Shown here one piece after another: positions 1-64,000 of a DNA stretch of 64,000 nucleotides. The DNA is taken from positions 1 to 64,000 of IMG/VR virus record IMGVR_UViG_3300008114_000046; one strand, given 5' to 3'. How positions within the stretch are numbered: the first letter of the stretch is position 1; the number at the start of each line of letters is the position of its first letter. Origin of the DNA: a virus. The position numbers were made by a program, and so were the translations under genes. The notes beneath the pieces were generated by a model. The model ran no database searches. It saw nothing but the letters and a program-made list of their open reading frames with translations, and had not been told where the DNA came from.

Positions 1-1145
1 TGTGGACCAGTAGGTCCTTGAACTGTAGCACCAGCAGGTCCTTGTGGGCCTGTTGGACCTTGTACAGTTGCTCCAGCTGGACCTTGCGGACCAACTGGTC
101 CTTGTACAGTTGCTCCAGCTGGACCTTGCGGACCAACTGGTCCTTGTACAGTTGCTCCAGCTGGACCTTGCGGACCAACTGGTCCTTGAACCGTAGCACC
201 AGGAGGACCTTGAACTGTAGCACCTGCTGGACCTTGCGGACCTGTTGGACCCATAGGACCTATTGCACCTTGAGGACCTGTTGGTCCCATTGGTCCGATT
301 GGACCCATTGGTCCTGTAGAGCCTTGAGGACCTGTTGGTCCCATTGGACCCATTGGTCCGGTAGATCCGACAAATCCTACTGGACCCTGAACAGTAACAC
401 CGGGAGGACCTTGTACAGTAGCCCCAGAAGGTCCTTGTGCTCCAGTGATACCTTGTGATCCTGTAAATCCTACTGGACCCTGAACAGTAGCGCCAGCCGG
501 ACCTTGAACTGTAGCGCCAGATGGTCCCTGAGCTCCTTGAGCTCCAGTAGCACCTTGTGATCCTGTAAAGCCAATTGGTCCCTGTGCGCCAACCGGTCCT
601 TGGGCGCCAGTCGGACCTTGAGCCCCAGTAGCACCCTGTGGTCCAATACCACTTATCCATGATACGTTGGTACCATCTGTTCTTAGGAAGAACCCGGTTG
701 CACTGCCTTGAGCTGGAAGAAGATTGTTTATAGCAGCGGCACGTGTTGATGCATTTGTGCCACCTTGACCAATGTTTAGAATGCCATTGGAGATAGAAGA
801 AGCGTTTACAATCAAGCCTGTTGCGTTTGCAATAATACCATCGCCGGCACGAATATTAATTGTTGTTCCGTTGGCATTAATAATAGAGTTTGAAAGACTT
901 AGATTGTCGGCAGATACCGTGAATGTTCTCGTTGTATTACCAAGTAGGACACCATTTGCATTCGGGATCAACTCACCGCTGATCTCCGTATTACTAAATG
1001 TAAGGTTTCCTACAACCTCTAGCGAACCGTTGACTGCGAGAGTCTGACGAATTCTCATGTGTTGTGTAATTTCTACATTTGAAGTAAATGTAGAATCACC
1101 GTTTACTAATAATCCATTATCTACTTTAAAATTAGTGTTTGCCAT
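1..1145 (-). CDS. Collagen-like tail fibre protein (C-terminus cut by window edge)
   Basis: The minus-strand reading frame opens with ATG at 1145 and stays open to the left edge, so the C-terminus is missing (about 381 codons visible). Residues 1 to about 160 are Asn/Thr/Ser-rich beta-type sequence like the neighbouring fibre protein. From about residue 165 it becomes a Gly-X-Y collagen-like region ([17 protein letters not shown] and similar). The triplet phase is broken repeatedly by a GATVQ insert, giving [12 protein letters not shown] units. Collagen-like triplets in phage proteins form trimeric rods in tail fibres, so I infer a trimeric fibre or fibre shaft. It is the last visible gene of the minus-strand virion block and starts 7 bp after the preceding gene stops. 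Receptor specificity would lie in the missing part. Confidence 0.8.
63..188 (-). repeat. Three tandem 42-bp repeats inside the collagen-like gene
   Basis: Three consecutive, essentially identical 42-bp units start at 63, 105 and 147. Each encodes 14 residues ([14 protein letters not shown] in register). The unit is a multiple of 3, so copy-number change by slippage or recombination would lengthen or shorten the fibre without breaking the frame. Related but more diverged units extend on to about 640. Confidence 0.85.
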
Positions 1146-1152
1146 GTCAACC

Positions 1153-3468
1153 TTACTTAATTAGATGAGCTATAACTTTAACCGCGGAATTTGCAACGGT
1201 TTGTTGAAGATATAAATTCACATTGTTATCTAAAGTACCAGTATTTGCTGTAAACGTTCCAAGAGGAGATGCAGCGCCATTTGAAGCAACTGTACCATAA
1301 ACTGTTACAAACGCATCGGTTGTACCATTGTGAGCAAGTACAAGTTCAGAAAGCTGTGTGTTACTACCTTTCTTTACTTGAACTTCAAACTTGGCCGATG
1401 AATATGTTGCTTTAGGGAATGTGTAGATTAGCACAGGTCCAATTACGTTTCCAATATCACCATTTGCAGATACATCAACTACATAATCTGTTTTGAATGT
1501 AGTAGTTCCACCAATTGTAACAGTGTTTGATAGTGTTGTCGCGCCAAGAACACCAAGGGTTCCATCAGTTTCAATTGCAGTGGATGTAATGAATGTATTA
1601 ACACTGCCGGTACCTACTGTAATTCTTGTTAATGTAAGATTAACATTGGCACCAACATTCATTGCAACTGATGCATTTGCTGTCGTAGTATTCATGCCAC
1701 CAGAAAGAGTACTTAATCCAGCTACACCCAGTGTATTTGATAGTGTAGCAGAATTAGTTACAGCAATTGTGTTTCCAAAGCTGGCTGCGCCGGTAACCGT
1801 AATCGTATTTGAGAACGTAGCGGTATTTGTTACACCAATAGTGTTTGAGAATGTAGCTGCACCAGTTACACTCAACGTATTTGATAGTGTTGTAGTATTA
1901 GCAACCGATAGAGTACCATCAGTTTCAATACCAGTAGCTGTAATGAACGTATTCTCAGAACTAGTACCAACTGTAATTCTTGTATTTGAAAGATTTACGT
2001 TAGCACCAACATTGATTCCAACCGAAGCATTTGCTGTTGTAGTGTTTAGGTTACCAGAAAGAGTGGTTAGACCGGTTACACCAAGCGTGTTAGATAATGC
2101 AGTAGCACCAAAGACGGTAAGTGTGCCGTCTGTCTCGATCGCAGTGGCTGTAATGAATGTATTAACACTATTATTGCCAACATTAAATCTATCTAATGTA
2201 AGATTGACATTGGCGCCAACATTTACAGCGACAGAAGCATTTGCAGTTGTGGTATTCAGTGCAGCATTTAGTGATGCAAGACCGGCAACAGTTAGTGTAT
2301 TTGATAGTGTTGTAGTATTAGTAACCGCCAATGTATTAGATAATGTAGCAGCATCAGCAACTGTTAATGTACCATCGGTTTCGATTGCAGTGGCTGTAAT
2401 GAATGTATTAACACTACCAGTACCTACCGTAATTCTTGTATTTGAAAGATTTACGTTAGCGCCGACATTCATCGAAACGTTTGCATTCACTGTTGTTGTA
2501 TTTACATTGCCAGAAGCATTTGCTAGACCAACTACTGTTAGTGTGTTGGATAATGTGGCATTGCCAGTAACAGCAATTGTGTTTGAGAATGTAGCATTAC
2601 CTGTGATAGCAACGGCATTTGAGAATGTAGCATTACCTGTCACAGCAATAGTGTTTGACAAAGTAGCATTGCCAGTTATGGCTAGAGTGTTCGATAATGT
2701 AACGTTGCCTGTTACAGCTAGTGTATTGGATAATGTAGCATTACCAGTTACAACAATCGTATTTGCAAAGTTAGCATTTGATGTTACATTAGCAGCACCA
2801 GAAATTGTCAGGTAGTTGGTTGGTGTAATTACTAGATTAGCAATACCAGACCAAGAACCGTTACCAAACTTACTGTCGAATGAACTGTTGGCAACAACTA
2901 TCGTTGTAGCATTTGCAAAGACATTTGCACCAATGGCTACCATAGTAGTATTGGCAACAAACAGACCAGTACTAAAAGCGTTCGCAGTCATGTTTGCTGT
3001 GGTTGTAGCATCTGCAACTTGAATGCGTGTTGGTGTAATATTCGTGTTGACAGTACTGCTAGATTGTGTTATAATCAGACTACTGTTTACAAAGGAATTA
3101 GCAGATCCTAAGCCAAGGTAAACACCAACTGGATTCAGGTAGCTGTTCGAGGTGCTGTTTCCGGCAAGAACACGAATACCAGCGTCTGCTGCAACATAAG
3201 CTGTAGCATTTGATGTAATGACTAGATTTGCAGAGTTGCCAGTTTGAACGTTACCACCACGAAGAGCAGTTCCAACTGCAATAGTGTTTGCACCAAACGT
3301 ACCCCAAAGCTGAGCGGTACGAGCAATAGTATTATTGCCGGTGTTAGCAACAGTAGTATTTGCAGTAATAATTTCAGTCGAAAAAGCGTTCAGCAGCTCG
3401 TTAGTCTGGAGCAACCAAACTTCAAAGCTATCAGTAATGATATCAACGTTAGCTACTTGTCTTGACAT
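1153..3468 (-). CDS. Repeat-rich tail fibre / virion protein, 771 aa
   Basis: The N-terminus ([20 protein letters not shown]) resembles the start of structural proteins of T4-like cyanophages, where it probably docks to the virion. The middle is almost entirely repeats of two kinds. One is a run of about 12-residue units of the type [12 protein letters not shown]. The other is four copies of a 48-residue module (NTTTANAS...NVGANVNL...[23 protein letters not shown]). This is typical of beta-solenoid or triple-beta fibre shafts. The last 110 or so residues are non-repetitive and look like a compact C-terminal domain. It lies between the collagen-like fibre and a small protein that overlaps its start by 1 bp. 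The exact fibre role (shaft, whisker or adhesin) cannot be told from sequence alone. Confidence 0.7.
1545..2770 (-). repeat. Nested in-frame repeats in the 771-aa fibre gene
   Basis: This stretch encodes four 48-residue modules containing NVGANVNL and a [14 protein letters not shown] tail, separated by variable numbers of 10-12-residue TLSNTLxVTG units. Both repeat classes keep the frame. The DNA copies are diverged at third positions, so they are old relative to the 42-bp repeats at 63-188. Confidence 0.8.
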
Positions 3469-3677
3469 TAATTATTCCTGTGTACTAACTGCACGAGCAA
3501 AGACTTGATATCACGTAATTCATTTTCAACATCAGTCATTCTCTTGCACAAACTGTTGTTTCTTTTGCTTGCTTCTCTTGCAGCTAAGAACTTCTTATAT
3601 TCTTCTTCATTGTTATTTATGATAACGCCAGAGTCAGTATCTTTTACATACCCTGGATGATTTGTATCAACTAACAT
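3468..3677 (-). CDS. Small conserved virion-block protein, 69 aa
   Basis: A 69-residue protein, N-terminally MLVDTNHPGYVKDTDSG. It has a charged middle (NNNEEEYKKFLAAREASKR) and a C-terminal heptad-like segment (MTDVENELRDIKSLLVQLV) that should form a short coiled coil. The start overlaps the upstream gene's stop at 3677 and its own stop overlaps the fibre start at 3468, so translation is probably coupled. Proteins with this opening occur in virion clusters of T4-like phages of marine bacteria. No function is known to me; a fibre-attachment or chaperone role is only a guess from position. Confidence 0.6.
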   Translation of the reverse strand: MLVDTNHPGYVKDTDSGVIINNNEEEYKKFLAAREASKRNNSLCKRMTDVENELRDIKSLLVQLVHRNN

Positions 3678-5785
3678 TATGCAGAGACTCCAATCACTTG
3701 GATTTGCTCTACCTTCGGAACAACGTGAGTGTTCTCAGAAAGAAGAACAATCTTAATCTGCATTGTGTTATACGTATCAAACTCTGTATAAGAAGAAGTT
3801 ACATAGCGAGCAACGTTATCATTGGCAATATTATTCCAAGCAACGTTCTTGTATTTTAGCTTCTCAATACCAACATCACCTACAATATTAGCATTTGTAA
3901 TTGGTTTAAAGACGGTGATGGAGCCGGTTGCACCTGGAGATGCCGGTGCAGTTACAGTAGCTACTGGAAACACTTCATGATTCTGTGGAGTAAGAATACT
4001 GTATATTCTAATCAGATCGCCAGTTGCAAGAGTTGAAGATACATCAGCTGTCGTAACAATATTGTTACTGCTGCTTGTTGTCAAGAAGTTGCCAGATAAA
4101 CTAGCATGAACTTCAGGATATTGTGGAAGACCATAAGTGTATTCCCAGATATCCTTTGGATCTTCTGTGCTGTATCTGTCAGTGTTATTCTTTAGCTCTA
4201 GTGGAGTCCATGCTTTGTCATCAAATGCATCTTTATCAGCAGAATTATGCAACTTGGCATAAGCTTTAATCTGAGTACCAGATGGACGATAACCAGCCAG
4301 ATAGACTACAACGTCTTCAGCATACTTACCTTCACCAAATGAGATCTTCTTAGAGATGTACTTGGTTTTAGCAAGACCGTTGCGATCAACTTCTGTATCA
4401 TAATTCGTAATACTGCCACGTGTTGCAGTAATGGTATTATTGATATCATTTTGATAGAAGAAGAAATCAAGCTCGTTCGTCTTTAGATAAGGAACAGAGA
4501 ATCTATTTGCTTCAGCAACTGCAACATTAAAGCTTACGTTGACAACTGCTGACTTTCTTTCGGTGCCGAACAGATTCGAGTTGATTACTTCAAGTGATCG
4601 TGAAAGAATGTATGATTCTCTTGGAGGATTATTAAACTTCAGAAGCTCAAGATTATCTGTTGTTGCAGGTATGTAATCTGTAGAGTTAGCAATTGCATAC
4701 ACCATCGAATAGTCAGATGTTGTAGGATTACCAATCAGGAACTTTGGCTGAAAGTTATCAACTTTGAATTTATCAATTGAAGCTACGTTTGCCGAAGCAC
4801 CAGATCTTTCTGCAATAATTCTCGTGCCAGTGACAAACTTAAAATCACTATTTGCGGCATTAGAATCAACAAGATAAATCTTATTCTTGGTATAGTCGAC
4901 ATAATATGCAACACCGACTGGTGGAACTTTAAGTCCAATTCCAGTAGCAGTAAAGCTTGGGAATTTATCAACAGTCATAGTAGTAGCATCAATAACGTTT
5001 GTAATTGTAAGAACATTTCTTACTGAACCGTTAGTAACTACAATTTTATCATTGATGCTATAGTTGGAGAATACTCCAGTTCCAGATGCTCTTACAATTG
5101 TATTGCTTGTTGAAGAAACGTTAACTGTAATATCAGCAGCATCTGCAATGTTTTGATAAACATATTCGCCGCTTGCAATAGCTCCAACTGTTGTTCGATC
5201 AATTGTAAAGAACTCATAGTCTTTATTCACAAGTGGAATAGTAATATTATCAGAATTAAATTGTGCAACCTTTACACTGAACTTAAGATCTTTATTACTA
5301 AACTTGTCATAGCTACTTGAATTAGTTGCCTTATAAAGGAAACCATCAAAGCGTGACTGCGAACCTGGTGAAGCAGTATTAGTTACACCACCTGCTCCTA
5401 CCAGTCTATCTCCCTGAACATTGGTCCAGATGTCATATGCTGGATCGTTATACTTAATAACAATGCCATAGAACCGTGCAGATTTAATTAAAACCGGATT
5501 TGAAAATCCAACAACCGTTGGTGTCTGTGCATCATTACTAATGTTGACAGAATCATAGTCGATTGATTTTACCGAATTCACAAGCACGCGATTCGGATTA
5601 GGATCTCCGTTTTCTACTTCGCAAATCCAAACGTTGATGCCCGGTTTAAAGGCACCACTCACGTTTGCATTTTGCGCAGGCTTAGCCTTAAAGAATAGAT
5701 CTACGGAAGTCAACATGATTTCAGAAGCGCTAGCAACCGTATCAGGATTTACATAGAATGTTTGGATGTAGTCAAATGTCGACAT
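3677..5785 (-). CDS. Virion structural protein, 702 aa (baseplate/fibre-proximal)
   Basis: The N-terminus (MSTFDYIQTFYVNPDTVASASE, then EIMLTSVDLFFKAKP) matches a family of large structural proteins next to DUF4815 proteins in T4-like cyanophages. It carries several beta-rich segments and no catalytic motif. The start at 5785 has AGAGGA 5 nt upstream, a good ribosome binding site. An AATAAATA element, compatible with a T4-type late promoter, sits just before it. It follows the 1773-aa structural gene and precedes the fibre genes, so it probably connects baseplate to fibres. The T4 counterpart (gp9, gp10 or none) cannot be assigned with confidence. Confidence 0.6.
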   Translation of the reverse strand: MSTFDYIQTFYVNPDTVASASEIMLTSVDLFFKAKPAQNANVSGAFKPGINVWICEVENGDPNPNRVLVNSVKSIDYDSVNISNDAQTPTVVGFSNPVLIKSARFYGIVIKYNDPAYDIWTNVQGDRLVGAGGVTNTASPGSQSRFDGFLYKATNSSSYDKFSNKDLKFSVKVAQFNSDNITIPLVNKDYEFFTIDRTTVGAIASGEYVYQNIADAADITVNVSSTSNTIVRASGTGVFSNYSINDKIVVTNGSVRNVLTITNVIDATTMTVDKFPSFTATGIGLKVPPVGVAYYVDYTKNKIYLVDSNAANSDFKFVTGTRIIAERSGASANVASIDKFKVDNFQPKFLIGNPTTSDYSMVYAIANSTDYIPATTDNLELLKFNNPPRESYILSRSLEVINSNLFGTERKSAVVNVSFNVAVAEANRFSVPYLKTNELDFFFYQNDINNTITATRGSITNYDTEVDRNGLAKTKYISKKISFGEGKYAEDVVVYLAGYRPSGTQIKAYAKLHNSADKDAFDDKAWTPLELKNNTDRYSTEDPKDIWEYTYGLPQYPEVHASLSGNFLTTSSSNNIVTTADVSSTLATGDLIRIYSILTPQNHEVFPVATVTAPASPGATGSITVFKPITNANIVGDVGIEKLKYKNVAWNNIANDNVARYVTSSYTEFDTYNTMQIKIVLLSENTHVVPKVEQIQVIGVSA

Positions 5786-5805
5786 TAATTCCTCTTAATC
5801 TTTTC

Positions 5806-5816
5806 TTTATTTATTC
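5806..5816 (-). promoter_or_regulatory. Late-promoter-like element (GAATAAATAAA)
   Basis: On the minus strand this reads GAATAAATAAA, one base off the T4 late promoter TATAAATA. It lies about 21-31 nt upstream of the start at 5785, directly after the previous stop codon. The same string recurs before gp25 (20491) and before 49422. Because GAATAA is also a Glu-stop pair at each of these sites, part of the match may be chance. Confidence 0.35.
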
Positions 5817-8800
5817 TTAGCGAAGACGCTCATTCACGTTATCCCAATCAAAAATACGAACGTTATTATTATCAATAGCGTCATGAATTGATTGTGAACT
5901 AAATCCAGCAGGAATTGCTGATGTAGTTGCTCTATCTGATGTAGCAGCCTGTGTAGCAGTTTGTGATGTATTCAGTGTGATTGGTTGATCGAATCCAAAT
6001 GGTAGGCCTGTGTAGTATTTAACACCAATAGATCCTGTTGTCTTCGAGTTACCATCGTACGACTGAACTGTAAACACCTTCACACCAGCTTTCGATGCTG
6101 CAAGCTTATTCTGTTGCTCAAGATCAGTAGTAGCTTCATTGATTCCTGCATCATAGTAGAAATCAAAGTTTAGAGTACCATTCATGTCTGCCAGAAGACC
6201 AGTTGTATTTGTGGTCGACGTTCTTGATTGTGCGCACTTCGATGTCTGATCTTCGCCTTCAAACATAAACTTGTGATATGTATTTGGCTTCAGACCAGTA
6301 ATAGAAATTGAGAATTTCTGTGCATCAGAGATAAACTCACCAATTGCAACCGAGCCAAATATATCATTCATATAGTTTGTTGACAGAGTGATTGTGAATT
6401 CAGCTGGTGAAATTGTATGAACAACACCAGTGTAATCAAAGTTCGCAGGATTTGGAACGATACGTGTTTCAGTGGTTACCACATCCGACGGATAATAAAG
6501 CTTAAATCCATAAGTTCCAGATTTTCCTTGTCCGCCATGGTTCTTACCCTTGTAAACACGAAGCTTGTAGTAAATACCATCGTTTGGATTGTGCGTCCAA
6601 AGAAGCTTAAACTTATCTTCAACGAAACCACCAACTGGTCCATAAGACTTACGTGTTATAGAACCTGGGTTTTCGATCTTTTTGCCATCGTTTAGAATGC
6701 TAAGACCCTTGGTAGAAATATCAGCATTTGTAATTGTTTCAGCAGCTGCTGATGTATATGTTGTAACATAAGTACCACCAGAAGTTGTTGACTGGAATAC
6801 TTCAAGAGCTATGTTATTATCACGGCTATTAATATAGAATTCAACAGGTCCTGTTAGACTGCTGAATGTATAGAAGAATTCTTCATATACCGAGCCGTCG
6901 TCGCTGCGAGCTGTACTACGCTGAGACTGAATAGCAACTTCAGTTTTCTGAGTAACTACTAGAACTTCAACTGGTCCAGATGTAATCACAGCACCGTCGG
7001 TAGCATCATTTTGAGCTACGATTGTGAATTCATTATATGGAAGAGTTACAATACCAGTTGAATTGTCTTCTGGTTTGAATTCAAGATTCAGTTCGGTTAA
7101 CTTAGGACCAAGTTGATCTTCCTTAATTGTACCATAGTACTCAGGATTTCCAAGATCAGAATAGTTATAATCTGTAAATGGATCTACAAAGAAACCAAAG
7201 CGGAAGCGATCGTTTAGTGAGTCAAGTGACGAAGGAATATATCTTGCTTTTGCAAGAGCTTCAGCCAGCGTAAATGATACGTAGTATTCAAGAGTTTTGA
7301 TACGATTCTCAAGAGAAGCGATATCAGTCATCTTGTATCCCTTGACTTGGATACGTGAACGATCAGTTGCACTAATAAGTTGAGTTACGGTATAGTTCTT
7401 AACTCTTCTTCCAAATGATTCGTTAGCAACTTTAGTATCAATAATCTTAGCCATGTCTGCAGATTTTGATTCTGGCAGAGAAGGATAAGGTGGAATCTTA
7501 AGAATTTGTAGTGTAATGCTGTTTTGTGGCTCTGGTGGAATTTCATCCTGTGCGCCATTCTTACCAGCACGAACAACAAAGTCTCCGTTGCTATCTACAA
7601 CAACACGATCTGATCTGCCTAGACAATATACAATGTTAGCAGTTAGATCTGTATCTGGCACAGGGAAATATTTTTCACCTGCTATGAATCGATTTGAAGA
7701 ACTTGGTTCAGACGGATTAATAATAGATAGAGCATTTGCTCCAGCTGGCACATTAGAAATGTCTGTAACCAGTTTAATTGTATTTGCAGAGCGTGGACGG
7801 AAGTCATACTGATCACGCAGATCATAGTACTTGCCGCTGGTTCCCAGAACTTCTGGGATTTCCATTGTGTGCACACTTTCAGAAGCAGATAGCGCTGCAA
7901 AGTCTAATGAGTCATCGACTGTATAAGAACTGATAGTTTTAACACCTGCCTCACCGCCGGTAAACACGTCATACTGTACAAGTAGAATATCATTCGATAC
8001 AAGTTCAGCTGCACGAGGTTTTCTATACAGATAAGAAGTATCTAGATAGTCTTCCTTTTGATTAATATCAATGTAGAAGTCGTTCGTAACATCAGATACA
8101 CCATAGGTATTTCCAGTAAAGAATACTGGTTGGCCTGTGAGTGTGTGGTTTTCTGATGTTGTAGTTGCTCCTAGTTGGATATTTGCTCCACCACGAGCAG
8201 AAGCAAGAGCCATACCGCTGGTGTTAGCGTATACGGCATAGTATGTTCCAGCATCTGTAAGGTTGGTAACCGTTGTTGTACTATCAGCGTAGACTACCGA
8301 ATCACCATTTGCAAATGGGTTGTTGGATATCTGAATAAACGCAGTTTGAGTACCAGAGTTTATGATGCCAGTATTAGCATTGAAGTTCAGAGCTCTTGAT
8401 TGGCCATTTGCTACATATACTTTTCTTAGACGGAAAGCATCAGAAACACCAAGTGCCCAAGGGCCACGAGTACCACCAGCATTATTTGAACAAACAGCAC
8501 GTGTATAAATTGAGCGAGTTACGCTTTTTACTGCTGATGCAATATTATTTCTAGTTGCATTATAGACAACCATCATGTCAGCAGATGTAGAACTTCCGGT
8601 ACTCGCATTAGCAATGGTATTTGCTAGAGCAATAACCATAGTGCCTGGCGATGTAACAGTTGCTGTGCGAGTTGTTTTGCTAGTTAGCGAAATTGGAACA
8701 TTGGCTGGATAGTAAAGCTTTACTGAACCGCCAGAGTATGTTTGACCAGGACCCGAAGTAAGAATCATTGAAGACGCGCCAGTTACCTGAGCAACCTGAC

Positions 8801-11138
8801 TAATAACTTCATTACCACCCGAGCTGTTTAAGAACTTAACAAAGTCACCGGCACTAAATACATTTAAGAAGTTAGTACCACCGGCACCAGCAACCTGAAG
8901 ATTTGAAGTAGAGCTTGCGCCAATAGAAATTGTTCCTGATGCGTTTGCTTGTGCCTGATAGTTTCCTTTAGGAATAACTAGCAGTTCTTTCTTTGCTGAA
9001 TCGCCAAGAACTCCAGTATACGGGAAAGTTTCACCCGACCCAAGATTTAATGTGATTTCGCCGTTTGTAAGTGCTTCTTCACTGCTATTAATAGTTCTAT
9101 ATGTGTATGTAATTCTTTCTGCTGTTTGCATAGCAGGAACAGAACTATATAGTAGAGAAGTACCAGCCGAATCTTCTAGAATAGCTGCACCGCTATCACT
9201 TAGTACTACGTCGGCAATACCCTTATTTGTTCCGCCATAATATATTGAGCGAACAAGACCGAAGTTTTTGCCGGCTTCCATGACAACATCGAAAAGATAG
9301 AGTCTGTATACAGCATTCGGCGATCCAACTTCACCTGTTTCAAGTGTGATAGAACGAATTCTTGCTTCTCCAAGCTTTGTTCCTGGAGCAGCAATTGCAC
9401 TACCGGCTGGTACACCGGTTGTGATGTACGTAGCAGCAGATCCTTGAAGATCAACCTTGGCACCTTCATTGAAAGAAAAGTTTCCGCCAAGTTCTTTTAC
9501 ACGAACATAGTTGCCGTATCCAAGACGAATTCTTGCAGCAGGATTGTTTGATGTTGCAACACCCTTAGCAATGCTTGTGCTATATTCACCTGTTTCAACT
9601 CTGAAACCATTGATATAAGCTTTACCCGGATCAACTGTCATTTTAAATACAGTTTCTGTTTCAGAGAAAGTCTTAGAATCGCTTACATTTACAATGAACT
9701 GATCTAGAACATAGTTACCAGATTCTTCATATGTTCTTTTAGCAATCTCGTTGCCAATTACATTATATACAGTTGTTAGGTTCTTCTTATATGGACGACC
9801 ATCAGCAAACTCGATAATTGGAAGGAAGTCAGTATTTGCATCTGCAACTTCCTTATCAAGAACGCGAAGTTCTGGAGTTAGCTTAAGACGATCAGCACCA
9901 GGAGCTGCGTAGTTATAAGTGCCAGTAGCGTTATCAAGAAGTGATGTATCTTCATTGCTATCAATAATATCCTCTGCAGTATAGAATCCAACTGACTTAT
10001 CAAAGTTTGTGTTGGAATACTTACTTACAACTGCTAGTTGTGGAGATACTCTTGAGAAAAATCCCTTCTGGTAAATAGTACCTTCATCAACAGTAACACC
10101 GTAACCAGTACCAATTGGAATTTGTGCTGTGTTTGCAACAGTAATTGTTGCCATGTAGTTAAGAGCTTCAACATCTAGATCACCAATTTCTGTCGCAGAC
10201 AGAGCTGATGTAGATTGCTTCATTACTGTTACGTGTGGTGGTACATAATATCCTGTACCCTGACTAGTAACAGAGATCGAAGTGATTTTACGTGAAGCAT
10301 CTGTTACTAGAGATCCAGCTGCGCCTGTACCAATTAGTGCTACAACGTTTGCAGTAGCAAATGGCGCAGTTGTGTTGCGAATTGTTTCACCAACACCAAC
10401 ACGCCACAATGTAGTATTAGCAGTACCGTCAGCAAGATTGTTTGCATACGGTCTAACTTTTAGAATAAGAGCTTCTGTATTTGTAGTAGCATCTGTTGAT
10501 ATAATAACAAGATTGGCTACACCGTTTTGAATTGTATGGCCTGCTGAAAATGAACCAGGTGCGAATGTTTTACCACCGGTTGAGTTCTGTACAGCGAGAG
10601 CTGAAACAACTACTACTCCATCAGTATTACTAAACAACGATGAACCGTTATTTACTCGTGCCTTAAAGATTGGATAGAGTGGACTGTATACAGTAAGAGT
10701 TTGACCTGCAGCAAATGTAAATGTATTCGAATCTGAACCAGATGAATTGTATTTTACATAAAGAGTATTTAGATCTGGAGAACGTGATTCGAATCCAGCA
10801 ACTGTCTTCACAATATGACCAGCTACGTTTGAACTGTTACGTACAGACATGCCTTCGAAAGCAGTAACAGAAATTGGTGTTCCATCTGCTTCTGTGTCTT
10901 TAATCTTTACATAAGGAAGAACATCGTGGCGAATAATGTTACAACCTTCAATGATTGTACCACGCTTAAAGATGTTATCGCCAAACTTCTCAACTTGGTT
11001 TTGCAGAATACTCTGGAGTTGATTCAGCTCACGTGCCTGAACAGCTACGCCTGGACGGAAAAGAACACGATAAAAGTTCTTTGTCGGATCGTAGTCGTCG
11101 TAATATGGAAATACGTTTAGGTCTGTTTGCAGAGCCAT
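5817..11138 (-). CDS. Giant DUF4815-type virion protein, 1773 aa
   Basis: This is the largest gene in the window. The first 90 residues (FPYYDDYDPTKNFYRVLFRP, then GVAVQARELNQLQSILQNQV) are the signature of the DUF4815 phage structural family. Downstream are long beta-rich regions. Around 8160-8350 there is one copy of the FANGDxVxY...GGANIQL module shared with gp7 and other virion proteins here. The C-terminal third has jelly-roll-like segments (TGPVEFYINSRDNN; GLKPNTYHKFMFEGE). It follows gp8, so it occupies the gene 9/10 position of T4 and is probably a peripheral baseplate component that holds fibres. No enzyme motif was seen. The length is unusual compared with T4 baseplate proteins. Confidence 0.7.
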   Translation of the reverse strand: MALQTDLNVFPYYDDYDPTKNFYRVLFRPGVAVQARELNQLQSILQNQVEKFGDNIFKRGTIIEGCNIIRHDVLPYVKIKDTEADGTPISVTAFEGMSVRNSSNVAGHIVKTVAGFESRSPDLNTLYVKYNSSGSDSNTFTFAAGQTLTVYSPLYPIFKARVNNGSSLFSNTDGVVVVSALAVQNSTGGKTFAPGSFSAGHTIQNGVANLVIISTDATTNTEALILKVRPYANNLADGTANTTLWRVGVGETIRNTTAPFATANVVALIGTGAAGSLVTDASRKITSISVTSQGTGYYVPPHVTVMKQSTSALSATEIGDLDVEALNYMATITVANTAQIPIGTGYGVTVDEGTIYQKGFFSRVSPQLAVVSKYSNTNFDKSVGFYTAEDIIDSNEDTSLLDNATGTYNYAAPGADRLKLTPELRVLDKEVADANTDFLPIIEFADGRPYKKNLTTVYNVIGNEIAKRTYEESGNYVLDQFIVNVSDSKTFSETETVFKMTVDPGKAYINGFRVETGEYSTSIAKGVATSNNPAARIRLGYGNYVRVKELGGNFSFNEGAKVDLQGSAATYITTGVPAGSAIAAPGTKLGEARIRSITLETGEVGSPNAVYRLYLFDVVMEAGKNFGLVRSIYYGGTNKGIADVVLSDSGAAILEDSAGTSLLYSSVPAMQTAERITYTYRTINSSEEALTNGEITLNLGSGETFPYTGVLGDSAKKELLVIPKGNYQAQANASGTISIGASSTSNLQVAGAGGTNFLNVFSAGDFVKFLNSSGGNEVISQVAQVTGASSMILTSGPGQTYSGGSVKLYYPANVPISLTSKTTRTATVTSPGTMVIALANTIANASTGSSTSADMMVVYNATRNNIASAVKSVTRSIYTRAVCSNNAGGTRGPWALGVSDAFRLRKVYVANGQSRALNFNANTGIINSGTQTAFIQISNNPFANGDSVVYADSTTTVTNLTDAGTYYAVYANTSGMALASARGGANIQLGATTTSENHTLTGQPVFFTGNTYGVSDVTNDFYIDINQKEDYLDTSYLYRKPRAAELVSNDILLVQYDVFTGGEAGVKTISSYTVDDSLDFAALSASESVHTMEIPEVLGTSGKYYDLRDQYDFRPRSANTIKLVTDISNVPAGANALSIINPSEPSSSNRFIAGEKYFPVPDTDLTANIVYCLGRSDRVVVDSNGDFVVRAGKNGAQDEIPPEPQNSITLQILKIPPYPSLPESKSADMAKIIDTKVANESFGRRVKNYTVTQLISATDRSRIQVKGYKMTDIASLENRIKTLEYYVSFTLAEALAKARYIPSSLDSLNDRFRFGFFVDPFTDYNYSDLGNPEYYGTIKEDQLGPKLTELNLEFKPEDNSTGIVTLPYNEFTIVAQNDATDGAVITSGPVEVLVVTQKTEVAIQSQRSTARSDDGSVYEEFFYTFSSLTGPVEFYINSRDNNIALEVFQSTTSGGTYVTTYTSAAAETITNADISTKGLSILNDGKKIENPGSITRKSYGPVGGFVEDKFKLLWTHNPNDGIYYKLRVYKGKNHGGQGKSGTYGFKLYYPSDVVTTETRIVPNPANFDYTGVVHTISPAEFTITLSTNYMNDIFGSVAIGEFISDAQKFSISITGLKPNTYHKFMFEGEDQTSKCAQSRTSTTNTTGLLADMNGTLNFDFYYDAGINEATTDLEQQNKLAASKAGVKVFTVQSYDGNSKTTGSIGVKYYTGLPFGFDQPITLNTSQTATQAATSDRATTSAIPAGFSSQSIHDAIDNNNVRIFDWDNVNERLR

Positions 11139-11142
11139 TTAA

Positions 11143-13548
11143 TTAAAACTCCAAGATTATCTTTATAATTTCTGATTTGTTGCCGCTTCGAGTAATCGGA
11201 TCTAGATTTTCAAGATATAGAACCTGGCCACTGCCGACAACAAAGTCTCCAGGATATTTATTAGTCAGATTATTGAGCGAAGCAAGAGAAGTTACGCCTC
11301 TAATAGGTCTTACGCCACCTGGATCTAAATTGTAAATACCAAACTTATTACTGATGTACATATGATCGTTATCAGATCCGTCTGTAAGTTCGATATGGTG
11401 GAAAGCACCACGTGGTTTAGCATATGGTATTAAGCTAGTTTGTTCAATAACTTCATCTTCAAGGAAACTTGTTCCACCGGTCGGGAAGGTGCCAGTTAGT
11501 CTTGTAAGTTGAACAGCAGTATTAAATCCTCCGGCCGCTTTATCATTTACTTCAATTGGAAGAGATGGAGAGGCGCCAGCAGTTGTTTGAATAACGCTAG
11601 TCGTATTAGAAGTAAGACCAATAACTCTAGAATTTTCTGTGAATACACCCGCAACATTTGAAAGAGTAATTCTTCCAGCACTTACAGATGAAACTTTTCC
11701 AGACGCTTGAAGAACAAGTGCTGAAACTTCACAGTTATCTCCCGTGAATGTCGAATTTGTTGTTGTAGTAATTTGGTAATCCTGAGGAACACCTGCCACC
11801 TTTGAAAGAAAAAGATTGGTTCCACTTGTAACTAGAACATAATCACCAGCAACAAAGTTATCTTTAAACGTAGGTGTCTGTGGATTGGCAAATGCTACAG
11901 CCAACTGGCCGTTAGTTCCAGAGGTAGCAGTTACTTGCAAAGTAGGCAATTCAATATAGTTATTACCTTGATTAGATACAGTAACGCCAGTAATAACATT
12001 TGATGTTAAGGTAACAGATACGGCAAGACCATCTCCACCAGAAAGAGGATTAGTTACAGTCACGGCTACGTCTGACGAATAGCTTTCGCCGCCATTAATA
12101 ATACTAACAACAGAAGAAATACGACCTTGATTTGTTTTCTTAATCGTAGTACTGCCGGATGTAACTGAAACGTTTCCATGAAGCTTAAATTGCTTAAATT
12201 GGTGAACTGTTTCACCAATGCTAAATCCAGTGCCAAGTGTATTTGCAGTTTTAAGAATAATATCTACGTTTGTATATAAAGGATTCTTAATAATACCTAC
12301 TTGACGGAAATCATTCTCGACTGGAATAGTCGAACCTTCGCTATTTGTAAACTTAGTACTAATGCAAACTCTTTTGCCACCCAGCTCGGTAGTTGGATCT
12401 GATCCATGACCATTTATAGGCGAAATAATTGGCTGCAATGTTGCCGCAGTAAAGCCAGCGCTACCTGATACAGAAGCTGGAAGATCAATAAACACGCTAT
12501 CAACTGTAACTGGAATACTGTTTGTAGTTTTTCCTGCATATGCTTCGCCATAGCGATAGCCTGCGCCAACGGCAAGCATTTCAATTTCTACAATTGAATT
12601 AGAACTTGCGCTGTCAATAATAGCTCTACCTTCGGCAGCTGTTGTTTCACTTCCATCTCCCCATATGTAAACATACGGATAAACTTCATATTCATCGCCG
12701 GCTGCAGGAGCAGGATTAAATGGTGAATCTAGAATAAAGATTTTTTGGCCACCTTGGCCACGATAATCTACAATACGACGATATTGATTTGCAGCACCGG
12801 CTGAAGACTCAGTAATCTTAATTACACAACCTGCGTAATAATCATCTTCTGCTTCAGCAGTATCTGGTGCACCGTAGATTTCATCATTACCACCAACACT
12901 GATGTCAGTAGTTCTAAAAATGCCATTATTAATGTAGTTATCATAACCTTTGCCGCGTGTAATAATATCAACTACTTCAATAGTGCCTGGAATGGCCGCA
13001 GCTTCTACTGTTGTATTTGCAACGACTGGAATATAGTTTGTTGTAGCAAACTTTTCATACTCTGCTTTGGTAATACTATACATGTACTTCCAAATATATT
13101 CATCACCAGTAGGATATGGTTCTAATGATTTTACAGATGGAGCGTCAGTAGAACTTACTTGTACTGTACTATTACTAGCATTGAATAAACATTTGAAAAC
13201 ATTAAATTCTGTACCGGCATCTACAACCGTATAGAATTTCTTGGTATCTAAATTGCCATCAGTATGATCGTACTTATCGTAGTAAGTACCAGAAGACCAA
13301 AGATACTTAGGAATAACATGAGCTACATCGCTAGAAGTAATCCTCTTAGCAAAGATCATATCGTTATAAACATCAATGTTTGTAGACTTGATGCTATTGT
13401 TTGGCGTGGTTAGAACAGCATCACTTCCAGGATACGGAGTATGCTTGCCGGCAAAAACAAAGTAATCATTGTTTGCAAAAGAACTCACAAAACTTGCGGC
13501 ACTTTCTACATTAAAATTTGTTGTTACAAGTTTTTGAGTAACTGACAT
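11143..13548 (-). CDS. 8: Baseplate wedge protein gp8-like, 801 aa
   Basis: Several landmarks of T4 gp8 appear in order: VFAGKHTPYPGSD near the N-terminus, VIPKYLW, a DEYIWKYMYSI segment, FRQVGIIKNPL, and the terminal GQVLYLENLDPITR...EIIKIILEF block. Between residues about 430 and 700 there is a large insert of beta-rich repeats absent from the 334-aa T4 protein, so this is an enlarged gp8. The gene starts 1 bp after the gp7 C-terminal ORF start region ends and precedes the DUF4815 protein, which is the normal wedge gene order. gp8 joins the gp7-gp10 wedge assembly in T4. Confidence 0.8.
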   Translation of the reverse strand: MSVTQKLVTTNFNVESAASFVSSFANNDYFVFAGKHTPYPGSDAVLTTPNNSIKSTNIDVYNDMIFAKRITSSDVAHVIPKYLWSSGTYYDKYDHTDGNLDTKKFYTVVDAGTEFNVFKCLFNASNSTVQVSSTDAPSVKSLEPYPTGDEYIWKYMYSITKAEYEKFATTNYIPVVANTTVEAAAIPGTIEVVDIITRGKGYDNYINNGIFRTTDISVGGNDEIYGAPDTAEAEDDYYAGCVIKITESSAGAANQYRRIVDYRGQGGQKIFILDSPFNPAPAAGDEYEVYPYVYIWGDGSETTAAEGRAIIDSASSNSIVEIEMLAVGAGYRYGEAYAGKTTNSIPVTVDSVFIDLPASVSGSAGFTAATLQPIISPINGHGSDPTTELGGKRVCISTKFTNSEGSTIPVENDFRQVGIIKNPLYTNVDIILKTANTLGTGFSIGETVHQFKQFKLHGNVSVTSGSTTIKKTNQGRISSVVSIINGGESYSSDVAVTVTNPLSGGDGLAVSVTLTSNVITGVTVSNQGNNYIELPTLQVTATSGTNGQLAVAFANPQTPTFKDNFVAGDYVLVTSGTNLFLSKVAGVPQDYQITTTTNSTFTGDNCEVSALVLQASGKVSSVSAGRITLSNVAGVFTENSRVIGLTSNTTSVIQTTAGASPSLPIEVNDKAAGGFNTAVQLTRLTGTFPTGGTSFLEDEVIEQTSLIPYAKPRGAFHHIELTDGSDNDHMYISNKFGIYNLDPGGVRPIRGVTSLASLNNLTNKYPGDFVVGSGQVLYLENLDPITRSGNKSEIIKIILEF

Positions 13549-14763
13549 TTATTCCTCGATCGTCTTTGTCAAGTAATGGCCGGATGTATCTACATCAGGT
13601 GTTGTATTAGCTATTATATTTATAGGAGTTCCACCGGCAGATGTTGCAAGTTTAACAGTAGATCCGGATGTTTGTACAATATAATAGTTGGTATTATTGG
13701 CTAATGGCGAAACAGCAACATTTGCGGTTGCGGTTGTGTATCTTACAATATCACCATTTGCAAATGGATTTGATGTAATGTCCGTATCGATTGTTTTATT
13801 TGCCGTGCTTACATCACCGGCTGAGTTGAACTTCACTTCTTGACCAGTTGCAATTTCAGAAAGTTCAACTGTAATAGAATCTTCCTCGACAACCAGTGCC
13901 GAACCAAAGAACTTAGTACCAGCAGTATGCATAACCTTCTTGAACATGTCTGCATAACGATCAACAGAGATCTTCGACAGAATCTCGTACGAGTATTCTT
14001 GATAGTAGTCACCGTCATGAATGTACATGTCTTCAGATAGGAAGCCCTTTGAACTTCTATAATATCCTTCACCAATGCCGTGTCCATCAACAACAATTTT
14101 AATAGACCCTGAACGCGCGCCGTCTGCTGAAGTGTATTGTAGAACATCACTATTCGAATAACCAACACCAGAGTCTACAACCTGTAGAGATGTAATTTGG
14201 CCATTTGCTGTAATAACGTTAGCTTCAATCTGAGCATTTAAACCAATCGGATAGATAAGGTCTAAATCTTCAGTAACTCCTGTGATTTGAGCTTCTGCAC
14301 CAGAAAATTCACCGAGCAGAAGTGAAACACTTGGAGGCGAACCCGGTCTAAATGTATTTTCAAAACTAAGTCTCTTTACGCGAACTGCAGTGGTATTGGC
14401 TGACTTGACAATACCCTTTGCAGTAGATGTAATTTGATACAAGCTTGCAGTAGATACATTTGCACTAACATACGGATTTGAATATGAAAGCAGTGTATTT
14501 GATGATGTTACATTGATTGTGGATGTATTACCAGATACACGAACATAATCGCCAGTTGTATTTGAGAAGATTGATTGTACACTGGCATTCATTACTGGAG
14601 TTGTGCTTTGATACACGCGATCACCAGGTAGGAATCCAGGAATTGTAGAGAATGTATGTGATTCCAGTGAGGCCGCAGCTGCATTAATTGCTTTTACTGT
14701 TCCACCGCGTGCATCCGACAGTTTGAATCCAATCATTTGCATACTTGACAATGTTATGTCCAT
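13549..14763 (-). CDS. 7: C-terminal part of baseplate wedge gp7, in a separate frame
   Basis: This 404-residue frame carries the block GFLSEDMYIHDGDYYQEYSY...FKKVMHTAGTKFFGSAL, which in related phages is the C-terminal domain of gp7. It ends with another copy of the FANGDIVRYTT...NTNYYIV module and a GHYL motif. Its first ATG (14763) lies 80 nt inside the preceding gp7 frame. I see no Shine-Dalgarno-like purines before 14763 or before the next in-frame ATGs. It is therefore more likely the +1-shifted continuation of gp7, by recoding, true gene splitting or a sequence indel, than an independently initiated gene. Confidence 0.6.
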   Translation of the reverse strand: MDITLSSMQMIGFKLSDARGGTVKAINAAAASLESHTFSTIPGFLPGDRVYQSTTPVMNASVQSIFSNTTGDYVRVSGNTSTINVTSSNTLLSYSNPYVSANVSTASLYQITSTAKGIVKSANTTAVRVKRLSFENTFRPGSPPSVSLLLGEFSGAEAQITGVTEDLDLIYPIGLNAQIEANVITANGQITSLQVVDSGVGYSNSDVLQYTSADGARSGSIKIVVDGHGIGEGYYRSSKGFLSEDMYIHDGDYYQEYSYEILSKISVDRYADMFKKVMHTAGTKFFGSALVVEEDSITVELSEIATGQEVKFNSAGDVSTANKTIDTDITSNPFANGDIVRYTTATANVAVSPLANNTNYYIVQTSGSTVKLATSAGGTPINIIANTTPDVDTSGHYLTKTIEE

Positions 14764-17700
14764 TTGCAGCTGGATTATAATATCTCAGGAAGTGACCGCC
14801 GCCACCTGGATCCAAAGCAGTAATATTTACGTTCGCACCGCCAGCAGTCTCAGACAGAGCAAGACCAGTTGTGTTTGCGTATCTTACATAATACAGTGCG
14901 TTGTTTGTTAGACCGGTCACAGCAGTATTGCCGGCACCGGTAATGTATCTTACCTGTTGACCATTTGCAAACAGTGTATTTGCAGTTGCAATAGTAATAA
15001 AATCATTGCTATTTTGAACGTTTGTGTTTGAGTTGAATGTCGCAACATTCGAAGCCTGAGTCAGGTTAATATTTGCACCACCCTGACTAGTCGCTAGCGT
15101 AATGCCAGACGAGTTAGACATTGCAACATAATAGAATGCATTGTTAGCAAGAGAAGATAATGCCGTGTTTCCATTATTAGTATAATAGCGAACATATGTA
15201 TTTACTGGATATATACCATTTGCATTTGTAATAGAAATAAAATCTGTATTGGAATTTACATCATCTGTTGTATTGAATGTAGAAGAATTTGAAACATACA
15301 GAATGAAATCATTTCCACTCTGGATTTCGTCGTCAACATTTACTGTTACAAGCTTTTCATCAAACGTATCACTATAAGCACCATTATCTACTTTTAGATC
15401 GTAGTACCTTAAATCTGCAAGAGTTTGATTTACTCTTTCTCCAACTGCATATACACCAGTTGCACCGGAAATATTAATAATAAAATCTCTACGACCAAAT
15501 GCTGAAATATATGGTTGATAAGCAAGAACATATGGATCGACGTTGTAACCAGCTCCAGGGTCGATGCCTGAAAGTGCTCCAATAGAACCGAGTGTGAATT
15601 TATCAAACGTTAGACATGTAAAGATCTTATTCTTAGAATCACCTTGAGGATTCTTTGGAAATCCGAATGCAGCACCAGCAATTGGTAAAGCAGAATATAC
15701 TTGATTTGCTTGATTAAGTGTAGTGTAAACTGCTACAGCATCAATAGTAGTATTTGTGGATGTTGCACCGTACTTAATAATATTACTATTTGCAAATGTG
15801 CTTACATCTGCAGTTCCGCCAGTAACAGAAAAGTAATTGTGGTTATCTTTAGTTCTTAATACGCCTGTTGATTTTTCAAAAACAGTTCCGTGTGCTAACT
15901 TATATAAGTAATGTCCCGCTTCATCCACTTTGTTATTAGCAAATGTAGAGAAGTTTGTGGAATTAATTTGATCAAACTTACGATATGGATGAGAAAGAAT
16001 TACGTCTGTTGCCGTAGTAGCTGCAACATAGTAGTAATCACCATTATATAAACCATTTAGTGCAGTATTTCCAGCAGCAACTTGATATCGTACAATATCG
16101 CCAATGTTGAATAGTGTGCTAGCACTTGGAAGAGTAATTTTTCCAGTTGTAGCATTTACAGAACTGCTTGCATTAAAAGCAATTTTGTTTACTTCTTGAT
16201 AAACACGATCACCAACAGCAAATGCAGAACTTGATCCGACTGTTAGAGTAACACGGTCGTAATCAAGTGTTCCTACACCGTTTGCCGAAATTAGATCTGT
16301 GCCAATGAAGATGTCTTCTGTATCACCAAGAGTTCCAACATTAAACTGTGCACCGGAACCAAAACTTGTTGTAAGTGGAATCGCTGTGGTATTGGTTGTT
16401 TGTGTAAAGAGTCTTGCATGCTCAGAAGCAATATAGTCACCACCGGCATTTGCTACCGTGTATGTAACAACAGTAGCACGACCTGTGTTTGCACCAGTAT
16501 AGAATGTATCAGTTTCAGTAAAGTAACCTTTGATTGGAACAAAGGTAAGATTACCAGATGAAGTACCAGCATCGTGAGAGACAGTAAGAAGAAGACCCTC
16601 AGCGATCTTCTTTCCGGCACTGTCATAGCGATAGATTCTATTGCTATGTAAAAGTTCACTATTATTCGCTGTAGAATATTTTAGTGTACTAATGAACTTT
16701 CTAATATCATATACACCAACAGTAAGACTTACTGCAGTCACATTAGCAGAGATAGAAGAATCCGTAGATACTTCTAATCTTTCTCCAATTGGAAATGCGC
16801 CGCGTGTATTATTGATTACAACGGTATTACCAGTACCGTCTGCAGTAATACTCTGAATAGTTCCTCTGCCTACAATAGCAGAAGTATTTTTATATAGAAC
16901 AGATTGATTTACAGCAAGCGTACCATTTTGATTTCTTAGAGTTAATGTGTACACTTGTGGTATACCCATTACCTTACCACCAATTGTTCTATCTTCAACG
17001 GTGTTGGCATGGAATGAAATGACATTGCCAGGTGTAAAGTATGTTGCTGTATTTGTAAACACGCCATTGACGTGTGAAATCATGATCGTGCCATTTGAAC
17101 CGGTCTGATCAATATCGACAATCTTACCAGCCCCGGACACCTGACCATTTGATGCATAACGAGATAATGTTTGACCAATCGTTAGATTTGCAGTCGCACT
17201 CGTAAATGTGGCATTCACAATTGGTTCAACTGCCTGTTCGAACAGACGGAAGTATTGGTCGCTGTTTGTATTTGCTACAACGCTATCAAGTGTGATTACT
17301 TTTTCAGAAATAATTGATTCTGAATTGAGTGTGTATCCATATCCACCATCGATAAAGATAAAGTCTACGATACCAGTTGCTTCACTGACAGACTCAACTC
17401 GAGCTAAACCACCGAGACCGTTTGAAGTTCCGGTGAATGTAACAATATCACCAACTCTAAAATCGCGGCTACGATCTTGTAGAATTACACGCTTAACAGA
17501 ACCAATGAGCTTAGCTCTTTTTGTTCTGTCATAAACTGGATTGTTATTGACATTCAGACCAAGCAATTCACCATTGGTAAACTCGCCTTGGCGTCCAGAG
17601 ATATAAAGAATATCTACGTATCCAACCGAGGTACGACGACGAATGAACTTTTCTACGAATGCTTTGGCACCAGAAATAGCACCGATGATTTGCTTACCAA

Positions 17701-18250
17701 CATAGTCAACGTTAAAGCGCTTGTGTGTAACTTCTAGATATTCTGGTCTTTCCCAGATACCATCAGAAACACGAAGAATGTTATCGGCTGGATAACGTAC
17801 TTCAGCAGCTGTACCATATACCAATTTGAAGAACAAGTCAATAGAACGCTCAGTACCCTTTGAACGATACAGGTCGAGCGAGTTCTTAATTAGAAGTTCT
17901 TTGTTTGTGGCAGTATCAAACTGAATGTTTTTGAGATACTTTTCTTTGAACTGTAGAATAAACTCATCTACAGTCGTATCAATATCACGATAGTCTGGAA
18001 GCTTGCGAGCTTGGTAGAGAGCAGCAGGACCTATTGCTTTATTTGAGCTATTAGATGTATAACTAATGTTTGCAGATGAATCAATATAAGGGGTTACAAT
18101 ATCACCGTTGGCCGCCGTATAAGAACCGCTATTCTCCATCCATTCAAAATATGCTTTGGCAAAAGCAATGAACTGTGGACCCTCTTCCTGATAGAAAGAA
18201 GGAAACTGGTTCTCAACAAATGGAGAAATTATTGCTTCTATTTTCTTCAT
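14684..18250 (-). CDS. 7: Baseplate wedge initiator gp7, N-terminal part, 1188 aa
   Basis: The N-terminus (MKKIEAIISPFVENQFPSFY) followed by FIAFAKAYFEWMENSG, YRDIDTTVDEFILQFKEKYL and RSKGTERSIDLFFKLVYG is diagnostic for gp7 of the T4-like cyanophage type. gp7 is the large central wedge subunit. The middle and end hold several copies of an about 65-residue module (for example FITIATANTLFANGQQVRYI...GNTA...YYV). The frame ends at 14684, with an odd tail (IQTVGCTRWNSKSN), while the conserved C-terminal domain continues in the +1 frame. The start overlaps the gp6 stop. Confidence 0.75.
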   Translation of the reverse strand: MKKIEAIISPFVENQFPSFYQEEGPQFIAFAKAYFEWMENSGSYTAANGDIVTPYIDSSANISYTSNSSNKAIGPAALYQARKLPDYRDIDTTVDEFILQFKEKYLKNIQFDTATNKELLIKNSLDLYRSKGTERSIDLFFKLVYGTAAEVRYPADNILRVSDGIWERPEYLEVTHKRFNVDYVGKQIIGAISGAKAFVEKFIRRRTSVGYVDILYISGRQGEFTNGELLGLNVNNNPVYDRTKRAKLIGSVKRVILQDRSRDFRVGDIVTFTGTSNGLGGLARVESVSEATGIVDFIFIDGGYGYTLNSESIISEKVITLDSVVANTNSDQYFRLFEQAVEPIVNATFTSATANLTIGQTLSRYASNGQVSGAGKIVDIDQTGSNGTIMISHVNGVFTNTATYFTPGNVISFHANTVEDRTIGGKVMGIPQVYTLTLRNQNGTLAVNQSVLYKNTSAIVGRGTIQSITADGTGNTVVINNTRGAFPIGERLEVSTDSSISANVTAVSLTVGVYDIRKFISTLKYSTANNSELLHSNRIYRYDSAGKKIAEGLLLTVSHDAGTSSGNLTFVPIKGYFTETDTFYTGANTGRATVVTYTVANAGGDYIASEHARLFTQTTNTTAIPLTTSFGSGAQFNVGTLGDTEDIFIGTDLISANGVGTLDYDRVTLTVGSSSAFAVGDRVYQEVNKIAFNASSSVNATTGKITLPSASTLFNIGDIVRYQVAAGNTALNGLYNGDYYYVAATTATDVILSHPYRKFDQINSTNFSTFANNKVDEAGHYLYKLAHGTVFEKSTGVLRTKDNHNYFSVTGGTADVSTFANSNIIKYGATSTNTTIDAVAVYTTLNQANQVYSALPIAGAAFGFPKNPQGDSKNKIFTCLTFDKFTLGSIGALSGIDPGAGYNVDPYVLAYQPYISAFGRRDFIINISGATGVYAVGERVNQTLADLRYYDLKVDNGAYSDTFDEKLVTVNVDDEIQSGNDFILYVSNSSTFNTTDDVNSNTDFISITNANGIYPVNTYVRYYTNNGNTALSSLANNAFYYVAMSNSSGITLATSQGGANINLTQASNVATFNSNTNVQNSNDFITIATANTLFANGQQVRYITGAGNTAVTGLTNNALYYVRYANTTGLALSETAGGANVNITALDPGGGGHFLRYYNPAANGHNIVKYANDWIQTVGCTRWNSKSN

Positions 18251-20043
18251 TATTCTCTAATCTGTTCGATTGTGATGTTCACGTCTGATTCAATGATATT
18301 TAATATCACATTCTGGATGGCAGTAATATCGCGTGATCTTGGCTCAGCATAGATCTTCAGTGATGTACCTACATAGTTTTGAATATTAAAGTTATTCAGT
18401 CTTACTACGCCTGTGTCGTAATCAACAGTTCCAATATCAATAATCTTCTTATGGTTTGCTCCAGTAGGAGTTACAATTCTCATAACACCATCACCGTTAT
18501 CTTCTAGAACACAGTTCTGGATTCCATTATATGTAAACGCGGTTGATGTTACACCATGTACGTCAATAATAGGATGCTCATCACCTAATAGAGGAATTTC
18601 ATAAGTCAGCGGACACTTAAAATCTATTGTTAAGTTTAAAGCAGTGCCGATTTGTGGAGTAAGATATTTTACTAGATTGATATCTGTTTCATTACTAATA
18701 ATGCTGGCATCTGTTGCATCGACTGCTTGAACAAGCTTAGAGTATCTAAATGTTTTTGCAAAGCTATTTAGATTTGTTGATGCATAGTTTAGAATAGCAT
18801 CAATAACATAAGCGCGAAGATCTTCAGGATTTAGACCTGTTCTGTTAATGTTATAACGAACAGTACTATCAACTTTAAGATAGGTATAATCTGGAGTAAT
18901 GAAAAGTGGTTCCATTGCAACCGAAGAGCGTGAACGAAGGAATCTTTTGTATTCGTCTTCTTTAATCTTTGGTAGACCATCAACATCTGTCAGATCAACA
19001 GAAACAAAGATACGACCATATTGTGGAGGAGTTGCATCCTCACCACCGTATGCTATGACAGCATTAATTTCTGGATAGTTGGCCTTCAATAGATTCTCAT
19101 AATCTTCAGCCGTGACTGCACGTTCTTGAGTTGTGAAAGCTCTTGGAGCATTGAACTTGATTGAGTTCAGATCTTCTGCAACGGTTCCATCTGCGGCTGC
19201 TGATAATGTTGTAATAGCTACATTGGCTTCATTATCAATACGAGCAGCATTAATAAATCTAAATGCGCCGTTCGGAAGTTCACCATTTGATGTTCTGTAT
19301 TCGATTACTACAATCGAGTTATTCTTTGGCTTGCGTCCAACAACACCATCGCCAAATACTACTTCATATGTATCACCGACTGCTGGCTGTAAGAAGAATA
19401 CTTTAGCATTTTCATCATGACCGAATAGCGAAGTAGCACGTGAATATTCTAGTGTTGTAGATCCATTGTCTTCAAGTACAGTAACAGTAACGCTGGAAAT
19501 GTCAACGGTTTTGTTGTTAATCTTATAAATTAATGGATTGCCATAATCTACGGCATATGTGTCTGTAAGATAAACACCTTCATAGATATCAATAGATTCA
19601 CTTACAAAAGAACTATTTGTTTTTGTAGTAAGTACTACGTTTTCATTTGTAGTAAACGTATAAGAAAAATCATTCACTCTTGAAATAAAGGTCGTGCCTT
19701 TAGGAACTACAATTGAGTTCTTTGTAGTATCCGTTGGAGTAATTCTTAGTTGAACTTTTGCTTTAGATGATGTAAACGAACGAGGAAGATAGTTCAATTC
19801 TTTTGCGTGTGAAACTACGCTATCACGAAGTCTTGCACTATCAAGAAACATCTCATTACCAACCATGTTCATATAGAAAGCATTTTGGTATGTATTATAA
19901 GCAAGCAGGTCCATAAGCACTGACATGTTACTAGAATCAAAATCATAATCCTTGAACTCAGTCTGTTCTTGGAGATATGCTTTTAATGATGTCTTGTAAG
20001 ACGCAAAGTCTAACTGTGTTAGTATGATACTTGAATTAGCCAT
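18250..20043 (-). CDS. 6: Baseplate wedge protein gp6
   Basis: A 597-residue protein. The conserved N-terminal block includes LKAYLQEQTEFKDYDFDSSN and VLMDLLAYNTYQNAFYMNMV, then SARLRDSVVSHAKELNYLPR. It has the central gp6/gpJ-type region (QERAVTAEDYENLL; ARFI-type beta segments). In T4, gp6 dimers form the inner iris of the baseplate and set its diameter. It overlaps both neighbours (gp25 stop/start at 20043, gp7 at 18250), so the wedge genes are translated as a coupled series. The length is close to T4 gp6 (660 aa). Confidence 0.9.
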   Translation of the reverse strand: MANSSIILTQLDFASYKTSLKAYLQEQTEFKDYDFDSSNMSVLMDLLAYNTYQNAFYMNMVGNEMFLDSARLRDSVVSHAKELNYLPRSFTSSKAKVQLRITPTDTTKNSIVVPKGTTFISRVNDFSYTFTTNENVVLTTKTNSSFVSESIDIYEGVYLTDTYAVDYGNPLIYKINNKTVDISSVTVTVLEDNGSTTLEYSRATSLFGHDENAKVFFLQPAVGDTYEVVFGDGVVGRKPKNNSIVVIEYRTSNGELPNGAFRFINAARIDNEANVAITTLSAAADGTVAEDLNSIKFNAPRAFTTQERAVTAEDYENLLKANYPEINAVIAYGGEDATPPQYGRIFVSVDLTDVDGLPKIKEDEYKRFLRSRSSVAMEPLFITPDYTYLKVDSTVRYNINRTGLNPEDLRAYVIDAILNYASTNLNSFAKTFRYSKLVQAVDATDASIISNETDINLVKYLTPQIGTALNLTIDFKCPLTYEIPLLGDEHPIIDVHGVTSTAFTYNGIQNCVLEDNGDGVMRIVTPTGANHKKIIDIGTVDYDTGVVRLNNFNIQNYVGTSLKIYAEPRSRDITAIQNVILNIIESDVNITIEQIRE

Positions 20044-20474
20044 TATCTCGCTCTGTACAGTGTGAGGTTAAGAGTTACCGGATTAACATTATTTATTACT
20101 TCAAAAACGATGAATACATCATATGCTTGGCGAGCTTCAAATGGATAAATCTCAACGCTAAGAACTCGTGCTCTTTTTTCAAATTTAGAAATAGTATCTT
20201 CAATCATGTCTTTCATGCGAATGGAAGTTGTTTCCACCATTGGCTCGAAAAGCAATGATCGAATGTTGCATCCAACTTCAGGCTGAAAAAAGCGTTCGCC
20301 TTTATCAGTTTGAATAAGATTTCGAATTGATCTCTTGACAGACTCTTCGTTTACGTATTTTACTAAACGCTTGGTTTGAGGATGCGCGTTGAAGTTATTA
20401 TAGAAGTCACTATAATAAGGTTCGCCGGTCTTCTCGGTCCTAGTAATCCTATCAATTCTAGAAATGTCTGCCAT
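20043..20474 (-). CDS. 25: Baseplate wedge protein gp25
   Basis: A 143-residue protein with the gp25/GPW family core: RNLIQTDKGERFFQPEVGCNIR followed by LLFEP and a C-terminal beta pair (VEIYPFEARQAYDVFIVFEV). gp25 binds gp6 in the inner baseplate and helps start sheath assembly. The length matches T4 gp25 (132 aa). An AATAAATA late-type element lies about 20 nt upstream of the start. Confidence 0.9.
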   Translation of the reverse strand: MADISRIDRITRTEKTGEPYYSDFYNNFNAHPQTKRLVKYVNEESVKRSIRNLIQTDKGERFFQPEVGCNIRSLLFEPMVETTSIRMKDMIEDTISKFEKRARVLSVEIYPFEARQAYDVFIVFEVINNVNPVTLNLTLYRAR

Positions 20475-20490
20475 CTAATTCTCTTTATTT

Positions 20491-20500
20491 TTATTTATTC
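20491..20500 (-). promoter_or_regulatory. Late-promoter-like element before gene 25
   Basis: The minus strand reads GAATAAATAA, ending about 17 nt before the gp25 ATG. It is the same string as at 5806-5816 and overlaps the stop codon of the upstream 421-aa gene. Confidence 0.35.
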
Positions 20501-21760
20501 TACGTAAATGACTTCTACACAATCTGGAAGTAAGTTCTCAATTAAACTGCCAAAACTAAAGATTGGTGGTAAGAGTATGCTCAGTACTTCACATTCAGTC
20601 AGTGGATTCTTACCTGAAAGAATATCTGCTACTCTTTTAATAATCTTAAAGATCTTACCAACAATAGGAAACTGCTCTAAGATATAACCAGGAGCTTTGG
20701 TAATAATTTCATTAATCTTGACAATCAATCCACCCTTGAAGAACCTACGAGCTTTCTGGATAAACTCTTTGAAGGCATCTTCCAACTCATGAAAGATATC
20801 TTCTTTCATGACGATATCTCTCTTGTTTGTATCGACATCGATCAGATCGCCGAGCGTTCCGATCAGTGGAATCTGAATCGCCAGGATCTTTTCAATCACT
20901 TCATCTAATATCTTTTGGCCAAGATCCTCAACTGCTTTACCAGATAAGACATCTTCCTTGGCCTTCTTAATCTTGGCCTTGTACTCAGCAACCATCTTAT
21001 CAAAAGCTTGTTCAACCGTAATGGTAGGATCCACTGCAGCAGTAACCAGATCATAGATTGGTTTACCAATAATCGGAATAGCCTTTACTGCTTTTGCAAT
21101 AGCATTAGCCACAGATCCAATAAAGTCATTGATAAGTTCGTTAAACCAGTTCTTTACCTTATGCCATACTTCTTCTGCTTCAAGATCCGGTGCCTTAATT
21201 CCTAGACTTCCATCATACTTAGAATCAATACCAAGGAACTTTTTTACCTCTTCAAGATCTTCTTTAAGGGCTGCCTTTATCTTTTTTTGGCCGGCCTTTG
21301 TGAACATATCAATAATCAAAGGATCGTACTTGTATGGATTGCCTTTGTCATCTACTAGCGTTGCTGTTCCAATAAAAGGAATCGGAACGATAAAAGGATT
21401 AGGAACGCCAAGAAGCTTGGCAACGTCTAGAAGGATCTCTACGATACTTTTCTTAAAGTATTCTTCAATGTCTTTACCAAGTTCCCGTGCACGGTATCGA
21501 AACTCGAGCTCTTTTGATTTCAGTCTATCAAATGGCTTTGTTGTTATAGCGTCAACTGGTTGCAATATCTCTTCGATAGCAAGCACGGCAGCAATAACAG
21601 CCAACGAACACCCATCATCGACATCAGATGCAGACGCATTAAGTCTGCCCATTGTTCTACCAATGTTCTTAAAGTACGCGTTTAGTTCTTTCTTTCCAAT
21701 TTTGCCGTCTGGTGGGCATTCCAACTTTGGAATCTTTGGAAGCTCAATAGTGATCGTCAT
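20495..21760 (-). CDS. Unknown 421-aa protein of the baseplate hub cluster
   Basis: I do not recognise this protein. It is rich in Lys, Ile, Leu and Glu and looks mainly alpha-helical, unlike its beta-rich neighbours. It has several amphipathic or hydrophobic stretches (VPNPFIVPIPFIGTATLV; IIGKPIYDLVTAAV; ILAIQIPLIGTLGDLI; LLPPIFSFGSLIENLLP) spaced along the length. It lies between the gp5 spike and gp25 and overlaps the gp5 stop by 4 bp (ATGA-type). The position and the recurring membrane-active-looking segments would suit a protein released from the tail tip or lining the hub, but that is inference only. Confidence 0.55.
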   Translation of the reverse strand: MTITIELPKIPKLECPPDGKIGKKELNAYFKNIGRTMGRLNASASDVDDGCSLAVIAAVLAIEEILQPVDAITTKPFDRLKSKELEFRYRARELGKDIEEYFKKSIVEILLDVAKLLGVPNPFIVPIPFIGTATLVDDKGNPYKYDPLIIDMFTKAGQKKIKAALKEDLEEVKKFLGIDSKYDGSLGIKAPDLEAEEVWHKVKNWFNELINDFIGSVANAIAKAVKAIPIIGKPIYDLVTAAVDPTITVEQAFDKMVAEYKAKIKKAKEDVLSGKAVEDLGQKILDEVIEKILAIQIPLIGTLGDLIDVDTNKRDIVMKEDIFHELEDAFKEFIQKARRFFKGGLIVKINEIITKAPGYILEQFPIVGKIFKIIKRVADILSGKNPLTECEVLSILLPPIFSFGSLIENLLPDCVEVIYVE

Positions 21761-22461
21761 CCATTAAGTCCGATTATGGTGCCTTGAATATTAACAACGC
21801 CGTTTGCCGATTTTATATTGATATCTTTATCAGCTACAATCTCAATCTTGCCATCAGCAGCTATAATCTGTAAACCGCCTTTAACAACAGAAATTTTATG
21901 GTCCTCCATTGTGACACTTACAGAATCTTTCATAGACTTTGTAATGATAGTGCCATCTGGAAAGATCTCAACATAAGATCCGGACTTATGATATACATGA
22001 ATACGTTCTGCTTTTGGTGTATCGTCTAACTCTAGAACATGACCGCTCTCAGTTGTAATAGTTTTATTGTGCGGATATTTTGCAGCGTATTTGGTCTCTT
22101 CTTCGTGCAATCCGGTAACGTAATCCTTCTGTACAGGACCGACGCCTCGAGCATAACTGGAAATCGAATGGTTGTTATCATCCTGTGCATAAGCAATTGT
22201 ACCAACTACATATGACAAAGCATCATTGATTTTGAATCCCAACACCTTTGAATCTACTGTAAGTCCATGTGGACTCATTCCCACGCCTTTTGCATTTGCA
22301 CTGGCTGGAGACATAAGAACATGAGACCAGAATAGATTGTCTGGATTTTCACGATATTTACCTACAGAGTGGCCAAGCACTTCTTCAACCTGAACTCTAC
22401 CAAGCTTTTCAGGATCGTCGATGCTATGAATCTTTCCTTCAAACCACTTTTGGATATCCAT
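21757..22461 (-). CDS. 5: Baseplate spike gp5-like protein without lysozyme domain
   Basis: A 234-residue protein. Residues 1-110 resemble the gp5/gpV OB-fold (MDIQKWFEGKIHSIDDPEKLGR; GRVQVEEVLGHS). Residues about 130-234 are short beta repeats (HKSGSYVEIFPDGTI; VSVTMEDHKISVVKGG; IIAADGKIEIVADKDI) typical of the triple-stranded beta-helix needle. T4 gp5 is 575 aa with a lysozyme domain between the two; here the two parts are directly joined and no lysozyme is present. It sits next to gp27 as usual. The puncturing spike is therefore purely mechanical, and peptidoglycan cleavage is likely supplied by the proteins at 29136-32827. Confidence 0.8.
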   Translation of the reverse strand: MDIQKWFEGKIHSIDDPEKLGRVQVEEVLGHSVGKYRENPDNLFWSHVLMSPASANAKGVGMSPHGLTVDSKVLGFKINDALSYVVGTIAYAQDDNNHSISSYARGVGPVQKDYVTGLHEEETKYAAKYPHNKTITTESGHVLELDDTPKAERIHVYHKSGSYVEIFPDGTIITKSMKDSVSVTMEDHKISVVKGGLQIIAADGKIEIVADKDINIKSANGVVNIQGTIIGLNG

Positions 22462-22471
22462 TATATCTTCC

Positions 22472-23749
22472 TTATATTAACTTAGCTGTTGGCAATTCGC
22501 CATAGATACCATCTTTTACAATTTCAAGTGCTTGTAAATACTGAGCGTTTTCATTGAAGTTTAGAATGTGGCGACATGACGTTACTAGATAATTACCAGC
22601 CAGAGTCTTACTTGATTCTCTGTAAGCGTTGTTTTCACCTGTAGTCAAACCATCATGAATTGGAATGTCTGCAGTAATTACATCACCAACAGTAATTGTT
22701 GAATCTCCGTAAATTGTAATATGAGCAATAGTGTTTAAAAGATGCGCCATATAATATAGTCTAACAGCTTCAGCATTTCCACTGTCAGATTCTTCTACGG
22801 TAGGATCGTAGTATGTTAACTTACATGTAGTTTCATTTTCAGATAAATCGTTCTGTGTTTTGGCAGAAAGATTAATCGAACCTTCGTTTAAGTTTACAAA
22901 GTCCAGCTTTGTAGAATCAACTTCGATGTCTTCAACTTCACCTGTAATGATATTCTTTCTTTTAATAAGAACTTTACCAGCACCAATTGCACGGGCAGCC
23001 GCTTGACCACCGGTTTGAACTACTTTACAAGCAAGAATGTTTCTCCACTTTGAAGCAGTGATATCTGCTTCTCCAACTGGCATCTGAACAAAGTACTTAT
23101 CACCAATCTTGTCTTTGCCTTCTTTAATCAAAGCTTCAAAAGACTTGAAGTGATATCCCTTACTGTTTTCAAAGAAAGTAAAGCAATGGCCTTTATAAGT
23201 ACTCGACATTGCTTTCAAACGAATCTTATCAATTGCCACAAATGGATTCAGTCCGGTAAAATTAAAAGCTTGAAGTCCTTGGGTTTTCTCGAAGAATAGT
23301 GGTTTACTACTATCTAAGATACTTAGATGTTCTCGAATTGCTGTTTCACATTCGATTTTGGATTTCACATAAGGAGCATTCTTGATTTGTGTTGATTTAA
23401 TAGCTTCTTTTGAAACACAAACCAAGGTGAACACAACACCCTTATCGTCTGGTAAAACAGTGCTCGGGTTTTGTTCTACGGGATAGAATTCATACTTGAC
23501 AGAAGCTTCTGCATTGTCTTCATATGTAGTATAATTGATACTAATCTTTTGATCTAAAAAGTTAAAGTGACCGAACAATCCTATACGATCAACAATAATA
23601 AATTCAGCAATAGTTGTAGACTCTAGAACATTTTCATAGATGTCGGCTCGAGAACAATATGGTCCCAAGTGAATAATTCTACCAGTAGAAGTGGTGAGCT
23701 CAAACGTGTTTAGTTTGAACTGGCCTTCCCGCATAGAAACAGTCGTCAT
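22472..23749 (-). CDS. 27: Baseplate hub protein gp27-like
   Basis: A 425-residue hub protein. The N-terminal beta region (FKLNTFELTTSTGRIIHLGP) and SRADIYENVLESTTIAEFII match the hub beta-barrel that binds the tail tube. The central and C-terminal segments (FTGLNPFVAIDKIRLKA; GNYLVTSCRHILNF) fit gp27/gpD-like hubs. It is immediately upstream of the gp5-like spike, with a 10-bp gap, which is the partner order in T4. It overlaps gp53 by 4 bp. Confidence 0.75.
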   Translation of the reverse strand: MTTVSMREGQFKLNTFELTTSTGRIIHLGPYCSRADIYENVLESTTIAEFIIVDRIGLFGHFNFLDQKISINYTTYEDNAEASVKYEFYPVEQNPSTVLPDDKGVVFTLVCVSKEAIKSTQIKNAPYVKSKIECETAIREHLSILDSSKPLFFEKTQGLQAFNFTGLNPFVAIDKIRLKAMSSTYKGHCFTFFENSKGYHFKSFEALIKEGKDKIGDKYFVQMPVGEADITASKWRNILACKVVQTGGQAAARAIGAGKVLIKRKNIITGEVEDIEVDSTKLDFVNLNEGSINLSAKTQNDLSENETTCKLTYYDPTVEESDSGNAEAVRLYYMAHLLNTIAHITIYGDSTITVGDVITADIPIHDGLTTGENNAYRESSKTLAGNYLVTSCRHILNFNENAQYLQALEIVKDGIYGELPTAKLI

Positions 23750-24567
23750 CTCTTAATTAACTCAACAAATTGCTTTTCAATGTCTGGCAAATAACTTGCT
23801 TTAATAATATTCACATATCTCTTTAGTTCGTTTTGCTCTTCTTCATAATCATATGCTGTTACAGGCGACCAGAAAGAAGCTTCTAAATCCGAAATATTTT
23901 TATTAAGAATTGTAGCAGAAGTAATACCATCTGCAGTGTTAGCAACAAACGCTCCAGTAATATGCTGAAGTGTGATTGAATTATCATCAGCATTCTTTAG
24001 AATGACAGTTCCTTCAGCAGTATCTTGCTCGACAACATCTCCAATATTGAAGTTATCAAGATTGCTGGTAATCACTAACTTTACAATCTGGTTTGTTGAA
24101 ACTGTCCAATCTTCTTTTACTCTTTCGTAACCGACAATCTGGCTGGTATTGTTTAGTTTAGGCTTCCAGTATTTTTTAATTACCGGTTGAAGATTATCAT
24201 ATACTGATTCATTGATTAGACTCTCGTCAGACGACCAATCGTTTCTATAGAAAAGTATATTTCTTCTAGCAATAGTAGTTGATCCGTATTTTGCAGTAAT
24301 GTAACTTTGAAAGTCTTCTGCCGATCTGTAATAATCGTGATACGGATCTATTACTCCATTTGACAAATAAATCAACCAGTCATAATACGGCGAGTTATAG
24401 TAGTTGTTTGAAATAACATCTGGTCTAGAAGAACCTTCTTCTAGAACATAGTCAAAATTCGAGTAAATGTCTCTCTTTGAAGAATCAATAAAATCAACTC
24501 GTGCTAAAATATTCTTAGCAACCTTACCATCATATTCTACAACTGGAAATCTGTTAAAGTATTTCAT
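23746..24567 (-). CDS. 53: Baseplate wedge protein gp53
   Basis: A 273-residue protein with the gp53 signature near the N-terminus (YFNRFPVVEYDG; YDWLIYLSNGVIDPYHDYYR). gp53 bridges wedges around the hub in T4. The central section contains a short beta insert (VVEQDTAEGTVILKNAD). It overlaps both the gp48 and gp27 genes by 4 bp, so it is part of the coupled baseplate operon. It is longer than T4 gp53 (196 aa) because of the insert. Confidence 0.85.
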   Translation of the reverse strand: MKYFNRFPVVEYDGKVAKNILARVDFIDSSKRDIYSNFDYVLEEGSSRPDVISNNYYNSPYYDWLIYLSNGVIDPYHDYYRSAEDFQSYITAKYGSTTIARRNILFYRNDWSSDESLINESVYDNLQPVIKKYWKPKLNNTSQIVGYERVKEDWTVSTNQIVKLVITSNLDNFNIGDVVEQDTAEGTVILKNADDNSITLQHITGAFVANTADGITSATILNKNISDLEASFWSPVTAYDYEEEQNELKRYVNIIKASYLPDIEKQFVELIKR

Positions 24568-25817
24568 CGATTATTTGCTCCTGCAGCACCTTCGGCAAAT
24601 GCACTCATTACTCCACTTACACCAGTTTCAACCAAGCGTTTTGCTTCTGCTACACCAGGAAGACGATCTGATCCACTGTCAGCCATTTTAACAATCTTAG
24701 TAGCACCATCTTCTCTTTCAGGAGTTCCAGCTCCAACACCATATTTGTTGGCTGTCTGGATTTCAGTTTCAATGAGCTCAATAGATAGTTGAATCATTGT
24801 TGGTTGCTTTGTGCCATGGAAAAATGATGGCAAACCTTGTGGAGCATAATTGATACTCACATCCTTTACCATACACGTATTAAATTTAATAAGGTCGCTG
24901 ATCTCTGATGGAACAAATTTAATGTCAACCAGTGGAGGATATTGAAGAACAGGTGTACCAAGTTTACTAAATGCAGGTAAGCAATTCTGCTTGAAAAGAT
25001 CAATCATAGCTCTTAATGATCTACTTTCATCTGCATTTCTTGGTGTGAATGTCCATTGGAAACTATGGTTTCTTAATTCAACACCTTCAAAGATTGCTTG
25101 CATGTGAGGGTTAGGAATAGCACCGGCCAGTTGTCCAAGAATTTCTCCACCTTGAGCAGAGAGTTCGCCAATTTTAGTAACAGCAGCATTGTACAATAGA
25201 GCATCTAACTGTGAGTTTGCTCTTGCACCATTTCCACCAGCAGCTGTAAATCCAACATCAGCCAAACCACCAGCAAATCCTTGTGCACTTGACTTTACAT
25301 TAATTCCAAACTGCTCTTTAATTTCTCTTGGAATAGGAACCGCAAAGGTATCATATGGTACCAGTTCTGCGTTATAATGAGGATTTGGTCTTTTATATTG
25401 CTTAAATCGCATAAGCATATAGTACTCGCCAAGTCTCTCTGGGAACTGATAAAACTTTTCTCTGTTTGCTGCACCACCAGTGGAAATGTTTTTAGTAGCG
25501 TCTGATGCGCTTTCACCACCAGTTTTAGCGGTCATATTCTCGACAATATATCGAGGAGCCAAACGATTCTGTTCCGCTTTTGAATCTCTAAAGAAATCAT
25601 CTTCAGCACCATTGGCCTTGGCATCACCAAAGCGAGATACGAAGTTAGATACGCCAGAAGAAGACAAACCTATTTTGCTTAGGCCTTTACCAATTAGATC
25701 TTCTACTGTGTTTTCTAGTTTTTGTTCAAGCTTATTCACGGCTTTATCAAGCAGGCGATTAGCAATTCCGCCACCATTCTTTTTAAAGCTTTTGATATTA
25801 AGATTGATAAGTGCCAT
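24564..25817 (-). CDS. 48: Baseplate tail-tube junction protein gp48
   Basis: I place the start at ATG 25817 (MALINLNIKSF), because AGAGGAG and GAAGAGAAG purine runs lie just upstream; the open frame extends to 25928 but overlaps the promoter. The 417-residue product has a Lys/Leu-rich N-terminus and, in the C-terminal half, the gp48-type block AIPNPHMQAIFEGVELRNH followed by FQWTFTPRNADESRSLRAMI. gp48 caps the hub and, with gp54, starts the tail tube. It is the first minus-strand gene, divergent from gene 4. Confidence 0.75.
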   Translation of the reverse strand: MALINLNIKSFKKNGGGIANRLLDKAVNKLEQKLENTVEDLIGKGLSKIGLSSSGVSNFVSRFGDAKANGAEDDFFRDSKAEQNRLAPRYIVENMTAKTGGESASDATKNISTGGAANREKFYQFPERLGEYYMLMRFKQYKRPNPHYNAELVPYDTFAVPIPREIKEQFGINVKSSAQGFAGGLADVGFTAAGGNGARANSQLDALLYNAAVTKIGELSAQGGEILGQLAGAIPNPHMQAIFEGVELRNHSFQWTFTPRNADESRSLRAMIDLFKQNCLPAFSKLGTPVLQYPPLVDIKFVPSEISDLIKFNTCMVKDVSINYAPQGLPSFFHGTKQPTMIQLSIELIETEIQTANKYGVGAGTPEREDGATKIVKMADSGSDRLPGVAEAKRLVETGVSGVMSAFAEGAAGANNR

Positions 25818-25846
25818 TGGCTTCTCTTCTTTGAAAGTTCTCCTCT

Positions 25847-25858
25847 TATTTATAAATA
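25847..25858. promoter_or_regulatory. Palindromic bidirectional late promoter TATTTATAAATA
   Basis: A perfect 12-nt palindrome reading TATTTATAAATA on both strands lies between the divergent genes 48 and 4. It contains the T4 late promoter TATAAATA once on each strand (25851-25858 plus; 25854-25847 minus). With T4 spacing, transcription would begin near 25864 on the plus strand, which is the A of the gene 4 start codon, and near 25841 on the minus strand, inside the gp48 leader. Confidence 0.7.
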
Positions 25859-25863
25859 GCTCT

Positions 25864-26304
25864 ATGGCGTACAAAGGCTTTTTCAAACCACTTAACCCTT
25901 CGAAATACAGAGGTGATCCCACGAACATAGTGTATCGTTCAAGGTGGGAGCTCGTTTACATGTCTAGATTAGATAAAGATCCGAGTATTGTTGAATGGTC
26001 CAGTGAAGAACATGTGATTCCGTATCGTTCTCCAATTGATAATAGGATGCATCGATACTTTGTAGACTTCTATATTAAGAAGAAGATGCCAGATGGCAAG
26101 ACAAGAGTTGCGCTTATTGAGATTAAACCAAAAGCCCAGACACGCCCGCCAGCTGTAATAAATAAACCAAATAAGCGTTACATTAATGAAGTGATGACGT
26201 GGGGCGTAAATGAAGCCAAGTGGAAAGCAGCAACGGCGTTCTGTAAAGATCGTGGTTGGGATTTTGAGATATTAACAGAAGATCATCTAGGATTAACATT
26301 TTAG
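25864..26304 (+). CDS. 4: Head completion protein gp4-like
   Basis: The start ATG 25864 gives a 146-residue product (MAYKGFFKPLNPSKYRGDP). T4 gp4 (150 aa) is the head-completion protein of the TnsA-like/endonuclease fold. Here the block YRSRWELVYMSRLD, then VDFYIKK and ALIEIKPKAQ, shows the nuclease-fold D...ExK pattern. The upstream open frame to 25480 is not used, because it runs through gp48 and the late promoter. The gene may be leaderless if the late promoter uses T4 spacing. It shares its last base with the next gene's GTG start. Confidence 0.8.
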   Translation: MAYKGFFKPLNPSKYRGDPTNIVYRSRWELVYMSRLDKDPSIVEWSSEEHVIPYRSPIDNRMHRYFVDFYIKKKMPDGKTRVALIEIKPKAQTRPPAVINKPNKRYINEVMTWGVNEAKWKAATAFCKDRGWDFEILTEDHLGLTF

Positions 26305-26903
26305 TGGCAACTATATTTGATACAATCATTACACAAGGTGTTCGTTCTGGACAGATTCCAGCGCGTACTCAAGGTGCACGTGATTGGTTTCGTGAAACAG
26401 CCGGTGCAATGCGTAATGTAAATGAACGTACACTGATGAAGGGTGACAATGCTCGCCTGACAACTTCGCCAATTGTTGGTTCAATGTACATGTTCAACTA
26501 CGATCCAAAGTGGAAAGATGAACTTCCTTATTACGATAGATTCCCTCTGGTCTTTCCATTTCGTAAAGTACCTGGTGGATTCTATGGTCTTAACCTTCAC
26601 TATCTTCCACCACAACTCAGAGCCAAGTTAATGGATGGTCTATATGACTATGCCAACAACACTCGATATGACGAGTCAACAAAGATTAAACTTAACTACC
26701 AGCTTCTTACAAGTATTGCAAAGATGAGATTCTTCTCTCCTTGTGTGAAGCATTATCTTAACGAGCATGTACGTTCTCGCTTTATGTATGTGTACCCTTC
26801 CGAATGGGACATTGCTCTCTTTTTACCAACCGAACGTTTTACCAAGCAATCAAAGACTCAGGTATGGAACGATTCGAAGAGAATGCTAGGGATTAGAAAG
26901 TAA
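26304..26903 (+). CDS. T4-like virion protein, probable DNA end protector gp2-type
   Basis: A 199-residue protein starting with GTG at 26304, overlapping the gp4 stop by one base. The core (PIVGSMYMFNYDPKWKDELP; YYDRFPLVFPF; GGFYGLNLHYLPP) is highly conserved among T4-like phages of marine bacteria, where it is usually annotated as DNA end protector or head-completion protein. Its position next to gp4 fits. I cannot verify the gp2 link by sequence alone, so the functional name is tentative. It overlaps the following gene by 1 bp. Confidence 0.55.
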   Translation: MATIFDTIITQGVRSGQIPARTQGARDWFRETAGAMRNVNERTLMKGDNARLTTSPIVGSMYMFNYDPKWKDELPYYDRFPLVFPFRKVPGGFYGLNLHYLPPQLRAKLMDGLYDYANNTRYDESTKIKLNYQLLTSIAKMRFFSPCVKHYLNEHVRSRFMYVYPSEWDIALFLPTERFTKQSKTQVWNDSKRMLGIRK

Positions 26904-28237
26904 TGACCACTCCTGCACAACAAGAAAGAGATCCATTAGCAGACGCTAGATCTGGTGGATCAGTTCCAGCAAAAGCACTTGGAAACGGAAATACGGTAAG
27001 ATACGACAAAAAATCTAACAGATATTATGTTTCAAACGCGCGCACCAGTGGCACAAGCATTTCAACAAACTTGGAAAGAGATGCTGCAGCGGGAAGAATA
27101 TCAATTATTAGTCGGAGCGAAGCTCTAACACTGGTCCGCCCTCCAGTTACTTCCACACCACCAGCAACTTCTACTAAAGAAGAAAGACCAACTCGTTCAA
27201 CTGGTGGAGGAAGTTCCTCGGCACCTGTAGCTCCTCCAGCCCCTACAAAATTTGCTAACACTTCTACTCCTACACAAGAGCTAGGACCAATTTCAAACAA
27301 AGCAGTTACATTTGCAGATTCTCCTTCGAATGTAAATGTATCCACTCCTTCTAGATCTTTTGCAATTAGCAACTTTAGAGCTGAACTTGACAGTGGAAGT
27401 GTTCTACCGTCTCACAGTTATTTGGTTACTTTCTCGCCATTTAGAAATAGTCCAGATACTCTTGTACTAAATCAAATGATGTCGGCCTATCGTGATCCTC
27501 TTACACTTCGTTGTGAAAACGTAGTATTGCCTACTCTTCAACTTCTAGAAGAAGAGAACGTTCGTAGATACGGATATGGTCCAGTTGAAAAGATTCCATA
27601 CGGTGTGCAGTTTGGAGACTTAACACTTACATGGATCGTTGATAGATATTCAGAAGTTCCAGATTTCTTTCATCATTGGATGAATTCTATTGTAACGTAT
27701 GAAGCCAAAGGCGCTCTTATGAGAGAAGGTGTAAGCACTCGCCAGGGACTTACATCTAGAGGTGCATACGAAGTAGGATTCAAGGATGATTATACATGTC
27801 CTGTACTGACTGTAAACGTTTATAATCAACAGCTGGTTGCAGTTGCAGACTACGTTATGTATGATGTGTTTCCAATGAATATTCAATCTGCTAATCTTTC
27901 TTGGGCAGAAGAAAATCAATATCAAAAGTTTACAGTAACTTTTGCTTTTACTGATATGGAAACACGTGCTCCAGTCAAAGGATATCGTGAACTGGTAAAT
28001 GCCTTTGAAACTGGTAAAATAAATCCAAATGAAGAAAAGAAGCAGTCTACAAATAAAGGCAGAGATGCTGCAAGAGACGGTGTTCAATCTGAATCAGATC
28101 CTAGACTGACAGCGCTAGCATCAAGTCCTTTCTCTGGAGTTACTAAAGCTCCTCCAAAAACATCACCAGCAAAAGCGGCACCGCCCGGACCTGGCGCTGA
28201 AAAGAAAAATACGCTCGGACAACCAACTACACCTTAA
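26903..28237 (+). CDS. Tail tube initiator gp54-like protein
   Basis: A 444-residue protein. Residues 1-150 are low-complexity (Ser/Thr/Pro/Ala). Residues about 155-370 have a tail-tube-like fold pattern: FRAELDSGSVLPSHSYLVTF, LRCENVVLPTLQLL, FGDLTLTWIVDR, DVFPMNIQSANLSWAEENQY and QKFTVTFAF. These resemble the T4 gp19/gp54 tube family. The C-terminus is again Pro/Ala-rich. In T4, gp54 sits on gp48 and nucleates the tube and sheath. The disordered arms on both sides are unusual. Confidence 0.6.
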   Translation: MTTPAQQERDPLADARSGGSVPAKALGNGNTVRYDKKSNRYYVSNARTSGTSISTNLERDAAAGRISIISRSEALTLVRPPVTSTPPATSTKEERPTRSTGGGSSSAPVAPPAPTKFANTSTPTQELGPISNKAVTFADSPSNVNVSTPSRSFAISNFRAELDSGSVLPSHSYLVTFSPFRNSPDTLVLNQMMSAYRDPLTLRCENVVLPTLQLLEEENVRRYGYGPVEKIPYGVQFGDLTLTWIVDRYSEVPDFFHHWMNSIVTYEAKGALMREGVSTRQGLTSRGAYEVGFKDDYTCPVLTVNVYNQQLVAVADYVMYDVFPMNIQSANLSWAEENQYQKFTVTFAFTDMETRAPVKGYRELVNAFETGKINPNEEKKQSTNKGRDAARDGVQSESDPRLTALASSPFSGVTKAPPKTSPAKAAPPGPGAEKKNTLGQPTTP

Positions 28238-28255
28238 TATTATGGAGAATACATA

Positions 28256-28963
28256 ATGCCATTACCAAAAATCGATCAACCACTATTTGATGTAACCATT
28301 CCTTCTACAAAACAAAAGGTTGTTTTCAGACCTTTTCTTGTAAAAGAAGAAAAGATTCTATTGATTGCTCAACAAAGTGGAAATGATACTGAAATCATTC
28401 GTGCAATCAAGCAGATCTTAATTAATTGTCTTCAAGACAATGTTGATGTTGATTCATTAGCAGTATTTGATCTTGAATATCTGTTTCTAAAGCTTCGTGC
28501 AAAGTCAGTAAACAACGTTGTAAAGCTTTCTTATCGTGATACAGAAGATGATACCATTTACGATTTCGAAGTAAATCTTGACGACATTGAAGTTCAGTTG
28601 CCAGAAAATCTAAATTCCAAAATTGAAATCAATAAGAATGTTGGAATGATGATGAAGTATCCTACTGCAGACATCACTGATAAAATGGGCCAATTTGAAA
28701 CTGAAGTTGATCTCATGACTTTCTTCATCATTAACTGTATTGATACCATTTATGACGAAGACAATGTTTATGCTGCAAGTGATTATACAGAAGCAGAAAT
28801 TACTGAGTTTCTTGATAGTTTGGATGTAAGTACATTTGATAAGATTCGTAAGTTCTTTGAGAATATTCCAAAGCTCTATCACAAGATCGAGTATAAGAAT
28901 TCTCTAGGAAGCAAAAGGGAAATTGAGTTAACAAATCTCAAAGATTTTTTTATGTGGGGCTGA
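28256..28963 (+). CDS. 26: gp26-like baseplate hub assembly protein, carries a -1 slippery site
   Basis: A 235-residue acidic protein (MPLPKIDQPLFDVTIPSTKQ) matching the T4 base plate protein family that contains gp26. Conserved pieces are FRPFLVKEEKILLIAQQSG, then DLEYLFLKLRAKSV. The start has GGAG 6 nt upstream. The gene ends ...KDFFMWG-stop. The two Phe codons form T_TTT_TTT at 28945-28951, allowing a -1 shift into the short ORF that follows. This matches the layout of tail assembly chaperones made by frameshifting upstream of the tape-measure gene in other tailed phages. Confidence 0.75.
   Translation: MPLPKIDQPLFDVTIPSTKQKVVFRPFLVKEEKILLIAQQSGNDTEIIRAIKQILINCLQDNVDVDSLAVFDLEYLFLKLRAKSVNNVVKLSYRDTEDDTIYDFEVNLDDIEVQLPENLNSKIEINKNVGMMMKYPTADITDKMGQFETEVDLMTFFIINCIDTIYDEDNVYAASDYTEAEITEFLDSLDVSTFDKIRKFFENIPKLYHKIEYKNSLGSKREIELTNLKDFFMWG
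28945..28951 (+). promoter_or_regulatory. Canonical -1 ribosomal frameshift slippery site T_TTT_TTT
   Basis: Seven T residues are positioned in frame as T TTT TTT, followed by ATG. After a -1 slip the ribosome reads TAT GTG GGG and continues for about 60 codons to 29136, while the zero frame stops 10 nt later at 28961-28963. A small hairpin (CGAGT TTA ACTCG, 28970-28982) lies about 18 nt downstream and could stimulate slippage. Confidence 0.7.
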
Positions 28964-29136
28964 GTCATACGAGTTTAACTCGATATTATTCGATGGTTTT
29001 CTCGTTAGCTCAGCATCATAAATATTCTATTACAGAAGTTGAAAATCTGATACCATATGAACGGGATCTGTATGTCGACATGCTAATGGAATATTTGGAA
29101 GAGCAGAAAGCGCAGATAGAAAGTAGAAATCGTTAA
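28954..29136 (+). CDS. Short downstream ORF (about 60 aa), likely made as a gp26 frameshift fusion
   Basis: The ORF could start at GTG 28954, but that codon has no ribosome binding site and lies inside gp26. The sequence SLTRYYSMVFSLAQHHKYSI and IPYERDLYVDMLMEYLEEQK is typical of the second half of chaperone pairs: short, helical, with a YE/YD-rich C-terminus. A -1 shift at 28945-28951 joins it in frame to gp26 as a product of about 295 residues. It ends with TAATG, overlapping the next start. Confidence 0.65.
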   Translation: MGLSHTSLTRYYSMVFSLAQHHKYSITEVENLIPYERDLYVDMLMEYLEEQKAQIESRNR

Positions 29137-31277
29137 TGGCAAGAGGAAGAGTACTTGGTCGTCTAGGTAGAAATGCTGCAATGTCAGCGGCTGGAGACGT
29201 GCTCTCTTCTGGCTTTAGTGCTGTAAAAGGACTGGCTGGATCTATTGCTGGTGCTGCTAGAGGTTTATCAAATCTAGCAGATCAACAAGACCAGCCTGTA
29301 CAACAAAATAAAACTAGCAACGTAATCTACGTAAACTTTGGCATGGCAGGAACTGCTGGTAAACAAAAGGTTGCCGGTGGTGGAACTTTACCACCTCCAA
29401 AAGCCGTGAAAGCTTCTGGTGTAAATCAAAACATGCCAACTGATAAGCTACTTAATGTGGCTATCAAGCAACTGACTTCTATTAATAGTACTCTGAAAAA
29501 ACAACTCGAGTTTGATAAGAAAGTCTATGACCAAGCTATTGCTGCAGAAAGAGAAGCAGCAATTGAATCTCCAACCAGCCCGTTTGGTAATATTAAAGAC
29601 AGATTGTCTGGGTTAGTTGATACTCAAGGAGCTGCAGACAGAGCAAAGGGTTTGTTCAGCGGTAAAACTCTACTTGCTGGTCTTGGTCTCTTAGGTGCTG
29701 GGTCTCTTATTCTTGGATCGCTAGACAACTCAGAGTTCAATAAGCTTACTGCAAACGTTGAACAATTCAAAACTGATTACAAGTGGTTGTTTGATCTATC
29801 TAAATCTATTGGCACCGGACTTGGTGTGGGTGGATTCATGGGTTATGTTCTTGGAGGTGTGAAAGGCATACTTCCAGGAATGGTAATTGGTGTAGTTGCA
29901 GATTATCTTGGCATTGAAAATACCGCAGGTGCTGTGGCCGGTGGATATGCAGCATACAGAGTCGGTAAAACTGGCTTTGATATTTACAAGCGTACACAAA
30001 AAATCCAAAAGATACGTTCAGCTCCACGCGCTGATCCGCGACTAAGAGGAACCGGATTTAGAGATCCAAAAACTGGAAGAATTGCTTCTCGCCAAGCGGT
30101 TCAAGCTGGTGGTGGTTGGTTATCAGGCACAACTGGAAGAAAATTTGTAGCATACATCTCTAGAAAAAAAGGCGCTGTCTTCTTAAAAGCAATTATTCGA
30201 CTTCTTGGAAGAGTAACAGCAGGACTGGCTGTTACAGCAACTGGTGTTGGTGTGATTCCAGGTCTATTGTGGACTGCTCTATCAGTTGCATTTGCAATTA
30301 CCGATGTAATGGATATTATTGATCTATGGAATGGATTTCAGGAAGAAGAAGAGCTTAAAAAAGATGCAGAAGCGGTAACTGCTGGAGCTGCAGCAGAACC
30401 TGACGCAACAAGAACTGCTGGGTCAGCGGCAGCTCCAGCCTTAGCTGCAGAAAGAATTAAAAGTAGATCTGAAACAGGACAGCCTGAAGAAGCACAAGCT
30501 TTCTTTGAGAGTCGTGGATGGACAAAAGAACAAGCTGCTGGTATTGTTGGTAACCTAGTTGTAGAATCAGGTCTTAGAACTGATGCTGTAGGTGATGGTG
30601 GACAAGCATATGGTATTGCTCAATGGCACCCAGATCGTCAGAATGCATTTAGACAAGTGTATGGCAAAGACATCCGCAACTCAAGTTTCCAAGAACAATT
30701 AAACTATGTAGACTGGGAACTCAGAAATACTGAAGCTCGTGCTGGTAATCTTCTTCGAAATGCTACGACTGCTGAAGAAGCAGCAGCAATCGTTGATCGT
30801 AGTTATGAAAGATCTGCTGGTTACCACTTAGCTGAGCGTCAAGCAAATGCTGCTGCAATCATGGCTGGCGACTATGCAAAGGTATCAACTGGCGGTGCTG
30901 CAGGATACGAAGGACCTGGCGGCGCTGTTGGAGCTATGGCAATAAACGCTATAGAAACTACAGCCAGACTTCTTGGTGGTGTTGCTGGTCAACTCGTAGG
31001 CCCTACAAGTCTTAGAAATACTGCAGAGCCTCTTACTTCTGGAACAGATCGATCAAAAGAAATTGGCCAAAAGTCTACTGAGCTAGATGCAATTATGAAA
31101 TTTGGATCACTTGATGCTCGTCAAAAATCAATTTCAACACCATCAACTCCAACCGCAGTTCTTCAAGCGGCAAATCCAAGTGGAACTATTTCAGTAATCG
31201 ATCCAAACTGGCATGGACTTGGAGATTCTAAGAATCCACTTTACAAGTATCTAGCAAATTCTAAGATGGCAGCATGA
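29136..31277 (+). CDS. Tail hub protein with tail-lysozyme domain, 713 aa
   Basis: Residues 1-60 are basic and Ala/Gly-rich. Residues 105-145 form a coiled-coil-like segment (LLNVAIKQLTSINSTLKKQL). Gly-rich hydrophobic helices lie at about 180-200, 230-275 and 345-385. Residues about 450-585 are a phage tail lysozyme domain (FFESRGWTKEQAAGIVGNLV, ESGL with the likely catalytic Glu, QAYGIAQWH). The C-terminus (IETTARLLGGVAGQLVGPTS) is shared with the next gene. It probably acts in the periplasm during DNA injection, replacing the lysozyme missing from gp5, and may also act as part of the tape measure. The start is coupled by TAATG. Confidence 0.7.
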   Translation: MARGRVLGRLGRNAAMSAAGDVLSSGFSAVKGLAGSIAGAARGLSNLADQQDQPVQQNKTSNVIYVNFGMAGTAGKQKVAGGGTLPPPKAVKASGVNQNMPTDKLLNVAIKQLTSINSTLKKQLEFDKKVYDQAIAAEREAAIESPTSPFGNIKDRLSGLVDTQGAADRAKGLFSGKTLLAGLGLLGAGSLILGSLDNSEFNKLTANVEQFKTDYKWLFDLSKSIGTGLGVGGFMGYVLGGVKGILPGMVIGVVADYLGIENTAGAVAGGYAAYRVGKTGFDIYKRTQKIQKIRSAPRADPRLRGTGFRDPKTGRIASRQAVQAGGGWLSGTTGRKFVAYISRKKGAVFLKAIIRLLGRVTAGLAVTATGVGVIPGLLWTALSVAFAITDVMDIIDLWNGFQEEEELKKDAEAVTAGAAAEPDATRTAGSAAAPALAAERIKSRSETGQPEEAQAFFESRGWTKEQAAGIVGNLVVESGLRTDAVGDGGQAYGIAQWHPDRQNAFRQVYGKDIRNSSFQEQLNYVDWELRNTEARAGNLLRNATTAEEAAAIVDRSYERSAGYHLAERQANAAAIMAGDYAKVSTGGAAGYEGPGGAVGAMAINAIETTARLLGGVAGQLVGPTSLRNTAEPLTSGTDRSKEIGQKSTELDAIMKFGSLDARQKSISTPSTPTAVLQAANPSGTISVIDPNWHGLGDSKNPLYKYLANSKMAA

Positions 31278-32827
31278 GAAACTTATACACAACATCAGAT
31301 GTAAAAGCATTTTCTCAAGCGTTCGGTTCAATAGGAATGAATCGAGCGCAATTGGCTGCTATTCAAAATTCTGCGGCAAATGAAAACGAATTAGAAGTAA
31401 TACCAATCAAAACACTGAATACTTCTTTAGTTAAGATGATTGACCAGTTATCTGTCTTAGATGGATACCTAAAGCAAAAACTAGATAATCAAAAAATTGT
31501 TGATAAAAATCTTCAATTGTCTGAAAGAGAAGCTGAGCTTGAAAAACAAGTTCAACCACCAGAAATTATTCGACAGGACGCCGAAAAAGTAGATGGTTCT
31601 TCTATGGGTGGTCTTGGACTGCTTGGTCTTGGAGCTGCAGGATTACTTGCATTCGAACCAGTAAGAGAAGCCTTGAGTGGATTAGTAAGCCTTGCAGTAG
31701 ATGCTGGTAAGTTTGCTACAAACGTTCTAAAGTCTATCAATGGACTTTTTGCTTCGATGTTTTCTGGAACTCCAGATGCTTCTGTACAACAACCGGCTGA
31801 AGGTGGTGTAGCTCCATCAAGTGCTGGAATGGCTTCTGTTGGTGAAGGTGCAACATCAACCGACGCTCAACCAGTACCACCAGCTCCACAAGAACAAAGA
31901 CCAGGATTTATTGCTAGTACTCTTACTGGTGCTATAACTGGTGGAGCGGCAGGTGCAGTATTACCATTTGTGAGTGCTCGTACTGGAGCAGTTGCGGGTG
32001 CTGCTATGGGAGCATATAGTTATTTCACATCTCCAAGCGCGCCATCAGAAACTTCTTCACCGACAACTGGTGGAGCTACTACACCTGTAACTACATCACC
32101 ATCAAGTTCTACAACAGGATCTTCTCAAGAACAAGCAACACCAGCCGGAGAAATTCCAAAGAATGATATTGTCGCTCTTGGAAATTATCTAGCTGGTAGA
32201 GGTGCCGAAAAAAGTAAAATGGAACATCCAGCTCTTAGTGGTAGAGTAGGAGATCATAGTGAAAATTCACGCCATTATCGTGGCATGGCAATCGATGTAA
32301 ATTTCCCGGGTCCGGGTGAAGCTGCTACACTCGATGCTCTAGAACCACAACTACGCGCTGCTGGTTATAATACTATTTGGAGACAAAAGGACCACTATAC
32401 GCATATGCACGTATCAGTTGGTGGACCAGAAGGTGGCGGATCATATGGAGATACTAACAATAGTAGTATACTCGGCCAAGCCGCAACAGCCATTTCAAAT
32501 GGCATAGAAGAAACTGCCAAAATTATTGGAGCAGTGGCTGGAGTTTTAGTAGGTAAAACAAGTCTGAAAGATTTAAGTACACCACTAACAGATGTATCTT
32601 CAATTATTCGAGATAGTAGTGTAAGAGAAAATGCTGCTATTGCTAGCGCAAACATTCCAAAAGTACCACCGAGACCATCTCCTCCGAACATCAATATGTC
32701 GGGTACAACTAGTACTATTCAGAATCCGCCAACCATGTCTGATAGAAATCGTCTATACTATTATATAGATAGATTTAATTTCACTGATGTGAAAAAACCA
32801 TTTTCACCAAAAACTGTTATGGCATAA
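31274..32827 (+). CDS. Tail hub protein with M15-like peptidase domain, 517 aa
   Basis: A paralogue of the preceding protein. It has an N-terminal helical segment (LVKMIDQLSVLDGYLKQKL), a Gly-rich hydrophobic helix at 112-130 (GGLGLLGLGAAGLLAF), and a C-terminal block AISNGIEETAKIIGAVAGVL. In place of lysozyme, residues about 295-385 carry an M15/DD-peptidase-like zinc site: H in SRHYRGMAIDVNF and the pair in YTHMHVS. It would cut peptide cross-links while its partner cuts glycan strands. It overlaps the upstream gene by 4 bp and ends at a strong terminator. Confidence 0.7.
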   Translation: MRNLYTTSDVKAFSQAFGSIGMNRAQLAAIQNSAANENELEVIPIKTLNTSLVKMIDQLSVLDGYLKQKLDNQKIVDKNLQLSEREAELEKQVQPPEIIRQDAEKVDGSSMGGLGLLGLGAAGLLAFEPVREALSGLVSLAVDAGKFATNVLKSINGLFASMFSGTPDASVQQPAEGGVAPSSAGMASVGEGATSTDAQPVPPAPQEQRPGFIASTLTGAITGGAAGAVLPFVSARTGAVAGAAMGAYSYFTSPSAPSETSSPTTGGATTPVTTSPSSSTTGSSQEQATPAGEIPKNDIVALGNYLAGRGAEKSKMEHPALSGRVGDHSENSRHYRGMAIDVNFPGPGEAATLDALEPQLRAAGYNTIWRQKDHYTHMHVSVGGPEGGGSYGDTNNSSILGQAATAISNGIEETAKIIGAVAGVLVGKTSLKDLSTPLTDVSSIIRDSSVRENAAIASANIPKVPPRPSPPNINMSGTTSTIQNPPTMSDRNRLYYYIDRFNFTDVKKPFSPKTVMA

Positions 32828-32830
32828 AAA

Positions 32831-32856
32831 GAAAGGGGACCCGAAGGCCCCCTTTC
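32831..32856 (-). terminator. Strong intrinsic terminator between convergent operons
   Basis: On the minus strand, AAAGGGGGCC-TTCG-GGTCCCCTTT forms a 10-bp stem with a UUCG tetraloop (one G-U pair) and is followed by CTTTTT. It lies just after the gp32 stop. The plus-strand operon also ends here, but its 3' side lacks a long U run, so termination is best supported for the minus strand. Confidence 0.85.
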
Positions 32857-32863
32857 CCACCGA

Positions 32864-33769
32864 TCAATCTTCGTCAGCAAGTCGCTTGAAGAAAGCCAGA
32901 TCCTCGTCGTCATCATCGACGCCTGCCGAAGCAACGGGAGCGGCTGGAGCAGCAGCTGCCTGGAAGACTGGGGCCGGAGCCTTGTACTCTTCCTCGTCAA
33001 GTTCAACACCACGAATCTTTGCCGGAGCGGCATTGAGACCCAGAACATTGTTGAGACGAGTCTTTAGCTCATCATAAGACTTAAAGTGCTTTGGATCTAC
33101 AAGGTCCTGGAGCGAATGCTCCTGCTTGTATACCGCTTCAAGTTCAGCGTCATCATCGAGCAGTGGTGCGGGAGAGTCGAATTCAGACTTATCGTAGTTG
33201 CGGTAACCCTCAACCTTACGAATCTTGAGCTTGAAGTTAGCACCCGTCCAAAGATCGAACGGATTTACTGGTTGTTCGTCCTGAAATTGAGGGTTCATCA
33301 GGTCGTTCAACTTGTCAAAGATCTTCTTGCCATACTTGTACAGGAAGACCTTACCTTCGTTGTCACGATTACCAGGATCGCTAACAACGTAGATGTTTGA
33401 GATGTAAGACAGGCGACGCTTCTGGTCACGTGCCTTTTCCTTGTCCGATTCCAGACCAGTATTCCAGAGAACAGAGTTGTGCTCAGAAACAGGATCTGGC
33501 TTACCAAGAGTCGTCAGCGACTTCTCGATATACCAAAGACCGGTTGGCCCTTTAAAGCCATGGTCCCAGATGCGAACAAAAGGAAGATCTTCACCGCCCG
33601 GTGCAGGAAGGAAACGAATGACAGCGTAGCCATTTTCAGCCTTGTCCAATGTAGGCTTCCAATACTTGTCATCGTCGGAACGGTCGAAGGTAGTGGTCTG
33701 CTTCTGAAGCTCCTTGGTGAGCTTTTCAAATGAGGTAGCAGACGAGCGCTTGAGATCAGCGAAAGACAT
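32864..33769 (-). CDS. 32: Single-stranded DNA binding protein gp32
   Basis: A 301-residue protein. The N-terminal basic LAST-like region (MSFADLKRSS; FEKLTKELQK) is for cooperativity. The core includes KYWKPTLDKAENGYAVIRFL, FVRIWDHGFKGPTGLWYIEK, then RLSYISNIYVV and VFLYKYGKKIFDKL. The tail is acidic (DDDDEDLAFFKRLADED) for protein partners. It has no cysteine at all, so the zinc ribbon of T4 gp32 is absent, as in cyanophage homologues. It is followed by a strong terminator. Start 33769 has AAGGAG upstream. It coats ssDNA in replication and recombination and binds gp59. Confidence 0.92.
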   Translation of the reverse strand: MSFADLKRSSATSFEKLTKELQKQTTTFDRSDDDKYWKPTLDKAENGYAVIRFLPAPGGEDLPFVRIWDHGFKGPTGLWYIEKSLTTLGKPDPVSEHNSVLWNTGLESDKEKARDQKRRLSYISNIYVVSDPGNRDNEGKVFLYKYGKKIFDKLNDLMNPQFQDEQPVNPFDLWTGANFKLKIRKVEGYRNYDKSEFDSPAPLLDDDAELEAVYKQEHSLQDLVDPKHFKSYDELKTRLNNVLGLNAAPAKIRGVELDEEEYKAPAPVFQAAAAPAAPVASAGVDDDDEDLAFFKRLADED

Positions 33770-33804
33770 AATTATTCTCCTTGTATGTCGTTGTGTACGT
33801 TATA

Positions 33805-34689
33805 TTAGTCGTTATATTTAATTGAGAGATATTTAGCCCCGCCATCCCAAGGCATGAATGGAATATCAGAATATTCGATATCATGGTTGGTAAAACGTGG
33901 GACAAATTCCTCTCGTATGTATTTATCATTATCGATACCAAAGATCTCATTAGAATATGCAATTAGCCAATTTTTTGTTTGGCCGATCTTTGACATGATA
34001 TCATTACGAAGGTCGACTGGCATCTCGGTGAATGACCAAGTACCAATCATTAGATCTGCATCAAACAGATCATTCACATCAGAAGTATGTACGATGTTGG
34101 TATGTCCCAACTGATCGTGATACCACTTCTGAACTGCACCGACTTCAGCAAAATCGTAAATTACGTACTTGCCTTTGAAGCCGAGCTTGTAGACGATATC
34201 AGCCATGTCGCCAATGCCGCCGCCAAGTTCTACAATCGTATCCAGCTTTGCTAGATCTTCTGGAGTCCACTTGTTCAAAACAAGGTGAGCCATATGTTGG
34301 ATACGATTCATTGAGGTTGTAAAGTCTTCGAACAGATTGTAGATACCACGATCTTGTTCGGTAATCCCTACATCGGGATCTTCGAGTGCGTAACGAATTC
34401 GACGATCTTCTTTTGCAGCTGGAAGAACTGCAGCAAAGTAATCGAAGAATCGAGCTCGAGTCATAAAAGGAACTGACATCACAGATGCCCAGACCTTAAA
34501 GCGTTCTTTAGGAAGATTCTCAAAATCCTCAGCAAACACTTCACACATCACACTCCAATAGTTGCCATCATTTACTTGCTTGGCAGCCATCATCTTTTCA
34601 AATGTTTCTTTGGAAGAAGCTAGAGGAGCTTGAGCAGTCATTGCCGGATTAGCCGGCTCAGTAGAGTAACGAAAATATTCAGACATCAA
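33805..34689 (-). CDS. SAM-dependent methyltransferase, sugar O-methyltransferase type
   Basis: A 294-residue protein. The N-terminal half is helical (FRYSTEPANPAMTAQAP). A class I methyltransferase domain begins with the SAM motif IVELGGGIGDMADIVYKLG at about residues 152-170, then YVIYDFAEV (acidic end of beta2). This layout resembles the putative sugar O-methyltransferases next to LPS or capsule genes. It lies between gene 32 and gene 59, an uncommon insertion in a trio that is usually compact. The substrate is unknown; phage or host surface sugar is the likeliest. It overlaps gp59 by 4 bp. Confidence 0.65.
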   Translation of the reverse strand: MMSEYFRYSTEPANPAMTAQAPLASSKETFEKMMAAKQVNDGNYWSVMCEVFAEDFENLPKERFKVWASVMSVPFMTRARFFDYFAAVLPAAKEDRRIRYALEDPDVGITEQDRGIYNLFEDFTTSMNRIQHMAHLVLNKWTPEDLAKLDTIVELGGGIGDMADIVYKLGFKGKYVIYDFAEVGAVQKWYHDQLGHTNIVHTSDVNDLFDADLMIGTWSFTEMPVDLRNDIMSKIGQTKNWLIAYSNEIFGIDNDKYIREEFVPRFTNHDIEYSDIPFMPWDGGAKYLSIKYND

Positions 34690-35264
34690 TCACCTGCAAA
34701 TTTGTCTTTCAGTATTTTACGACACTTGAACATGTCATAATGAAAGAATGGTTTATACTTACTTAGCTTTTTATATATGCTCGGCCAAAGAACACCATCT
34801 TCAATCTTCTTATTCCAGTGGCCAAAGAAACCAAGAATATCATTTAGAATAATAATAGTCTCAATCGAGATTTCTCTACGTAAGTATTGTTTAAGTAAAT
34901 ATGGGTGTTGCCCATTCTTTACAATAACATTATCGTCAAAATCTGTCAACAGTTTATTTAGGTCTTGCTCAAAAATATACGAAAGAGATTGCTGTCGCTT
35001 GAGCCAGTCAGCATAGAGCTTTTCAGACTTATCATCAAACAAATCGCCAATCCATTTCAAGTCACCATCAACAAAGTTGGCAACTAGATATTGGAGTGGG
35101 TTCTTATGTTTGGAGAGTTTGTAAAATTGGTACTTGTCTTTACGAGTCTCGAAGCTCGTAGAACTTGCATTCACTTTACCATTGTACTTAATGTAATCAT
35201 AACTATCACTGGTAAAGTGGCTTTTGACCGCAAGGAAAGTCTTATAAGACTCGAACGGCGTCAT
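34686..35264 (-). CDS. 59: Helicase loader gp59
   Basis: A 192-residue basic, mostly helical protein with T4 gp59 features: DYIKYNGKVNAS, RKDKYQFYKLSKHKNPLQYL, VANFVDGDLKWIGDLFDDKS, and a C-terminal helical half (YLLKQYLRREISIETIIILN; then WPSIYKKLSKYKPFFHY). gp59 binds gp32-coated forks and loads the gp41 helicase. The position between gp32 and gp33 agrees with T4 order. It overlaps gp33 by 4 bp. Confidence 0.88.
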   Translation of the reverse strand: MTPFESYKTFLAVKSHFTSDSYDYIKYNGKVNASSTSFETRKDKYQFYKLSKHKNPLQYLVANFVDGDLKWIGDLFDDKSEKLYADWLKRQQSLSYIFEQDLNKLLTDFDDNVIVKNGQHPYLLKQYLRREISIETIIILNDILGFFGHWNKKIEDGVLWPSIYKKLSKYKPFFHYDMFKCRKILKDKFAGD

Positions 35265-35506
35265 ACTGGCAGTCGGGCTGTCTTAGGAAGATAGTTAAGA
35301 TCTTCAGCGGCCGACTGAAGTTTTGATTTGATTTTAATATTGTTCTTGATAATTGAAGCAGCAGCCTCAATTTCAATATTATTCTTTTCACAAAGGTGGA
35401 CGACGGCATCCATGTAATCTAAATTATACGTCTTCACAAGATTTTCGATCTCTTTAATAAACTTTTCATTAGACATAGTCTTTTGAAAGATAACGTCGTC
35501 CACCAT
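35261..35506 (-). CDS. 33: Late transcription co-activator gp33
   Basis: An 81-residue protein. The helical core (IENLVKTYNLDYMDAVVHLC and NNIEIEAAASIIKNNIK) matches T4 gp33, which binds the RNA polymerase beta flap and connects it to the sliding clamp at late promoters. Start 35506 has AGAGGA 8 nt upstream. Its presence supports the reading of TATAAATA elements in this genome as late promoters. It is shorter than T4 gp33 (112 aa), mainly at the N-terminus. Confidence 0.8.
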   Translation of the reverse strand: MVDDVIFQKTMSNEKFIKEIENLVKTYNLDYMDAVVHLCEKNNIEIEAAASIIKNNIKIKSKLQSAAEDLNYLPKTARLPV

Positions 35507-35512
35507 AATAAA

Positions 35513-36091
35513 TCATCCTCTATAAAAAATATGTGCACCAATCTTAGTTGTACGATCAAAGACTCTACCCCAACGAGGACTTACGTAGTCGGCGTGGTAG
35601 AACTTTGCACCTTTAGTTACGTCACCGTAATTTCCTAGGTACACGTGTTCGGCGATTTCTTTTGCTTTTGCGAAAGCTACACCGTCACGAATTCGCTTTC
35701 CTCCCTCACACTTCCATGAAAATTGGCATACGCCTCGAGCTTTTTGGTTAATTACTCCGCATGGTGTTTTTGGGAATCTATCATCTTTGACGCGGTTTAA
35801 CACGACATTGTTAACCGCAATCCTACCTTTGTAGGGTTCATGGCCAGCTTCGAAGTAGGTATTCTCGGCCATGCATTGGATTTGTTTTTTATCGTTTGCG
35901 CTCAGATAAACTGGCTTTTTTACGATAACTTCTTTTTCGATTACCTTGACTTCAGGTACCTTAACAATCTTGACTTCTGGTTCCTTAGTTGGCATTGCAA
36001 CAGCTGCACCTGCAGCAAGAGCAAGACCAAGGCAGAATCCTTCAGCCCAGCGTAGGTACGGGAAATCTTTTCTATTTTCGAAAAGTTTCAT
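35513..36091 (-). CDS. Membrane-anchored cell wall hydrolase (SleB/CwlJ type), probable endolysin
   Basis: A 192-residue protein. A single Gly/Ala-rich hydrophobic segment spans residues about 17-33 (FCLGLALAAGAAVAM), followed by a Lys/Val/Glu-rich stalk (VKIVKVPEVKVIEKEVIVKK). Residues about 75-190 are a Hydrolase_2 domain (ENTYFEAGHEPYKGRIAVNN with the catalytic Glu; VCQFSWKCEGG; GAKFYHADYVSPRW). The weakly hydrophobic anchor resembles signal-arrest-release endolysins. It has AGAGGA before the ATG and a 267-nt structured leader with its own promoter upstream, so expression may be controlled at the RNA level. Confidence 0.75.
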   Translation of the reverse strand: MKLFENRKDFPYLRWAEGFCLGLALAAGAAVAMPTKEPEVKIVKVPEVKVIEKEVIVKKPVYLSANDKKQIQCMAENTYFEAGHEPYKGRIAVNNVVLNRVKDDRFPKTPCGVINQKARGVCQFSWKCEGGKRIRDGVAFAKAKEIAEHVYLGNYGDVTKGAKFYHADYVSPRWGRVFDRTTKIGAHIFYRG

Positions 36092-36104
36092 TTGTATCCT
36101 CTAA

Positions 36105-36358
36105 TCTTAAATGACTTTGGCAAACAGAGACTACTGTGCAGGCATCTCAGCCTATAGTTTTTCTGTCGCTATGAGAAGATACAAAAAGAAATAACGAAGG
36201 TATCTTCCATCCATTTCCCTCTTACTGGAAATGCAAAATCATTATGGTTTCGTCGGTGGAATTATTGTGCATCTGAGATGTTAGATAATTCCGCTTTCTA
36301 TAGCCCTAAGACTTGAAGCTTTGTAAGAGTCAATGGAGGTTCCAACCTCCGTTGCGAT
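36105..36358 (-). ncRNA. Structured RNA or long leader upstream of the hydrolase gene
   Basis: There is no protein gene here. Read on the minus strand from the promoter at 36365-36393, the RNA contains GGAGG-TTGGAA-CCTCC, then a CTATAG...CTATAG closing pair. This encloses three strong hairpins: GGAATTAT/ATAATTCC (with an inner CATCT/AGATG), CATTTCC/GGAAATG, and GAAGATAC/GTATCTTC. An AGGC/GCCT hairpin follows before the hydrolase start at 36091. No tRNA cloverleaf and no tmRNA signature fits. It is either an independent small RNA or a regulatory leader of the hydrolase. I know no family that matches. Confidence 0.6.
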
Positions 36359-36364
36359 ATTTTA

Positions 36365-36393
36365 TTTATACACCATAGATCTATAAATGTCAA
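36365..36393 (-). promoter_or_regulatory. Promoter TTGACA-17-TATAAA for the structured RNA / hydrolase
   Basis: The minus strand has TTGACA at 36393-36388, a 17-nt spacer, and TATAAA at 36370-36365. The -10 region reads TATAAATAA, which is also a T4 late promoter. Predicted start of RNA is near 36358. Confidence 0.75.
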
Positions 36394-36419
36394 CCACTCG
36401 TGGTGTTTCTAGAACAACT

Positions 36420-36745
36420 CGTGGTATGTGTGGGCCCGTTCTGTTGCTAGGTGGAACCCATCCCCCGAAAAATCATGCAGCTAGTGCAAGACCTTCATAT
36501 GCAGTGTTATCGTTTGCATTTACGTTTAGTGGCACTTTGCCAGTCAATCAGTCTCGAACCTTCCTATTACACGAAAATCGAATTCCAAGGTCACCCCCAT
36601 CAAAGACACACTGCCGGCCGCAAAAGGCGATCTCGTTGGCTAAGCCCAGAACTTTCGTCCCTGTCTAAACAATGTGTCTATGGTGGAGGTGCGGGGAGTC
36701 GAACCCCGGTCTTTCCGCCTTTACTGTTGATTGTCATCAACTGAT
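36420..36745 (-). ncRNA. ssrA: Circularly permuted two-piece tmRNA (ssrA)
   Basis: Read on the minus strand, the acceptor piece comes first. It has a T-arm CGGGG-TTCGACT-CCCCG (about 36708-36692) and the 3' end CACCTCC-A-CCA finishing at 36681. An 82-nt spacer follows (36680-36599), bounded by GACACA/TGTGTC complementarity. The coding piece then begins GGGGGTG at 36598, which pairs over 7 bp with CACCTCC to close the tRNA-like acceptor stem. A tRNA-like D-region (GACCTTGGAATTCGA) and a tag ORF follow. The 3' part has AGCAACAGAACGGGCCC. Permutation with this tag style is known from alphaproteobacteria. The exact 5' end of the acceptor piece and 3' end of the coding piece are uncertain. Confidence 0.93.
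36473..36517 (-). other. tmRNA tag ORF: ANDNTAYEGLALAA-stop
   Basis: Within the coding piece, after TAAACGTAAAT, the resume codon GCA (36517-36515) starts a 14-codon frame ending TGA (36475-36473). The peptide is ANDNTAYEGLALAA. The AND start and the hydrophobic ALAA end are normal for tmRNA degradation tags recognised by ClpXP-type proteases. Cellular alphaproteobacterial tags commonly begin (A)ANDN. Confidence 0.92.
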
Positions 36746-36751
36746 ATTCTA

Positions 36752-36780
36752 TTTATATACTAGATTGATTTAAATGTCAA
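36752..36780 (-). promoter_or_regulatory. Promoter TTGACA-17-TATAAA for tmRNA
   Basis: The minus strand has TTGACA at 36780-36775, a 17-nt spacer, and TATAAA at 36757-36752, continuing as TATAAATAG. It combines a consensus -35 with a T4-type late element, so it could be used both early and late. Predicted RNA start is near 36745, about 37 nt before the T-arm. Confidence 0.8.
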
Positions 36781-36783
36781 CCA

Positions 36784-37221
36784 TTAATTGCACCAAGATT
36801 GCTTTGCGTCGCCATAATATTCACGAGCAAAACCATTCTTGATAAGCAGATCACGAAGGCTCATACCATCAAGCAAGATATCGCCAAGAATACGGCCACC
36901 AAACTTGTCCCAATCGTATAGAACAACCTGGTGCTTCTTTGTCGCAGCAATTACGTCCTTTGTAAAGACAGAAGCCTGCTCACCGCGCTTCTTTTCGCTT
37001 TCACATTTAGCACGGAAGCTTTTCTCTGGAGTGTCGACACCAAAGATACGAACACCGAGCTCAGGCTTGAGTGGTGCTGGAAGATATGGCGCAATAACAA
37101 CAACTGTATCACCATCGACTGCGCGAACAATGGTAGTATCATAGGTAACACCAACTGGTGTCTTCTGAGCAATAGCTGGAGTGGCTAGCATTACAAGTGC
37201 TAGTGCAATAAACTTCTTCAT
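36784..37221 (-). CDS. Exported thermonuclease-family (SNase) nuclease
   Basis: A 145-residue protein. The signal peptide at residues 1-18 (MKKFIALALVMLATPAIAQ) has an AIA-type cleavage site. The SNase core follows: IVRAVDGDTVVVIAPYLP, then VRIFGVDTPEKSF (active-site Arg, Asp, Thr and Glu), and DKFGGRILGDILLDG (second active-site Arg). It is predicted to act in the periplasm or outside the cell, on DNA or RNA. Length fits a single-domain SNase. The two cysteines outside the signal peptide (CES...SWC) could form a disulfide. It is encoded just upstream of the tmRNA. Roles could be destroying incoming competitor DNA or salvaging nucleotides; both are inference. Confidence 0.85.
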   Translation of the reverse strand: MKKFIALALVMLATPAIAQKTPVGVTYDTTIVRAVDGDTVVVIAPYLPAPLKPELGVRIFGVDTPEKSFRAKCESEKKRGEQASVFTKDVIAATKKHQVVLYDWDKFGGRILGDILLDGMSLRDLLIKNGFAREYYGDAKQSWCN

Positions 37222-37231
37222 ATATTATTCC

Positions 37232-37552
37232 TTAATTACAGGTAGTTTGCCAGTAGATGTATCGTTCACCACGATGCCATTCTACAATTTGTTCGCGAAC
37301 GCAATAACGTCTATCATAACGATAATCTGGTGGGTAGTAACGGTTATCGTATTCTTGTTCTCTGCGTTCTCTACGATCAGAGGAAAGAGCACCTACAACA
37401 ACACCGCCAATGATTGCTCCACAAAGCCAGCCACAACCACCTTTACGGCGTTCATGTTGGCTATAGTCTCTGTCTCGTTTGCGGTGTTCGGCAAAAGCCG
37501 GAGTGGTAATTAACATGCTAGCAGCAAGAACAGATGCAATAAGCTTTTTCAT
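37232..37552 (-). CDS. Small secreted protein with glycine-zipper segment, 106 aa
   Basis: I start it at ATG 37552, which has GAGGAAT 4-5 nt upstream and opens a clear signal peptide (MKKLIASVLAASMLITTPAF, cleavage after AFA). The mature part is very basic (HRKRDRDYSQHERRKG). It then has a glycine-zipper-like hydrophobic segment (CGWLCGAIIGGVVVGAL) with G-x3-G spacing, and ends with a Tyr/Arg-rich region (RYYPPDYRYDRRY) with two more cysteines. Such proteins are common in alphaproteobacterial envelopes. It forms a run of exported proteins with the nuclease. Function is unknown; envelope insertion or superinfection exclusion is possible. Confidence 0.65.
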   Translation of the reverse strand: MKKLIASVLAASMLITTPAFAEHRKRDRDYSQHERRKGGCGWLCGAIIGGVVVGALSSDRRERREQEYDNRYYPPDYRYDRRYCVREQIVEWHRGERYIYWQTTCN

Positions 37553-37553
37553 A

Positions 37554-37736
37554 TTAGAATTCCTCATCAATATCAGCAAACATAACTCGCTTACGAGGGT
37601 CACCTGATGTGATACAGCGAGTAAGTATGAGAGCTTCTTTGTAATTCTTTGTATGAAATCTTACCGGAAAGATGATTTCATCATCCTCGGTTTCTAAAGA
37701 CATTCCTACAAAGTAAGTACCGTTTTCTTCTGTCAT
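37554..37736 (-). CDS. Hypothetical protein, 60 aa
   Basis: A small acidic protein (MTEENGTYFVGMSLETEDDE) with alternating beta strands (FPVRFHTKNYKEALILTRCI) and an acidic C-terminus (FADIDEEF). It starts 3 bp after the stop of the upstream membrane protein and its stop is 1 bp before the next start, so it is part of the operon. I do not recognise the family. Confidence 0.55.
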   Translation of the reverse strand: MTEENGTYFVGMSLETEDDEIIFPVRFHTKNYKEALILTRCITSGDPRKRVMFADIDEEF

Positions 37737-37739
37737 GCA

Positions 37740-37988
37740 TTATTTATTATCGACAGATTCTTTCTTTTCCTCCACAGTATTCCATTTGAAGTGATTGCGG
37801 GCATAAACGATTCCAAGCGCAATGCTCATCGGAATCAATCCCCACGTTTGGCTGGCAATAATCCATGTAATCCAAAGGACTTGATTGCCGAGTCCAACTG
37901 CCCATGCACGTGGGTGATTGTTACCTGCCAGCAACGTCATCCAAATGGTAAGGCATGACATTAGCCATGGCAGGTAAGTTACAATCAT
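37740..37988 (-). CDS. Small membrane protein, 82 aa, Trp-rich
   Basis: Three hydrophobic segments are visible: residues 1-21 (MIVTYLPWLMSCLTIWMTLL), 29-46 (VGLGNQVLWITWIIAS) and 47-63 (WGLIPMSIALGIVYA). A hydrophilic tail follows (VEEKKESVDNK). Six Trp residues cluster at the membrane boundaries. Trp-rich small membrane proteins of this pattern occur in T4-like phages without known function. It overlaps the DUF932 gene by 4 bp. Confidence 0.6.
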   Translation of the reverse strand: MIVTYLPWLMSCLTIWMTLLAGNNHPRAWAVGLGNQVLWITWIIASQTWGLIPMSIALGIVYARNHFKWNTVEEKKESVDNK

Positions 37989-38932
37989 GCTGCGTCTGCA
38001 AATTCAACAGCGGTTTCCAAGGCCTTGGTCTTAAGGTTCTTATTAGCACCATACCAAGCCGAAGTCAGACGATTGTCAGAATTACGACCAATCATGTGAT
38101 CGGTCATGAAAGTGACAGCGTTGAATGCCTGCCACCAGCTACCTTCAGCAAATTCTGCACCAGGTTGCTGGTCCATGATTTCCAGAGCGATACCAGCATT
38201 CTTGCTGATTTCCTTCTTAGAACCAGATACTGGGAAGACACGAGTGAAGTAATCTACAATCGACTCGTCTGTGAAACGCTTCGAACCGAGATAAGCAGCC
38301 ATTTCTTTGTACTTGGCAAGCTTTTCCTTGGCAACACCAAGAGTTTCCTTGACCAGATCACCATCGAATTCACGACGGTGGCTTACCTTTACAATCTTGC
38401 TCGACTGAGTATTGAGCGAGAGAGTCAGAGTGTTGTTGCAAACAACGCGAATTGGAGTGAACCGGACATCGATTGACCAGCCATATTTGTGAGGATTGGT
38501 GAAGAGGAGGTAGGACTCTACTGTATCACCCTTGAAAAGCTCGAAGCTTTCCTTGACCTTGGCAAGAGCCCAGACCAGCTGGCCATCACGAAGCGAACCA
38601 GCAGTATGCATTTCCATTTCACCGGCTGCAACGAAATCATTGAAGAATTCGAAAGCAGATTCGTTCTGATTCGGAATCCAGTCGTCAGTGATAACGTCCA
38701 AGATCTTATTGTCAACATCACGAACCAGAGCAGAGTGGCCGACTGAAACCTGCTTACCAGCAATTTCAGCAAAGGCAGGAACCGGAGTCACTCGCCAATC
38801 AAGACCGGCAGCCTTGAGCATATCAACAGGAGTAATATCGGCAGGAACTTCAGTACCAAGACCGTGCCACGGAGTTTCACCAGCATAAGCCATCGAAGCC
38901 TTGCCATCCATAAATTCAATCATATGTGCCAT
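37985..38932 (-). CDS. DUF932 phage/plasmid-like protein, 315 aa
   Basis: Full-length member of the DUF932 (TIGR03299 phage/plasmid-like) family. It has an N-terminal ETPWHGLGTEV motif, LVWALAKVKESFELFKGD, and the conserved VRFTPIRVVCNNTLTLSL block, and it ends in a region of about 80 residues rich in helices. The family is common on plasmids and phages; the biochemical role is unknown. It is the first gene behind a strong early promoter at 38960-38988 and so is probably made early. Confidence 0.8.
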   Translation of the reverse strand: MAHMIEFMDGKASMAYAGETPWHGLGTEVPADITPVDMLKAAGLDWRVTPVPAFAEIAGKQVSVGHSALVRDVDNKILDVITDDWIPNQNESAFEFFNDFVAAGEMEMHTAGSLRDGQLVWALAKVKESFELFKGDTVESYLLFTNPHKYGWSIDVRFTPIRVVCNNTLTLSLNTQSSKIVKVSHRREFDGDLVKETLGVAKEKLAKYKEMAAYLGSKRFTDESIVDYFTRVFPVSGSKKEISKNAGIALEIMDQQPGAEFAEGSWWQAFNAVTFMTDHMIGRNSDNRLTSAWYGANKNLKTKALETAVEFADAA

Positions 38933-38959
38933 AACAAAAACCTTTCCAATTGATAATTA

Positions 38960-38988
38960 AATATAGTCTATTTTCAAAATAATGTCAA
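38960..38988 (-). promoter_or_regulatory. Early promoter TTGACA-17-TATATT for the DUF932 operon
   Basis: TTGACA at 38988-38983, 17-nt spacer, TATATT at 38965-38960 on the minus strand. The RNA would start near 38953, about 20 nt before the DUF932 start at 38932. Confidence 0.75.
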
Positions 38989-38993
38989 CAACA

Positions 38994-39140
38994 TTATGCA
39001 TTATTTTCTTCAAGAGCAATCAGCGTACCGAAGCCGAACATGCTGAGACCAAGGCCACCTTGAAGAGCGAACCGAAGAAAACCAGCTTCTTCAGGTACAC
39101 ACATTGTAATCAAACCGGCAATCATAAGAACATAATGCAT
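38994..39140 (-). CDS. Tiny membrane protein, 48 aa
   Basis: ATG 39140 is preceded by GGAG and opens 48 codons. The sequence has two hydrophobic stretches, HYVLMIAGLITMCVP and LQGGLGLSMFGFGTLIAL, separated by a short polar turn, and an acidic tail (EENNA). It lies between two early promoters with its own promoter at 39166-39194. Small hydrophobic early proteins of this kind are often host-takeover or exclusion factors, but nothing in the sequence proves that here. Confidence 0.6.
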   Translation of the reverse strand: MHYVLMIAGLITMCVPEEAGFLRFALQGGLGLSMFGFGTLIALEENNA

Positions 39141-39165
39141 AACAATCTCCATTCCTTATATTATT

Positions 39166-39194
39166 AGTATAGTATATTTTGATAAAAATGTCAA
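39166..39194 (-). promoter_or_regulatory. Early promoter TTGACA-17-TATACT
   Basis: TTGACA at 39194-39189, 17-nt spacer, TATACT at 39171-39166 on the minus strand, serving the 48-aa protein. The TGA inside TTGACA is the stop codon of the gene before it. Confidence 0.75.
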
Positions 39195-39370
39195 CCGTTT
39201 TTTTCAATAAAATCACATACTAGCTGAAAAAAATCATCAGGCTTTTCGACTTCAAGGACCATCAAATAGTCACGAACATCCTCAGTGACTCCATGCTTTG
39301 CAAAGTAATTTGCAATGGCCTGTTCAACGGTTGGCATTCCAAAGTATTCAATGGTAGGAGAATTGCTCAT
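39191..39370 (-). CDS. Hypothetical protein, 59 aa
   Basis: ATG 39370 opens 59 codons ending at 39191. The protein is acidic and helical (PTVEQAIANYFAKHGVTEDV; YLMVLEVEKPDDFFQLVCDF). The start overlaps the previous stop as ATGA, so it is translated by coupling. The family is not recognised. Confidence 0.55.
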   Translation of the reverse strand: MSNSPTIEYFGMPTVEQAIANYFAKHGVTEDVRDYLMVLEVEKPDDFFQLVCDFIEKNG

Positions 39371-39573
39371 ACATCTTCTTCCATATGGTTAACCATGATC
39401 TCGATGATCTTTTCAAAGTCATCATCAGGGTGCAGCATATGATCTGCAGAGATATCACTATACATTTCAGTGCAAGTCTTCATGGCTTCAACACCATGAG
39501 TTCCACCAAGAGCTTCATAGATAAAATCATACGGATCATCCTGAGCAAGAATATATTCATACAAACGAGTCAT
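39367..39573 (-). CDS. Hypothetical acidic protein, 68 aa
   Basis: A 68-residue acidic protein (MTRLYEYILAQDDPYDFIYE; MLHPDDDFEKIIEIMVNHME). It is first behind the promoter at 39603-39631, with GAAAGGAAAA before the ATG as ribosome binding site. Its composition suits a small protein-binding factor. I know no homologue with a function. Confidence 0.55.
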   Translation of the reverse strand: MTRLYEYILAQDDPYDFIYEALGGTHGVEAMKTCTEMYSDISADHMLHPDDDFEKIIEIMVNHMEEDV

Positions 39574-39602
39574 AATGTTTTCCTTTCATTCCTTATATTC
39601 TT

Positions 39603-39631
39603 AGTATAGTTTATTTTCATAATAATGTACA
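39603..39631 (-). promoter_or_regulatory. Early promoter TGTACA-17-TATACT
   Basis: TGTACA at 39631-39626, 17-nt spacer, TATACT at 39608-39603 on the minus strand. It has the same spacer and AT-rich flank as the other early promoters, with a degenerate -35. It directly follows the terminator at 39635-39675. Confidence 0.65.
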
Positions 39632-39634
39632 TAA

Positions 39635-39675
39635 AAAAATGCACCCCAGAAACCCAGGGTGCATTTTTATTTTTC
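39635..39675 (-). terminator. Intrinsic terminator after the oxygenase operon
   Basis: ATGCACCC (39639-39646) pairs with GGGTGCAT (39657-39664), extended by flanking A/T pairs. On the minus strand it is followed by a run of seven T; on the plus strand there is TTTTTATTTTT, so it can work in both directions. It closes the operon ending at 39691. Confidence 0.85.
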
Positions 39676-39690
39676 AATACTATGAATGGT

Positions 39691-40257
39691 TTATCTAAAC
39701 TTTGGTCCTTCAATCCAGGATACCAAGGAACGGCGAACACCTTTTGTTACAGGAGTAACTCGATGAGGAATAAAAGATGGGAATACTAGAACAGATCCTT
39801 TTTCTCTAATCTCTTCTTTTGGCAGCTGTGGATATTGCGGATCAATTTCAAAGTCACCACCTTCATATTCACTAGGATCTGTAAGTTGAATTACTATAGA
39901 AATCTTACGATCAAATGTCGTAGGGTTAGCCCAAAACGCATCGTGATGCCAATCGTACTTGCCATTTTCTGTAGCATTATATGTGGTGTATTGAATATCA
40001 TTTAGATAGGTGATATCAAATCCAAACGCATTGCGATTTGCAGCCTGTGCATAGTACCATAGCATGTTAGTAATGTCTGGACTGGTTGAAGTTGGAATCC
40101 ATCTAATTTCACTTGATCGATATTCAAGATTCTTAGTAGATCCGTCAAAGCCTATTCCGGCAACCGTTGTTGGTTGAAGATTTCCGGTTTCAATGATATG
40201 TGAGATTTGCTGCTCAGAAGCTGCAGCTCTCCAATATTGCCATAATTGATTCATCAT
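39691..40257 (-). CDS. 2-oxoglutarate/Fe(II)-dependent oxygenase
   Basis: A 188-residue protein of the prolyl-4-hydroxylase-like superfamily. The double-stranded beta-helix core has the iron ligands in YDWHHDAFW (H-x-D) and FPSFIPHRVTPVTKGVRRSL (distal His, and the Arg that binds 2-oxoglutarate). The substrate is unknown; homologues are frequent in T4-like marine phages. It overlaps the nuclease gene by 4 bp (ATGA context) and ends 15 bp before a terminator. Confidence 0.85.
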   Translation of the reverse strand: MMNQLWQYWRAAASEQQISHIIETGNLQPTTVAGIGFDGSTKNLEYRSSEIRWIPTSTSPDITNMLWYYAQAANRNAFGFDITYLNDIQYTTYNATENGKYDWHHDAFWANPTTFDRKISIVIQLTDPSEYEGGDFEIDPQYPQLPKEEIREKGSVLVFPSFIPHRVTPVTKGVRRSLVSWIEGPKFR

Positions 40258-40952
40258 TTGTTTCCATATAATTGGTGATAGCTACGAACAAGATCAGCAG
40301 CTTTTTCGATATAATTGGAAGGCCGTTCAACAAAGACCTGTGCATCGATTTCATCATCAACACCAATTATAATCACGATGTCTTTGATTGCAATTCCAGT
40401 CATTTCCCAGAGCATGTAGGCATAGAGGCTACACTGTAAGAAGTAACCTTCAATCCAGTCTTTACGCTTACGCTTAGTGGATGTCTTATAATCGATAATG
40501 GAAAGCCTACCATCGTAGTCTGCAATCAAGTCACAGGTACCAGCAATCTTGAGATGATGGCTGAAGAGTGTGCATTCAGTAGCACGAATCATATCAACCT
40601 TTTCGTCAAGGATTCCTTTAATCTGACGGAAAATTACCATGTTATGTGGCAACGAAGTATCAAATTCTTGATCAAGAATGTACTTCTCACACATGTTATG
40701 GATAGACGTCCCACGAGATGCGGCTCGCGCAGAAACCCTATTGGCTTCCTCATCACCTACTCTCTTGCGCCATTCGTTGAGCGCAGTCTTATCAGACATC
40801 TTACCGAGAACGGTAGTGACCGATGGATACCGTTGACCGGTAGGAGTCTCGTACAAACGAGCAGTTTCACCATCAATGCGATTTAGATTTGCAAACTCGA
40901 GCAGATCAAATTCGAAATGTTTACGGTTGTAGTCCAAGCTTTTGGCGTGCAA
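40254..40952 (-). CDS. PD-(D/E)XK family nuclease
   Basis: A 232-residue protein. The catalytic core is GTCDLIADYDGRLSIIDYKTS at about residues 145-165 (Asp, then D-x-K), with an upstream ASRGTSIHNMCEKYI motif and a downstream Gln/Tyr motif (QCSLYAYML). This is the RecB/Cas4-type arrangement. The likely role is exonuclease action on phage or host DNA during replication or recombination. It overlaps phoH by 32 bp and the oxygenase by 4 bp, so all three are co-translated. Confidence 0.8.
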   Translation of the reverse strand: MHAKSLDYNRKHFEFDLLEFANLNRIDGETARLYETPTGQRYPSVTTVLGKMSDKTALNEWRKRVGDEEANRVSARAASRGTSIHNMCEKYILDQEFDTSLPHNMVIFRQIKGILDEKVDMIRATECTLFSHHLKIAGTCDLIADYDGRLSIIDYKTSTKRKRKDWIEGYFLQCSLYAYMLWEMTGIAIKDIVIIIGVDDEIDAQVFVERPSNYIEKAADLVRSYHQLYGNK

Positions 40953-41676
40953 TTATGTATTCCTTCACAAGTTTAGAGCGCACAATATCGGCCTCTAAGA
41001 AATCAATATAATCAAAATCGGATAATCTGTCAATCACTTTTATGAACTCTTTTAAGCCATTACGCTCTTGTTCACGAGATAAGTCAGACTGACGGAAGTC
41101 TCCACAAAAAATCACTCGGCAATTCTTACCGATACGTGTGATAACAGAATCAAGTTCATGAAACGTCATGTTATTGATCTCATCAACGATCACATAACAA
41201 TTGTTCAGTGTAGTACCACGAACAAATGAGGTACTCATAAACTCAATGGCATTCTTTTGTTTTAGAATGTCGTAAGCATCTCCACGTTCAAAAAGCTCGC
41301 TGCAAATTGCATAGTACGGAGCTTCATAGACCTTCATCTTTTCTTTCTGAGATCCTGGCAGGAATCCCATGTCACGAGTCGGAACAACAGAACGGATTAC
41401 GTAGATCTTTTCTTGTTCGCTTGTTCCACCAATCAAATCTTTAATTGCCAGATACATTGAAAGAAAAGTCTTACCAGTACCAGCCATGCCGTGAAGCATT
41501 AGATGTTTACCACTATGGAATGCATCAAACGTTTTCTTTTGGTTGTCTGTAAGTGGATGAACTCGTTTTAGATTAAAGTTTGGAGAGTTGAAACTTGGTT
41601 TGTTGTTCAGCAGATCTTGTTCTCCGTTTTGACGTAGAATTCTCTTTTGTCTTTTGGTAAGTCTTGCTTCAGTCAC
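40921..41676 (-). CDS. phoH: PhoH-like ATPase
   Basis: A 251-residue P-loop protein. Walker A is MLHGMAGTGKTFLSM at about residues 57-71; Walker B is CYVIVDEINN at about 160-169. The PhoH signatures IRSVVPTRDMGFLPGS and RVIFCGDFRQSDL are present. PhoH homologues are widespread in marine T4-like phages; the role is probably RNA/DNA helicase- or nuclease-associated ATPase activity. The N-terminal 40 residues are basic. Confidence 0.9.
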   Translation of the reverse strand: MTEARLTKRQKRILRQNGEQDLLNNKPSFNSPNFNLKRVHPLTDNQKKTFDAFHSGKHLMLHGMAGTGKTFLSMYLAIKDLIGGTSEQEKIYVIRSVVPTRDMGFLPGSQKEKMKVYEAPYYAICSELFERGDAYDILKQKNAIEFMSTSFVRGTTLNNCYVIVDEINNMTFHELDSVITRIGKNCRVIFCGDFRQSDLSREQERNGLKEFIKVIDRLSDFDYIDFLEADIVRSKLVKEYIIARQKLGLQP

Positions 41677-41685
41677 GAATCATCC

Positions 41686-41985
41686 TTATTTTTTGTTTTT
41701 AGCTTTATTAACGGCGTCGCGAATCTTAGTGGCTTTAATGCTCTTATCTCCATGTTGCTGTCCGAGAGGAGAAGCCGGATTTGCTGTTCCAATCCTATTT
41801 AACAGATCTTTAAAGCCATCGTCGTTTTTATGAGTAACGCCTGCAATTCCAGAAATGAAAGCAGGAGCACCAATGACTAGTTCTGCGTGTGGATTTTCTG
41901 CAAGGTATTCTTCTCGTGCAGACATAGAAAGGAACTCTTCCCAGGTTTCCCCAGTTTCTTTGTCCCTAAACTCATAGATTGGCAT
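41686..41985 (-). CDS. FmdB-like small protein without zinc ribbon, 99 aa
   Basis: It starts MPIYEFRDKETGETWEEFLS, the beginning typical of FmdB-type zinc-ribbon proteins, but has no cysteines. Later parts (SAREEYLAENPHAEL; KNDDGFKDLLNRIG) match a family present in T4-like cyanophages next to phoH. It starts within TAATG of the preceding tiny gene. Function is unknown. Confidence 0.6.
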   Translation of the reverse strand: MPIYEFRDKETGETWEEFLSMSAREEYLAENPHAELVIGAPAFISGIAGVTHKNDDGFKDLLNRIGTANPASPLGQQHGDKSIKATKIRDAVNKAKNKK

Positions 41986-42155
41986 TAATAATCTTCTTCA
42001 ATTAAATCAAACAAACCGCTTTTGGTTCGAGAACGAAGAGCTGAACGAATTCGTTTCTCTAAAAGCTTTTGGCCATGAGTTTCGTAGTGGTGGTCTTCGT
42101 AAAGATCATCGTCATGGCTATAGTACTTATTATTCCGCTTAATTGACTTGCTCAT
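41985..42155 (-). CDS. Hypothetical basic protein, 56 aa
   Basis: ATG 42155 opens 56 codons that overlap the upstream gene by 17 bp and end in TAATG with the downstream one. The protein is rich in Lys, Arg, His and Tyr (MSKSIKRNNKYYSHDDD; LLEKRIRSALRSRTKSG), with an acidic end (LFDLIEEDY). The overlaps on both sides argue that it is real. No family is recognised. Confidence 0.5.
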   Translation of the reverse strand: MSKSIKRNNKYYSHDDDLYEDHHYETHGQKLLEKRIRSALRSRTKSGLFDLIEEDY

Positions 42156-42564
42156 TGATTAACCCTGGAAATGCGAGGTTGACAACTTTGGTGGAGATAG
42201 TACGAGGTAGTTTCTTGTCTTTGACGGCAATCAATAGATTGGCATCACGCTTATCAATGGACTCAAGAAGACCAATGAAAAGCATTTCACGTTTCAATTG
42301 TGTAAGACCGGGTTGGTTTCCTTTAAGGTACATGTAAAGAGTACGAGCTTCTTGGTGAAGTCGACCTTCTACATCTAAGTACTCACATGGTTTAAATGGT
42401 GGAGCTCCTTCAGGAATTTCCCACTCGACACCTGGCACAAGAGCCAGTTCAAGAATATAACGAAGAGTTGATGAATCGTTGTCACGAAGATACTGAGCAC
42501 GATCTTCTATAACTTCGATCTTTGATGCTGTTTCTATAATTTGTGCAATTGTTTGTCTTGGCAT
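42139..42564 (-). CDS. Conserved T4-like phage protein, 141 aa
   Basis: I use ATG 42564 (MPRQTIAQIIETASK), 2 nt after the RNase H stop; the longer open frame to 42681 runs inside RNase H. The protein is mainly helical with DRAQYLRDNDSSTLRYILEL and WEIPEGAPPFKPCE, then VVNLAFPGL near the end. Homologues are found beside RNase H or clamp genes in T4-like marine phages. No enzyme motif is visible and the function is unknown to me. Confidence 0.65.
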   Translation of the reverse strand: MPRQTIAQIIETASKIEVIEDRAQYLRDNDSSTLRYILELALVPGVEWEIPEGAPPFKPCEYLDVEGRLHQEARTLYMYLKGNQPGLTQLKREMLFIGLLESIDKRDANLLIAVKDKKLPRTISTKVVNLAFPGLINEQVN

Positions 42565-42565
42565 A

Positions 42566-43417
42566 TTAAAACTCATTGATACTTTCGAGGAGGTTTTTGA
42601 GACGCTTTTCAATGAAGTAATTGAAAAGCTTGCTACGACCCTTGCCTGCCTGAGCTTCATACTCAACAAGCACTTGGTCACGTAGATTTTCTGGAATGAA
42701 GTTTAAATCAACAAGTTGTTGATTACGAAGGTAACCACGAAGCATGTTCTCATCGCAGAAGTCGCGAGGATCTTGGTTAAGCCATTCATCCAGTTTCTTT
42801 TGGCTAATTGGCTTTTGACGAGCGCCAACTACAAACGTGTTGTCAGCTGAAAGGAAGTTAGGAACACCATCACCAACGTCGCCACGAATGATATGCTCCT
42901 TCATGAAGCGATCAGGATCGTTAGTGGTACGCCACTTCTTCTGAACAGGATCGTATTGCTTGACATTCATGTAACGCTGCAGCTGAACAAAGTCCTTATC
43001 ACCGGACATGATCAGAATCTTTTCTGAGGTATTACCAAACTTATCGACTAGAGTACCAATGACATCATCGGCCTCGGCACCATCAATTTGAATAACGCGA
43101 TAAGGGAAGTATTCTTTGAGTTCCTCACGAACCTTGCCGAGTGTGTCAAAGATCTGAGTCCAGTTGAGCTCAGACTTCTCACGGTTCTTACGGCGATTGG
43201 CTTTATAGTAAGGAAAGATTTGACGACGCCAGTTGTTACCAGCATCGCATGCAATAATCATCTCACCGTATTCATTCTTAAACTTTTGGTTATATGAACG
43301 AATTGAATTGAGAATCATATGGCGAAGAAGATCTTCTTCAAGCTCGGTGTTTGTATGGTTACCAAGCTGAACCATCAGATTGGAAATCATCACCTGAGAC
43401 AAATCAACAATAATCAT
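42566..43417 (-). CDS. rnh: RNase H, 5'-3' exonuclease (FEN family)
   Basis: A 283-residue protein. It starts MIIVDLSQVMISN (first metal-binding Asp), then IIACDAGNNWRRQIFPYYKA, VIQIDGAEADDVIGTL (acidic cluster) and ILIMSGDKDFVQLQ (second acidic site), as in T4 RNase H. It removes RNA primers from Okazaki fragments with gp32 and the clamp. It is transcribed from a perfect sigma70 promoter inside the gene upstream. Confidence 0.9.
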   Translation of the reverse strand: MIIVDLSQVMISNLMVQLGNHTNTELEEDLLRHMILNSIRSYNQKFKNEYGEMIIACDAGNNWRRQIFPYYKANRRKNREKSELNWTQIFDTLGKVREELKEYFPYRVIQIDGAEADDVIGTLVDKFGNTSEKILIMSGDKDFVQLQRYMNVKQYDPVQKKWRTTNDPDRFMKEHIIRGDVGDGVPNFLSADNTFVVGARQKPISQKKLDEWLNQDPRDFCDENMLRGYLRNQQLVDLNFIPENLRDQVLVEYEAQAGKGRSKLFNYFIEKRLKNLLESINEF

Positions 43418-43423
43418 AATATA

Positions 43424-43777
43424 TTACTCTTCATCCTTGTTGGGAAATTTGTATGTGTATGCAACCGTATTATCTTCATTATAACTAAAATCAAAAATAT
43501 TGTCAACCATAGAATGAAAAGGATGTTCAAGGCGATATTGTCTGCTAATCATCGCCTTGATGGATTCCATTACCATAGCAACATCTTTGATATAATCGTC
43601 CGAGTTGATGTCAAGTCCATAAGACCCAAACATATGAATGAGATCTGGAATGACGTCATTCAGTACACCATCAACATGGTCTTTACGATTCTGCGTAACC
43701 TGATCTGCAATTTCTTCTACTGATTGCGGAGGAGATTCACGTTTGAATCCAGGAAAGAGAACGATGTTATCTGTCAC
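43424..43777 (-). CDS. Conserved hypothetical protein, 117 aa
   Basis: The sequence begins MTDNIVLFPGFKRESPPQS; the middle is helical (VLNDVIPDLIHMFGSYGLDI; DYIKDVAMVMESIKAMIS). The end (MVDNIFDFSYNEDN) is encoded by the DNA that also holds the rnh promoter. It overlaps the 364-aa gene by 4 bp. T4-like marine phages have similar proteins here; function is unknown. Confidence 0.6.
   Translation of the reverse strand: MTDNIVLFPGFKRESPPQSVEEIADQVTQNRKDHVDGVLNDVIPDLIHMFGSYGLDINSDDYIKDVAMVMESIKAMISRQYRLEHPFHSMVDNIFDFSYNEDNTVAYTYKFPNKDEE
43478..43506 (-). promoter_or_regulatory. Perfect sigma70-type promoter inside a coding region
   Basis: TTGACA at 43506-43501, 17 nt, TATAAT at 43483-43478 on the minus strand: both boxes are exact consensus. 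It lies near the 3' end of the 117-aa gene and would start RNA near 43471, about 55 nt before rnh. Confidence 0.75.
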
Positions 43778-44868
43778 TTAACTACCCTTAGCAGAATACA
43801 TTCTTGATTGAGTCGACCATTAGGCTTGCTTTCCGCTGTCTTTATATTTGACATAAACGACCTCAGTCCAACCTTGCCTACTGACAAGAGACCCGTCAGG
43901 GATTCTTCTGGCTTTCGTAGAGTCTTCGACGTACTGGATTCGACATCCCATCCAGTAAGAGTCGTTCCCTTGACTTGAATACCCGCAGGTCCCACCGCTA
44001 GGTACTGAGTCAGTTTGCGATATTTGGTGTTGTACACCCATAGCTGTTGACATCCAATAATTTCTGCCGGATGTACCGACACAATCTTCAGTGAAGGTTC
44101 TTCCTTCTGGTACTTCAGGCTTTTGACCAGATCAACGGCCGACTTGACCTTCTTCTCTCTTGGCTTACGAACCTTTACTACCTTTTTATTATTTAGGTAT
44201 CTTTCGATGTCAGCGAAGAAATTATTCCAAAAATTTAACCAAAACTTTTGACGCTTGCCAAATGCTTCCTTAACCTGTTCATCATTAGAACGAATCTCAT
44301 CCCATTGTGGACGATAGTAGTCAGAAACAATGTTTAGGATTTGAGGATTAAGTTCCTTGGCCTGACAGAAGTTATACATGGAGAAGTCTTTGCCATCCAT
44401 GACAAGATCAATTTCTTCTTCAAGATTCGTGATAATGATATTGGCCTTATCACGAACACGTGCTTGAATATCAACAACCGGCTTAGGTGCTTCTTCGACT
44501 TCGTCTACTACCTGCTTGCCAGCTTGAATTAGATCACGTACGCTATTCTTGAAGTACTCCACATTCTTTTCTGGTAGTTCATTACCATTCGAAAGAATAC
44601 GAGCAACACTACCAAGAGTCTTAGAGATCTTCCACTTAGGAAGCTTCCGAATGAAAGCAATATCACTCTTGGTATAGTTCTTCTTCATGTAGTCAAAGAA
44701 CCATTCACGAGCATCATCATCGTTGCCCATGTAGTTGTACCAATTCAGAGCGTCTGTAAAGCTACCAACAACAATTGGTTCTGGTCCATAGTGCTTGTCA
44801 TCGATCGATTTGATCGTTGCACGTGACTTTTGCTTTGGTTTAGCTTTGGTCTTAATACTGATAGCCAT
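43774..44868 (-). CDS. Conserved T4-like phage protein, 364 aa
   Basis: The N-terminus is basic (KTKAKPKQKSRATIKSIDD), followed by helical segments (SFTDALNWYNYMGNDDDARE; FWLNFWNNFFADIERYLN) and a beta-rich C-terminal third (CQQLWVYNTKYRKLTQYLAV). Homologues with this arrangement occur in T4-like cyanophages as hypothetical proteins. The C-terminal region would suit a nucleic-acid-binding fold, but there is no motif to prove it. It is the first gene after the promoter at 44894-44922. Confidence 0.6.
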   Translation of the reverse strand: MAISIKTKAKPKQKSRATIKSIDDKHYGPEPIVVGSFTDALNWYNYMGNDDDAREWFFDYMKKNYTKSDIAFIRKLPKWKISKTLGSVARILSNGNELPEKNVEYFKNSVRDLIQAGKQVVDEVEEAPKPVVDIQARVRDKANIIITNLEEEIDLVMDGKDFSMYNFCQAKELNPQILNIVSDYYRPQWDEIRSNDEQVKEAFGKRQKFWLNFWNNFFADIERYLNNKKVVKVRKPREKKVKSAVDLVKSLKYQKEEPSLKIVSVHPAEIIGCQQLWVYNTKYRKLTQYLAVGPAGIQVKGTTLTGWDVESSTSKTLRKPEESLTGLLSVGKVGLRSFMSNIKTAESKPNGRLNQECILLRVVK

Positions 44869-44893
44869 AGTTTTCCTCTTTGATTATAGATTA

Positions 44894-44922
44894 AATCTAC
44901 ATCAATTTCAAAAAAATGTCAA
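44894..44922 (-). promoter_or_regulatory. Early promoter TTGACA-17-TAGATT
   Basis: TTGACA at 44922-44917, 17-nt spacer, TAGATT at 44899-44894 on the minus strand. The stop codon TGA of the gmhA-like gene is part of the -35 box. Confidence 0.65.
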
Positions 44923-45512
44923 CCACTAATTTCTGTGCGCAAATATTTTGCAATCATATGCATGATCGCTTGGTGCACATCTTCAGCGGCTTCGTATTCT
45001 TGAATGTCAACATGGAGAGAAATGTCTGCAAGCTGAGCACATTTGTTATCACGTGAAAATCCTGTCAGAGCAATAGTTTTTACTTTTAGCTTCTTTGCAG
45101 TCTCAATTGCCTTGACAACATTAGGAGAGTTACCACTCGATGAGATGGCTACAAGCACATCGCCTTCTTGACCAAGTGCTTCGAGTTGGAATGAATATAC
45201 ATCATCATAACTAATATCATTGGAGATGGCAGTCATGAGAGGAATATTAGCAGCCAACGAGATCACTCGTGGTCTCATGCCACCCTTCTTACATCCCTTG
45301 GTATAATCACATGCCCAGTGCTGAGCAATCGCAGCAGAAGCACCATTACCAATCGTATAGATGTTATTACGATAATTTGAAATACTCGTTAACCGAATAA
45401 GTTCAGCGGCCTTTTTAAATTCGTCATGATCGATACTGGCAAACCCAATATTAATCAGGCCTAGATGATCGAATATGATATCAGTCTCTATAGACAACTC
45501 TTGCTCCTTCAT
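44919..45512 (-). CDS. gmhA: Sedoheptulose-7-phosphate isomerase GmhA-like (SIS domain)
   Basis: A 197-residue SIS-domain protein. IYTIGNGASAAIAQHWACDY and LVAISSSGNSPNVVKAIETA are the two SIS sugar-phosphate-binding motifs. The late YEAAEDVHQAIMHMIAKYL carries the Glu and His used by GmhA for isomerisation to D-glycero-D-manno-heptose-7-phosphate. Length is normal for GmhA (192 aa). It overlaps the heptose kinase gene by 32 bp and forms one cassette with it, so heptose synthesis for LPS or another surface glycan is likely. Confidence 0.85.
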   Translation of the reverse strand: MKEQELSIETDIIFDHLGLINIGFASIDHDEFKKAAELIRLTSISNYRNNIYTIGNGASAAIAQHWACDYTKGCKKGGMRPRVISLAANIPLMTAISNDISYDDVYSFQLEALGQEGDVLVAISSSGNSPNVVKAIETAKKLKVKTIALTGFSRDNKCAQLADISLHVDIQEYEAAEDVHQAIMHMIAKYLRTEISG

Positions 45513-46431
45513 GTGAAATACCTACGTCAAGGCAAGTATGATCTGAGAATTCTTGGCGAATCTTACTCTTGGCATCTGTGAGTGCCAGCATATAACCACC
45601 ACCGCCTGCACCAAGCAATTTAGCTCCAAGTGCGCCGGCTTGTTGGCATCGATCGTACATACTATCTATCTCTTCAGAAGAGATGCCTTCAGTTATTTGT
45701 TTCTTTAATATCCACGCAGCATTAAGCAAGCGACCATAATCATTGATATCTACCTGCTGAGTGCCTTGCATCCTTGCCATGTCGGCAAGTTGGCGAATGA
45801 CAAACGTCTTGGCTTCAAAGTTGATGTTATCCAAGATCTTTGCGGCATGGTGTTCTACATTAGTAGGAATCAAAATCATATAGTTCTCAATTGCATTTGA
45901 GTCTAAACGTTTGACATCTACACGGCCATTGCCAAGTTCATTAGCATACTCAATGTAGTTCATACCACCAAATGCAGATGCAAACTGGTCCTGCATACCA
46001 ATCTTCCAACCACAGAGATCGATCTCGATATGACACGCAGTTTTAGCAATAGTATATGGATTGACGTATTCATAACCAAGATAGGCAGATAATGCCTTGA
46101 CAAGAGCACAAGTAAAAGCAGACGATCCACCAAGACCGTTGCCGATCGTGGGAATGTCTGCGAATGATGTGATCTCGATGTTGGATTTGATTCCAAAGAA
46201 TTTCAAAGCATTCCGAACGATTTCATTCTGAATGTCTTCTACGTCGGTAACACATTCTAACTTTGAATATGTTACCTTAATATGATCGTGAGGAGTATGC
46301 ATGACTGCTACATAGACATACTTGTCGATAGCAGTCGAGATAGTTGCTCCACCCCATTGGGCAAAGTGGGTGGGGATATCACTACCCCCACCGAAGAACG
46401 ATACTCTAAGAGGCGCTTTTGCCAAGATCAC
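45481..46431 (-). CDS. hddA: Heptose-7-phosphate kinase, GHMP family (HddA-like)
   Basis: A 316-residue GHMP kinase. The N-terminal motif is LAKAPLRVSFFGGGSDIPTH, the ATP loop is IGNGLGGSSAFTCALVKALS, and the C-terminal glycine motif is GAKLLGAGGGGYML. Among GHMP kinases this pattern fits D-glycero-alpha-D-manno-heptose-7-phosphate kinase. It is flanked by the isomerase and a glycosyltransferase. A matching nucleotidyltransferase (hddC) is not in this window, so the host enzyme may be used. Confidence 0.82.
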   Translation of the reverse strand: MILAKAPLRVSFFGGGSDIPTHFAQWGGATISTAIDKYVYVAVMHTPHDHIKVTYSKLECVTDVEDIQNEIVRNALKFFGIKSNIEITSFADIPTIGNGLGGSSAFTCALVKALSAYLGYEYVNPYTIAKTACHIEIDLCGWKIGMQDQFASAFGGMNYIEYANELGNGRVDVKRLDSNAIENYMILIPTNVEHHAAKILDNINFEAKTFVIRQLADMARMQGTQQVDINDYGRLLNAAWILKKQITEGISSEEIDSMYDRCQQAGALGAKLLGAGGGGYMLALTDAKSKIRQEFSDHTCLDVGISHEGARVVYRD

Positions 46432-47388
46432 TGTGTTGTTCCTTCAATGATGCAATCAGACCCTTCCACTTAGGCATAATTGATTCCCAAGAGAATCGAG
46501 TATCAGCATATGCCTTGATGAATGTAAGAAGGTTTGTCAAGTCGTTATTCTGTACGTTTTCAATAGCATACATTAGAGTATGAGCAAAGATGTTGGCATG
46601 AAGATTCATGTCTTCATGATCGCCATCATACTGTACAGTCAAACCAGCAGAGGTATCAGTCAATGCAGAGAAGTTAGGATGAACTGCCAAACAACCAGCA
46701 GACATTGCTTCAATCAATGAGCGGCAAGACGTCTCTGGCCAGATACATGGATACGCAAAGATGTGAGCCTTTTGATATGCTGCACGTACTGTTTCCTGAT
46801 CTGCCCAACCGTGATAGTTGATTTGTGGATGGTCTCTCATTTTCTGGAAGAGTGGTTCATATTGAGCATCACGCCCTTCCCAGTTCTTACCATAGATACC
46901 AAACGAGCTAAAGACATCTAGTTCGATGTTTGGATACTTTTCTGCGAGAGCGCAAAAAACAGGAACCAGAATCTCCAATCCGCGATGAGGTGTGGATGTA
47001 TAAATGAGGCGTATCTTGTCCTTTGGCTTCTCAACGAGTGGGATAGGTTCGACACCTGTTTCAATAACGCACGATTGATGGCTATATGGAATTCCAAGAT
47101 AGTCGCGATATTGCTGATATTGCCAGTTAGAGCTGAAGACCAACTTGTGGAAGCGATCTCGAGAAGCTGGATCTTTGAGGTGTTCAGCTTCCGGATCGAG
47201 AGGTAGGTCGTGAAGATGATAGATTCTAATTCGCTCTGAATCAAGTTCGCGGACGCGAGCAGTGATAATTTGGACGCCATCGAGTTCATCACGTGTAAGT
47301 CGGTGGAAGAGATTCCGGGTGGTAAGTTCTGTTCCACCATTCGACTCCTTGTTCAGTTCATTCAATTCAATTAGGTCTTGGTTATTCA
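46406..47388 (-). CDS. Glycosyltransferase (GT-B, family 1/4-like)
   Basis: The start is placed at ATG 47388 (MNNQDLIELN) because GGAGAA lies 5 nt upstream; upstream ATGs fall inside the phosphatase gene. The 327-residue protein has a GT-B pattern: NGGTELTTRNLF near the N-terminus, LIYTSTPHRGLEIL, FSSFGIYG, and the donor-binding motif PCIWPETSCRSLIEAMSAGC with its Glu residues at about 235-255. It would add a sugar, plausibly heptose, to a surface glycan or to DNA. Overlaps with both neighbours show one operon. Confidence 0.8.
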
Positions 47389-47723
47389 TTATGTTCTCCG
47401 CGAATTTCATAATCTGCAATATGGAAGAATTGCCGATCACTAAGCGCTTTGTCATCAATCCATACATCATAGGAAGGCTTTCCTAGACGGACTTCATGAA
47501 ACTTGCAGCCCCAGTCATTTAGTTGTTTGTTTGTAAGTTCGGTCCAGTCGATTCCCGACCCTGAACCACGGGCCGTCCAATAGATAATGGTATGGCCTTG
47601 ATCGTATAGTCTATTTATTGCTTCAATTCTATGGCGCAATGGGCTGGAATGTTCATACATGTGTTTGCCACTCACATATGGTGTCAGACAAATAGTCTGG
47701 TCAATATCTACCATGTAAATCAT
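47382..47723 (-). CDS. HAD-like phosphatase of the sugar cassette
   Basis: A 113-residue HAD-superfamily protein. It has MVDIDQTIC (nucleophile D-x-D), YDQGHTIIYWTARGSG (motif II), and YDVWIDDKALSD (motif IV acidic pair). Small HADs like this accompany sugar-phosphate genes, and here it could remove the 7-phosphate of heptose, the GmhB role. It is not a classical GmhB, since the zinc-binding cysteines are missing. It overlaps its neighbours by 4-7 bp. Confidence 0.7.
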   Translation of the reverse strand: MIYMVDIDQTICLTPYVSGKHMYEHSSPLRHRIEAINRLYDQGHTIIYWTARGSGSGIDWTELTNKQLNDWGCKFHEVRLGKPSYDVWIDDKALSDRQFFHIADYEIRGEHNE

Positions 47724-48016
47724 GATTCTTTAGTAAATCCAATGACCGAGTCATAGCGGAATGAACGCCATCCTTGGTTCTCAAGATCCCATACTGCCAG
47801 AACATCTGGATTAGGAGTCTTCTTTTGTACTGCTTCTTCAAGATCAGTTTGTGCAGGAAGAAGATCTGGCTTCAGTGTGCAGACCATCCTGCGCTCTGTT
47901 CCATCCTTCTTCACAAAAAGCACTTCAACTACATCACTGAGTAGTGCTTGCTTGAGATAATCATTCCGCCAGGAAGTGTTGCTCTGGTCGGTTGTAGTAT
48001 TCAACGAGTCTGTCAT
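47720..48016 (-). CDS. Conserved small phage protein (SH3-like, DUF2693 type), 98 aa
   Basis: Start ATG 48016 has AGGTGG upstream; an earlier GTG is possible. The N-terminus is low complexity (DSLNTTTDQSNTSWRND). The rest reads as a small beta domain: VVEVLFVKKDGTERRMVCTL, then VLAVWDLENQGWRSFRYDSV. This domain is common in T4-like phages and similar to DUF2693. It overlaps the glutaredoxin gene by 56 bp and the HAD gene by 4 bp. Function is unknown. Confidence 0.6.
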   Translation of the reverse strand: MTDSLNTTTDQSNTSWRNDYLKQALLSDVVEVLFVKKDGTERRMVCTLKPDLLPAQTDLEEAVQKKTPNPDVLAVWDLENQGWRSFRYDSVIGFTKES

Positions 48017-48218
48017 AACCACCTACTTCTTCTCCATCAATAATAATAAAAGGAACTGTTCTCACGTTTGGAAAGATTTCCATAAACTCTTCACGAGTTA
48101 ATTCTGCACCAATCTTCATCTCTTGATAGGTGACACCTTTTGCAGAAAATAGATTTTTAGCCTGCACACAAAATGGACAATTGTCTTTAGTGTAGATAAT
48201 AACCTTATTCATCTGCAT
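47961..48218 (-). CDS. Glutaredoxin (NrdC-like)
   Basis: An 85-residue thioredoxin-fold protein. The active site is TKDNCPFCVQAK (CPFC) at about residues 14-17; the cis-Pro motif is RTVPFIIIDGEEVGGYDRL. It would reduce the ribonucleotide reductase encoded at 49.6-53.8 kb, as NrdC does in T4. Two starts are possible, ATG 48218 or the ATG two codons later; AGAGGA serves both. Confidence 0.88.
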   Translation of the reverse strand: MQMNKVIIYTKDNCPFCVQAKNLFSAKGVTYQEMKIGAELTREEFMEIFPNVRTVPFIIIDGEEVGGYDRLVEYYNRPEQHFLAE

Positions 48219-48471
48219 TCTTTCCTCTGTAAATGTTTGCTACATAACGAGGATCGCCCCATGCAGTATTTGCACGGACACGAATAAAGCGCATATTTGA
48301 ACTTGGTCCTGGAACGGTAACCCAAGGATTCTGACCTCTCTTCCAAGCCTTTAGCTTGTTCATTGCTTTCTCAAGAGGTGTCGTATCTCTACGCATTTCC
48401 TTTACACCAGCAACGATATTACGGCGCTGGCCTTTTGATACAACTGTTTTACGAGTTCTCTTCTTACCCAT
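48205..48471 (-). CDS. Hypothetical basic protein, 88 aa
   Basis: A very basic protein (MGKKRTRKTVVSKGQRRNIV; LEKAMNKLKAWKRGQNPWVT) with a more neutral C-terminus (AWGDPRYVANIYRGKNADE). It probably binds nucleic acid or ribosomes. It overlaps the glutaredoxin gene by 14 bp and lies 9 bp after a tiny, even more basic gene. The family is not recognised. Confidence 0.5.
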   Translation of the reverse strand: MGKKRTRKTVVSKGQRRNIVAGVKEMRRDTTPLEKAMNKLKAWKRGQNPWVTVPGPSSNMRFIRVRANTAWGDPRYVANIYRGKNADE

Positions 48472-48480
48472 TATATAACC

Positions 48481-48576
48481 TCACTTCTTGTTTTTACGAG
48501 CACCACGTGCTTTGCGCTTAGTTGAGCCGATTTTACGGCGACCCTTACGTGGTCTATTTTTTGCTGGATGTGGCAT
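48481..48576 (-). CDS. Tiny Arg/Lys-rich protein, 31 aa
   Basis: ATG 48576 with AGAAGGTGA upstream opens 31 codons. The product (PHPAKNRPRKGRRKIGSTKR plus a KARGARKNKK tail) is over 45% Lys/Arg, like ribosomal proteins or a DNA-condensing peptide. It is the first gene behind the promoter at 48595-48623. Equally small, equally basic genes occur at this spot in T4-like marine phages. Confidence 0.55.
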   Translation of the reverse strand: MPHPAKNRPRKGRRKIGSTKRKARGARKNKK

Positions 48577-48593
48577 ATCACTTCACCTTCTTA

Positions 48594-48980
48594 TTATATA
48601 ACATTCTTCTCAATTAATGTCAACTCATTTTCTCTATCAATATACTTATACTCTACTTTTGTTGGGTTCCAAGCTTCAATGGCTTGAAATACATCTTGAA
48701 TATTCAGAGTACTACATGTATAGACGTCCAATTGAGCAAGTGCTGGTTCGCACTCGTCCCAAACATGAAGAGCAATATGACTAGTTTCAATGATGGTTAC
48801 TGCAGTCAAGCCACGGTTACCAACCATATCTGAATAGACCGAATAAGGTCCCATCAGAATCTTCATATCAATAGCTTCCACAAGGTTTTTCATCCATGCT
48901 TCAATAGCAGTCGTGCACTGTGGAGGATTACTTAATTCTGCTCTTACAATTAAGTGCTTATGTTCTAGTACTTTGCCCAC
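48594..48980 (-). CDS. speD: S-adenosylmethionine decarboxylase (SpeD/SpeH-like)
   Basis: A 128-residue protein of the small bacterial/archaeal AdoMet decarboxylase class. MGKVLEHKHLIVRAE opens the fold. The processing and active-site region reads IETSHIALHVWDECEPALAQ then LDVYTCS, supplying the Ser that becomes pyruvoyl, the His and the Cys. The usual Glu just before the Ser is Thr here. The product is decarboxylated AdoMet for spermidine synthesis, useful for DNA packing. Similar genes occur in cyanophages. The stop overlaps the -10 region of the promoter for the downstream genes. Confidence 0.8.
   Translation of the reverse strand: MGKVLEHKHLIVRAELSNPPQCTTAIEAWMKNLVEAIDMKILMGPYSVYSDMVGNRGLTAVTIIETSHIALHVWDECEPALAQLDVYTCSTLNIQDVFQAIEAWNPTKVEYKYIDRENELTLIEKNVI
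48595..48623 (-). promoter_or_regulatory. Early promoter TTGACA-17-TATATA(AT)
   Basis: TTGACA at 48623-48618, 17-nt spacer, TATATA at 48600-48595 extending to TATATAAT on the minus strand. It serves the basic protein, glutaredoxin and sugar genes downstream. Confidence 0.7.
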
Positions 48981-48981
48981 C

Positions 48982-49422
48982 TCATAAAGTCTCCTGTTTG
49001 GGGTTAAAAAGTAAAGCCTTCACATGGCTTGCTTGAATCTTACAACTTACCCAAGTATTATAGTAGTTTGGATCTAATATTGCATCGTAATCAAAGATGT
49101 ATTTTGTTTCAAAGTAATTACATTCACCACGGGATTTACATAGACGGAGAATAGTTCTTTTGAAATTCTCTTTGCCGAGCTTTTCAATGTCCTCTTTTAG
49201 AGCAGAAGAAGACCCGTAATAGGAATCCCAATCGGACTCTACTCGGATCTTCTTACGTTTGCCTTTGACAGTCTTGTATCCAGCTTTTGTGAGATACTTG
49301 CGACCTATGTATTTTTTACCATTGGTCAAGTTTTCAATGAGATATACGAAGCCGTACCATTCATCGTCGTGAGTAAACTCTTTGTCTTCGTATAACCAAC
49401 CCATAAATCTATTCCATAACAA
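48982..49422 (-). CDS. GIY-YIG family endonuclease
   Basis: A 146-residue protein. The N-terminal motif EWYGFVYLIENLTNGKKYIG, followed by RKYL, is the GIY-YIG arrangement (FVYLI/YIGRK). Next comes DWDSYYGSSSALKEDIEKLG and the conserved Glu in CNYFETKYIFDYD. Such enzymes in T4-like phages are free-standing homing (Seg-like) nucleases or small repair nucleases. Start could be 49422 or the ATG at 49404, which has a better purine stretch (GGAATAG). It lies between nrdB and speD, in a nucleotide-metabolism region often invaded by homing genes. Confidence 0.75.
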   Translation of the reverse strand: MLWNRFMGWLYEDKEFTHDDEWYGFVYLIENLTNGKKYIGRKYLTKAGYKTVKGKRKKIRVESDWDSYYGSSSALKEDIEKLGKENFKRTILRLCKSRGECNYFETKYIFDYDAILDPNYYNTWVSCKIQASHVKALLFNPKQETL

Positions 49423-49430
49423 GCGGAAAG

Positions 49431-49442
49431 ATTTATTTATTC
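49431..49442 (-). promoter_or_regulatory. Late-promoter-like element (GAATAAATAAAT)
   Basis: Same string as at 5806 and 20491, about 10-20 nt before the endonuclease start. It includes the Glu-stop end of the zinc-ribbon gene, so it is weak evidence by itself. Confidence 0.3.
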
Positions 49443-49574
49443 ATCTTCTTCGTCATCAAAAAGATCTTCAATATCAAGTTCTTCAGAACAAAAGGGACAA
49501 TAAACTGGTTTTATAGTACTGTCCGTGATGATTTTAAATTCCTCATCGCATGAGGGGCAGGTTATCCAATCCAT
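49437..49574 (-). CDS. Tiny zinc-ribbon protein, 45 aa
   Basis: ATG 49574 overlaps the NrdB stop and opens 45 codons. It has two CxxC knuckles, TCPSCDEEFK and YCPFCSEELD, 21 residues apart between the first cysteines, followed by an acidic tail (EDLFDDEEDE). This is a minimal zinc ribbon, likely a protein- or nucleic-acid-binding regulator. Translation is coupled to nrdB. Confidence 0.7.
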   Translation of the reverse strand: MDWITCPSCDEEFKIITDSTIKPVYCPFCSEELDIEDLFDDEEDE

Positions 49575-50656
49575 TAAAGTGAGAATCCTTTGAAAGTGTT
49601 TTCGTCTACATCCTTTTTAACACCACCAATTACATAACTAGTAATTTCTGTTTCTTGTGGAGCAACCTGAACTTCGGAACCTGAGATCCACTTTTGAGTC
49701 CATGGCAAAGGATTCGCTCCAGGCTTACCATTGAGTCCAATAGCACCCATACGCTTTGCGGCAATATGATCTACGTACTGGCAAAGAAGTTCTTCCTTCA
49801 GACCAATCATCGACCCGTTCTGAAATAGGTAATGTGCCCAGCTTTTTTCTTGTTCGACCACTCGGTAAAACATGCTGATGCACTCATCCCGTGTTTCTTC
49901 TTGTATGCGAGCAAAGTCTTCATCCTCTTTCGGTAGAATTTTGAGGAGCTGCTGAGTTGAGGCAAGATGAACGTTCTCGTCCCGCGCGATAAGCTTGATG
50001 ATTTTGGCGTTTCCTTCCATCTTCTTAACTTCCGCAAAAGCCCAACTGCATGCAAACGAGACATAGAACCTTACTCCTTCTAAAGCATTCACGGCATTTA
50101 GACAGAGCCAAAGTGCTTTCTTATGATCGTATTCATTATAAAATTCGCCGGGATCATATGCCAGATTATTCCACTTAATCAGATCATCATAGTACTTACT
50201 AATGTCTTGTGCGCAATCAGCTATTTCCTGGATGTCCAGCATCTCATCAAAGACTCTGGAAGGATCAGAATAGACGTTACGAATGATATGAGTGTAGGAA
50301 CGGGAATGAATCGTCTCACTAAACGCCCAAGTCTGGATCCAGGTTTCCAGCTCAGGAAGCGAACATATTGGAAGAAAAGCCAGAGATGGAGCTCTACCCT
50401 GAACAGAATCAAGGAGGATTTGCCTCTTGAGATTGCTTGTGAAAATATGTTTCTCATTCTCTGTCAATCCTTTAAAGTCTTTACTATCACGTGACAGATC
50501 AACTTCCTCTGGTCTCCAAAAGAAACCGAGTTGCTTATCAGTTAGTTTTTCAAAAATAGAATAACGCTGTTTGTCATAGCGAGCAATATTTACTGGCTCG
50601 CCAAAGAAACAATTCTGTTGTGTCGCATCTTCAAACTTGATGCTAAATACTGTCAT
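49574..50656 (-). CDS. nrdB: Ribonucleotide reductase small subunit NrdB (class Ia)
   Basis: A 360-residue R2 protein. Iron/radical residues visible are ILLDSVQG (Asp), FSETIHSRSYTHI (Glu, His and the radical Tyr), NALEGVRF (Glu) and RDENVHLASTQ (Glu and His). The C-terminus (DVDENTFKGFSL) would bind NrdA. With NrdA and glutaredoxin it makes dNTPs from host ribonucleotides. It overlaps the upstream 181-aa gene by 4 bp. Confidence 0.95.
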   Translation of the reverse strand: MTVFSIKFEDATQQNCFFGEPVNIARYDKQRYSIFEKLTDKQLGFFWRPEEVDLSRDSKDFKGLTENEKHIFTSNLKRQILLDSVQGRAPSLAFLPICSLPELETWIQTWAFSETIHSRSYTHIIRNVYSDPSRVFDEMLDIQEIADCAQDISKYYDDLIKWNNLAYDPGEFYNEYDHKKALWLCLNAVNALEGVRFYVSFACSWAFAEVKKMEGNAKIIKLIARDENVHLASTQQLLKILPKEDEDFARIQEETRDECISMFYRVVEQEKSWAHYLFQNGSMIGLKEELLCQYVDHIAAKRMGAIGLNGKPGANPLPWTQKWISGSEVQVAPQETEITSYVIGGVKKDVDENTFKGFSL

Positions 50657-51198
50657 TCTACTCTCCAGGTACTGTCGTTAAGTTTGAGATCCTTAGGCCA
50701 ATCGCCTTCGGTGTATGACTTATCATGGAATCGAAGTTCATTCGTTGGCATGATAGTAAGTCTACCATTGTCAAGTTGAATGAACATGAATTCTTTTGAT
50801 TGAGACGGGTGTTGTGTATATCCATCGTTCATTGGAACGACTGTAAAAAGATAACGACCGTAAAGGCCGCTTCTTCGAATCTCTGCTTGTTGGCTGTGCA
50901 GATAACTATATATCAATACAGAAAACTGATCGCCATAACAATCCCATATTTGTGTGTCTTTAAGACGCCAACTTTTTTCTGGATCTGGTGCAAATGCTAA
51001 TGCATGAGGAGGAACACCTCTCCAAACTGCACCACATTCAAGCATTACATGACATCCCCATGAATGACCTGCTTTTGCATGTAGTGCAAACCAAATACAA
51101 GGCTCATATGTATTAGGCTTAGCATCTTTGCGAATAAATGAAGAATCTACCCAACAGTAAATGTGGTGAGGAAGATTCCCTGAGCCTGTGTATAGCAT
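50653..51198 (-). CDS. Hypothetical protein between nrdA and nrdB, 181 aa
   Basis: The sequence is beta-rich with many Trp, His and Tyr (CIWFALHAKAGHSWGCHVML; CGAVWRGVPPHALAF). It resembles phage proteins found in nucleotide-metabolism clusters, but I cannot assign a fold with certainty. His and Cys spacing could hold a metal. It overlaps nrdB by 4 bp and starts 1 bp before the next small gene. Confidence 0.5.
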   Translation of the reverse strand: MLYTGSGNLPHHIYCWVDSSFIRKDAKPNTYEPCIWFALHAKAGHSWGCHVMLECGAVWRGVPPHALAFAPDPEKSWRLKDTQIWDCYGDQFSVLIYSYLHSQQAEIRRSGLYGRYLFTVVPMNDGYTQHPSQSKEFMFIQLDNGRLTIMPTNELRFHDKSYTEGDWPKDLKLNDSTWRVE

Positions 51199-51199
51199 T

Positions 51200-51379
51200 C
51201 TAACCCTTTTCTTCTAAAAACTGAATGTTATGGTAAGCTTCCACTCTATGAATAACCTGTCCATTATATTCAAGTTCTAGTTCAACGGCCGTGCTTTCAG
51301 AACGACGATTCAAAGAAATCAGTTTATACTTCTTTCCGGCGTCATCCCATTTGTCGTTATCAATCATAATATAATCCAT
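51200..51379 (-). CDS. Hypothetical small beta protein, 59 aa
   Basis: Start ATG 51379 has AGGAGAG 5-6 nt upstream; the longer frame to 51409 lacks this. The product (MDYIMIDNDKWDDAGKKYKL and LELEYNGQVIHRVEAYHNIQ) looks like a small beta barrel. It is co-transcribed with nrdB. Function is unknown. Confidence 0.55.
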   Translation of the reverse strand: MDYIMIDNDKWDDAGKKYKLISLNRRSESTAVELELEYNGQVIHRVEAYHNIQFLEEKG

Positions 51380-51396
51380 TTTCACTCTCCTGTCAA
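51368..51396 (-). promoter_or_regulatory. Possible promoter TTGACA-17-TATATT before nrdB operon
   Basis: TTGACA at 51396-51391 (containing the TGA stop of the 48-aa gene), 17 nt, TATATT at 51373-51368 on the minus strand. Form and spacing match the early promoters, but part of it overlaps a good ribosome binding site and start codon, so the match could be partly forced. Confidence 0.4.
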
Positions 51397-51539
51397 CGGC
51401 CTTGGCCACGGTATGCTTTAAAATTTCTCTTCTTATGCTTATTCATTGACGACAGTTTTGGTCGACGTGTATCTTGCGATGTACCAGTTACAATTTTTAC
51501 GTGTTGTACAGCTGATGCTGCTGGCGCTTTTCTTGCCAT
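51393..51539 (-). CDS. Tiny basic protein between nrdA and nrdB, 48 aa
   Basis: ATG 51539 with AGGAG about 7 nt upstream opens 48 codons. It begins MARKAPAASAVQHVKIVTGT and ends in SSMNKHKKRNFKAYRGQGR. The C-terminal SSMNKHKKR/YRGQGR block is, to my memory, kept at this position in T4-like cyanophages. It is strongly basic and perhaps binds nucleic acid; no function is known. Confidence 0.65.
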   Translation of the reverse strand: MARKAPAASAVQHVKIVTGTSQDTRRPKLSSMNKHKKRNFKAYRGQGR

Positions 51540-51551
51540 TGAATACTCCTG

Positions 51552-53822
51552 TTAGATTTTACAAGAGTCACAATCCTCATCATCTACTTGCCCTTGTGCT
51601 AGTGGTTTTGGTTCTTCAATTTCACCAGCACCGTCGAAGGTGTTGAAATAGTACAGAGTCTTACCGCCGTACTTATAATGCATCAAAAGGTGTTTAATCA
51701 TTTCAGACATCGGAATCTTTTCATCCTCATAATGACGAGGATTGTAAGAAGTATTTACCGAGATTGCCTGATCGATAAACTTTTGTAGGACAGCCATAAT
51801 CTTGAGATAACCCTCAGGAGATTTTTGATCCCATAGTAGTTCGTATTTATTCTTAAGCTTCTGAATACCAGGGACAACCTGCTTTAGCACGCCGTCCTTC
51901 GACTGCTTGATCGATACCAGAGCACGAGGGGGTTCGATACCATTGGTCGAGTTTGAGATCTGAGCAGAGGTTTCTGCAGGCATGAGAGCCATCAGAGTCG
52001 AGTTACGTATGCCAGTTGATAGCGCTCTACTTGCAAGAATGCTCCATGGCATCTTATAGTTAGGAGCAACCAACTCATCGACATCTTTCTTGTATGTATC
52101 GATTGGCATATACCCGTGCCCGTATTTGGTTTCATGGTCGAGCGGACATGCTCCTACTTCTTCAGCCAAGTCGACCGAGGCTTTAATAAGATAGTAGCTC
52201 CATGCTTCAGCATACTCATGCACCAGATCAAGGTCTGGATTAGAATAATTGGTGTCATTGCGAGCCAACCAATAAGCAAAGTTGATGATACCAATGCCCA
52301 GAGGCCGACGATTCCGAGTACCAATAGCAGCGGCACGAACAGGATAGTCCTGATAATCCAATAGGGCATCCAAAGCGCGTACTGCAATGGTGCATGGCTT
52401 TTCGAAATCAGACGGCTTTTTAATTCTTCCCCAATTGATTGCTGCAAGCGTGCAAAGGCTAATTTCGCCTGACTCATCATGAATATCCTTTAGCGGTGTA
52501 GTTGGCAGTGTAATCTCGCAGCATAGATTGCTCATCTTGATTGGAGCTGCTTCAGTAAACGAACCATGCTCATTGGCATGGTCTACGTTCATCAGATAGA
52601 TTCGACCTGTGTCTTTTCTTTCGGTAACGAAGGCTGAGAAGAGATCAATCGCAGGGATGGTCTTTTTTCTGAGCTTGGTGTTTCTTTCTGCTCTTTCATA
52701 GAGTTCTCTAAACGTATCAACGCTCGTGTAAAACGCTTCATAGAGATCCGGTACATCACCAGGTGAGAAGAGGGTGATATTACCTCCAGATAGAAGTCTT
52801 TCATACATTACCTTATTAAACTGGACACCATAGTCCAAATGACGAATACGATTATCTTCTGTGCCCTTGTTATTCTTTAGGACAAGTAGATCCTCCACTT
52901 CGTAATGCCAAAGGGGGTAATAGAGTGTCGCCGCTCCACCACGGACACCACCTTGGCTACAAGATTTAACAGCAGATTGAAAATGCTTCCAGAAAGGAAT
53001 AACACCAGTGTGAGAAGCATCACCATTGCGTATAGGAGATCCAACAGCCCTAATACGACCGCCGCCAATACCAATTCCAGCTTTCTGGCTAACGTACTTG
53101 ACGATTGCTGAGGAGGTTGCATTTATTGAGTCCAGCGAGTCGTCAGTTTCGATAAGTACACACGAACTAAACTGACGTTGAGGGGAGCGCACGCCTGCCA
53201 TGATAGGAGTAGGAAGACTAATGTCAAAAGTACTAATTGCGTCATAAAGTTCCTTTACCCATTTGAGACGATCTTTTTTGTAATTTTGGAAGAGTGTCAT
53301 GGCAATTAACATGAAAGCCATTTGAGGAGTTTCGTAAAACTTATTGGTTACACGATTACGGATAAGATACTTACCACGGAACTGTTCCATAGCAGCATAG
53401 GTCAGAAGATCATCACGAGTGTGGTCGATGTAATTGCCGAGTTCAATCCATTCCTCTGGCCAATACTTAGTTCCCAGTTCCTTGTCATAATACCCAGCAT
53501 CAAAAACGTTTTCATAATGTTGCCATAGACGTTCTGGCTCATACTTACCATAGACTTCTTTACGAAGCTGGTAGTTGATTAGTCGACCTGCGACATACTG
53601 ATAGTTGGGGTGATCTTCATCAATCAGATCAGCTGCTGCTTTGATGAGAGTTTCCTGGATATCTCCAGTTTTAATACCGTTGTAGAACTGAATGTGTGTT
53701 TTAATTTCTAGATCAGATACGGAAACGCCGGATAGACCTTCACATGCGTGCATAGCAACTTTGTGGAACTTATTAATATCGAGAGGTTCGCGTGTTCCAT
53801 CACGCTTCGTTACTTGAATCAT
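51552..53822 (-). CDS. nrdA: Ribonucleotide reductase large subunit NrdA (class Ia)
   Basis: A 756-residue protein. The N-terminal ATP-cone is MIQVTKRDGTREPLDINKFH. Active-site blocks include RQFSSCVLIETDDS (Cys), MNVDHANEHGSF, NLCCEITLPTTP (Cys pair) and MALMPAETSAQISNSTNGIE. The C-terminus EDCDSCKI carries the redox Cys pair that takes electrons from glutaredoxin. It is a full-length class Ia enzyme. It overlaps the next small gene by 23 bp. Confidence 0.95.
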   Translation of the reverse strand: MIQVTKRDGTREPLDINKFHKVAMHACEGLSGVSVSDLEIKTHIQFYNGIKTGDIQETLIKAAADLIDEDHPNYQYVAGRLINYQLRKEVYGKYEPERLWQHYENVFDAGYYDKELGTKYWPEEWIELGNYIDHTRDDLLTYAAMEQFRGKYLIRNRVTNKFYETPQMAFMLIAMTLFQNYKKDRLKWVKELYDAISTFDISLPTPIMAGVRSPQRQFSSCVLIETDDSLDSINATSSAIVKYVSQKAGIGIGGGRIRAVGSPIRNGDASHTGVIPFWKHFQSAVKSCSQGGVRGGAATLYYPLWHYEVEDLLVLKNNKGTEDNRIRHLDYGVQFNKVMYERLLSGGNITLFSPGDVPDLYEAFYTSVDTFRELYERAERNTKLRKKTIPAIDLFSAFVTERKDTGRIYLMNVDHANEHGSFTEAAPIKMSNLCCEITLPTTPLKDIHDESGEISLCTLAAINWGRIKKPSDFEKPCTIAVRALDALLDYQDYPVRAAAIGTRNRRPLGIGIINFAYWLARNDTNYSNPDLDLVHEYAEAWSYYLIKASVDLAEEVGACPLDHETKYGHGYMPIDTYKKDVDELVAPNYKMPWSILASRALSTGIRNSTLMALMPAETSAQISNSTNGIEPPRALVSIKQSKDGVLKQVVPGIQKLKNKYELLWDQKSPEGYLKIMAVLQKFIDQAISVNTSYNPRHYEDEKIPMSEMIKHLLMHYKYGGKTLYYFNTFDGAGEIEEPKPLAQGQVDDEDCDSCKI

Positions 53823-53970
53823 CCGCTTTCCCTAATGCCATAGTACCGTCTTCATAAATTCGCCATTCAAGGACTGTGTCTTCGTCCCATCCCATAGCTT
53901 CTATCGTTTCCGGTGGTAAATCTATATATAACTCGCCGTCTTCTGTTTGCTTAACAATTGTTCGCGTCAT
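53800..53970 (-). CDS. AbrB/MazE-like small protein, 56 aa
   Basis: The start ATG 53970 overlaps the upstream stop (ATGA). The sequence ELYIDLPPETIEAMGWDEDT followed by VLEWRIYEDGTMAL follows the SpoVT/AbrB swapped-hairpin pattern, a DNA-binding or antitoxin-like fold. No toxin-like partner is adjacent, so a transcription-regulator role is more likely. It runs into nrdA by 23 bp. Confidence 0.55.
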   Translation of the reverse strand: MTRTIVKQTEDGELYIDLPPETIEAMGWDEDTVLEWRIYEDGTMALGKADDSSNEA

Positions 53971-54113
53971 GGCAACATCTCTATTCGATAAGGCGCTTCG
54001 TCTTTCCACCACGGATCTTCTGTAAGATCTTCTGCGACTTCGAGAGCTTCTTCTTCAGACTCAACATCTGCAACGACGATATCATTTTTATTATATACTA
54101 ACCAATTGATCAT
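53967..54113 (-). CDS. Hypothetical acidic protein, 48 aa
   Basis: ATG 54113 overlaps the ThyX stop as ATGA, and its stop overlaps the next start as ATGA. The product starts MINWLVYNKNDIVVADVESE and continues with an acidic helix (EEALEVAEDLTEDPWWKDEA). The double coupling supports it being real. The pattern resembles small proteins that pair one beta hairpin and one helix; function is unknown. Confidence 0.55.
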   Translation of the reverse strand: MINWLVYNKNDIVVADVESEEEALEVAEDLTEDPWWKDEAPYRIEMLP

Positions 54114-54808
54114 GGAAGTTTCCTTTCGAATTCTGCTTGTGCTGCCATACTATCCATAGCAGCCTTCACATCTGGAAAGTGGTGACAAATAATATCCCAG
54201 CACTGTTCGGCAACAATACGATGTTCTTTTTGAGTTGCCTTATCCATACGAAGTTCGCAGTAATGAACCCATGAACGAAGCGAACCTGACATAATCATTA
54301 CAGATTCTGTATTACCCTCAGGAAGAACCGCACGAGCCTGTTCCTTGGCAATACCATTATCAATAGCCCACTCATATGCATCTAATGCAGCATCAGTTGC
54401 AGCAACCTGTCTCATTGCCCACTCTTCTTGCAGGCGAGAGTCTTCAACATCTACTGAATTCTGTCGGTTCTTGGCATCCTGCAGGCGTGCTTCCCGTACA
54501 ACAAATCCCAGATCCTGGGTTGGATCGGCGTAACGCTGACTGTACTCTTGGAATCTGAAAGAACTATGCCGCAAAATCTGGCGGGCAATATCTCTTGTTG
54601 TTCTGATTTCCATTGATACATGGACCATCTCCAAAGGTGACCAATGCTTGTTCTTAATCAGATACTGAACAAGCTTCGGTGCTGTTGCTATGTTATTTTG
54701 ATTGCTTGGATTAGATACTCGTGCTGCCCATGCAACCAGTTCATTAGCAGTCGAACACCCGGTGTATGCACTCGGCTTAGTAAGGCCGACCAAATTTACT
54801 TCACTCAT
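54110..54808 (-). CDS. thyX: Flavin-dependent thymidylate synthase ThyX
   Basis: A 232-residue protein. WSPLEMVHVSMEIRTTRDIA and QILRHSSFRFQEYSQRY hold the ThyX signature region. The consensus RHRxxSxxExSxRY is altered: the third position Arg is Ser and the sixth position Ser is Arg, as if swapped. The rest is intact, including ARAVLPEGNTE and SGSLRSWVHYCELR. It makes dTMP from dUMP with FAD and methylene-folate. Confidence 0.9.
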   Translation of the reverse strand: MSEVNLVGLTKPSAYTGCSTANELVAWAARVSNPSNQNNIATAPKLVQYLIKNKHWSPLEMVHVSMEIRTTRDIARQILRHSSFRFQEYSQRYADPTQDLGFVVREARLQDAKNRQNSVDVEDSRLQEEWAMRQVAATDAALDAYEWAIDNGIAKEQARAVLPEGNTESVMIMSGSLRSWVHYCELRMDKATQKEHRIVAEQCWDIICHHFPDVKAAMDSMAAQAEFERKLP

Positions 54809-54942
54809 TTTTTACCCTTTATATGTGCTTCACAATATCGCTGACCATTGGTGGCTTTATCACCAAGGAGAGTAACTTTCCATACTTCACCGGTGATAGT
54901 CTTCATTTCATATTCATCTATCTTCGTGATTGGTTCACTCAA
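54805..54942 (-). CDS. Probable small protein with TTG start, 45 aa
   Basis: An in-frame TTG at 54942 has AAGGA 8-9 nt upstream and gives 45 codons (a 33-codon version starts at ATG 54906). The product includes MKTITGEVWKVTLLGDKATN and QRYCEAHIKGKK. It overlaps the previous stop by 8 bp and the ThyX start as ATGA, which argues for a real coupled gene. Start choice is uncertain. Confidence 0.45.
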   Translation of the reverse strand: MSEPITKIDEYEMKTITGEVWKVTLLGDKATNGQRYCEAHIKGKK

Positions 54943-55201
54943 TTACAAATTCCTTCACCTTCTGGAATCGTGCAATGTTTACGTATCCATTGTCTGTTAG
55001 TTCTTTTACTCGACCAAGAGCATCATAGTACTCAACATACTGTCCATCATTGTACCACCAGAAGTAATCCCACGGTGCCCATAGACGAGGAGTACGCTGA
55101 TACTCTACAAGCCACTGCTTGCCTACTCGGAAGATTCGAAGTTTCTTGATTACAATCTTTTCGTACTCGATTCCGAATTCATTGATTACTAAATCATCCA
55201 T
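54935..55201 (-). CDS. Hypothetical Tyr/Trp-rich protein, 88 aa
   Basis: The sequence is rich in aromatic residues (LWAPWDYFWWYNDGQYVEYY) between beta strands (YEKIVIKKLRIFRVGKQWLV). It overlaps both neighbours by 8 bp. I do not recognise it. The aromatic surface could bind nucleic acid or sugar. Confidence 0.5.
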   Translation of the reverse strand: MDDLVINEFGIEYEKIVIKKLRIFRVGKQWLVEYQRTPRLWAPWDYFWWYNDGQYVEYYDALGRVKELTDNGYVNIARFQKVKEFVIE

Positions 55202-55481
55202 ATCCGTTTCCTATGTGATTAAACAAGTTAGGGTCGAAATAAACAATGCCTTCACCACACGATTCAATATCTTCTATATCACGAGATGATACTCTGACAT
55301 ACTTTGAAAAGAATTCAATACCACGTAGATCGATAATCAACTTAGTTGCAGTTGGCACCATGTTGGCATTGTAAACAACCCAAGTCAGATCTTTCTCTGG
55401 CAACGTCAGAATTCTATCAACGGTCACGGCGCCATAAAGCGAAATGTAGTTTCGCAGTCGGTCCGGAGTAAGTGCATTCAT
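55194..55481 (-). CDS. Hypothetical protein overlapping the primase gene, 95 aa
   Basis: Start ATG 55481 has AGGAAA 6-7 nt upstream and lies inside the primase 3' end (65-bp overlap in another frame). It has an N-terminal helical part (LTPDRLRNYISLYGAVTVDR), the middle VVYNANMVPTATKLIIDLRG, and a C-terminus with GEGIVYFDPNLFNH. The unusually long overlap suggests it grew from, or is translationally tied to, primase. The family is not recognised. Confidence 0.5.
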   Translation of the reverse strand: MNALTPDRLRNYISLYGAVTVDRILTLPEKDLTWVVYNANMVPTATKLIIDLRGIEFFSKYVRVSSRDIEDIESCGEGIVYFDPNLFNHIGNGYG

Positions 55482-56436
55482 CAATAATTTCCTTCACTTG
55501 TTCTGGTGTGTATCCAGCCAAGACCATGTCATTGATGTCTTTGTGCTCGATACTTCTGGGCCAGATACAAACTCGATATCCAGCCTCAATTGTTTTTTCT
55601 ACCTTCTTGACAATTTCTTTGTTACGAGGTTCATTATCGTATATTACAACCATACTATCTTTTGGTAAATCTGTCAACAACAATTGTGAAATTAAATCAC
55701 TACCAGCAGATGCAATTGCATTTGGAATAAATAATGAGTCAATTGGACCCTCAACTAAATATATATCTTTAGTTCGATCAACAGTATCCATCCCGAAAAT
55801 TTTTGGTTTACTTTCATCTAACATGATGGTAATATAGCGTAGGCCGTTCTTCTTGAACGATCTACCCTGGAAACCAAAGAGCTTTTTATCTTCATCGAGG
55901 AATGGAATGACGAGTCGAGGTTCGTTCTCCACCTCAGCTTTGAACTTATCAGGAATCATAGAGTTCACCCATGAGGCAAACTTCTTAGAATAAAAGAGCT
56001 TATAATGAGAAGTAGTTGGAATTAGTCGACCATCAACCCATTGCTTCACAGGATGATCTGGCTTTAACTTACTCACTTTAATGAGCTCGGCGAGTTGAGT
56101 CTCTTTGACAAAGACCGGCGGCTTCATCTTCTGAGCAAACTCGTGCGTCTCGTTAGTTTGATTATTCTCTTTAATTTTTTCCTTGACATATTCCAGATAT
56201 AGTGTAGGATCTATAGACTTGATCAGATACTGGAATCGCATAGAGGCGCCACAGTTGTGACAGAAATAACGAAGCTTACCACCACGCTGAAAGACGTAAC
56301 CACGAGTCTTTCTTTTATCCTTCTCGGAGTCACCGCAGATAGGACAACGGAATCGATAGGTCTCAGATCCGACTCGAGCAAATCTTTCTAACCTACCGGA
56401 TAACAGATTAATGTATTTGTGATCTAACCAAATCAA
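55417..56436 (-). CDS. 61: DNA primase gp61-like
   Basis: A 339-residue protein. Residues about 35-70 form a zinc-binding domain (CPICGDSEKDKR...YFCHNCGAS, two CxxC pairs). The TOPRIM domain follows (LVEGPIDSLFIPNAIASAGS with Glu; MVVIYDNEPRNKEIVKKVE with the acidic pair). It makes RNA primers with the gp41-type helicase. The start codon appears to be TTG 56436, with GGAG 7 nt before it; no ATG lies nearby. A promoter is present at 56464-56492. Confidence 0.85.
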   Translation of the reverse strand: MIWLDHKYINLLSGRLERFARVGSETYRFRCPICGDSEKDKRKTRGYVFQRGGKLRYFCHNCGASMRFQYLIKSIDPTLYLEYVKEKIKENNQTNETHEFAQKMKPPVFVKETQLAELIKVSKLKPDHPVKQWVDGRLIPTTSHYKLFYSKKFASWVNSMIPDKFKAEVENEPRLVIPFLDEDKKLFGFQGRSFKKNGLRYITIMLDESKPKIFGMDTVDRTKDIYLVEGPIDSLFIPNAIASAGSDLISQLLLTDLPKDSMVVIYDNEPRNKEIVKKVEKTIEAGYRVCIWPRSIEHKDINDMVLAGYTPEQVKEIIDECTYSGPTAKLHFALWRRDR

Positions 56437-56463
56437 GGTATTACTCCAAAGCTGATAGTATCA

Positions 56464-56492
56464 TTATACTCAGTTTGGAAAATAAGTACACA
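56464..56492 (-). promoter_or_regulatory. Promoter TGTGTA-17-TATAAT before primase
   Basis: TGTGTA at 56492-56487, 17-nt spacer, exact TATAAT at 56469-56464 on the minus strand. The -35 is degenerate, but spacing and -10 agree with the other early promoters. RNA would begin near 56457. Confidence 0.55.
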
Positions 56493-56506
56493 AAAAAGTG
56501 CTGTGA

Positions 56507-56980
56507 TTAGAAAAATTTATCCCACGGGATAAGAGTAATAAGTCCACCTACAATAGCGGATCCACCAATCACAGTCCACATCCACTTTTCCATGGTTGTA
56601 ATGCGATTGCTGAGTGTATTATGTTGTACTGTAGATTCAGCACGCATCTCTTTGATTTCTTTCATCAAGTCGTCGTACTGATTGTCGATGCTCTCTTTGA
56701 GCTCGCGTTCGCCTGAAGAAATACGTTCGTGCAGGATTTGAATCTTGTCGTCTGTTTCCACTCTACGTGCTTCCACTAAATCTGCTAGTTGTTTACTTAT
56801 TATCTCTTGAGAAGTCAGTTTAGTTTCATGCACAGCTAATAGACTTGATACGCTGTTTGAAATGTCTGTAAGTTTATCAATAGTAGTATCCAAACGATCA
56901 ACAAGCGCGCCAACAACTGCCATATCTTTACGTAGATACGACATGTCCTCAGCTAGCTTGTTGACGTTTGTAGCAGCCAT
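56507..56980 (-). CDS. Coiled-coil protein with C-terminal membrane anchor, 157 aa
   Basis: Residues 1-125 are a long coiled coil (LRKDMAVVGALVDRLDTTID; LHERISSGERELKESIDNQY). A C-terminal transmembrane segment follows (WMWTVIGGSAIVGGLITLIP, residues about 132-151). Tail-anchored coiled-coil proteins are common beside holins and spanins. It is part of the membrane/lysis block. Lysis timing or scaffold roles are guesses. Confidence 0.6.
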   Translation of the reverse strand: MAATNVNKLAEDMSYLRKDMAVVGALVDRLDTTIDKLTDISNSVSSLLAVHETKLTSQEIISKQLADLVEARRVETDDKIQILHERISSGERELKESIDNQYDDLMKEIKEMRAESTVQHNTLSNRITTMEKWMWTVIGGSAIVGGLITLIPWDKFF

Positions 56981-57219
56981 TATTCAGTTGGTTCCGTTCC
57001 AGCTTTCATAGCAAGAGCAGCGCCACCGGCAGCAAGTACTGCACCTAGACCAATACCCCATGTTGATGCATCAAATGCAGCACCACGATAGATATCATAG
57101 ATCGAGAGGCCAAAGAAGATGATTACTCCTTTGGCCCACAAGATTCTACCTAGGTCAAGCGTCTTATTATCTTTTCCAGTGAATGTCTGGAAAATCAGAT
57201 TCTTTAACTTAGCAAACAT
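56980..57219 (-). CDS. Small membrane protein, holin-like candidate, 79 aa
   Basis: Start ATG 57219 is chosen because GGAG lies 8 nt upstream; an ATG at 57249 lacks this. The product is amphipathic at the start (FAKLKNLIFQTFTGKDNK). It then has one transmembrane segment (ILWAKGVIIFFGLSIYDIY) and a second Gly/Ala-rich one (WGIGLGAVLAAGGAALAM). Two segments and a short length fit a class II holin, without proof. It overlaps the next gene by one base. Confidence 0.55.
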   Translation of the reverse strand: MFAKLKNLIFQTFTGKDNKTLDLGRILWAKGVIIFFGLSIYDIYRGAAFDASTWGIGLGAVLAAGGAALAMKAGTEPTE

Positions 57220-57252
57220 TTTTGAGACTCCGTTTGAAAACGAAATCATAAT

Positions 57253-57702
57253 TTAGAAAGGACCGTGGTCCTCGTCAGAGTCACGATATTTGTCGATTGC
57301 AGCCATCATCTTGATTTCATTGTCAGTTTCAATTGACTCGGCTTGAGCATTGATAACATGAGCTTCTGCAAGTGCTTTATGATCTGTCTTACCAAGCTCT
57401 TGTGTCTTGATATTTGGATCGAATTCAGTTACCTTCATACCCATCATCGTAGCAAAGGCACCAACAAAGGCACCAACGATGGTCGAGAATGCAGGACCAA
57501 TAATCTTAAAGATCTCGTTATTGTCAATCAGTTCATTTGGCATGAACATACCAACAAGGAAGATTGCAACAACTGCAAGCATGATTGCGCCAAGAATAGT
57601 AGCAGCCATCTTCATGATGGTTAGCTGAATCTTGCCTTTTTCAAGTTCTAGTTGTTCGAACGATGTAATTGGCGGTGTTGAGAAAAACGACATTAAACTC
57701 AT
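57253..57702 (-). CDS. Membrane protein, holin candidate, 149 aa
   Basis: Two strong hydrophobic helices, ILGAIMLAVVAIFLVGMFMP and IIGPAFSTIVGAFVGAFATM, are separated by a charged turn, with a hydrophilic C-terminal half (TQELGKTDHKALAEAH...). The start is coupled (ATGA) to the EF-hand gene upstream. Topology fits a holin or a small membrane regulator. It is the best holin candidate by hydrophobicity, next to the spanin pair. Confidence 0.55.
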   Translation of the reverse strand: MSLMSFFSTPPITSFEQLELEKGKIQLTIMKMAATILGAIMLAVVAIFLVGMFMPNELIDNNEIFKIIGPAFSTIVGAFVGAFATMMGMKVTEFDPNIKTQELGKTDHKALAEAHVINAQAESIETDNEIKMMAAIDKYRDSDEDHGPF

Positions 57703-57890
57703 TTCTTTTTTACACCCTTTACTACTTTCTTCACGGCAGCTGCAGCTTCAGCAACTTCGTTGATTGCTTCATTTGCAGCTTTTGCATTCTTATCAGCAAG
57801 TGCTTTTGCAACTTCAAGATCTTCTGCTGTTACTTTACCGTCTTTGTTTAGGTCAAGTAGACCAAACCACTTTTTAATTTTTTCCCACAT
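57699..57890 (-). CDS. Small EF-hand protein, 63 aa
   Basis: Start ATG 57890 has GGAG 6 nt upstream. The first residues are an amphipathic helix (MWEKIKKWFGLL). They are followed by a single EF-hand loop DLNKDGKVTAED (ligands D1, N3, D5, T9, D12) and a helix. The remainder is an Ala/Lys-rich helix (EAINEVAEAAAAVKKVVKG). A one-hand protein would need to dimerise to bind calcium well. It is coupled to the holin-like gene, which suggests calcium-linked lysis or membrane control; that is inference. Confidence 0.65.
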   Translation of the reverse strand: MWEKIKKWFGLLDLNKDGKVTAEDLEVAKALADKNAKAANEAINEVAEAAAAVKKVVKGVKKK

Positions 57891-57901
57891 GGTTATCTCC
57901 A

Positions 57902-58123
57902 TTACTTTTTTATTGTTGTAGCAAGTTTACGAGCAACACTGAGTGGAAGACCATCTTTAGAAGTATTTAATAGTCCGAGTGCTGCAATCAAAGCGAGCAT
58001 AGTCTTAGAATCATCTTTACCGCCTACGCGATTAAGAGAGTTAGCAATGACGTTGACAAGGTTATCCTTTGAAGGAGTATCTTCTGTGTCTTCTGGCTTG
58101 TCAAAATCTTTAAACTTCTTCAT
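57902..58123 (-). CDS. Hypothetical protein, 73 aa
   Basis: A charged N-terminus (MKKFKDFDKPEDTEDTPSKD), then helical (NLVNVIANSLNRVGGKDD) and more hydrophobic (MLALIAALGLLNTSKDGLPL). It overlaps the spanin gene by 4 bp. Family and role are not known to me; it belongs to the lysis block by position. Confidence 0.5.
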   Translation of the reverse strand: MKKFKDFDKPEDTEDTPSKDNLVNVIANSLNRVGGKDDSKTMLALIAALGLLNTSKDGLPLSVARKLATTIKK

Positions 58124-58632
58124 TTCTTTTTCTCTTTGGCCATGGCATCAACTGCTTCTTTATTCTGAATTATCCATTGCTGGAGTTGTCTGATGTGCTC
58201 GGCGTTGGCTTGGCATCTGGAGTAGTTGCCGATGATGGCGAGGAGGGCTGTAGTGTCTGTAATTCCTGAGGGGGACGCATCAGAAGCTCTGGCGGTGTCG
58301 GCATCACCGGATGTGGCACTAAGGTCGTGCGTGTACACCCAGCCGTTAGACATATCGTGCTGAGTAGGAACAGAGTCTTTAACGATGTCGCGGTATACAT
58401 ATTCTTTCTCTCTAATTGTGTTAACTCTATCAACATATTCAGTGACTACCTGAGTAGAAATTGCAGAATTCTTCCGCTCCAGTTCCGCAACTTGCGCACT
58501 CTTTTCGGCAGAAAATCTAGCCAACTCAGCTTCTGCATAAGCAGATCCCTTCATATATCCAAATACAAATACCCCTACAAGAGCACCGCCGATAGCAAGT
58601 AGCTTATATGGTAGAGGAATCATACCCAACAT
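58120..58632 (-). CDS. i-spanin (Rz-like), 170 aa
   Basis: A type II inner-membrane protein. One transmembrane segment spans residues about 9-26 (YKLLAIGGALVGVFVFGYM), followed by a periplasmic coiled coil (AEAELARFSAEKSAQVAELE; NSAISTQVVTEYVDRVNTIR) and a second helical part near the end (CQANAEHIRQLQQWIIQNKE). This is the Rz architecture. A lipoprotein gene lies wholly inside it in another frame, the classical nested Rz/Rz1 layout. The partner proteins join inner and outer membranes and fuse them at lysis. Confidence 0.8.
   Translation of the reverse strand: MLGMIPLPYKLLAIGGALVGVFVFGYMKGSAYAEAELARFSAEKSAQVAELERKNSAISTQVVTEYVDRVNTIREKEYVYRDIVKDSVPTQHDMSNGWVYTHDLSATSGDADTARASDASPSGITDTTALLAIIGNYSRCQANAEHIRQLQQWIIQNKEAVDAMAKEKKK
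58170..58400 (-). CDS. o-spanin lipoprotein (Rz1-like), nested in the Rz gene
   Basis: Start ATG 58400, 76 residues. The signal sequence MYTATSLKTLFLLSTICLTAGC ends in the lipobox LTAGC, so Cys would be lipidated and the protein placed in the outer membrane. The mature part is short and Pro/Ser/Thr-rich (PHPVMPTPPELLMRPPQELQ; PSSPSSATTPDAKPTPSTS), as in Rz1. It is read in a different frame, fully inside the i-spanin gene. Confidence 0.8.
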   Translation of the reverse strand: MYTATSLKTLFLLSTICLTAGCTRTTLVPHPVMPTPPELLMRPPQELQTLQPSSPSSATTPDAKPTPSTSDNSSNG

Positions 58633-58635
58633 AAT

Positions 58636-59379
58636 TTATTTCCTTGCAAATCTTTTAAAACTCGCGAGTACTACTTTCTTCTTTTTCTTCATGTGTACGC
58701 CCGGTTCACCTTGTGGACCTACACCAATTCCAGCAACATTACCAGCACCAGCAGCGTTCACTGCAACTTCTTCATGCATATCATGTTCTGAATCAAGTTC
58801 TTTAAACTTTGATTGAACACCACGATGAAACGCTGCAGCATGTGAGTGCGAAGCAAACTTGAATGCTGCGCCTTTATCAGATGCATAATCTAATTTACCG
58901 CCGTGCGCTTCAATGTGCTTCTTAAACTCTGGTGAATTCATTTGCTTTTCACCCTGAGAGTCGTATGTCTTGACATGTACAGAGTGAGCAACTTCTTCCC
59001 CAAATGTTGCAGCTACTTTGGTAAGTTTATAACCGCCACGTGCAGGGTTAGTTTTTTTACTTGCAAGCAAACGGCCACGCGCTCGATGCATAGGTTCATC
59101 GCGCTTTTCAGCTTCTTTTCTTGCTTTCTTACCATAATTAAAAAGAGTCTTACTTGAAAGTTCATCAATCTGAACTTCTTCTTGCATCTCAGTTGCCATG
59201 TAGTCAGCAGCGGTTTGCATATAGTCATAGGCAAGTGTCACCTTTGACTGCACCCACTCAGGAAGATCTGTATCTGGCTTCAGCATATCATGCATTTGAT
59301 TGGCGTGATTCATAATGCCTTTGAGTTGAGACATTACCATCTCACCTTCATAGCCGTATTCTCTTGGATCTTTAGCCAT
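58636..59379 (-). CDS. Conserved T4-like virion-block protein with IDELSS-type motif, 247 aa
   Basis: The N-terminal 60 residues (DPREYGYEGEMVMSQLKGIM; LPEWVQSKVTLAYDYMQTAA) are strongly conserved in T4-like phages of marine bacteria. The middle has EEVQIDELSSKTLFNYGKKA, a copy of the motif repeated in the protein at 61445-62452. Next come an HV...AFHRGVQSKFKEL segment and a basic tail (MKKKKKVVLASFKRFARK). The tail and repeats suggest a core or scaffold protein, but this is not proven. Confidence 0.6.
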   Translation of the reverse strand: MAKDPREYGYEGEMVMSQLKGIMNHANQMHDMLKPDTDLPEWVQSKVTLAYDYMQTAADYMATEMQEEVQIDELSSKTLFNYGKKARKEAEKRDEPMHRARGRLLASKKTNPARGGYKLTKVAATFGEEVAHSVHVKTYDSQGEKQMNSPEFKKHIEAHGGKLDYASDKGAAFKFASHSHAAAFHRGVQSKFKELDSEHDMHEEVAVNAAGAGNVAGIGVGPQGEPGVHMKKKKKVVLASFKRFARK

Positions 59380-59768
59380 TAAATCTTCCTTAGAATCTTG
59401 ATTATATTCTCGTCCATCGCAATGTCTGAACTAAATATGGTTTTGTTCTGGAACCCGATACCTTTGACTATATCAGGCATATGTCCTAATAATACAATGA
59501 ATGGTTTCAACATATGATGATAACCATCTAACTTAAAGAAAAGCATTCGTGTAGCTGGTGGACCAAATACATTATAAAGAATAATCAAATGATTGATTAC
59601 CAGTCTTTCTTTGAGTTCACCAGTTTCTTCATAACGATTAAACAATCTTTTGATATATTTGAATCGAGCTAGATCCTCATAAAATTCAAGTGTATCAAAA
59701 CATTGTGGGTTATCATAATGTTTTGCGGCGTATAACAAAAAGTTTGTTTCATCAAGTTTATCAATCAT
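59379..59768 (-). CDS. Conserved T4-like phage protein, 129 aa
   Basis: A helical protein with several conserved aromatic spots (NFLLYAAKHYDNPQCFDTLE; FYEDLARFKYIKRLFNRYEE; NVFGPPATRMLFFKL). Homologues are found beside head or neck genes of T4-like cyanophages. It may be a regulator or an assembly factor; nothing in the sequence decides. It overlaps both neighbours by 1 bp. Confidence 0.6.
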   Translation of the reverse strand: MIDKLDETNFLLYAAKHYDNPQCFDTLEFYEDLARFKYIKRLFNRYEETGELKERLVINHLIILYNVFGPPATRMLFFKLDGYHHMLKPFIVLLGHMPDIVKGIGFQNKTIFSSDIAMDENIIKILRKI

Positions 59769-60019
59769 TATGCAATTCTTACTTTGACAACCCCTGCAGC
59801 AGTATAGTATAGTTGTCCGAGTGCAACACCCGCGGTGTTGGCAGCTGTATCATCTGCATAAGGACCTTGTACGATAGCTTTACGTAGTGTGGATAATGTA
59901 GCAGACTTGGTCGTGTTAGCGGAGACATCCTCAACAATGAAGAGGTCCCCGCTAGCAATCGACGTGTTGGCCGTGCCAATCGAAGTGAATTCAGTTATTT
60001 TTTTGGCACGATCAGTCAT
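59768..60019 (-). CDS. Small virion protein, 83 aa
   Basis: A beta-type sequence (KITEFTSIGTANTSIASGDL; FIVEDVSANTTKSATLSTLR; LGQLYYTAAGVVKVRIA) like the N-terminal or linker units of fibre and structural proteins in these phages. It lies after the larger structural protein at 60029. Probably a minor virion component. Confidence 0.55.
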   Translation of the reverse strand: MTDRAKKITEFTSIGTANTSIASGDLFIVEDVSANTTKSATLSTLRKAIVQGPYADDTAANTAGVALGQLYYTAAGVVKVRIA

Positions 60020-60028
60020 GAGTTATCC

Positions 60029-60874
60029 TTATGCGTCTGGCAGGATTGCGTCGTCAGATGCGTCATCCGAGAAGTTGCCACCAAATGCAACTAGTGTTTC
60101 GTACTGTACGCGACCTGCACGACCACCAGTACCAACTGTGCGCATTACCCAACCAGTATGAGCTGCACCCTTGGTGTAACCGGCTTCAGTCAGTTCAGCA
60201 ACTGCAGTAGCAGTTTCACCTGTCAGAGAGTGACCGGTTTCTGTTAGGCCCTTTGTCAGGTCGATCGTATCACCGTTAGGAACAGTTGTAAGTGTAACAG
60301 CTGTTGAGTTCGATGTCTTGATAAAATATGCTGTGCCTGATGCCAGGTTTGTCAGCGCAGTATTACCAGCAGCAACAGTATAGGTTACTCTGTCGCCAGC
60401 AAGGAAGATACTATTTGCAGATGAGATTGCAATAGCGTCTGTTGCGTTTGTGACAGCTGAGTTAGCATTGAAGCTTTGTGCACCTGGTGCAGCAATTGTT
60501 ACTGAAGGAGCAGATGTATATCCACCAACAGTTACGTTAGCTGTGACTGCAGTAATGCGACCACCTGTTGCTGCAGAATTAGCAAGCTGTGTATTTGCGC
60601 CGCCAGATGTATTTGCAACTGTTACAGCAGCATTTGCAGCGTAACCAGAACCTGGGTTGGTAATAATATACTGTTGAACTGCAGCATTGCCAGAAACACG
60701 AATTTCTGTAGCATCTAGACCAAATTGGCCTACTGCTTCATTAGCAATAAATGCACCAACAGTTGTGTTACCAAACAGAGCTGATTGGTTTGTTGTGTTA
60801 GGTGTTTTGTTAACTAACGCTGTAGCCCATAGGACCGAGTTTGCAGCGTCATCTGTATTGCCCCATTGAGCCAT
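60029..60874 (-). CDS. Virion structural protein with shared beta module, 281 aa
   Basis: It begins MAQWGNTDDAANSVLWATAL, an opening seen in structural proteins of T4-like marine phages. Residues about 150-225 are one copy of the FLAGDRVTYTVAAGNTALTN...TAYFI module shared with gp7 and the 1773-aa protein. The end is acidic (FSDDASDDAILPDA). The ribosome binding site AGGAGG and the AATAAATA element upstream suggest strong late expression, as for abundant capsid or decoration proteins. Confidence 0.65.
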   Translation of the reverse strand: MAQWGNTDDAANSVLWATALVNKTPNTTNQSALFGNTTVGAFIANEAVGQFGLDATEIRVSGNAAVQQYIITNPGSGYAANAAVTVANTSGGANTQLANSAATGGRITAVTANVTVGGYTSAPSVTIAAPGAQSFNANSAVTNATDAIAISSANSIFLAGDRVTYTVAAGNTALTNLASGTAYFIKTSNSTAVTLTTVPNGDTIDLTKGLTETGHSLTGETATAVAELTEAGYTKGAAHTGWVMRTVGTGGRAGRVQYETLVAFGGNFSDDASDDAILPDA

Positions 60875-60900
60875 TGTAGTTTCCTCCTAAGAACTTTCTT

Positions 60901-60912
60901 TTATTTATTATT
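60901..60912 (-). promoter_or_regulatory. Late-promoter-like element (TAATAAATAAAA)
   Basis: The minus strand reads GAATAATAAATAAAAG, containing AATAAATA, about 27-38 nt before the start of the 281-aa structural protein, with AGGAGG between. It overlaps the stop codon of the 64-aa gene. Confidence 0.4.
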
Positions 60913-61102
60913 CTTCTGTAGTGAGCATGTCGATCATGTACTGAGACATTTTCTTATGAAATCTTTTTGGTCGACCATTGACCATCACGGTGTGTTCAGG
61001 CATAGGCTTCTCAGAAAGAATAATCTCCTTTGTAGCAGATTCTTCCTGTGCCTTTACGACATCTACACCATTAACTACTAAACCGCCTACGTTGATAGCC
61101 AT
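60908..61102 (-). CDS. Hypothetical protein, 64 aa
   Basis: Short, with beta strands at the start (INVGGLVVNGVDVVKAQEES) and a basic helix at the end (GRPKRFHKKMSQYMIDML). It begins 1 bp before the stop of the 86-aa frame. No family is recognised. Confidence 0.5.
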   Translation of the reverse strand: MAINVGGLVVNGVDVVKAQEESATKEIILSEKPMPEHTVMVNGRPKRFHKKMSQYMIDMLTTEE

Positions 61103-61103
61103 A

Positions 61104-61364
61104 TTAGTGCCTATATCTTACGATCTCGCCAGTGTCCTTCGAAGCCTTAGGAACTGGAGCAGATACAGCTTTGACAAATTCTGCGTGTGACTTATGAGCT
61201 TGCTTTTGGAAAGCAGCTTTTTCTTGAGTAGTTCTGCGAGCAGCCATGTGATCTTCAAAGCGATCTGCATGGTTAGCAGAAATTTCATGTTCCTTATTGT
61301 CCATGAAACGAACTTTTTTGTTCATTGACTTGGCTTTACGAAGTTGCATACCAAGAGCTACCAT
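61104..61364 (-). CDS. Histidine-rich domain, probably the frameshifted C-terminus of the protein upstream
   Basis: The first ATG is 61364, but it has no Shine-Dalgarno-like sequence. The same frame stays open upstream to about 61442 without any start codon, encoding EEVELEEGRGRPPKEGSAAW and then HAKQNQASDD, which looks like real protein. It continues as MQLRKAKSMNKKVRFMDNKE, ISANHADRFEDHM and FQKQAHKSHAEFVKAV, a domain seen in core/scaffold-like phage proteins. It joins the 335-aa gene at its 3' end by a -1 shift near 61445. Recoding, a real split or a sequence error are all possible. Confidence 0.5.
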   Translation of the reverse strand: MVALGMQLRKAKSMNKKVRFMDNKEHEISANHADRFEDHMAARRTTQEKAAFQKQAHKSHAEFVKAVSAPVPKASKDTGEIVRYRH

Positions 61365-61444
61365 ATCGTCGCTGGCTTGATTTTGCTTTGCATGCCAAGC
61401 AGCCGAACCTTCCTTTGGTGGACGGCCACGACCTTCTTCAAGTT

Positions 61445-62452
61445 CTACTTCTTCTTTAGCAAGATTGTATTACCTTCATCAATTTCTACTTCTTCTGCCA
61501 TGCTCTTATGAACTGACCATTTGCCTTTTCGAGTATCGCTACCGTATTCAGCAAACTTCTTTGCACGATCTTCAGAATCAAAATGCTTTGATACACGCTT
61601 GCCATTTAGTTGAACATGCCACATGTTTGCTTCTTCAAGTGTATCAACATTCAGCGCATCGATAAAGTCTTGCTCTTCCTTGGTCAGCTTGCTCACAGCA
61701 AGTTTAATACCTTTTTCGCGCTTGCCCATGTCCTTGAAGTTCTTGCTTGACTTTTCGTCTGCAGCAATCTTGAGACCGGCTGTAACACCTTGACTACCCA
61801 TTTTTGTGGCAGCCTTGTTGATGTAACGACCCATTGTTCCCTTTGAAAGCTCATCGATCTGCTCGGCATCTTCCTTCGTCAGTTTGTTGACTGCAGTCTC
61901 AATACCCTTGTGACGCTTTGTCAATTTCTTTTCAAGCGGTTTAGAAGAACTGCCATGGGCTTCTTTATGACCTTGTCTATACGAAGCCATGTCAATCGAG
62001 TCTTTTGCTTTATTGATATAACGGCCAAGTGTAGCTTTCGAAACTTCGTCAACCTGCTCAGCTTCTTCCTTGACTGGCTTCTTTTCTTTTGCCATCATAT
62101 CACGAACCTTTTGAGCAGTCTTTTTATTTGCTTCAGTTGGTTCGTCAGCGGTTGGCATTACACCTTCACTTGCGGCTTTAAAGTCAGCATTTGTAGGAGC
62201 ACCTTCAGATCCAGGCTTGCGCATACGCTCACCAGATCCTGCTTTGATTCTTTTACGCTTGGCATGGATGTTATCCCATAGGCCACGCTTGCCTTCCTTC
62301 ATTTCTTCCTTGTCATCTTCTTCTTCATCATCTTCTTTTTCACACTTTTCGCATTCACAATCTTTTGGGCATTTCTTGGCCTCGCCTAGAATACCTTTTA
62401 CGGTATTCAGAAGGTCGGCAGAAAATTGATCTTCGAGTTTCTTTGTAAACAT
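61445..62452 (-). CDS. Multi-module scaffold-like protein with IDELSK repeats, 335 aa
   Basis: The order is: N-terminal helix (MFTKKLEDQFSADLLNTVKG); a Cys cluster in an acidic setting (CPKDCECEKC); the conserved GLWDNIHAKRKRIKAGSGER motif with MRKPGSEGAPT; then three copies or part-copies of EQ(V/I)DELSKGTxGRYINKA followed by a KRHKGIETAVNKLTKE-type basic helix; and ANMWHVQLNGKRVSKHFDSE. It ends EEVEIDEGNTILLKKK. Such motif mixtures are common in T4-like phages, with unknown function. Several I-D-E or V-D-E sites match the I/L-x-E style of T4 prohead protease sites, suggesting an internal or core protein. Confidence 0.6.
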   Translation of the reverse strand: MFTKKLEDQFSADLLNTVKGILGEAKKCPKDCECEKCEKEDDEEEDDKEEMKEGKRGLWDNIHAKRKRIKAGSGERMRKPGSEGAPTNADFKAASEGVMPTADEPTEANKKTAQKVRDMMAKEKKPVKEEAEQVDEVSKATLGRYINKAKDSIDMASYRQGHKEAHGSSSKPLEKKLTKRHKGIETAVNKLTKEDAEQIDELSKGTMGRYINKAATKMGSQGVTAGLKIAADEKSSKNFKDMGKREKGIKLAVSKLTKEEQDFIDALNVDTLEEANMWHVQLNGKRVSKHFDSEDRAKKFAEYGSDTRKGKWSVHKSMAEEVEIDEGNTILLKKK

Positions 62453-62464
62453 TTAATTAGTCCT

Positions 62465-63055
62465 TTAGTCTGCATCTATAATTTTAATTTTGCGTTCTGC
62501 CGCACGAGACCTTTTGATAAGGTATCTTTTTAGGTTATCTATATCTTTATCACCTTGGGGTCCTGCAATCGGATCAGGAGCATTTCCTTTTGGTGGGTTA
62601 TAAAATCTTTTATCATCGGCCGGATGGTAATCAGCGTTTGGATCAATTTCATTATCATGTTCACCGGATTGAGTATGAAGTGAATCCATTGCAGCTTTTA
62701 CAATAGCTTCATGTTCTTTTTCAAGCTTCATTCCAACGGCGTGTCTCATTACAATATCACCATGCATAGTAGCACGAGCAATATGTGCTAATGTTGCTTT
62801 ACCAGTATGATGAACATCCTTGACAATATCAAATAATTTATCTAAATTCTCAGCCGCTGTCTGAGCATCAGAAGCATTCGTATCTTTTGGAAGATCCGCA
62901 TAAAGCTTCTGTGCTTCAGGTGAAACCTCAAATGCCTTGGTGGTATATGAACCAACTGAAATCTGATCGTTCTGATCAGACTCAACAGCACCCAAAGCAA
63001 TGTGATTACCTTCGTATATATCTCGAATTTTAGATTCTAAAGATCTATAACTCAT
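62465..63055 (-). CDS. Conserved T4-like phage protein, 196 aa
   Basis: Start ATG 63055 overlaps the Dps stop (ATGA). It begins MSYRSLESKIRDIYEGN, then AFEVSPEAQKLYADLPKD, an alpha-helical His-containing middle (VHHTGKATLAHIARATMHGD) and a charged end (DNLKRYLIKRSRAAERKIKI). Proteins with the SYxSLExKIR opening lie near capsid genes in T4-like marine phages. Function is unknown; the helical His-rich middle could pack with the Dps-like neighbour. Confidence 0.55.
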   Translation of the reverse strand: MSYRSLESKIRDIYEGNHIALGAVESDQNDQISVGSYTTKAFEVSPEAQKLYADLPKDTNASDAQTAAENLDKLFDIVKDVHHTGKATLAHIARATMHGDIVMRHAVGMKLEKEHEAIVKAAMDSLHTQSGEHDNEIDPNADYHPADDKRFYNPPKGNAPDPIAGPQGDKDIDNLKRYLIKRSRAAERKIKIIDAD

Positions 63056-63486
63056 TTCGTTGAAGCCCTTAGCATCCAAGCATGTTTATTGTGTTGGTCA
63101 AGTCTTTCTTCAATGAAATTTACCAAACCGTTCTGACCATACTTATCAGCTTCGTCTCTTGCACGTTGAAGAGAAGCAAGAACAATAGCATTATCTGCAA
63201 ACAGTGTTGCAACCATTGTCTCTGGTTTGATAATCAAAACTTCATCTCTAATGTTTGTCAGTTCACTAAATCTACTAAATGCGCCTGGAGCATAAGCGTT
63301 CTGAGCACGAATTTCTTCGGCGAACTGGTCAATAGCTCCACCTACCTCTTCGTAGATCTTACCAAAGAAGTCATGATACATTGCAAACATAGGACCTTCT
63401 ACATTCCAGTGATAGTTTTGAGCTTTCACATAGAATGCATAAGTATCTGCAAATGCGATTTTAAGAGGGTTAATCACTTCTTCCAT
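63052..63486 (-). CDS. Dps-like ferritin / DNA-binding protein
   Basis: A 144-residue four-helix protein. The Dps ferroxidase pattern is clear: FYVKAQNYHWNVEGPMFAMY then HDFFGKIYEEVGGAIDQFAE, giving the two His, Asp and Glu that bind iron across the dimer. The end QHNKHAWMLRASTK is the usual Dps helix. In cells Dps stores iron and protects DNA from peroxide. In a phage it could protect replicating DNA or be packaged. It overlaps its neighbours by 1 and 4 bp. Confidence 0.85.
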   Translation of the reverse strand: MEEVINPLKIAFADTYAFYVKAQNYHWNVEGPMFAMYHDFFGKIYEEVGGAIDQFAEEIRAQNAYAPGAFSRFSELTNIRDEVLIIKPETMVATLFADNAIVLASLQRARDEADKYGQNGLVNFIEERLDQHNKHAWMLRASTK

Positions 63487-63785
63487 TATGTTCTACATCT
63501 CCATCTACGAAGTGACATTGCCTTACGTGTAGGACGCCCCTTCTCATCTTTCATTGGTCCTGGCATGCCACCCATACGAGCACAGAAAGACTTACGTCTC
63601 TTGGCATCTTTCGATCCAGGCTTGGCTTTACCAGTTACAGCTGTTTGAATCTTCGATCCAGGATTATCTCTGCGAACAGCTTCAATCCCTTTTTGAGTCA
63701 TACCTGCGCCAGACTCTGTGGATCTATAGTGACCCTTAGAATCTTCGCCACGAGCTTCTGAAATGAAATTCTTAAACCGTATCAT
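63486..63785 (-). CDS. Basic small phage protein (DUF6321-like), 99 aa
   Basis: Start ATG 63785 has GGGAAG 4-5 nt upstream. The core AGMTQKGIEAVRRDNPGSKI, then TAVTGKAKPGSKDAKRRKSF and CARMGGMPGPMKDEKGRPTR, is a widely kept phage motif I associate with DUF6321. It is strongly basic with Cys at the end (RRWRCRT). It probably binds nucleic acid or is a virion-core component. Coupled to the Dps gene. Confidence 0.65.
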   Translation of the reverse strand: MIRFKNFISEARGEDSKGHYRSTESGAGMTQKGIEAVRRDNPGSKIQTAVTGKAKPGSKDAKRRKSFCARMGGMPGPMKDEKGRPTRKAMSLRRWRCRT

Positions 63786-64000
63786 CTGGCTTCCCATCTG
63801 TTAAGTTACCGGTTCCAATAATCTTTCTATTTCTTTTTTGCTTACGTACAATTGTTTTACCATCGCTGGTTCTAACAACTACACCTTCAACATCAGCAGA
63901 ACGAACTTCTTCCATTGCATCAACTACATCTGGATGAAGTTCAAATGCTGGCTTCATTTTAATGCCGCATTCTTCTGCAGAAAGAGTTACACCAATACCT
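63772..64000 (-). CDS. C-terminal part of an unidentified protein (cut by window edge)
   Basis: The minus-strand frame is open from the right edge to 63772. Before the ATG at 63957 it already reads GIGVTLSAEECGIKMKPAFE, so the gene most likely starts outside the window. Visible parts are HPDVVDAMEEVRSADVEGVV and GKTIVRKQKRNRKIIGTGNL. No family is recognised. It overlaps the DUF6321-like gene by 14 bp. Confidence 0.6.
   Translation of the reverse strand, partial: GIGVTLSAEECGIKMKPAFELHPDVVDAMEEVRSADVEGVVVRTSDGKTIVRKQKRNRKIIGTGNLTDGKPDDTV

Follow-up and report, generated by a model that had tools for sequence, protein, structure and literature searches.

The evidence supports a phage-encoded, circularly permuted tmRNA gene of the two-piece type and of the alphaproteobacterial form on the contig of a T4-like virus. 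The gene was studied in a window of 64,000 nucleotides, the whole stretch of DNA analyzed here, which corresponds to positions 1 to 64,000 of the IMG/VR virus record IMGVR_UViG_3300008114_000046 (70,868 bases). Our favored reading, to which we assign a probability of roughly 0.8, is that the gene gives rise to a working tmRNA that has long been resident in the phage lineage, and whose intervening segment (spacer) is an exchangeable cassette housing an HNH gene in several relatives. Comparison of sequences disclosed the anatomy of the gene, its conserved locus, a helix closing the spacer, the exchange of the cassette and the HNH genes within spacers. The RNA would probably be processed into two pieces and rescue ribosomes during infection.

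A permuted tmRNA at positions 36420-36780 had been proposed by a first-pass annotation. ARAGORN, applied to the whole window, reported a single gene, a permuted tmRNA (tmRNA*) at 36382-36776 on the minus strand with the tag ANDNTAYEGLALAA. Two Rfam covariance models matched the same region of this strand, namely RF04321 (tmRNA_permuted) at 36742-36473 with 89.8 bits (cut-off 47, E 6e-16) and RF01849 (alpha_tmRNA) at 36784-36429 with 76.9 bits (cut-off 50, E 3.9e-19). A score below the threshold of the latter model had been named beforehand as the outcome that would speak against the gene; the match obtained lies above that threshold. According to ARAGORN and Rfam, the acceptor piece is transcribed ahead of the spacer and the coding piece, which is the permuted order. 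The acceptor stem GGGGGTG/CACCTCC is formed across both pieces with seven out of seven positions paired, including the wobble pair G3-U70. This pair is the alanine identity pair. The tag possesses a hydrophobic C-terminus of the ClpXP type. Acceptor stem, CCA end, T-arm, gene order, the spacer of 82 nt and the tag frame could all be verified on the sequence (Table 1).

Table 1. Positions of the tmRNA gene, its elements and its neighbors in the window
Feature	Position	Strand	Basis
Permuted tmRNA gene, leader and 3′ flank included	36429..36784	minus	RF01849 match extent, RF04321, ARAGORN
Promoter-like element, TTGACA - 17 nt - TATAAATA	36750..36780	minus	TTGACA 36780-36775, TATAAATA 36757-36750
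Acceptor piece (3′ half of tRNA-like domain)	36681..36742	minus	sequence and Rfam
T-arm CGGGG-TTCGACT-CCCCG	36708-36692	minus	sequence
Acceptor 3′ strand CACCTCC	36691-36685	minus	sequence
ACCA end, CCA encoded, last base 36681	36684-36681	minus	sequence
Spacer between the two pieces, 82 nt, without ORF	36599..36680	minus	sequence
Spacer-closing helix, 5′ strand, extends acceptor stem	36669..36680	minus	fold and covariation
Spacer-closing helix, 3′ strand	36603..36614	minus	fold and covariation
Coding piece, G1 at 36598, 3′ end approximate	36429..36598	minus	sequence and Rfam
Acceptor 5′ strand GGGGGTG, followed by mRNA-like domain	36598-36592	minus	sequence
Tag frame ANDNTAYEGLALAA-stop, GCA resume codon to TGA	36473..36517	minus	ARAGORN and sequence
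Replaced tract, about 159 nt, other allele in near-identical L160 and L167	36559..36717	minus	alignment
SNase-like nuclease, directly upstream of tmRNA	36784..37221	minus	PF00565 E 3.9e-10; phrog_452
Cell-wall hydrolase (endolysin), directly downstream of tmRNA	35513..36091	minus	PF07486 E 2.1e-24; phrog_938
gp33-type late-promoter transcriptional regulator	35261..35506	minus	phrog_254 E 1.1e-15
gp59-type helicase loader	34686..35264	minus	phrog_269 E 1.6e-56
gp32-type single-strand DNA-binding protein	32864..33769	minus	phrog_224 E 1.4e-115

A near-consensus promoter ahead of the gene, claimed earlier without a strand, was found on the minus strand like the gene itself. Its -10 box TATAAATA also matches the T4 late-promoter consensus. 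Upstream of the acceptor piece, TATAWATA was present in 126 and a TTGAC-16..18-TA box in 106 out of 176 viral relatives. Throughout the window, TATAAATA was observed five times versus 3.45 times expected; because there is no clear enrichment, a role as late promoter is only suggested. Copies on the minus strand at 36370 and 36757 are situated ahead of the endolysin-gp33 genes and the tmRNA, respectively. The tmRNA lies upstream of the gp33 coactivator gene with one gene, the endolysin gene, in between. The SNase-like nuclease was also detected near the tmRNA in several divergent relatives (L038, L047, L053, L061, L062).

The scanned proteins of the contig are T4-like (gp6-type baseplate wedge, gp32, gp59, gp33, NrdA, NrdB, thymidylate synthase, exonuclease, PhoH), by which the contig is assigned to a T4-like virus. 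Its gp6-type protein is nearest (35-38% identity) to those of the Sinorhizobium phages phiM12 and phiN3, the Caulobacter phage Cr30 and a few others including Melnitz. A permuted tmRNA occurs in Melnitz; none was found in phiM12, phiN3 and Cr30, nor in RHph_TM30 and MW202675, two phages close by their SNase. Tblastn searches with the proteins of the window revealed that the tmRNA locus is common to many related IMG/VR contigs, with exonuclease/PhoH on one side and gp33-gp59-gp32 on the other. The block persists in relatives whose gp32 has no more than 50-60% identity, and Melnitz exhibits the same arrangement. RF04321 was present in 17 of 22 records checked, 15 of the 17 having been chosen because they bear the gene. 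The cultured Ruegeria phage RpAliso (L122, OR257569.1) harbors an unannotated permuted tmRNA at 2895-3116 (RF04321, 129.5 bits; tag ANENFAPVEMAVAA), which adjoins a tRNA cluster and not the gp33-gp59-gp32 block; this phage might serve as a laboratory model. The tag family ANDNxAYEG[LF]ALAA, whose members vary mainly at one or two positions, was encountered in 35 other viral contigs, while the pattern, which excludes TAG stops, gave no match in 84,980 bacterial and archaeal species genomes. A looser pattern yielded 28 matches in the species genomes, only two of which were called tmRNA by ARAGORN, both one-piece. Judged by locus and tag, the gene is a long-term resident of the phage lineage.

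The GACACA/TGTGTC closure of the spacer noticed by the first-pass annotation is indeed present, but it makes up only a section of a longer helix. In the fold of 36590-36712 (-51.2 kcal/mol, z -3.4), this closing helix runs on from the acceptor stem without a break. We assembled 186 viral permuted tmRNA genes by means of acceptor pairing, G3-U70, T-arm, CCA and tag. Among them, 11 acceptor-stem variants were detected in which both strands were changed (e.g., GGGCCTG/CAGGTCC), though pairing had been selected for. The independent test is therefore the spacer-closing helix, which was not a selection criterion. Among 108 distinct spacer ends, 100 had at least 10 of the 12 positions paired, with the register almost always the same, whereas only 11% of mismatched ends taken from different genes paired likewise. 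All 12 closing pairs showed compensatory changes in 41 viral sequences picked for diversity, and the covariation score of this set, acceptor stem included, amounted to 0.715 as compared to 0.167 for shuffled and at most 0.17 for slid sequences. Inverted repeats at the spacer ends could also act at the DNA level, but the G-U pairs favor a role in the RNA. The pairing between the two halves lends weak support: duplex energies of cognate and non-cognate wider segments did not differ, and the better pairing of cognate halves in narrower segments (-6.5 versus -4.4 kcal/mol for non-cognate ones) was obtained with windows picked after this null result and with relatedness uncorrected.

The spacer can differ between near-identical phages. 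Relative to L160 and L167, the window contains a replaced tract comprising part of the acceptor piece, the spacer and the 5′ half of the tRNA-like domain. Next to the gene, the flanks are 98-99% identical to those of both contigs (about 99% for L167, with 98% in the mRNA domain); the identity drops to 66% at the acceptor end and to 65-70% in the 5′ coding part (65% for L167), and the spacer is unrelated. We deduced exchange from pairwise identities among 145 distinct loci, a close pair being defined by at least 95% identity of the mRNA domain and the downstream flank; the relatives behind the swaps are metagenomic contigs. We counted 18 distinct close pairs. Their spacers were unrelated in 12 cases, and in five of these 12 both tRNA-like halves were essentially unchanged. 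The converse was met with in 25 pairs, whose spacers were 90-100% identical while their mRNA domains fell below 85%. Exchange was also seen between phages with unrelated flanks. One spacer of 122 nt was recovered from 11 contigs of 11 different metagenomes, always within tmRNA genes and always flanked by conserved acceptor sequence, together with five tags and several T-arm or tRNA-like types. No other copy of the 82-nt spacer of the window was found in IMG/VR. On the strength of these alignments, the spacer, at times along with flanking tRNA-like halves, is repeatedly swapped between phages as a cassette.

Some spacers contain putative homing-endonuclease genes. The spacer of L157, a relative with the same tag as the window and mostly 70-93% identical neighboring proteins, measures 505 nt and harbors an HNH ORF (PF01844, 25.1 bits, cut-off 21.4; phrog_655, E 1.9e-13). 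L329, whose tmRNA gene has a different tag, carries an ORF 65% identical to it in its spacer. Searching IMG/VR with both ORFs yielded 277 relatives, 80 of which were kept. In 20 out of 22 full-length relatives, the ORF lies inside the spacer of a permuted tmRNA (19 detected by script, L393 by Rfam); of the remaining two, L398 is truncated by the contig end and followed by a coding piece, and L436 was negative. None of 29 partial relatives had the ORF within a spacer. As several of the 22 loci are near-identical, the number of independent cases is smaller (about ten). HNH-bearing loci recur in independent samples. RF04321 scored above the cut-off in nine HNH-bearing loci and in L179, with a match spanning the inserted gene in nearly all of them. 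ARAGORN reported none of the examined tmRNA genes with HNH in the spacer, and such genes may thus be under-counted. The spacer of the window itself contains neither an endonuclease nor any other gene. No member of the HNH family was found in 385 alphaproteobacterial genomes by a search run without a positive control. Cultured phages do have relatives of this family, the T4 Mob proteins among them; none was seen in a tmRNA, and the copy of Synechococcus phage S-SRM01 lies among structural genes.

Other ORFs were observed in or near spacers. In L179 (2655-3006), the spacer of the tmRNA, whose tag is ANDNNAYEGLALAA, contains a second, unrelated HNH ORF (phrog_2255, E 2e-20), its end overlapping the coding piece; further loci are L466 and L467, the latter containing the one other relative of this family. 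In L399, a permuted tmRNA (1116-1464, minus; tag ANDAQFALAA) adjoins a divergently oriented relative of the HNH gene that lies outside the spacer. The spacers of about 134 nt in L014, L056 and L086 encode a small cysteine-rich peptide (MVICSCRDIRDSQY..CCGTC), and a similar ORF was located outside and upstream of the tmRNA in L109 and L171. Small ORFs also occur in the longer spacers of L075, L088, L108, L097, L119 and L045; Shine-Dalgarno-like leaders precede some of them, and some are membrane-like (MKNPLVKKISV..).

Transcription from TTGACA/TATAAATA would lead to a single precursor, its spacer closed off by the acceptor stem together with the helix continuing it. Cleavage at G1 and trimming down to the encoded CCA, both by tRNA-processing enzymes of the host, would release the spacer and leave two base-paired RNAs. 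The product is expected to be charged with alanine via G3-U70 and to use the SmpB protein of the host. No smpB gene was found in the (partial) record of the window or in 22 other phage records, and the tmRNA must therefore rely on host SmpB. Stalled ribosomes could be rescued during infection in this manner, the added ANDNTAYEGLALAA marking the products for proteolysis as a ClpXP-type degron, probably to the benefit of the phage. Cutting, charging, rescue and tagging follow established tmRNA biology. The spacer would behave as an intron does, only without the need for splicing. Because it is lost in processing, inserts should cost little, which would explain the endonuclease genes and small ORFs found there.

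We considered whether the RNA might mainly be a decoy or inhibitor titrating SmpB or the function of the host tmRNA, as has been proposed for the RNA of mycobacteriophage DS6A, an inhibitor consisting of the tRNA-like domain (TLD) only (PMC4131195, PMC11915505). Besides this precedent, the lack of a phage SmpB would suit a decoy; but the phage gene has kept its tag frame and mRNA-like domain, the tag changes little, and a decoy would have no use for the ALAA end of the tag, so that we deem this explanation improbable. Still less credit is given to a host ssrA recently picked up by transduction or imprecise prophage excision and without a role for the phage. Permuted form and RF01849 match do point to alphaproteobacterial ancestry, but the locus is conserved upstream of gp33-gp59-gp32 in divergent T4-like contigs and in Melnitz, and the tag pattern is absent from the 84,980 species genomes; for these two reasons a recent pick-up is not supported. 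Compensatory evolution among phages and the T4-like core genes speak against it too, as does the result that no integrase was among the genes covered by our non-exhaustive scan. It is equally hard to believe that the swaps are chimaeras of metagenome assembly. All relatives involved are metagenomic contigs, as chimaeras would demand, but the helix complementarity is preserved at the junctions in 100 of 108 cases, and HNH-bearing loci were assembled repeatedly from independent samples. The recurrence of the 122-nt spacer in 11 metagenomes with different tags and T-arm types likewise makes an assembly error unlikely.

A working, long-resident tmRNA with an exchangeable spacer leaves two candidate mechanisms of exchange. 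In the first, phages with a permuted tmRNA would offer mobile DNA a dedicated niche in its spacer. An HNH gene residing there would convert the different alleles it meets upon co-infection and thereby spread, and such homing would be the driving force by which aquatic T4-like phages swap spacers and tRNA-like halves; for this proposal we see even odds. The rival, which concerns the mechanism only, is ordinary homologous recombination using the tRNA-like halves as short homology arms, with the HNH genes as passengers. T4-like phages recombine readily, and the 122-nt spacer with its invariably conserved acceptor flanks fits such arms. Most exchanged spacers (50-155 nt) are devoid of an endonuclease; since these are exchanged too, recombination upon co-infection may suffice for most swaps. 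However, exchange between phages with unrelated flanks does not agree well with it, and the near-confinement of the HNH family to the spacer (20/22 full-length versus 0/29 partial relatives) suggests homing at least for that class. We consider ordinary recombination a serious contender at slightly below even odds.

So far, the circular permutation of tmRNA has passed for a structural oddity of the gene. If homing endonucleases land in the spacer and phages exchange DNA at this point, permutation would provide an intron-like refuge for selfish DNA that requires no ribozyme, and part of a ribosome-rescue RNA would be shuffled between viruses as a cassette. The phage-type tag could distinguish tagging by the phage RNA from tagging by the host RNA during infection. 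Our search of openly licensed papers did not turn up any description of a permuted tmRNA gene whose spacer encodes an endonuclease; HNH genes in tmRNA spacers and the swapping of spacers are the new part of this study, neither of which we found described before.

A phage two-piece tmRNA as such is already known, and the gene of the window joins that kind. According to the 2022 publication on Methylophilales phage Melnitz (PMC9004378), a tmRNA is present in 402 of 18,146 phage genomes, and of the 53 phage tmRNAs regarded as two-piece, 50 belong to marine or aquatic phages; a tmRNA database holds 79 unique phage sequences (PMC11915505). In our data, ARAGORN called a tmRNA, nearly always permuted, in about 85 of 120 viral contigs matching one short tag-region pattern. 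In view of that survey and these contigs, the rarity ascribed to phage tmRNAs by the first-pass annotation was overstated for this kind of virus. Melnitz and the pelagimyophages (PMC9004378) resemble the window in that a T4-like myophage carries a permuted tmRNA of the alphaproteobacterial type upstream of gp33-gp59. The tag of Melnitz is ANDNYVPVDYALAA, unlike ANDNTAYEGLALAA of the window, and the window has an endolysin gene between tmRNA and gp33. A glutamine riboswitch as in Melnitz gave no match at E up to 10 within 35000-38000 of the window; the same publication calls this element non-defining for the module and, as far as available, does not mention spacer exchange or spacer genes (PMC9004378).

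With alphaproteobacterial tmRNAs matching RF01849/RF04321, the gene shares the gene order, the acceptor stem with G3-U70, the CCA and a tag starting with ANDN. Spacers of the best-scoring bacterial permuted genes sampled are 5-47 nt long, whereas phage spacers mostly comprise 50-160 nt and carry a long covarying closing helix; the T-loop of the window is TTCGACT instead of the GCGGTAC type usual in that sample. The longest bacterial spacers retrieved in this sample (80-232 nt) contained repeats in some cases, and no HNH gene was seen in them. Rare spacers of 105-232 nt in alphaproteobacterial genomes (L468-L471) hold repeats or palindromes, not endonuclease genes. A tmRNA gene with a group I intron encoding a LAGLIDADG protein (PMC11915505) likewise bears a homing-endonuclease gene in a removed segment, but in the relatives of the window the gene lies in the permuted spacer and is of the HNH, not the LAGLIDADG type; in the tmRNA of the window, the T-loop TTCGACT is intact and no intron match was obtained. 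The free-standing HNH endonucleases of the T4 Mob type (PMC2988022) are similar by phrog_655, PF01844 and about 34% identity to T4-type Mob proteins. They differ in their location, as the putative HNH endonuclease of the relatives is encoded within the presumably processed spacer of a tmRNA gene.
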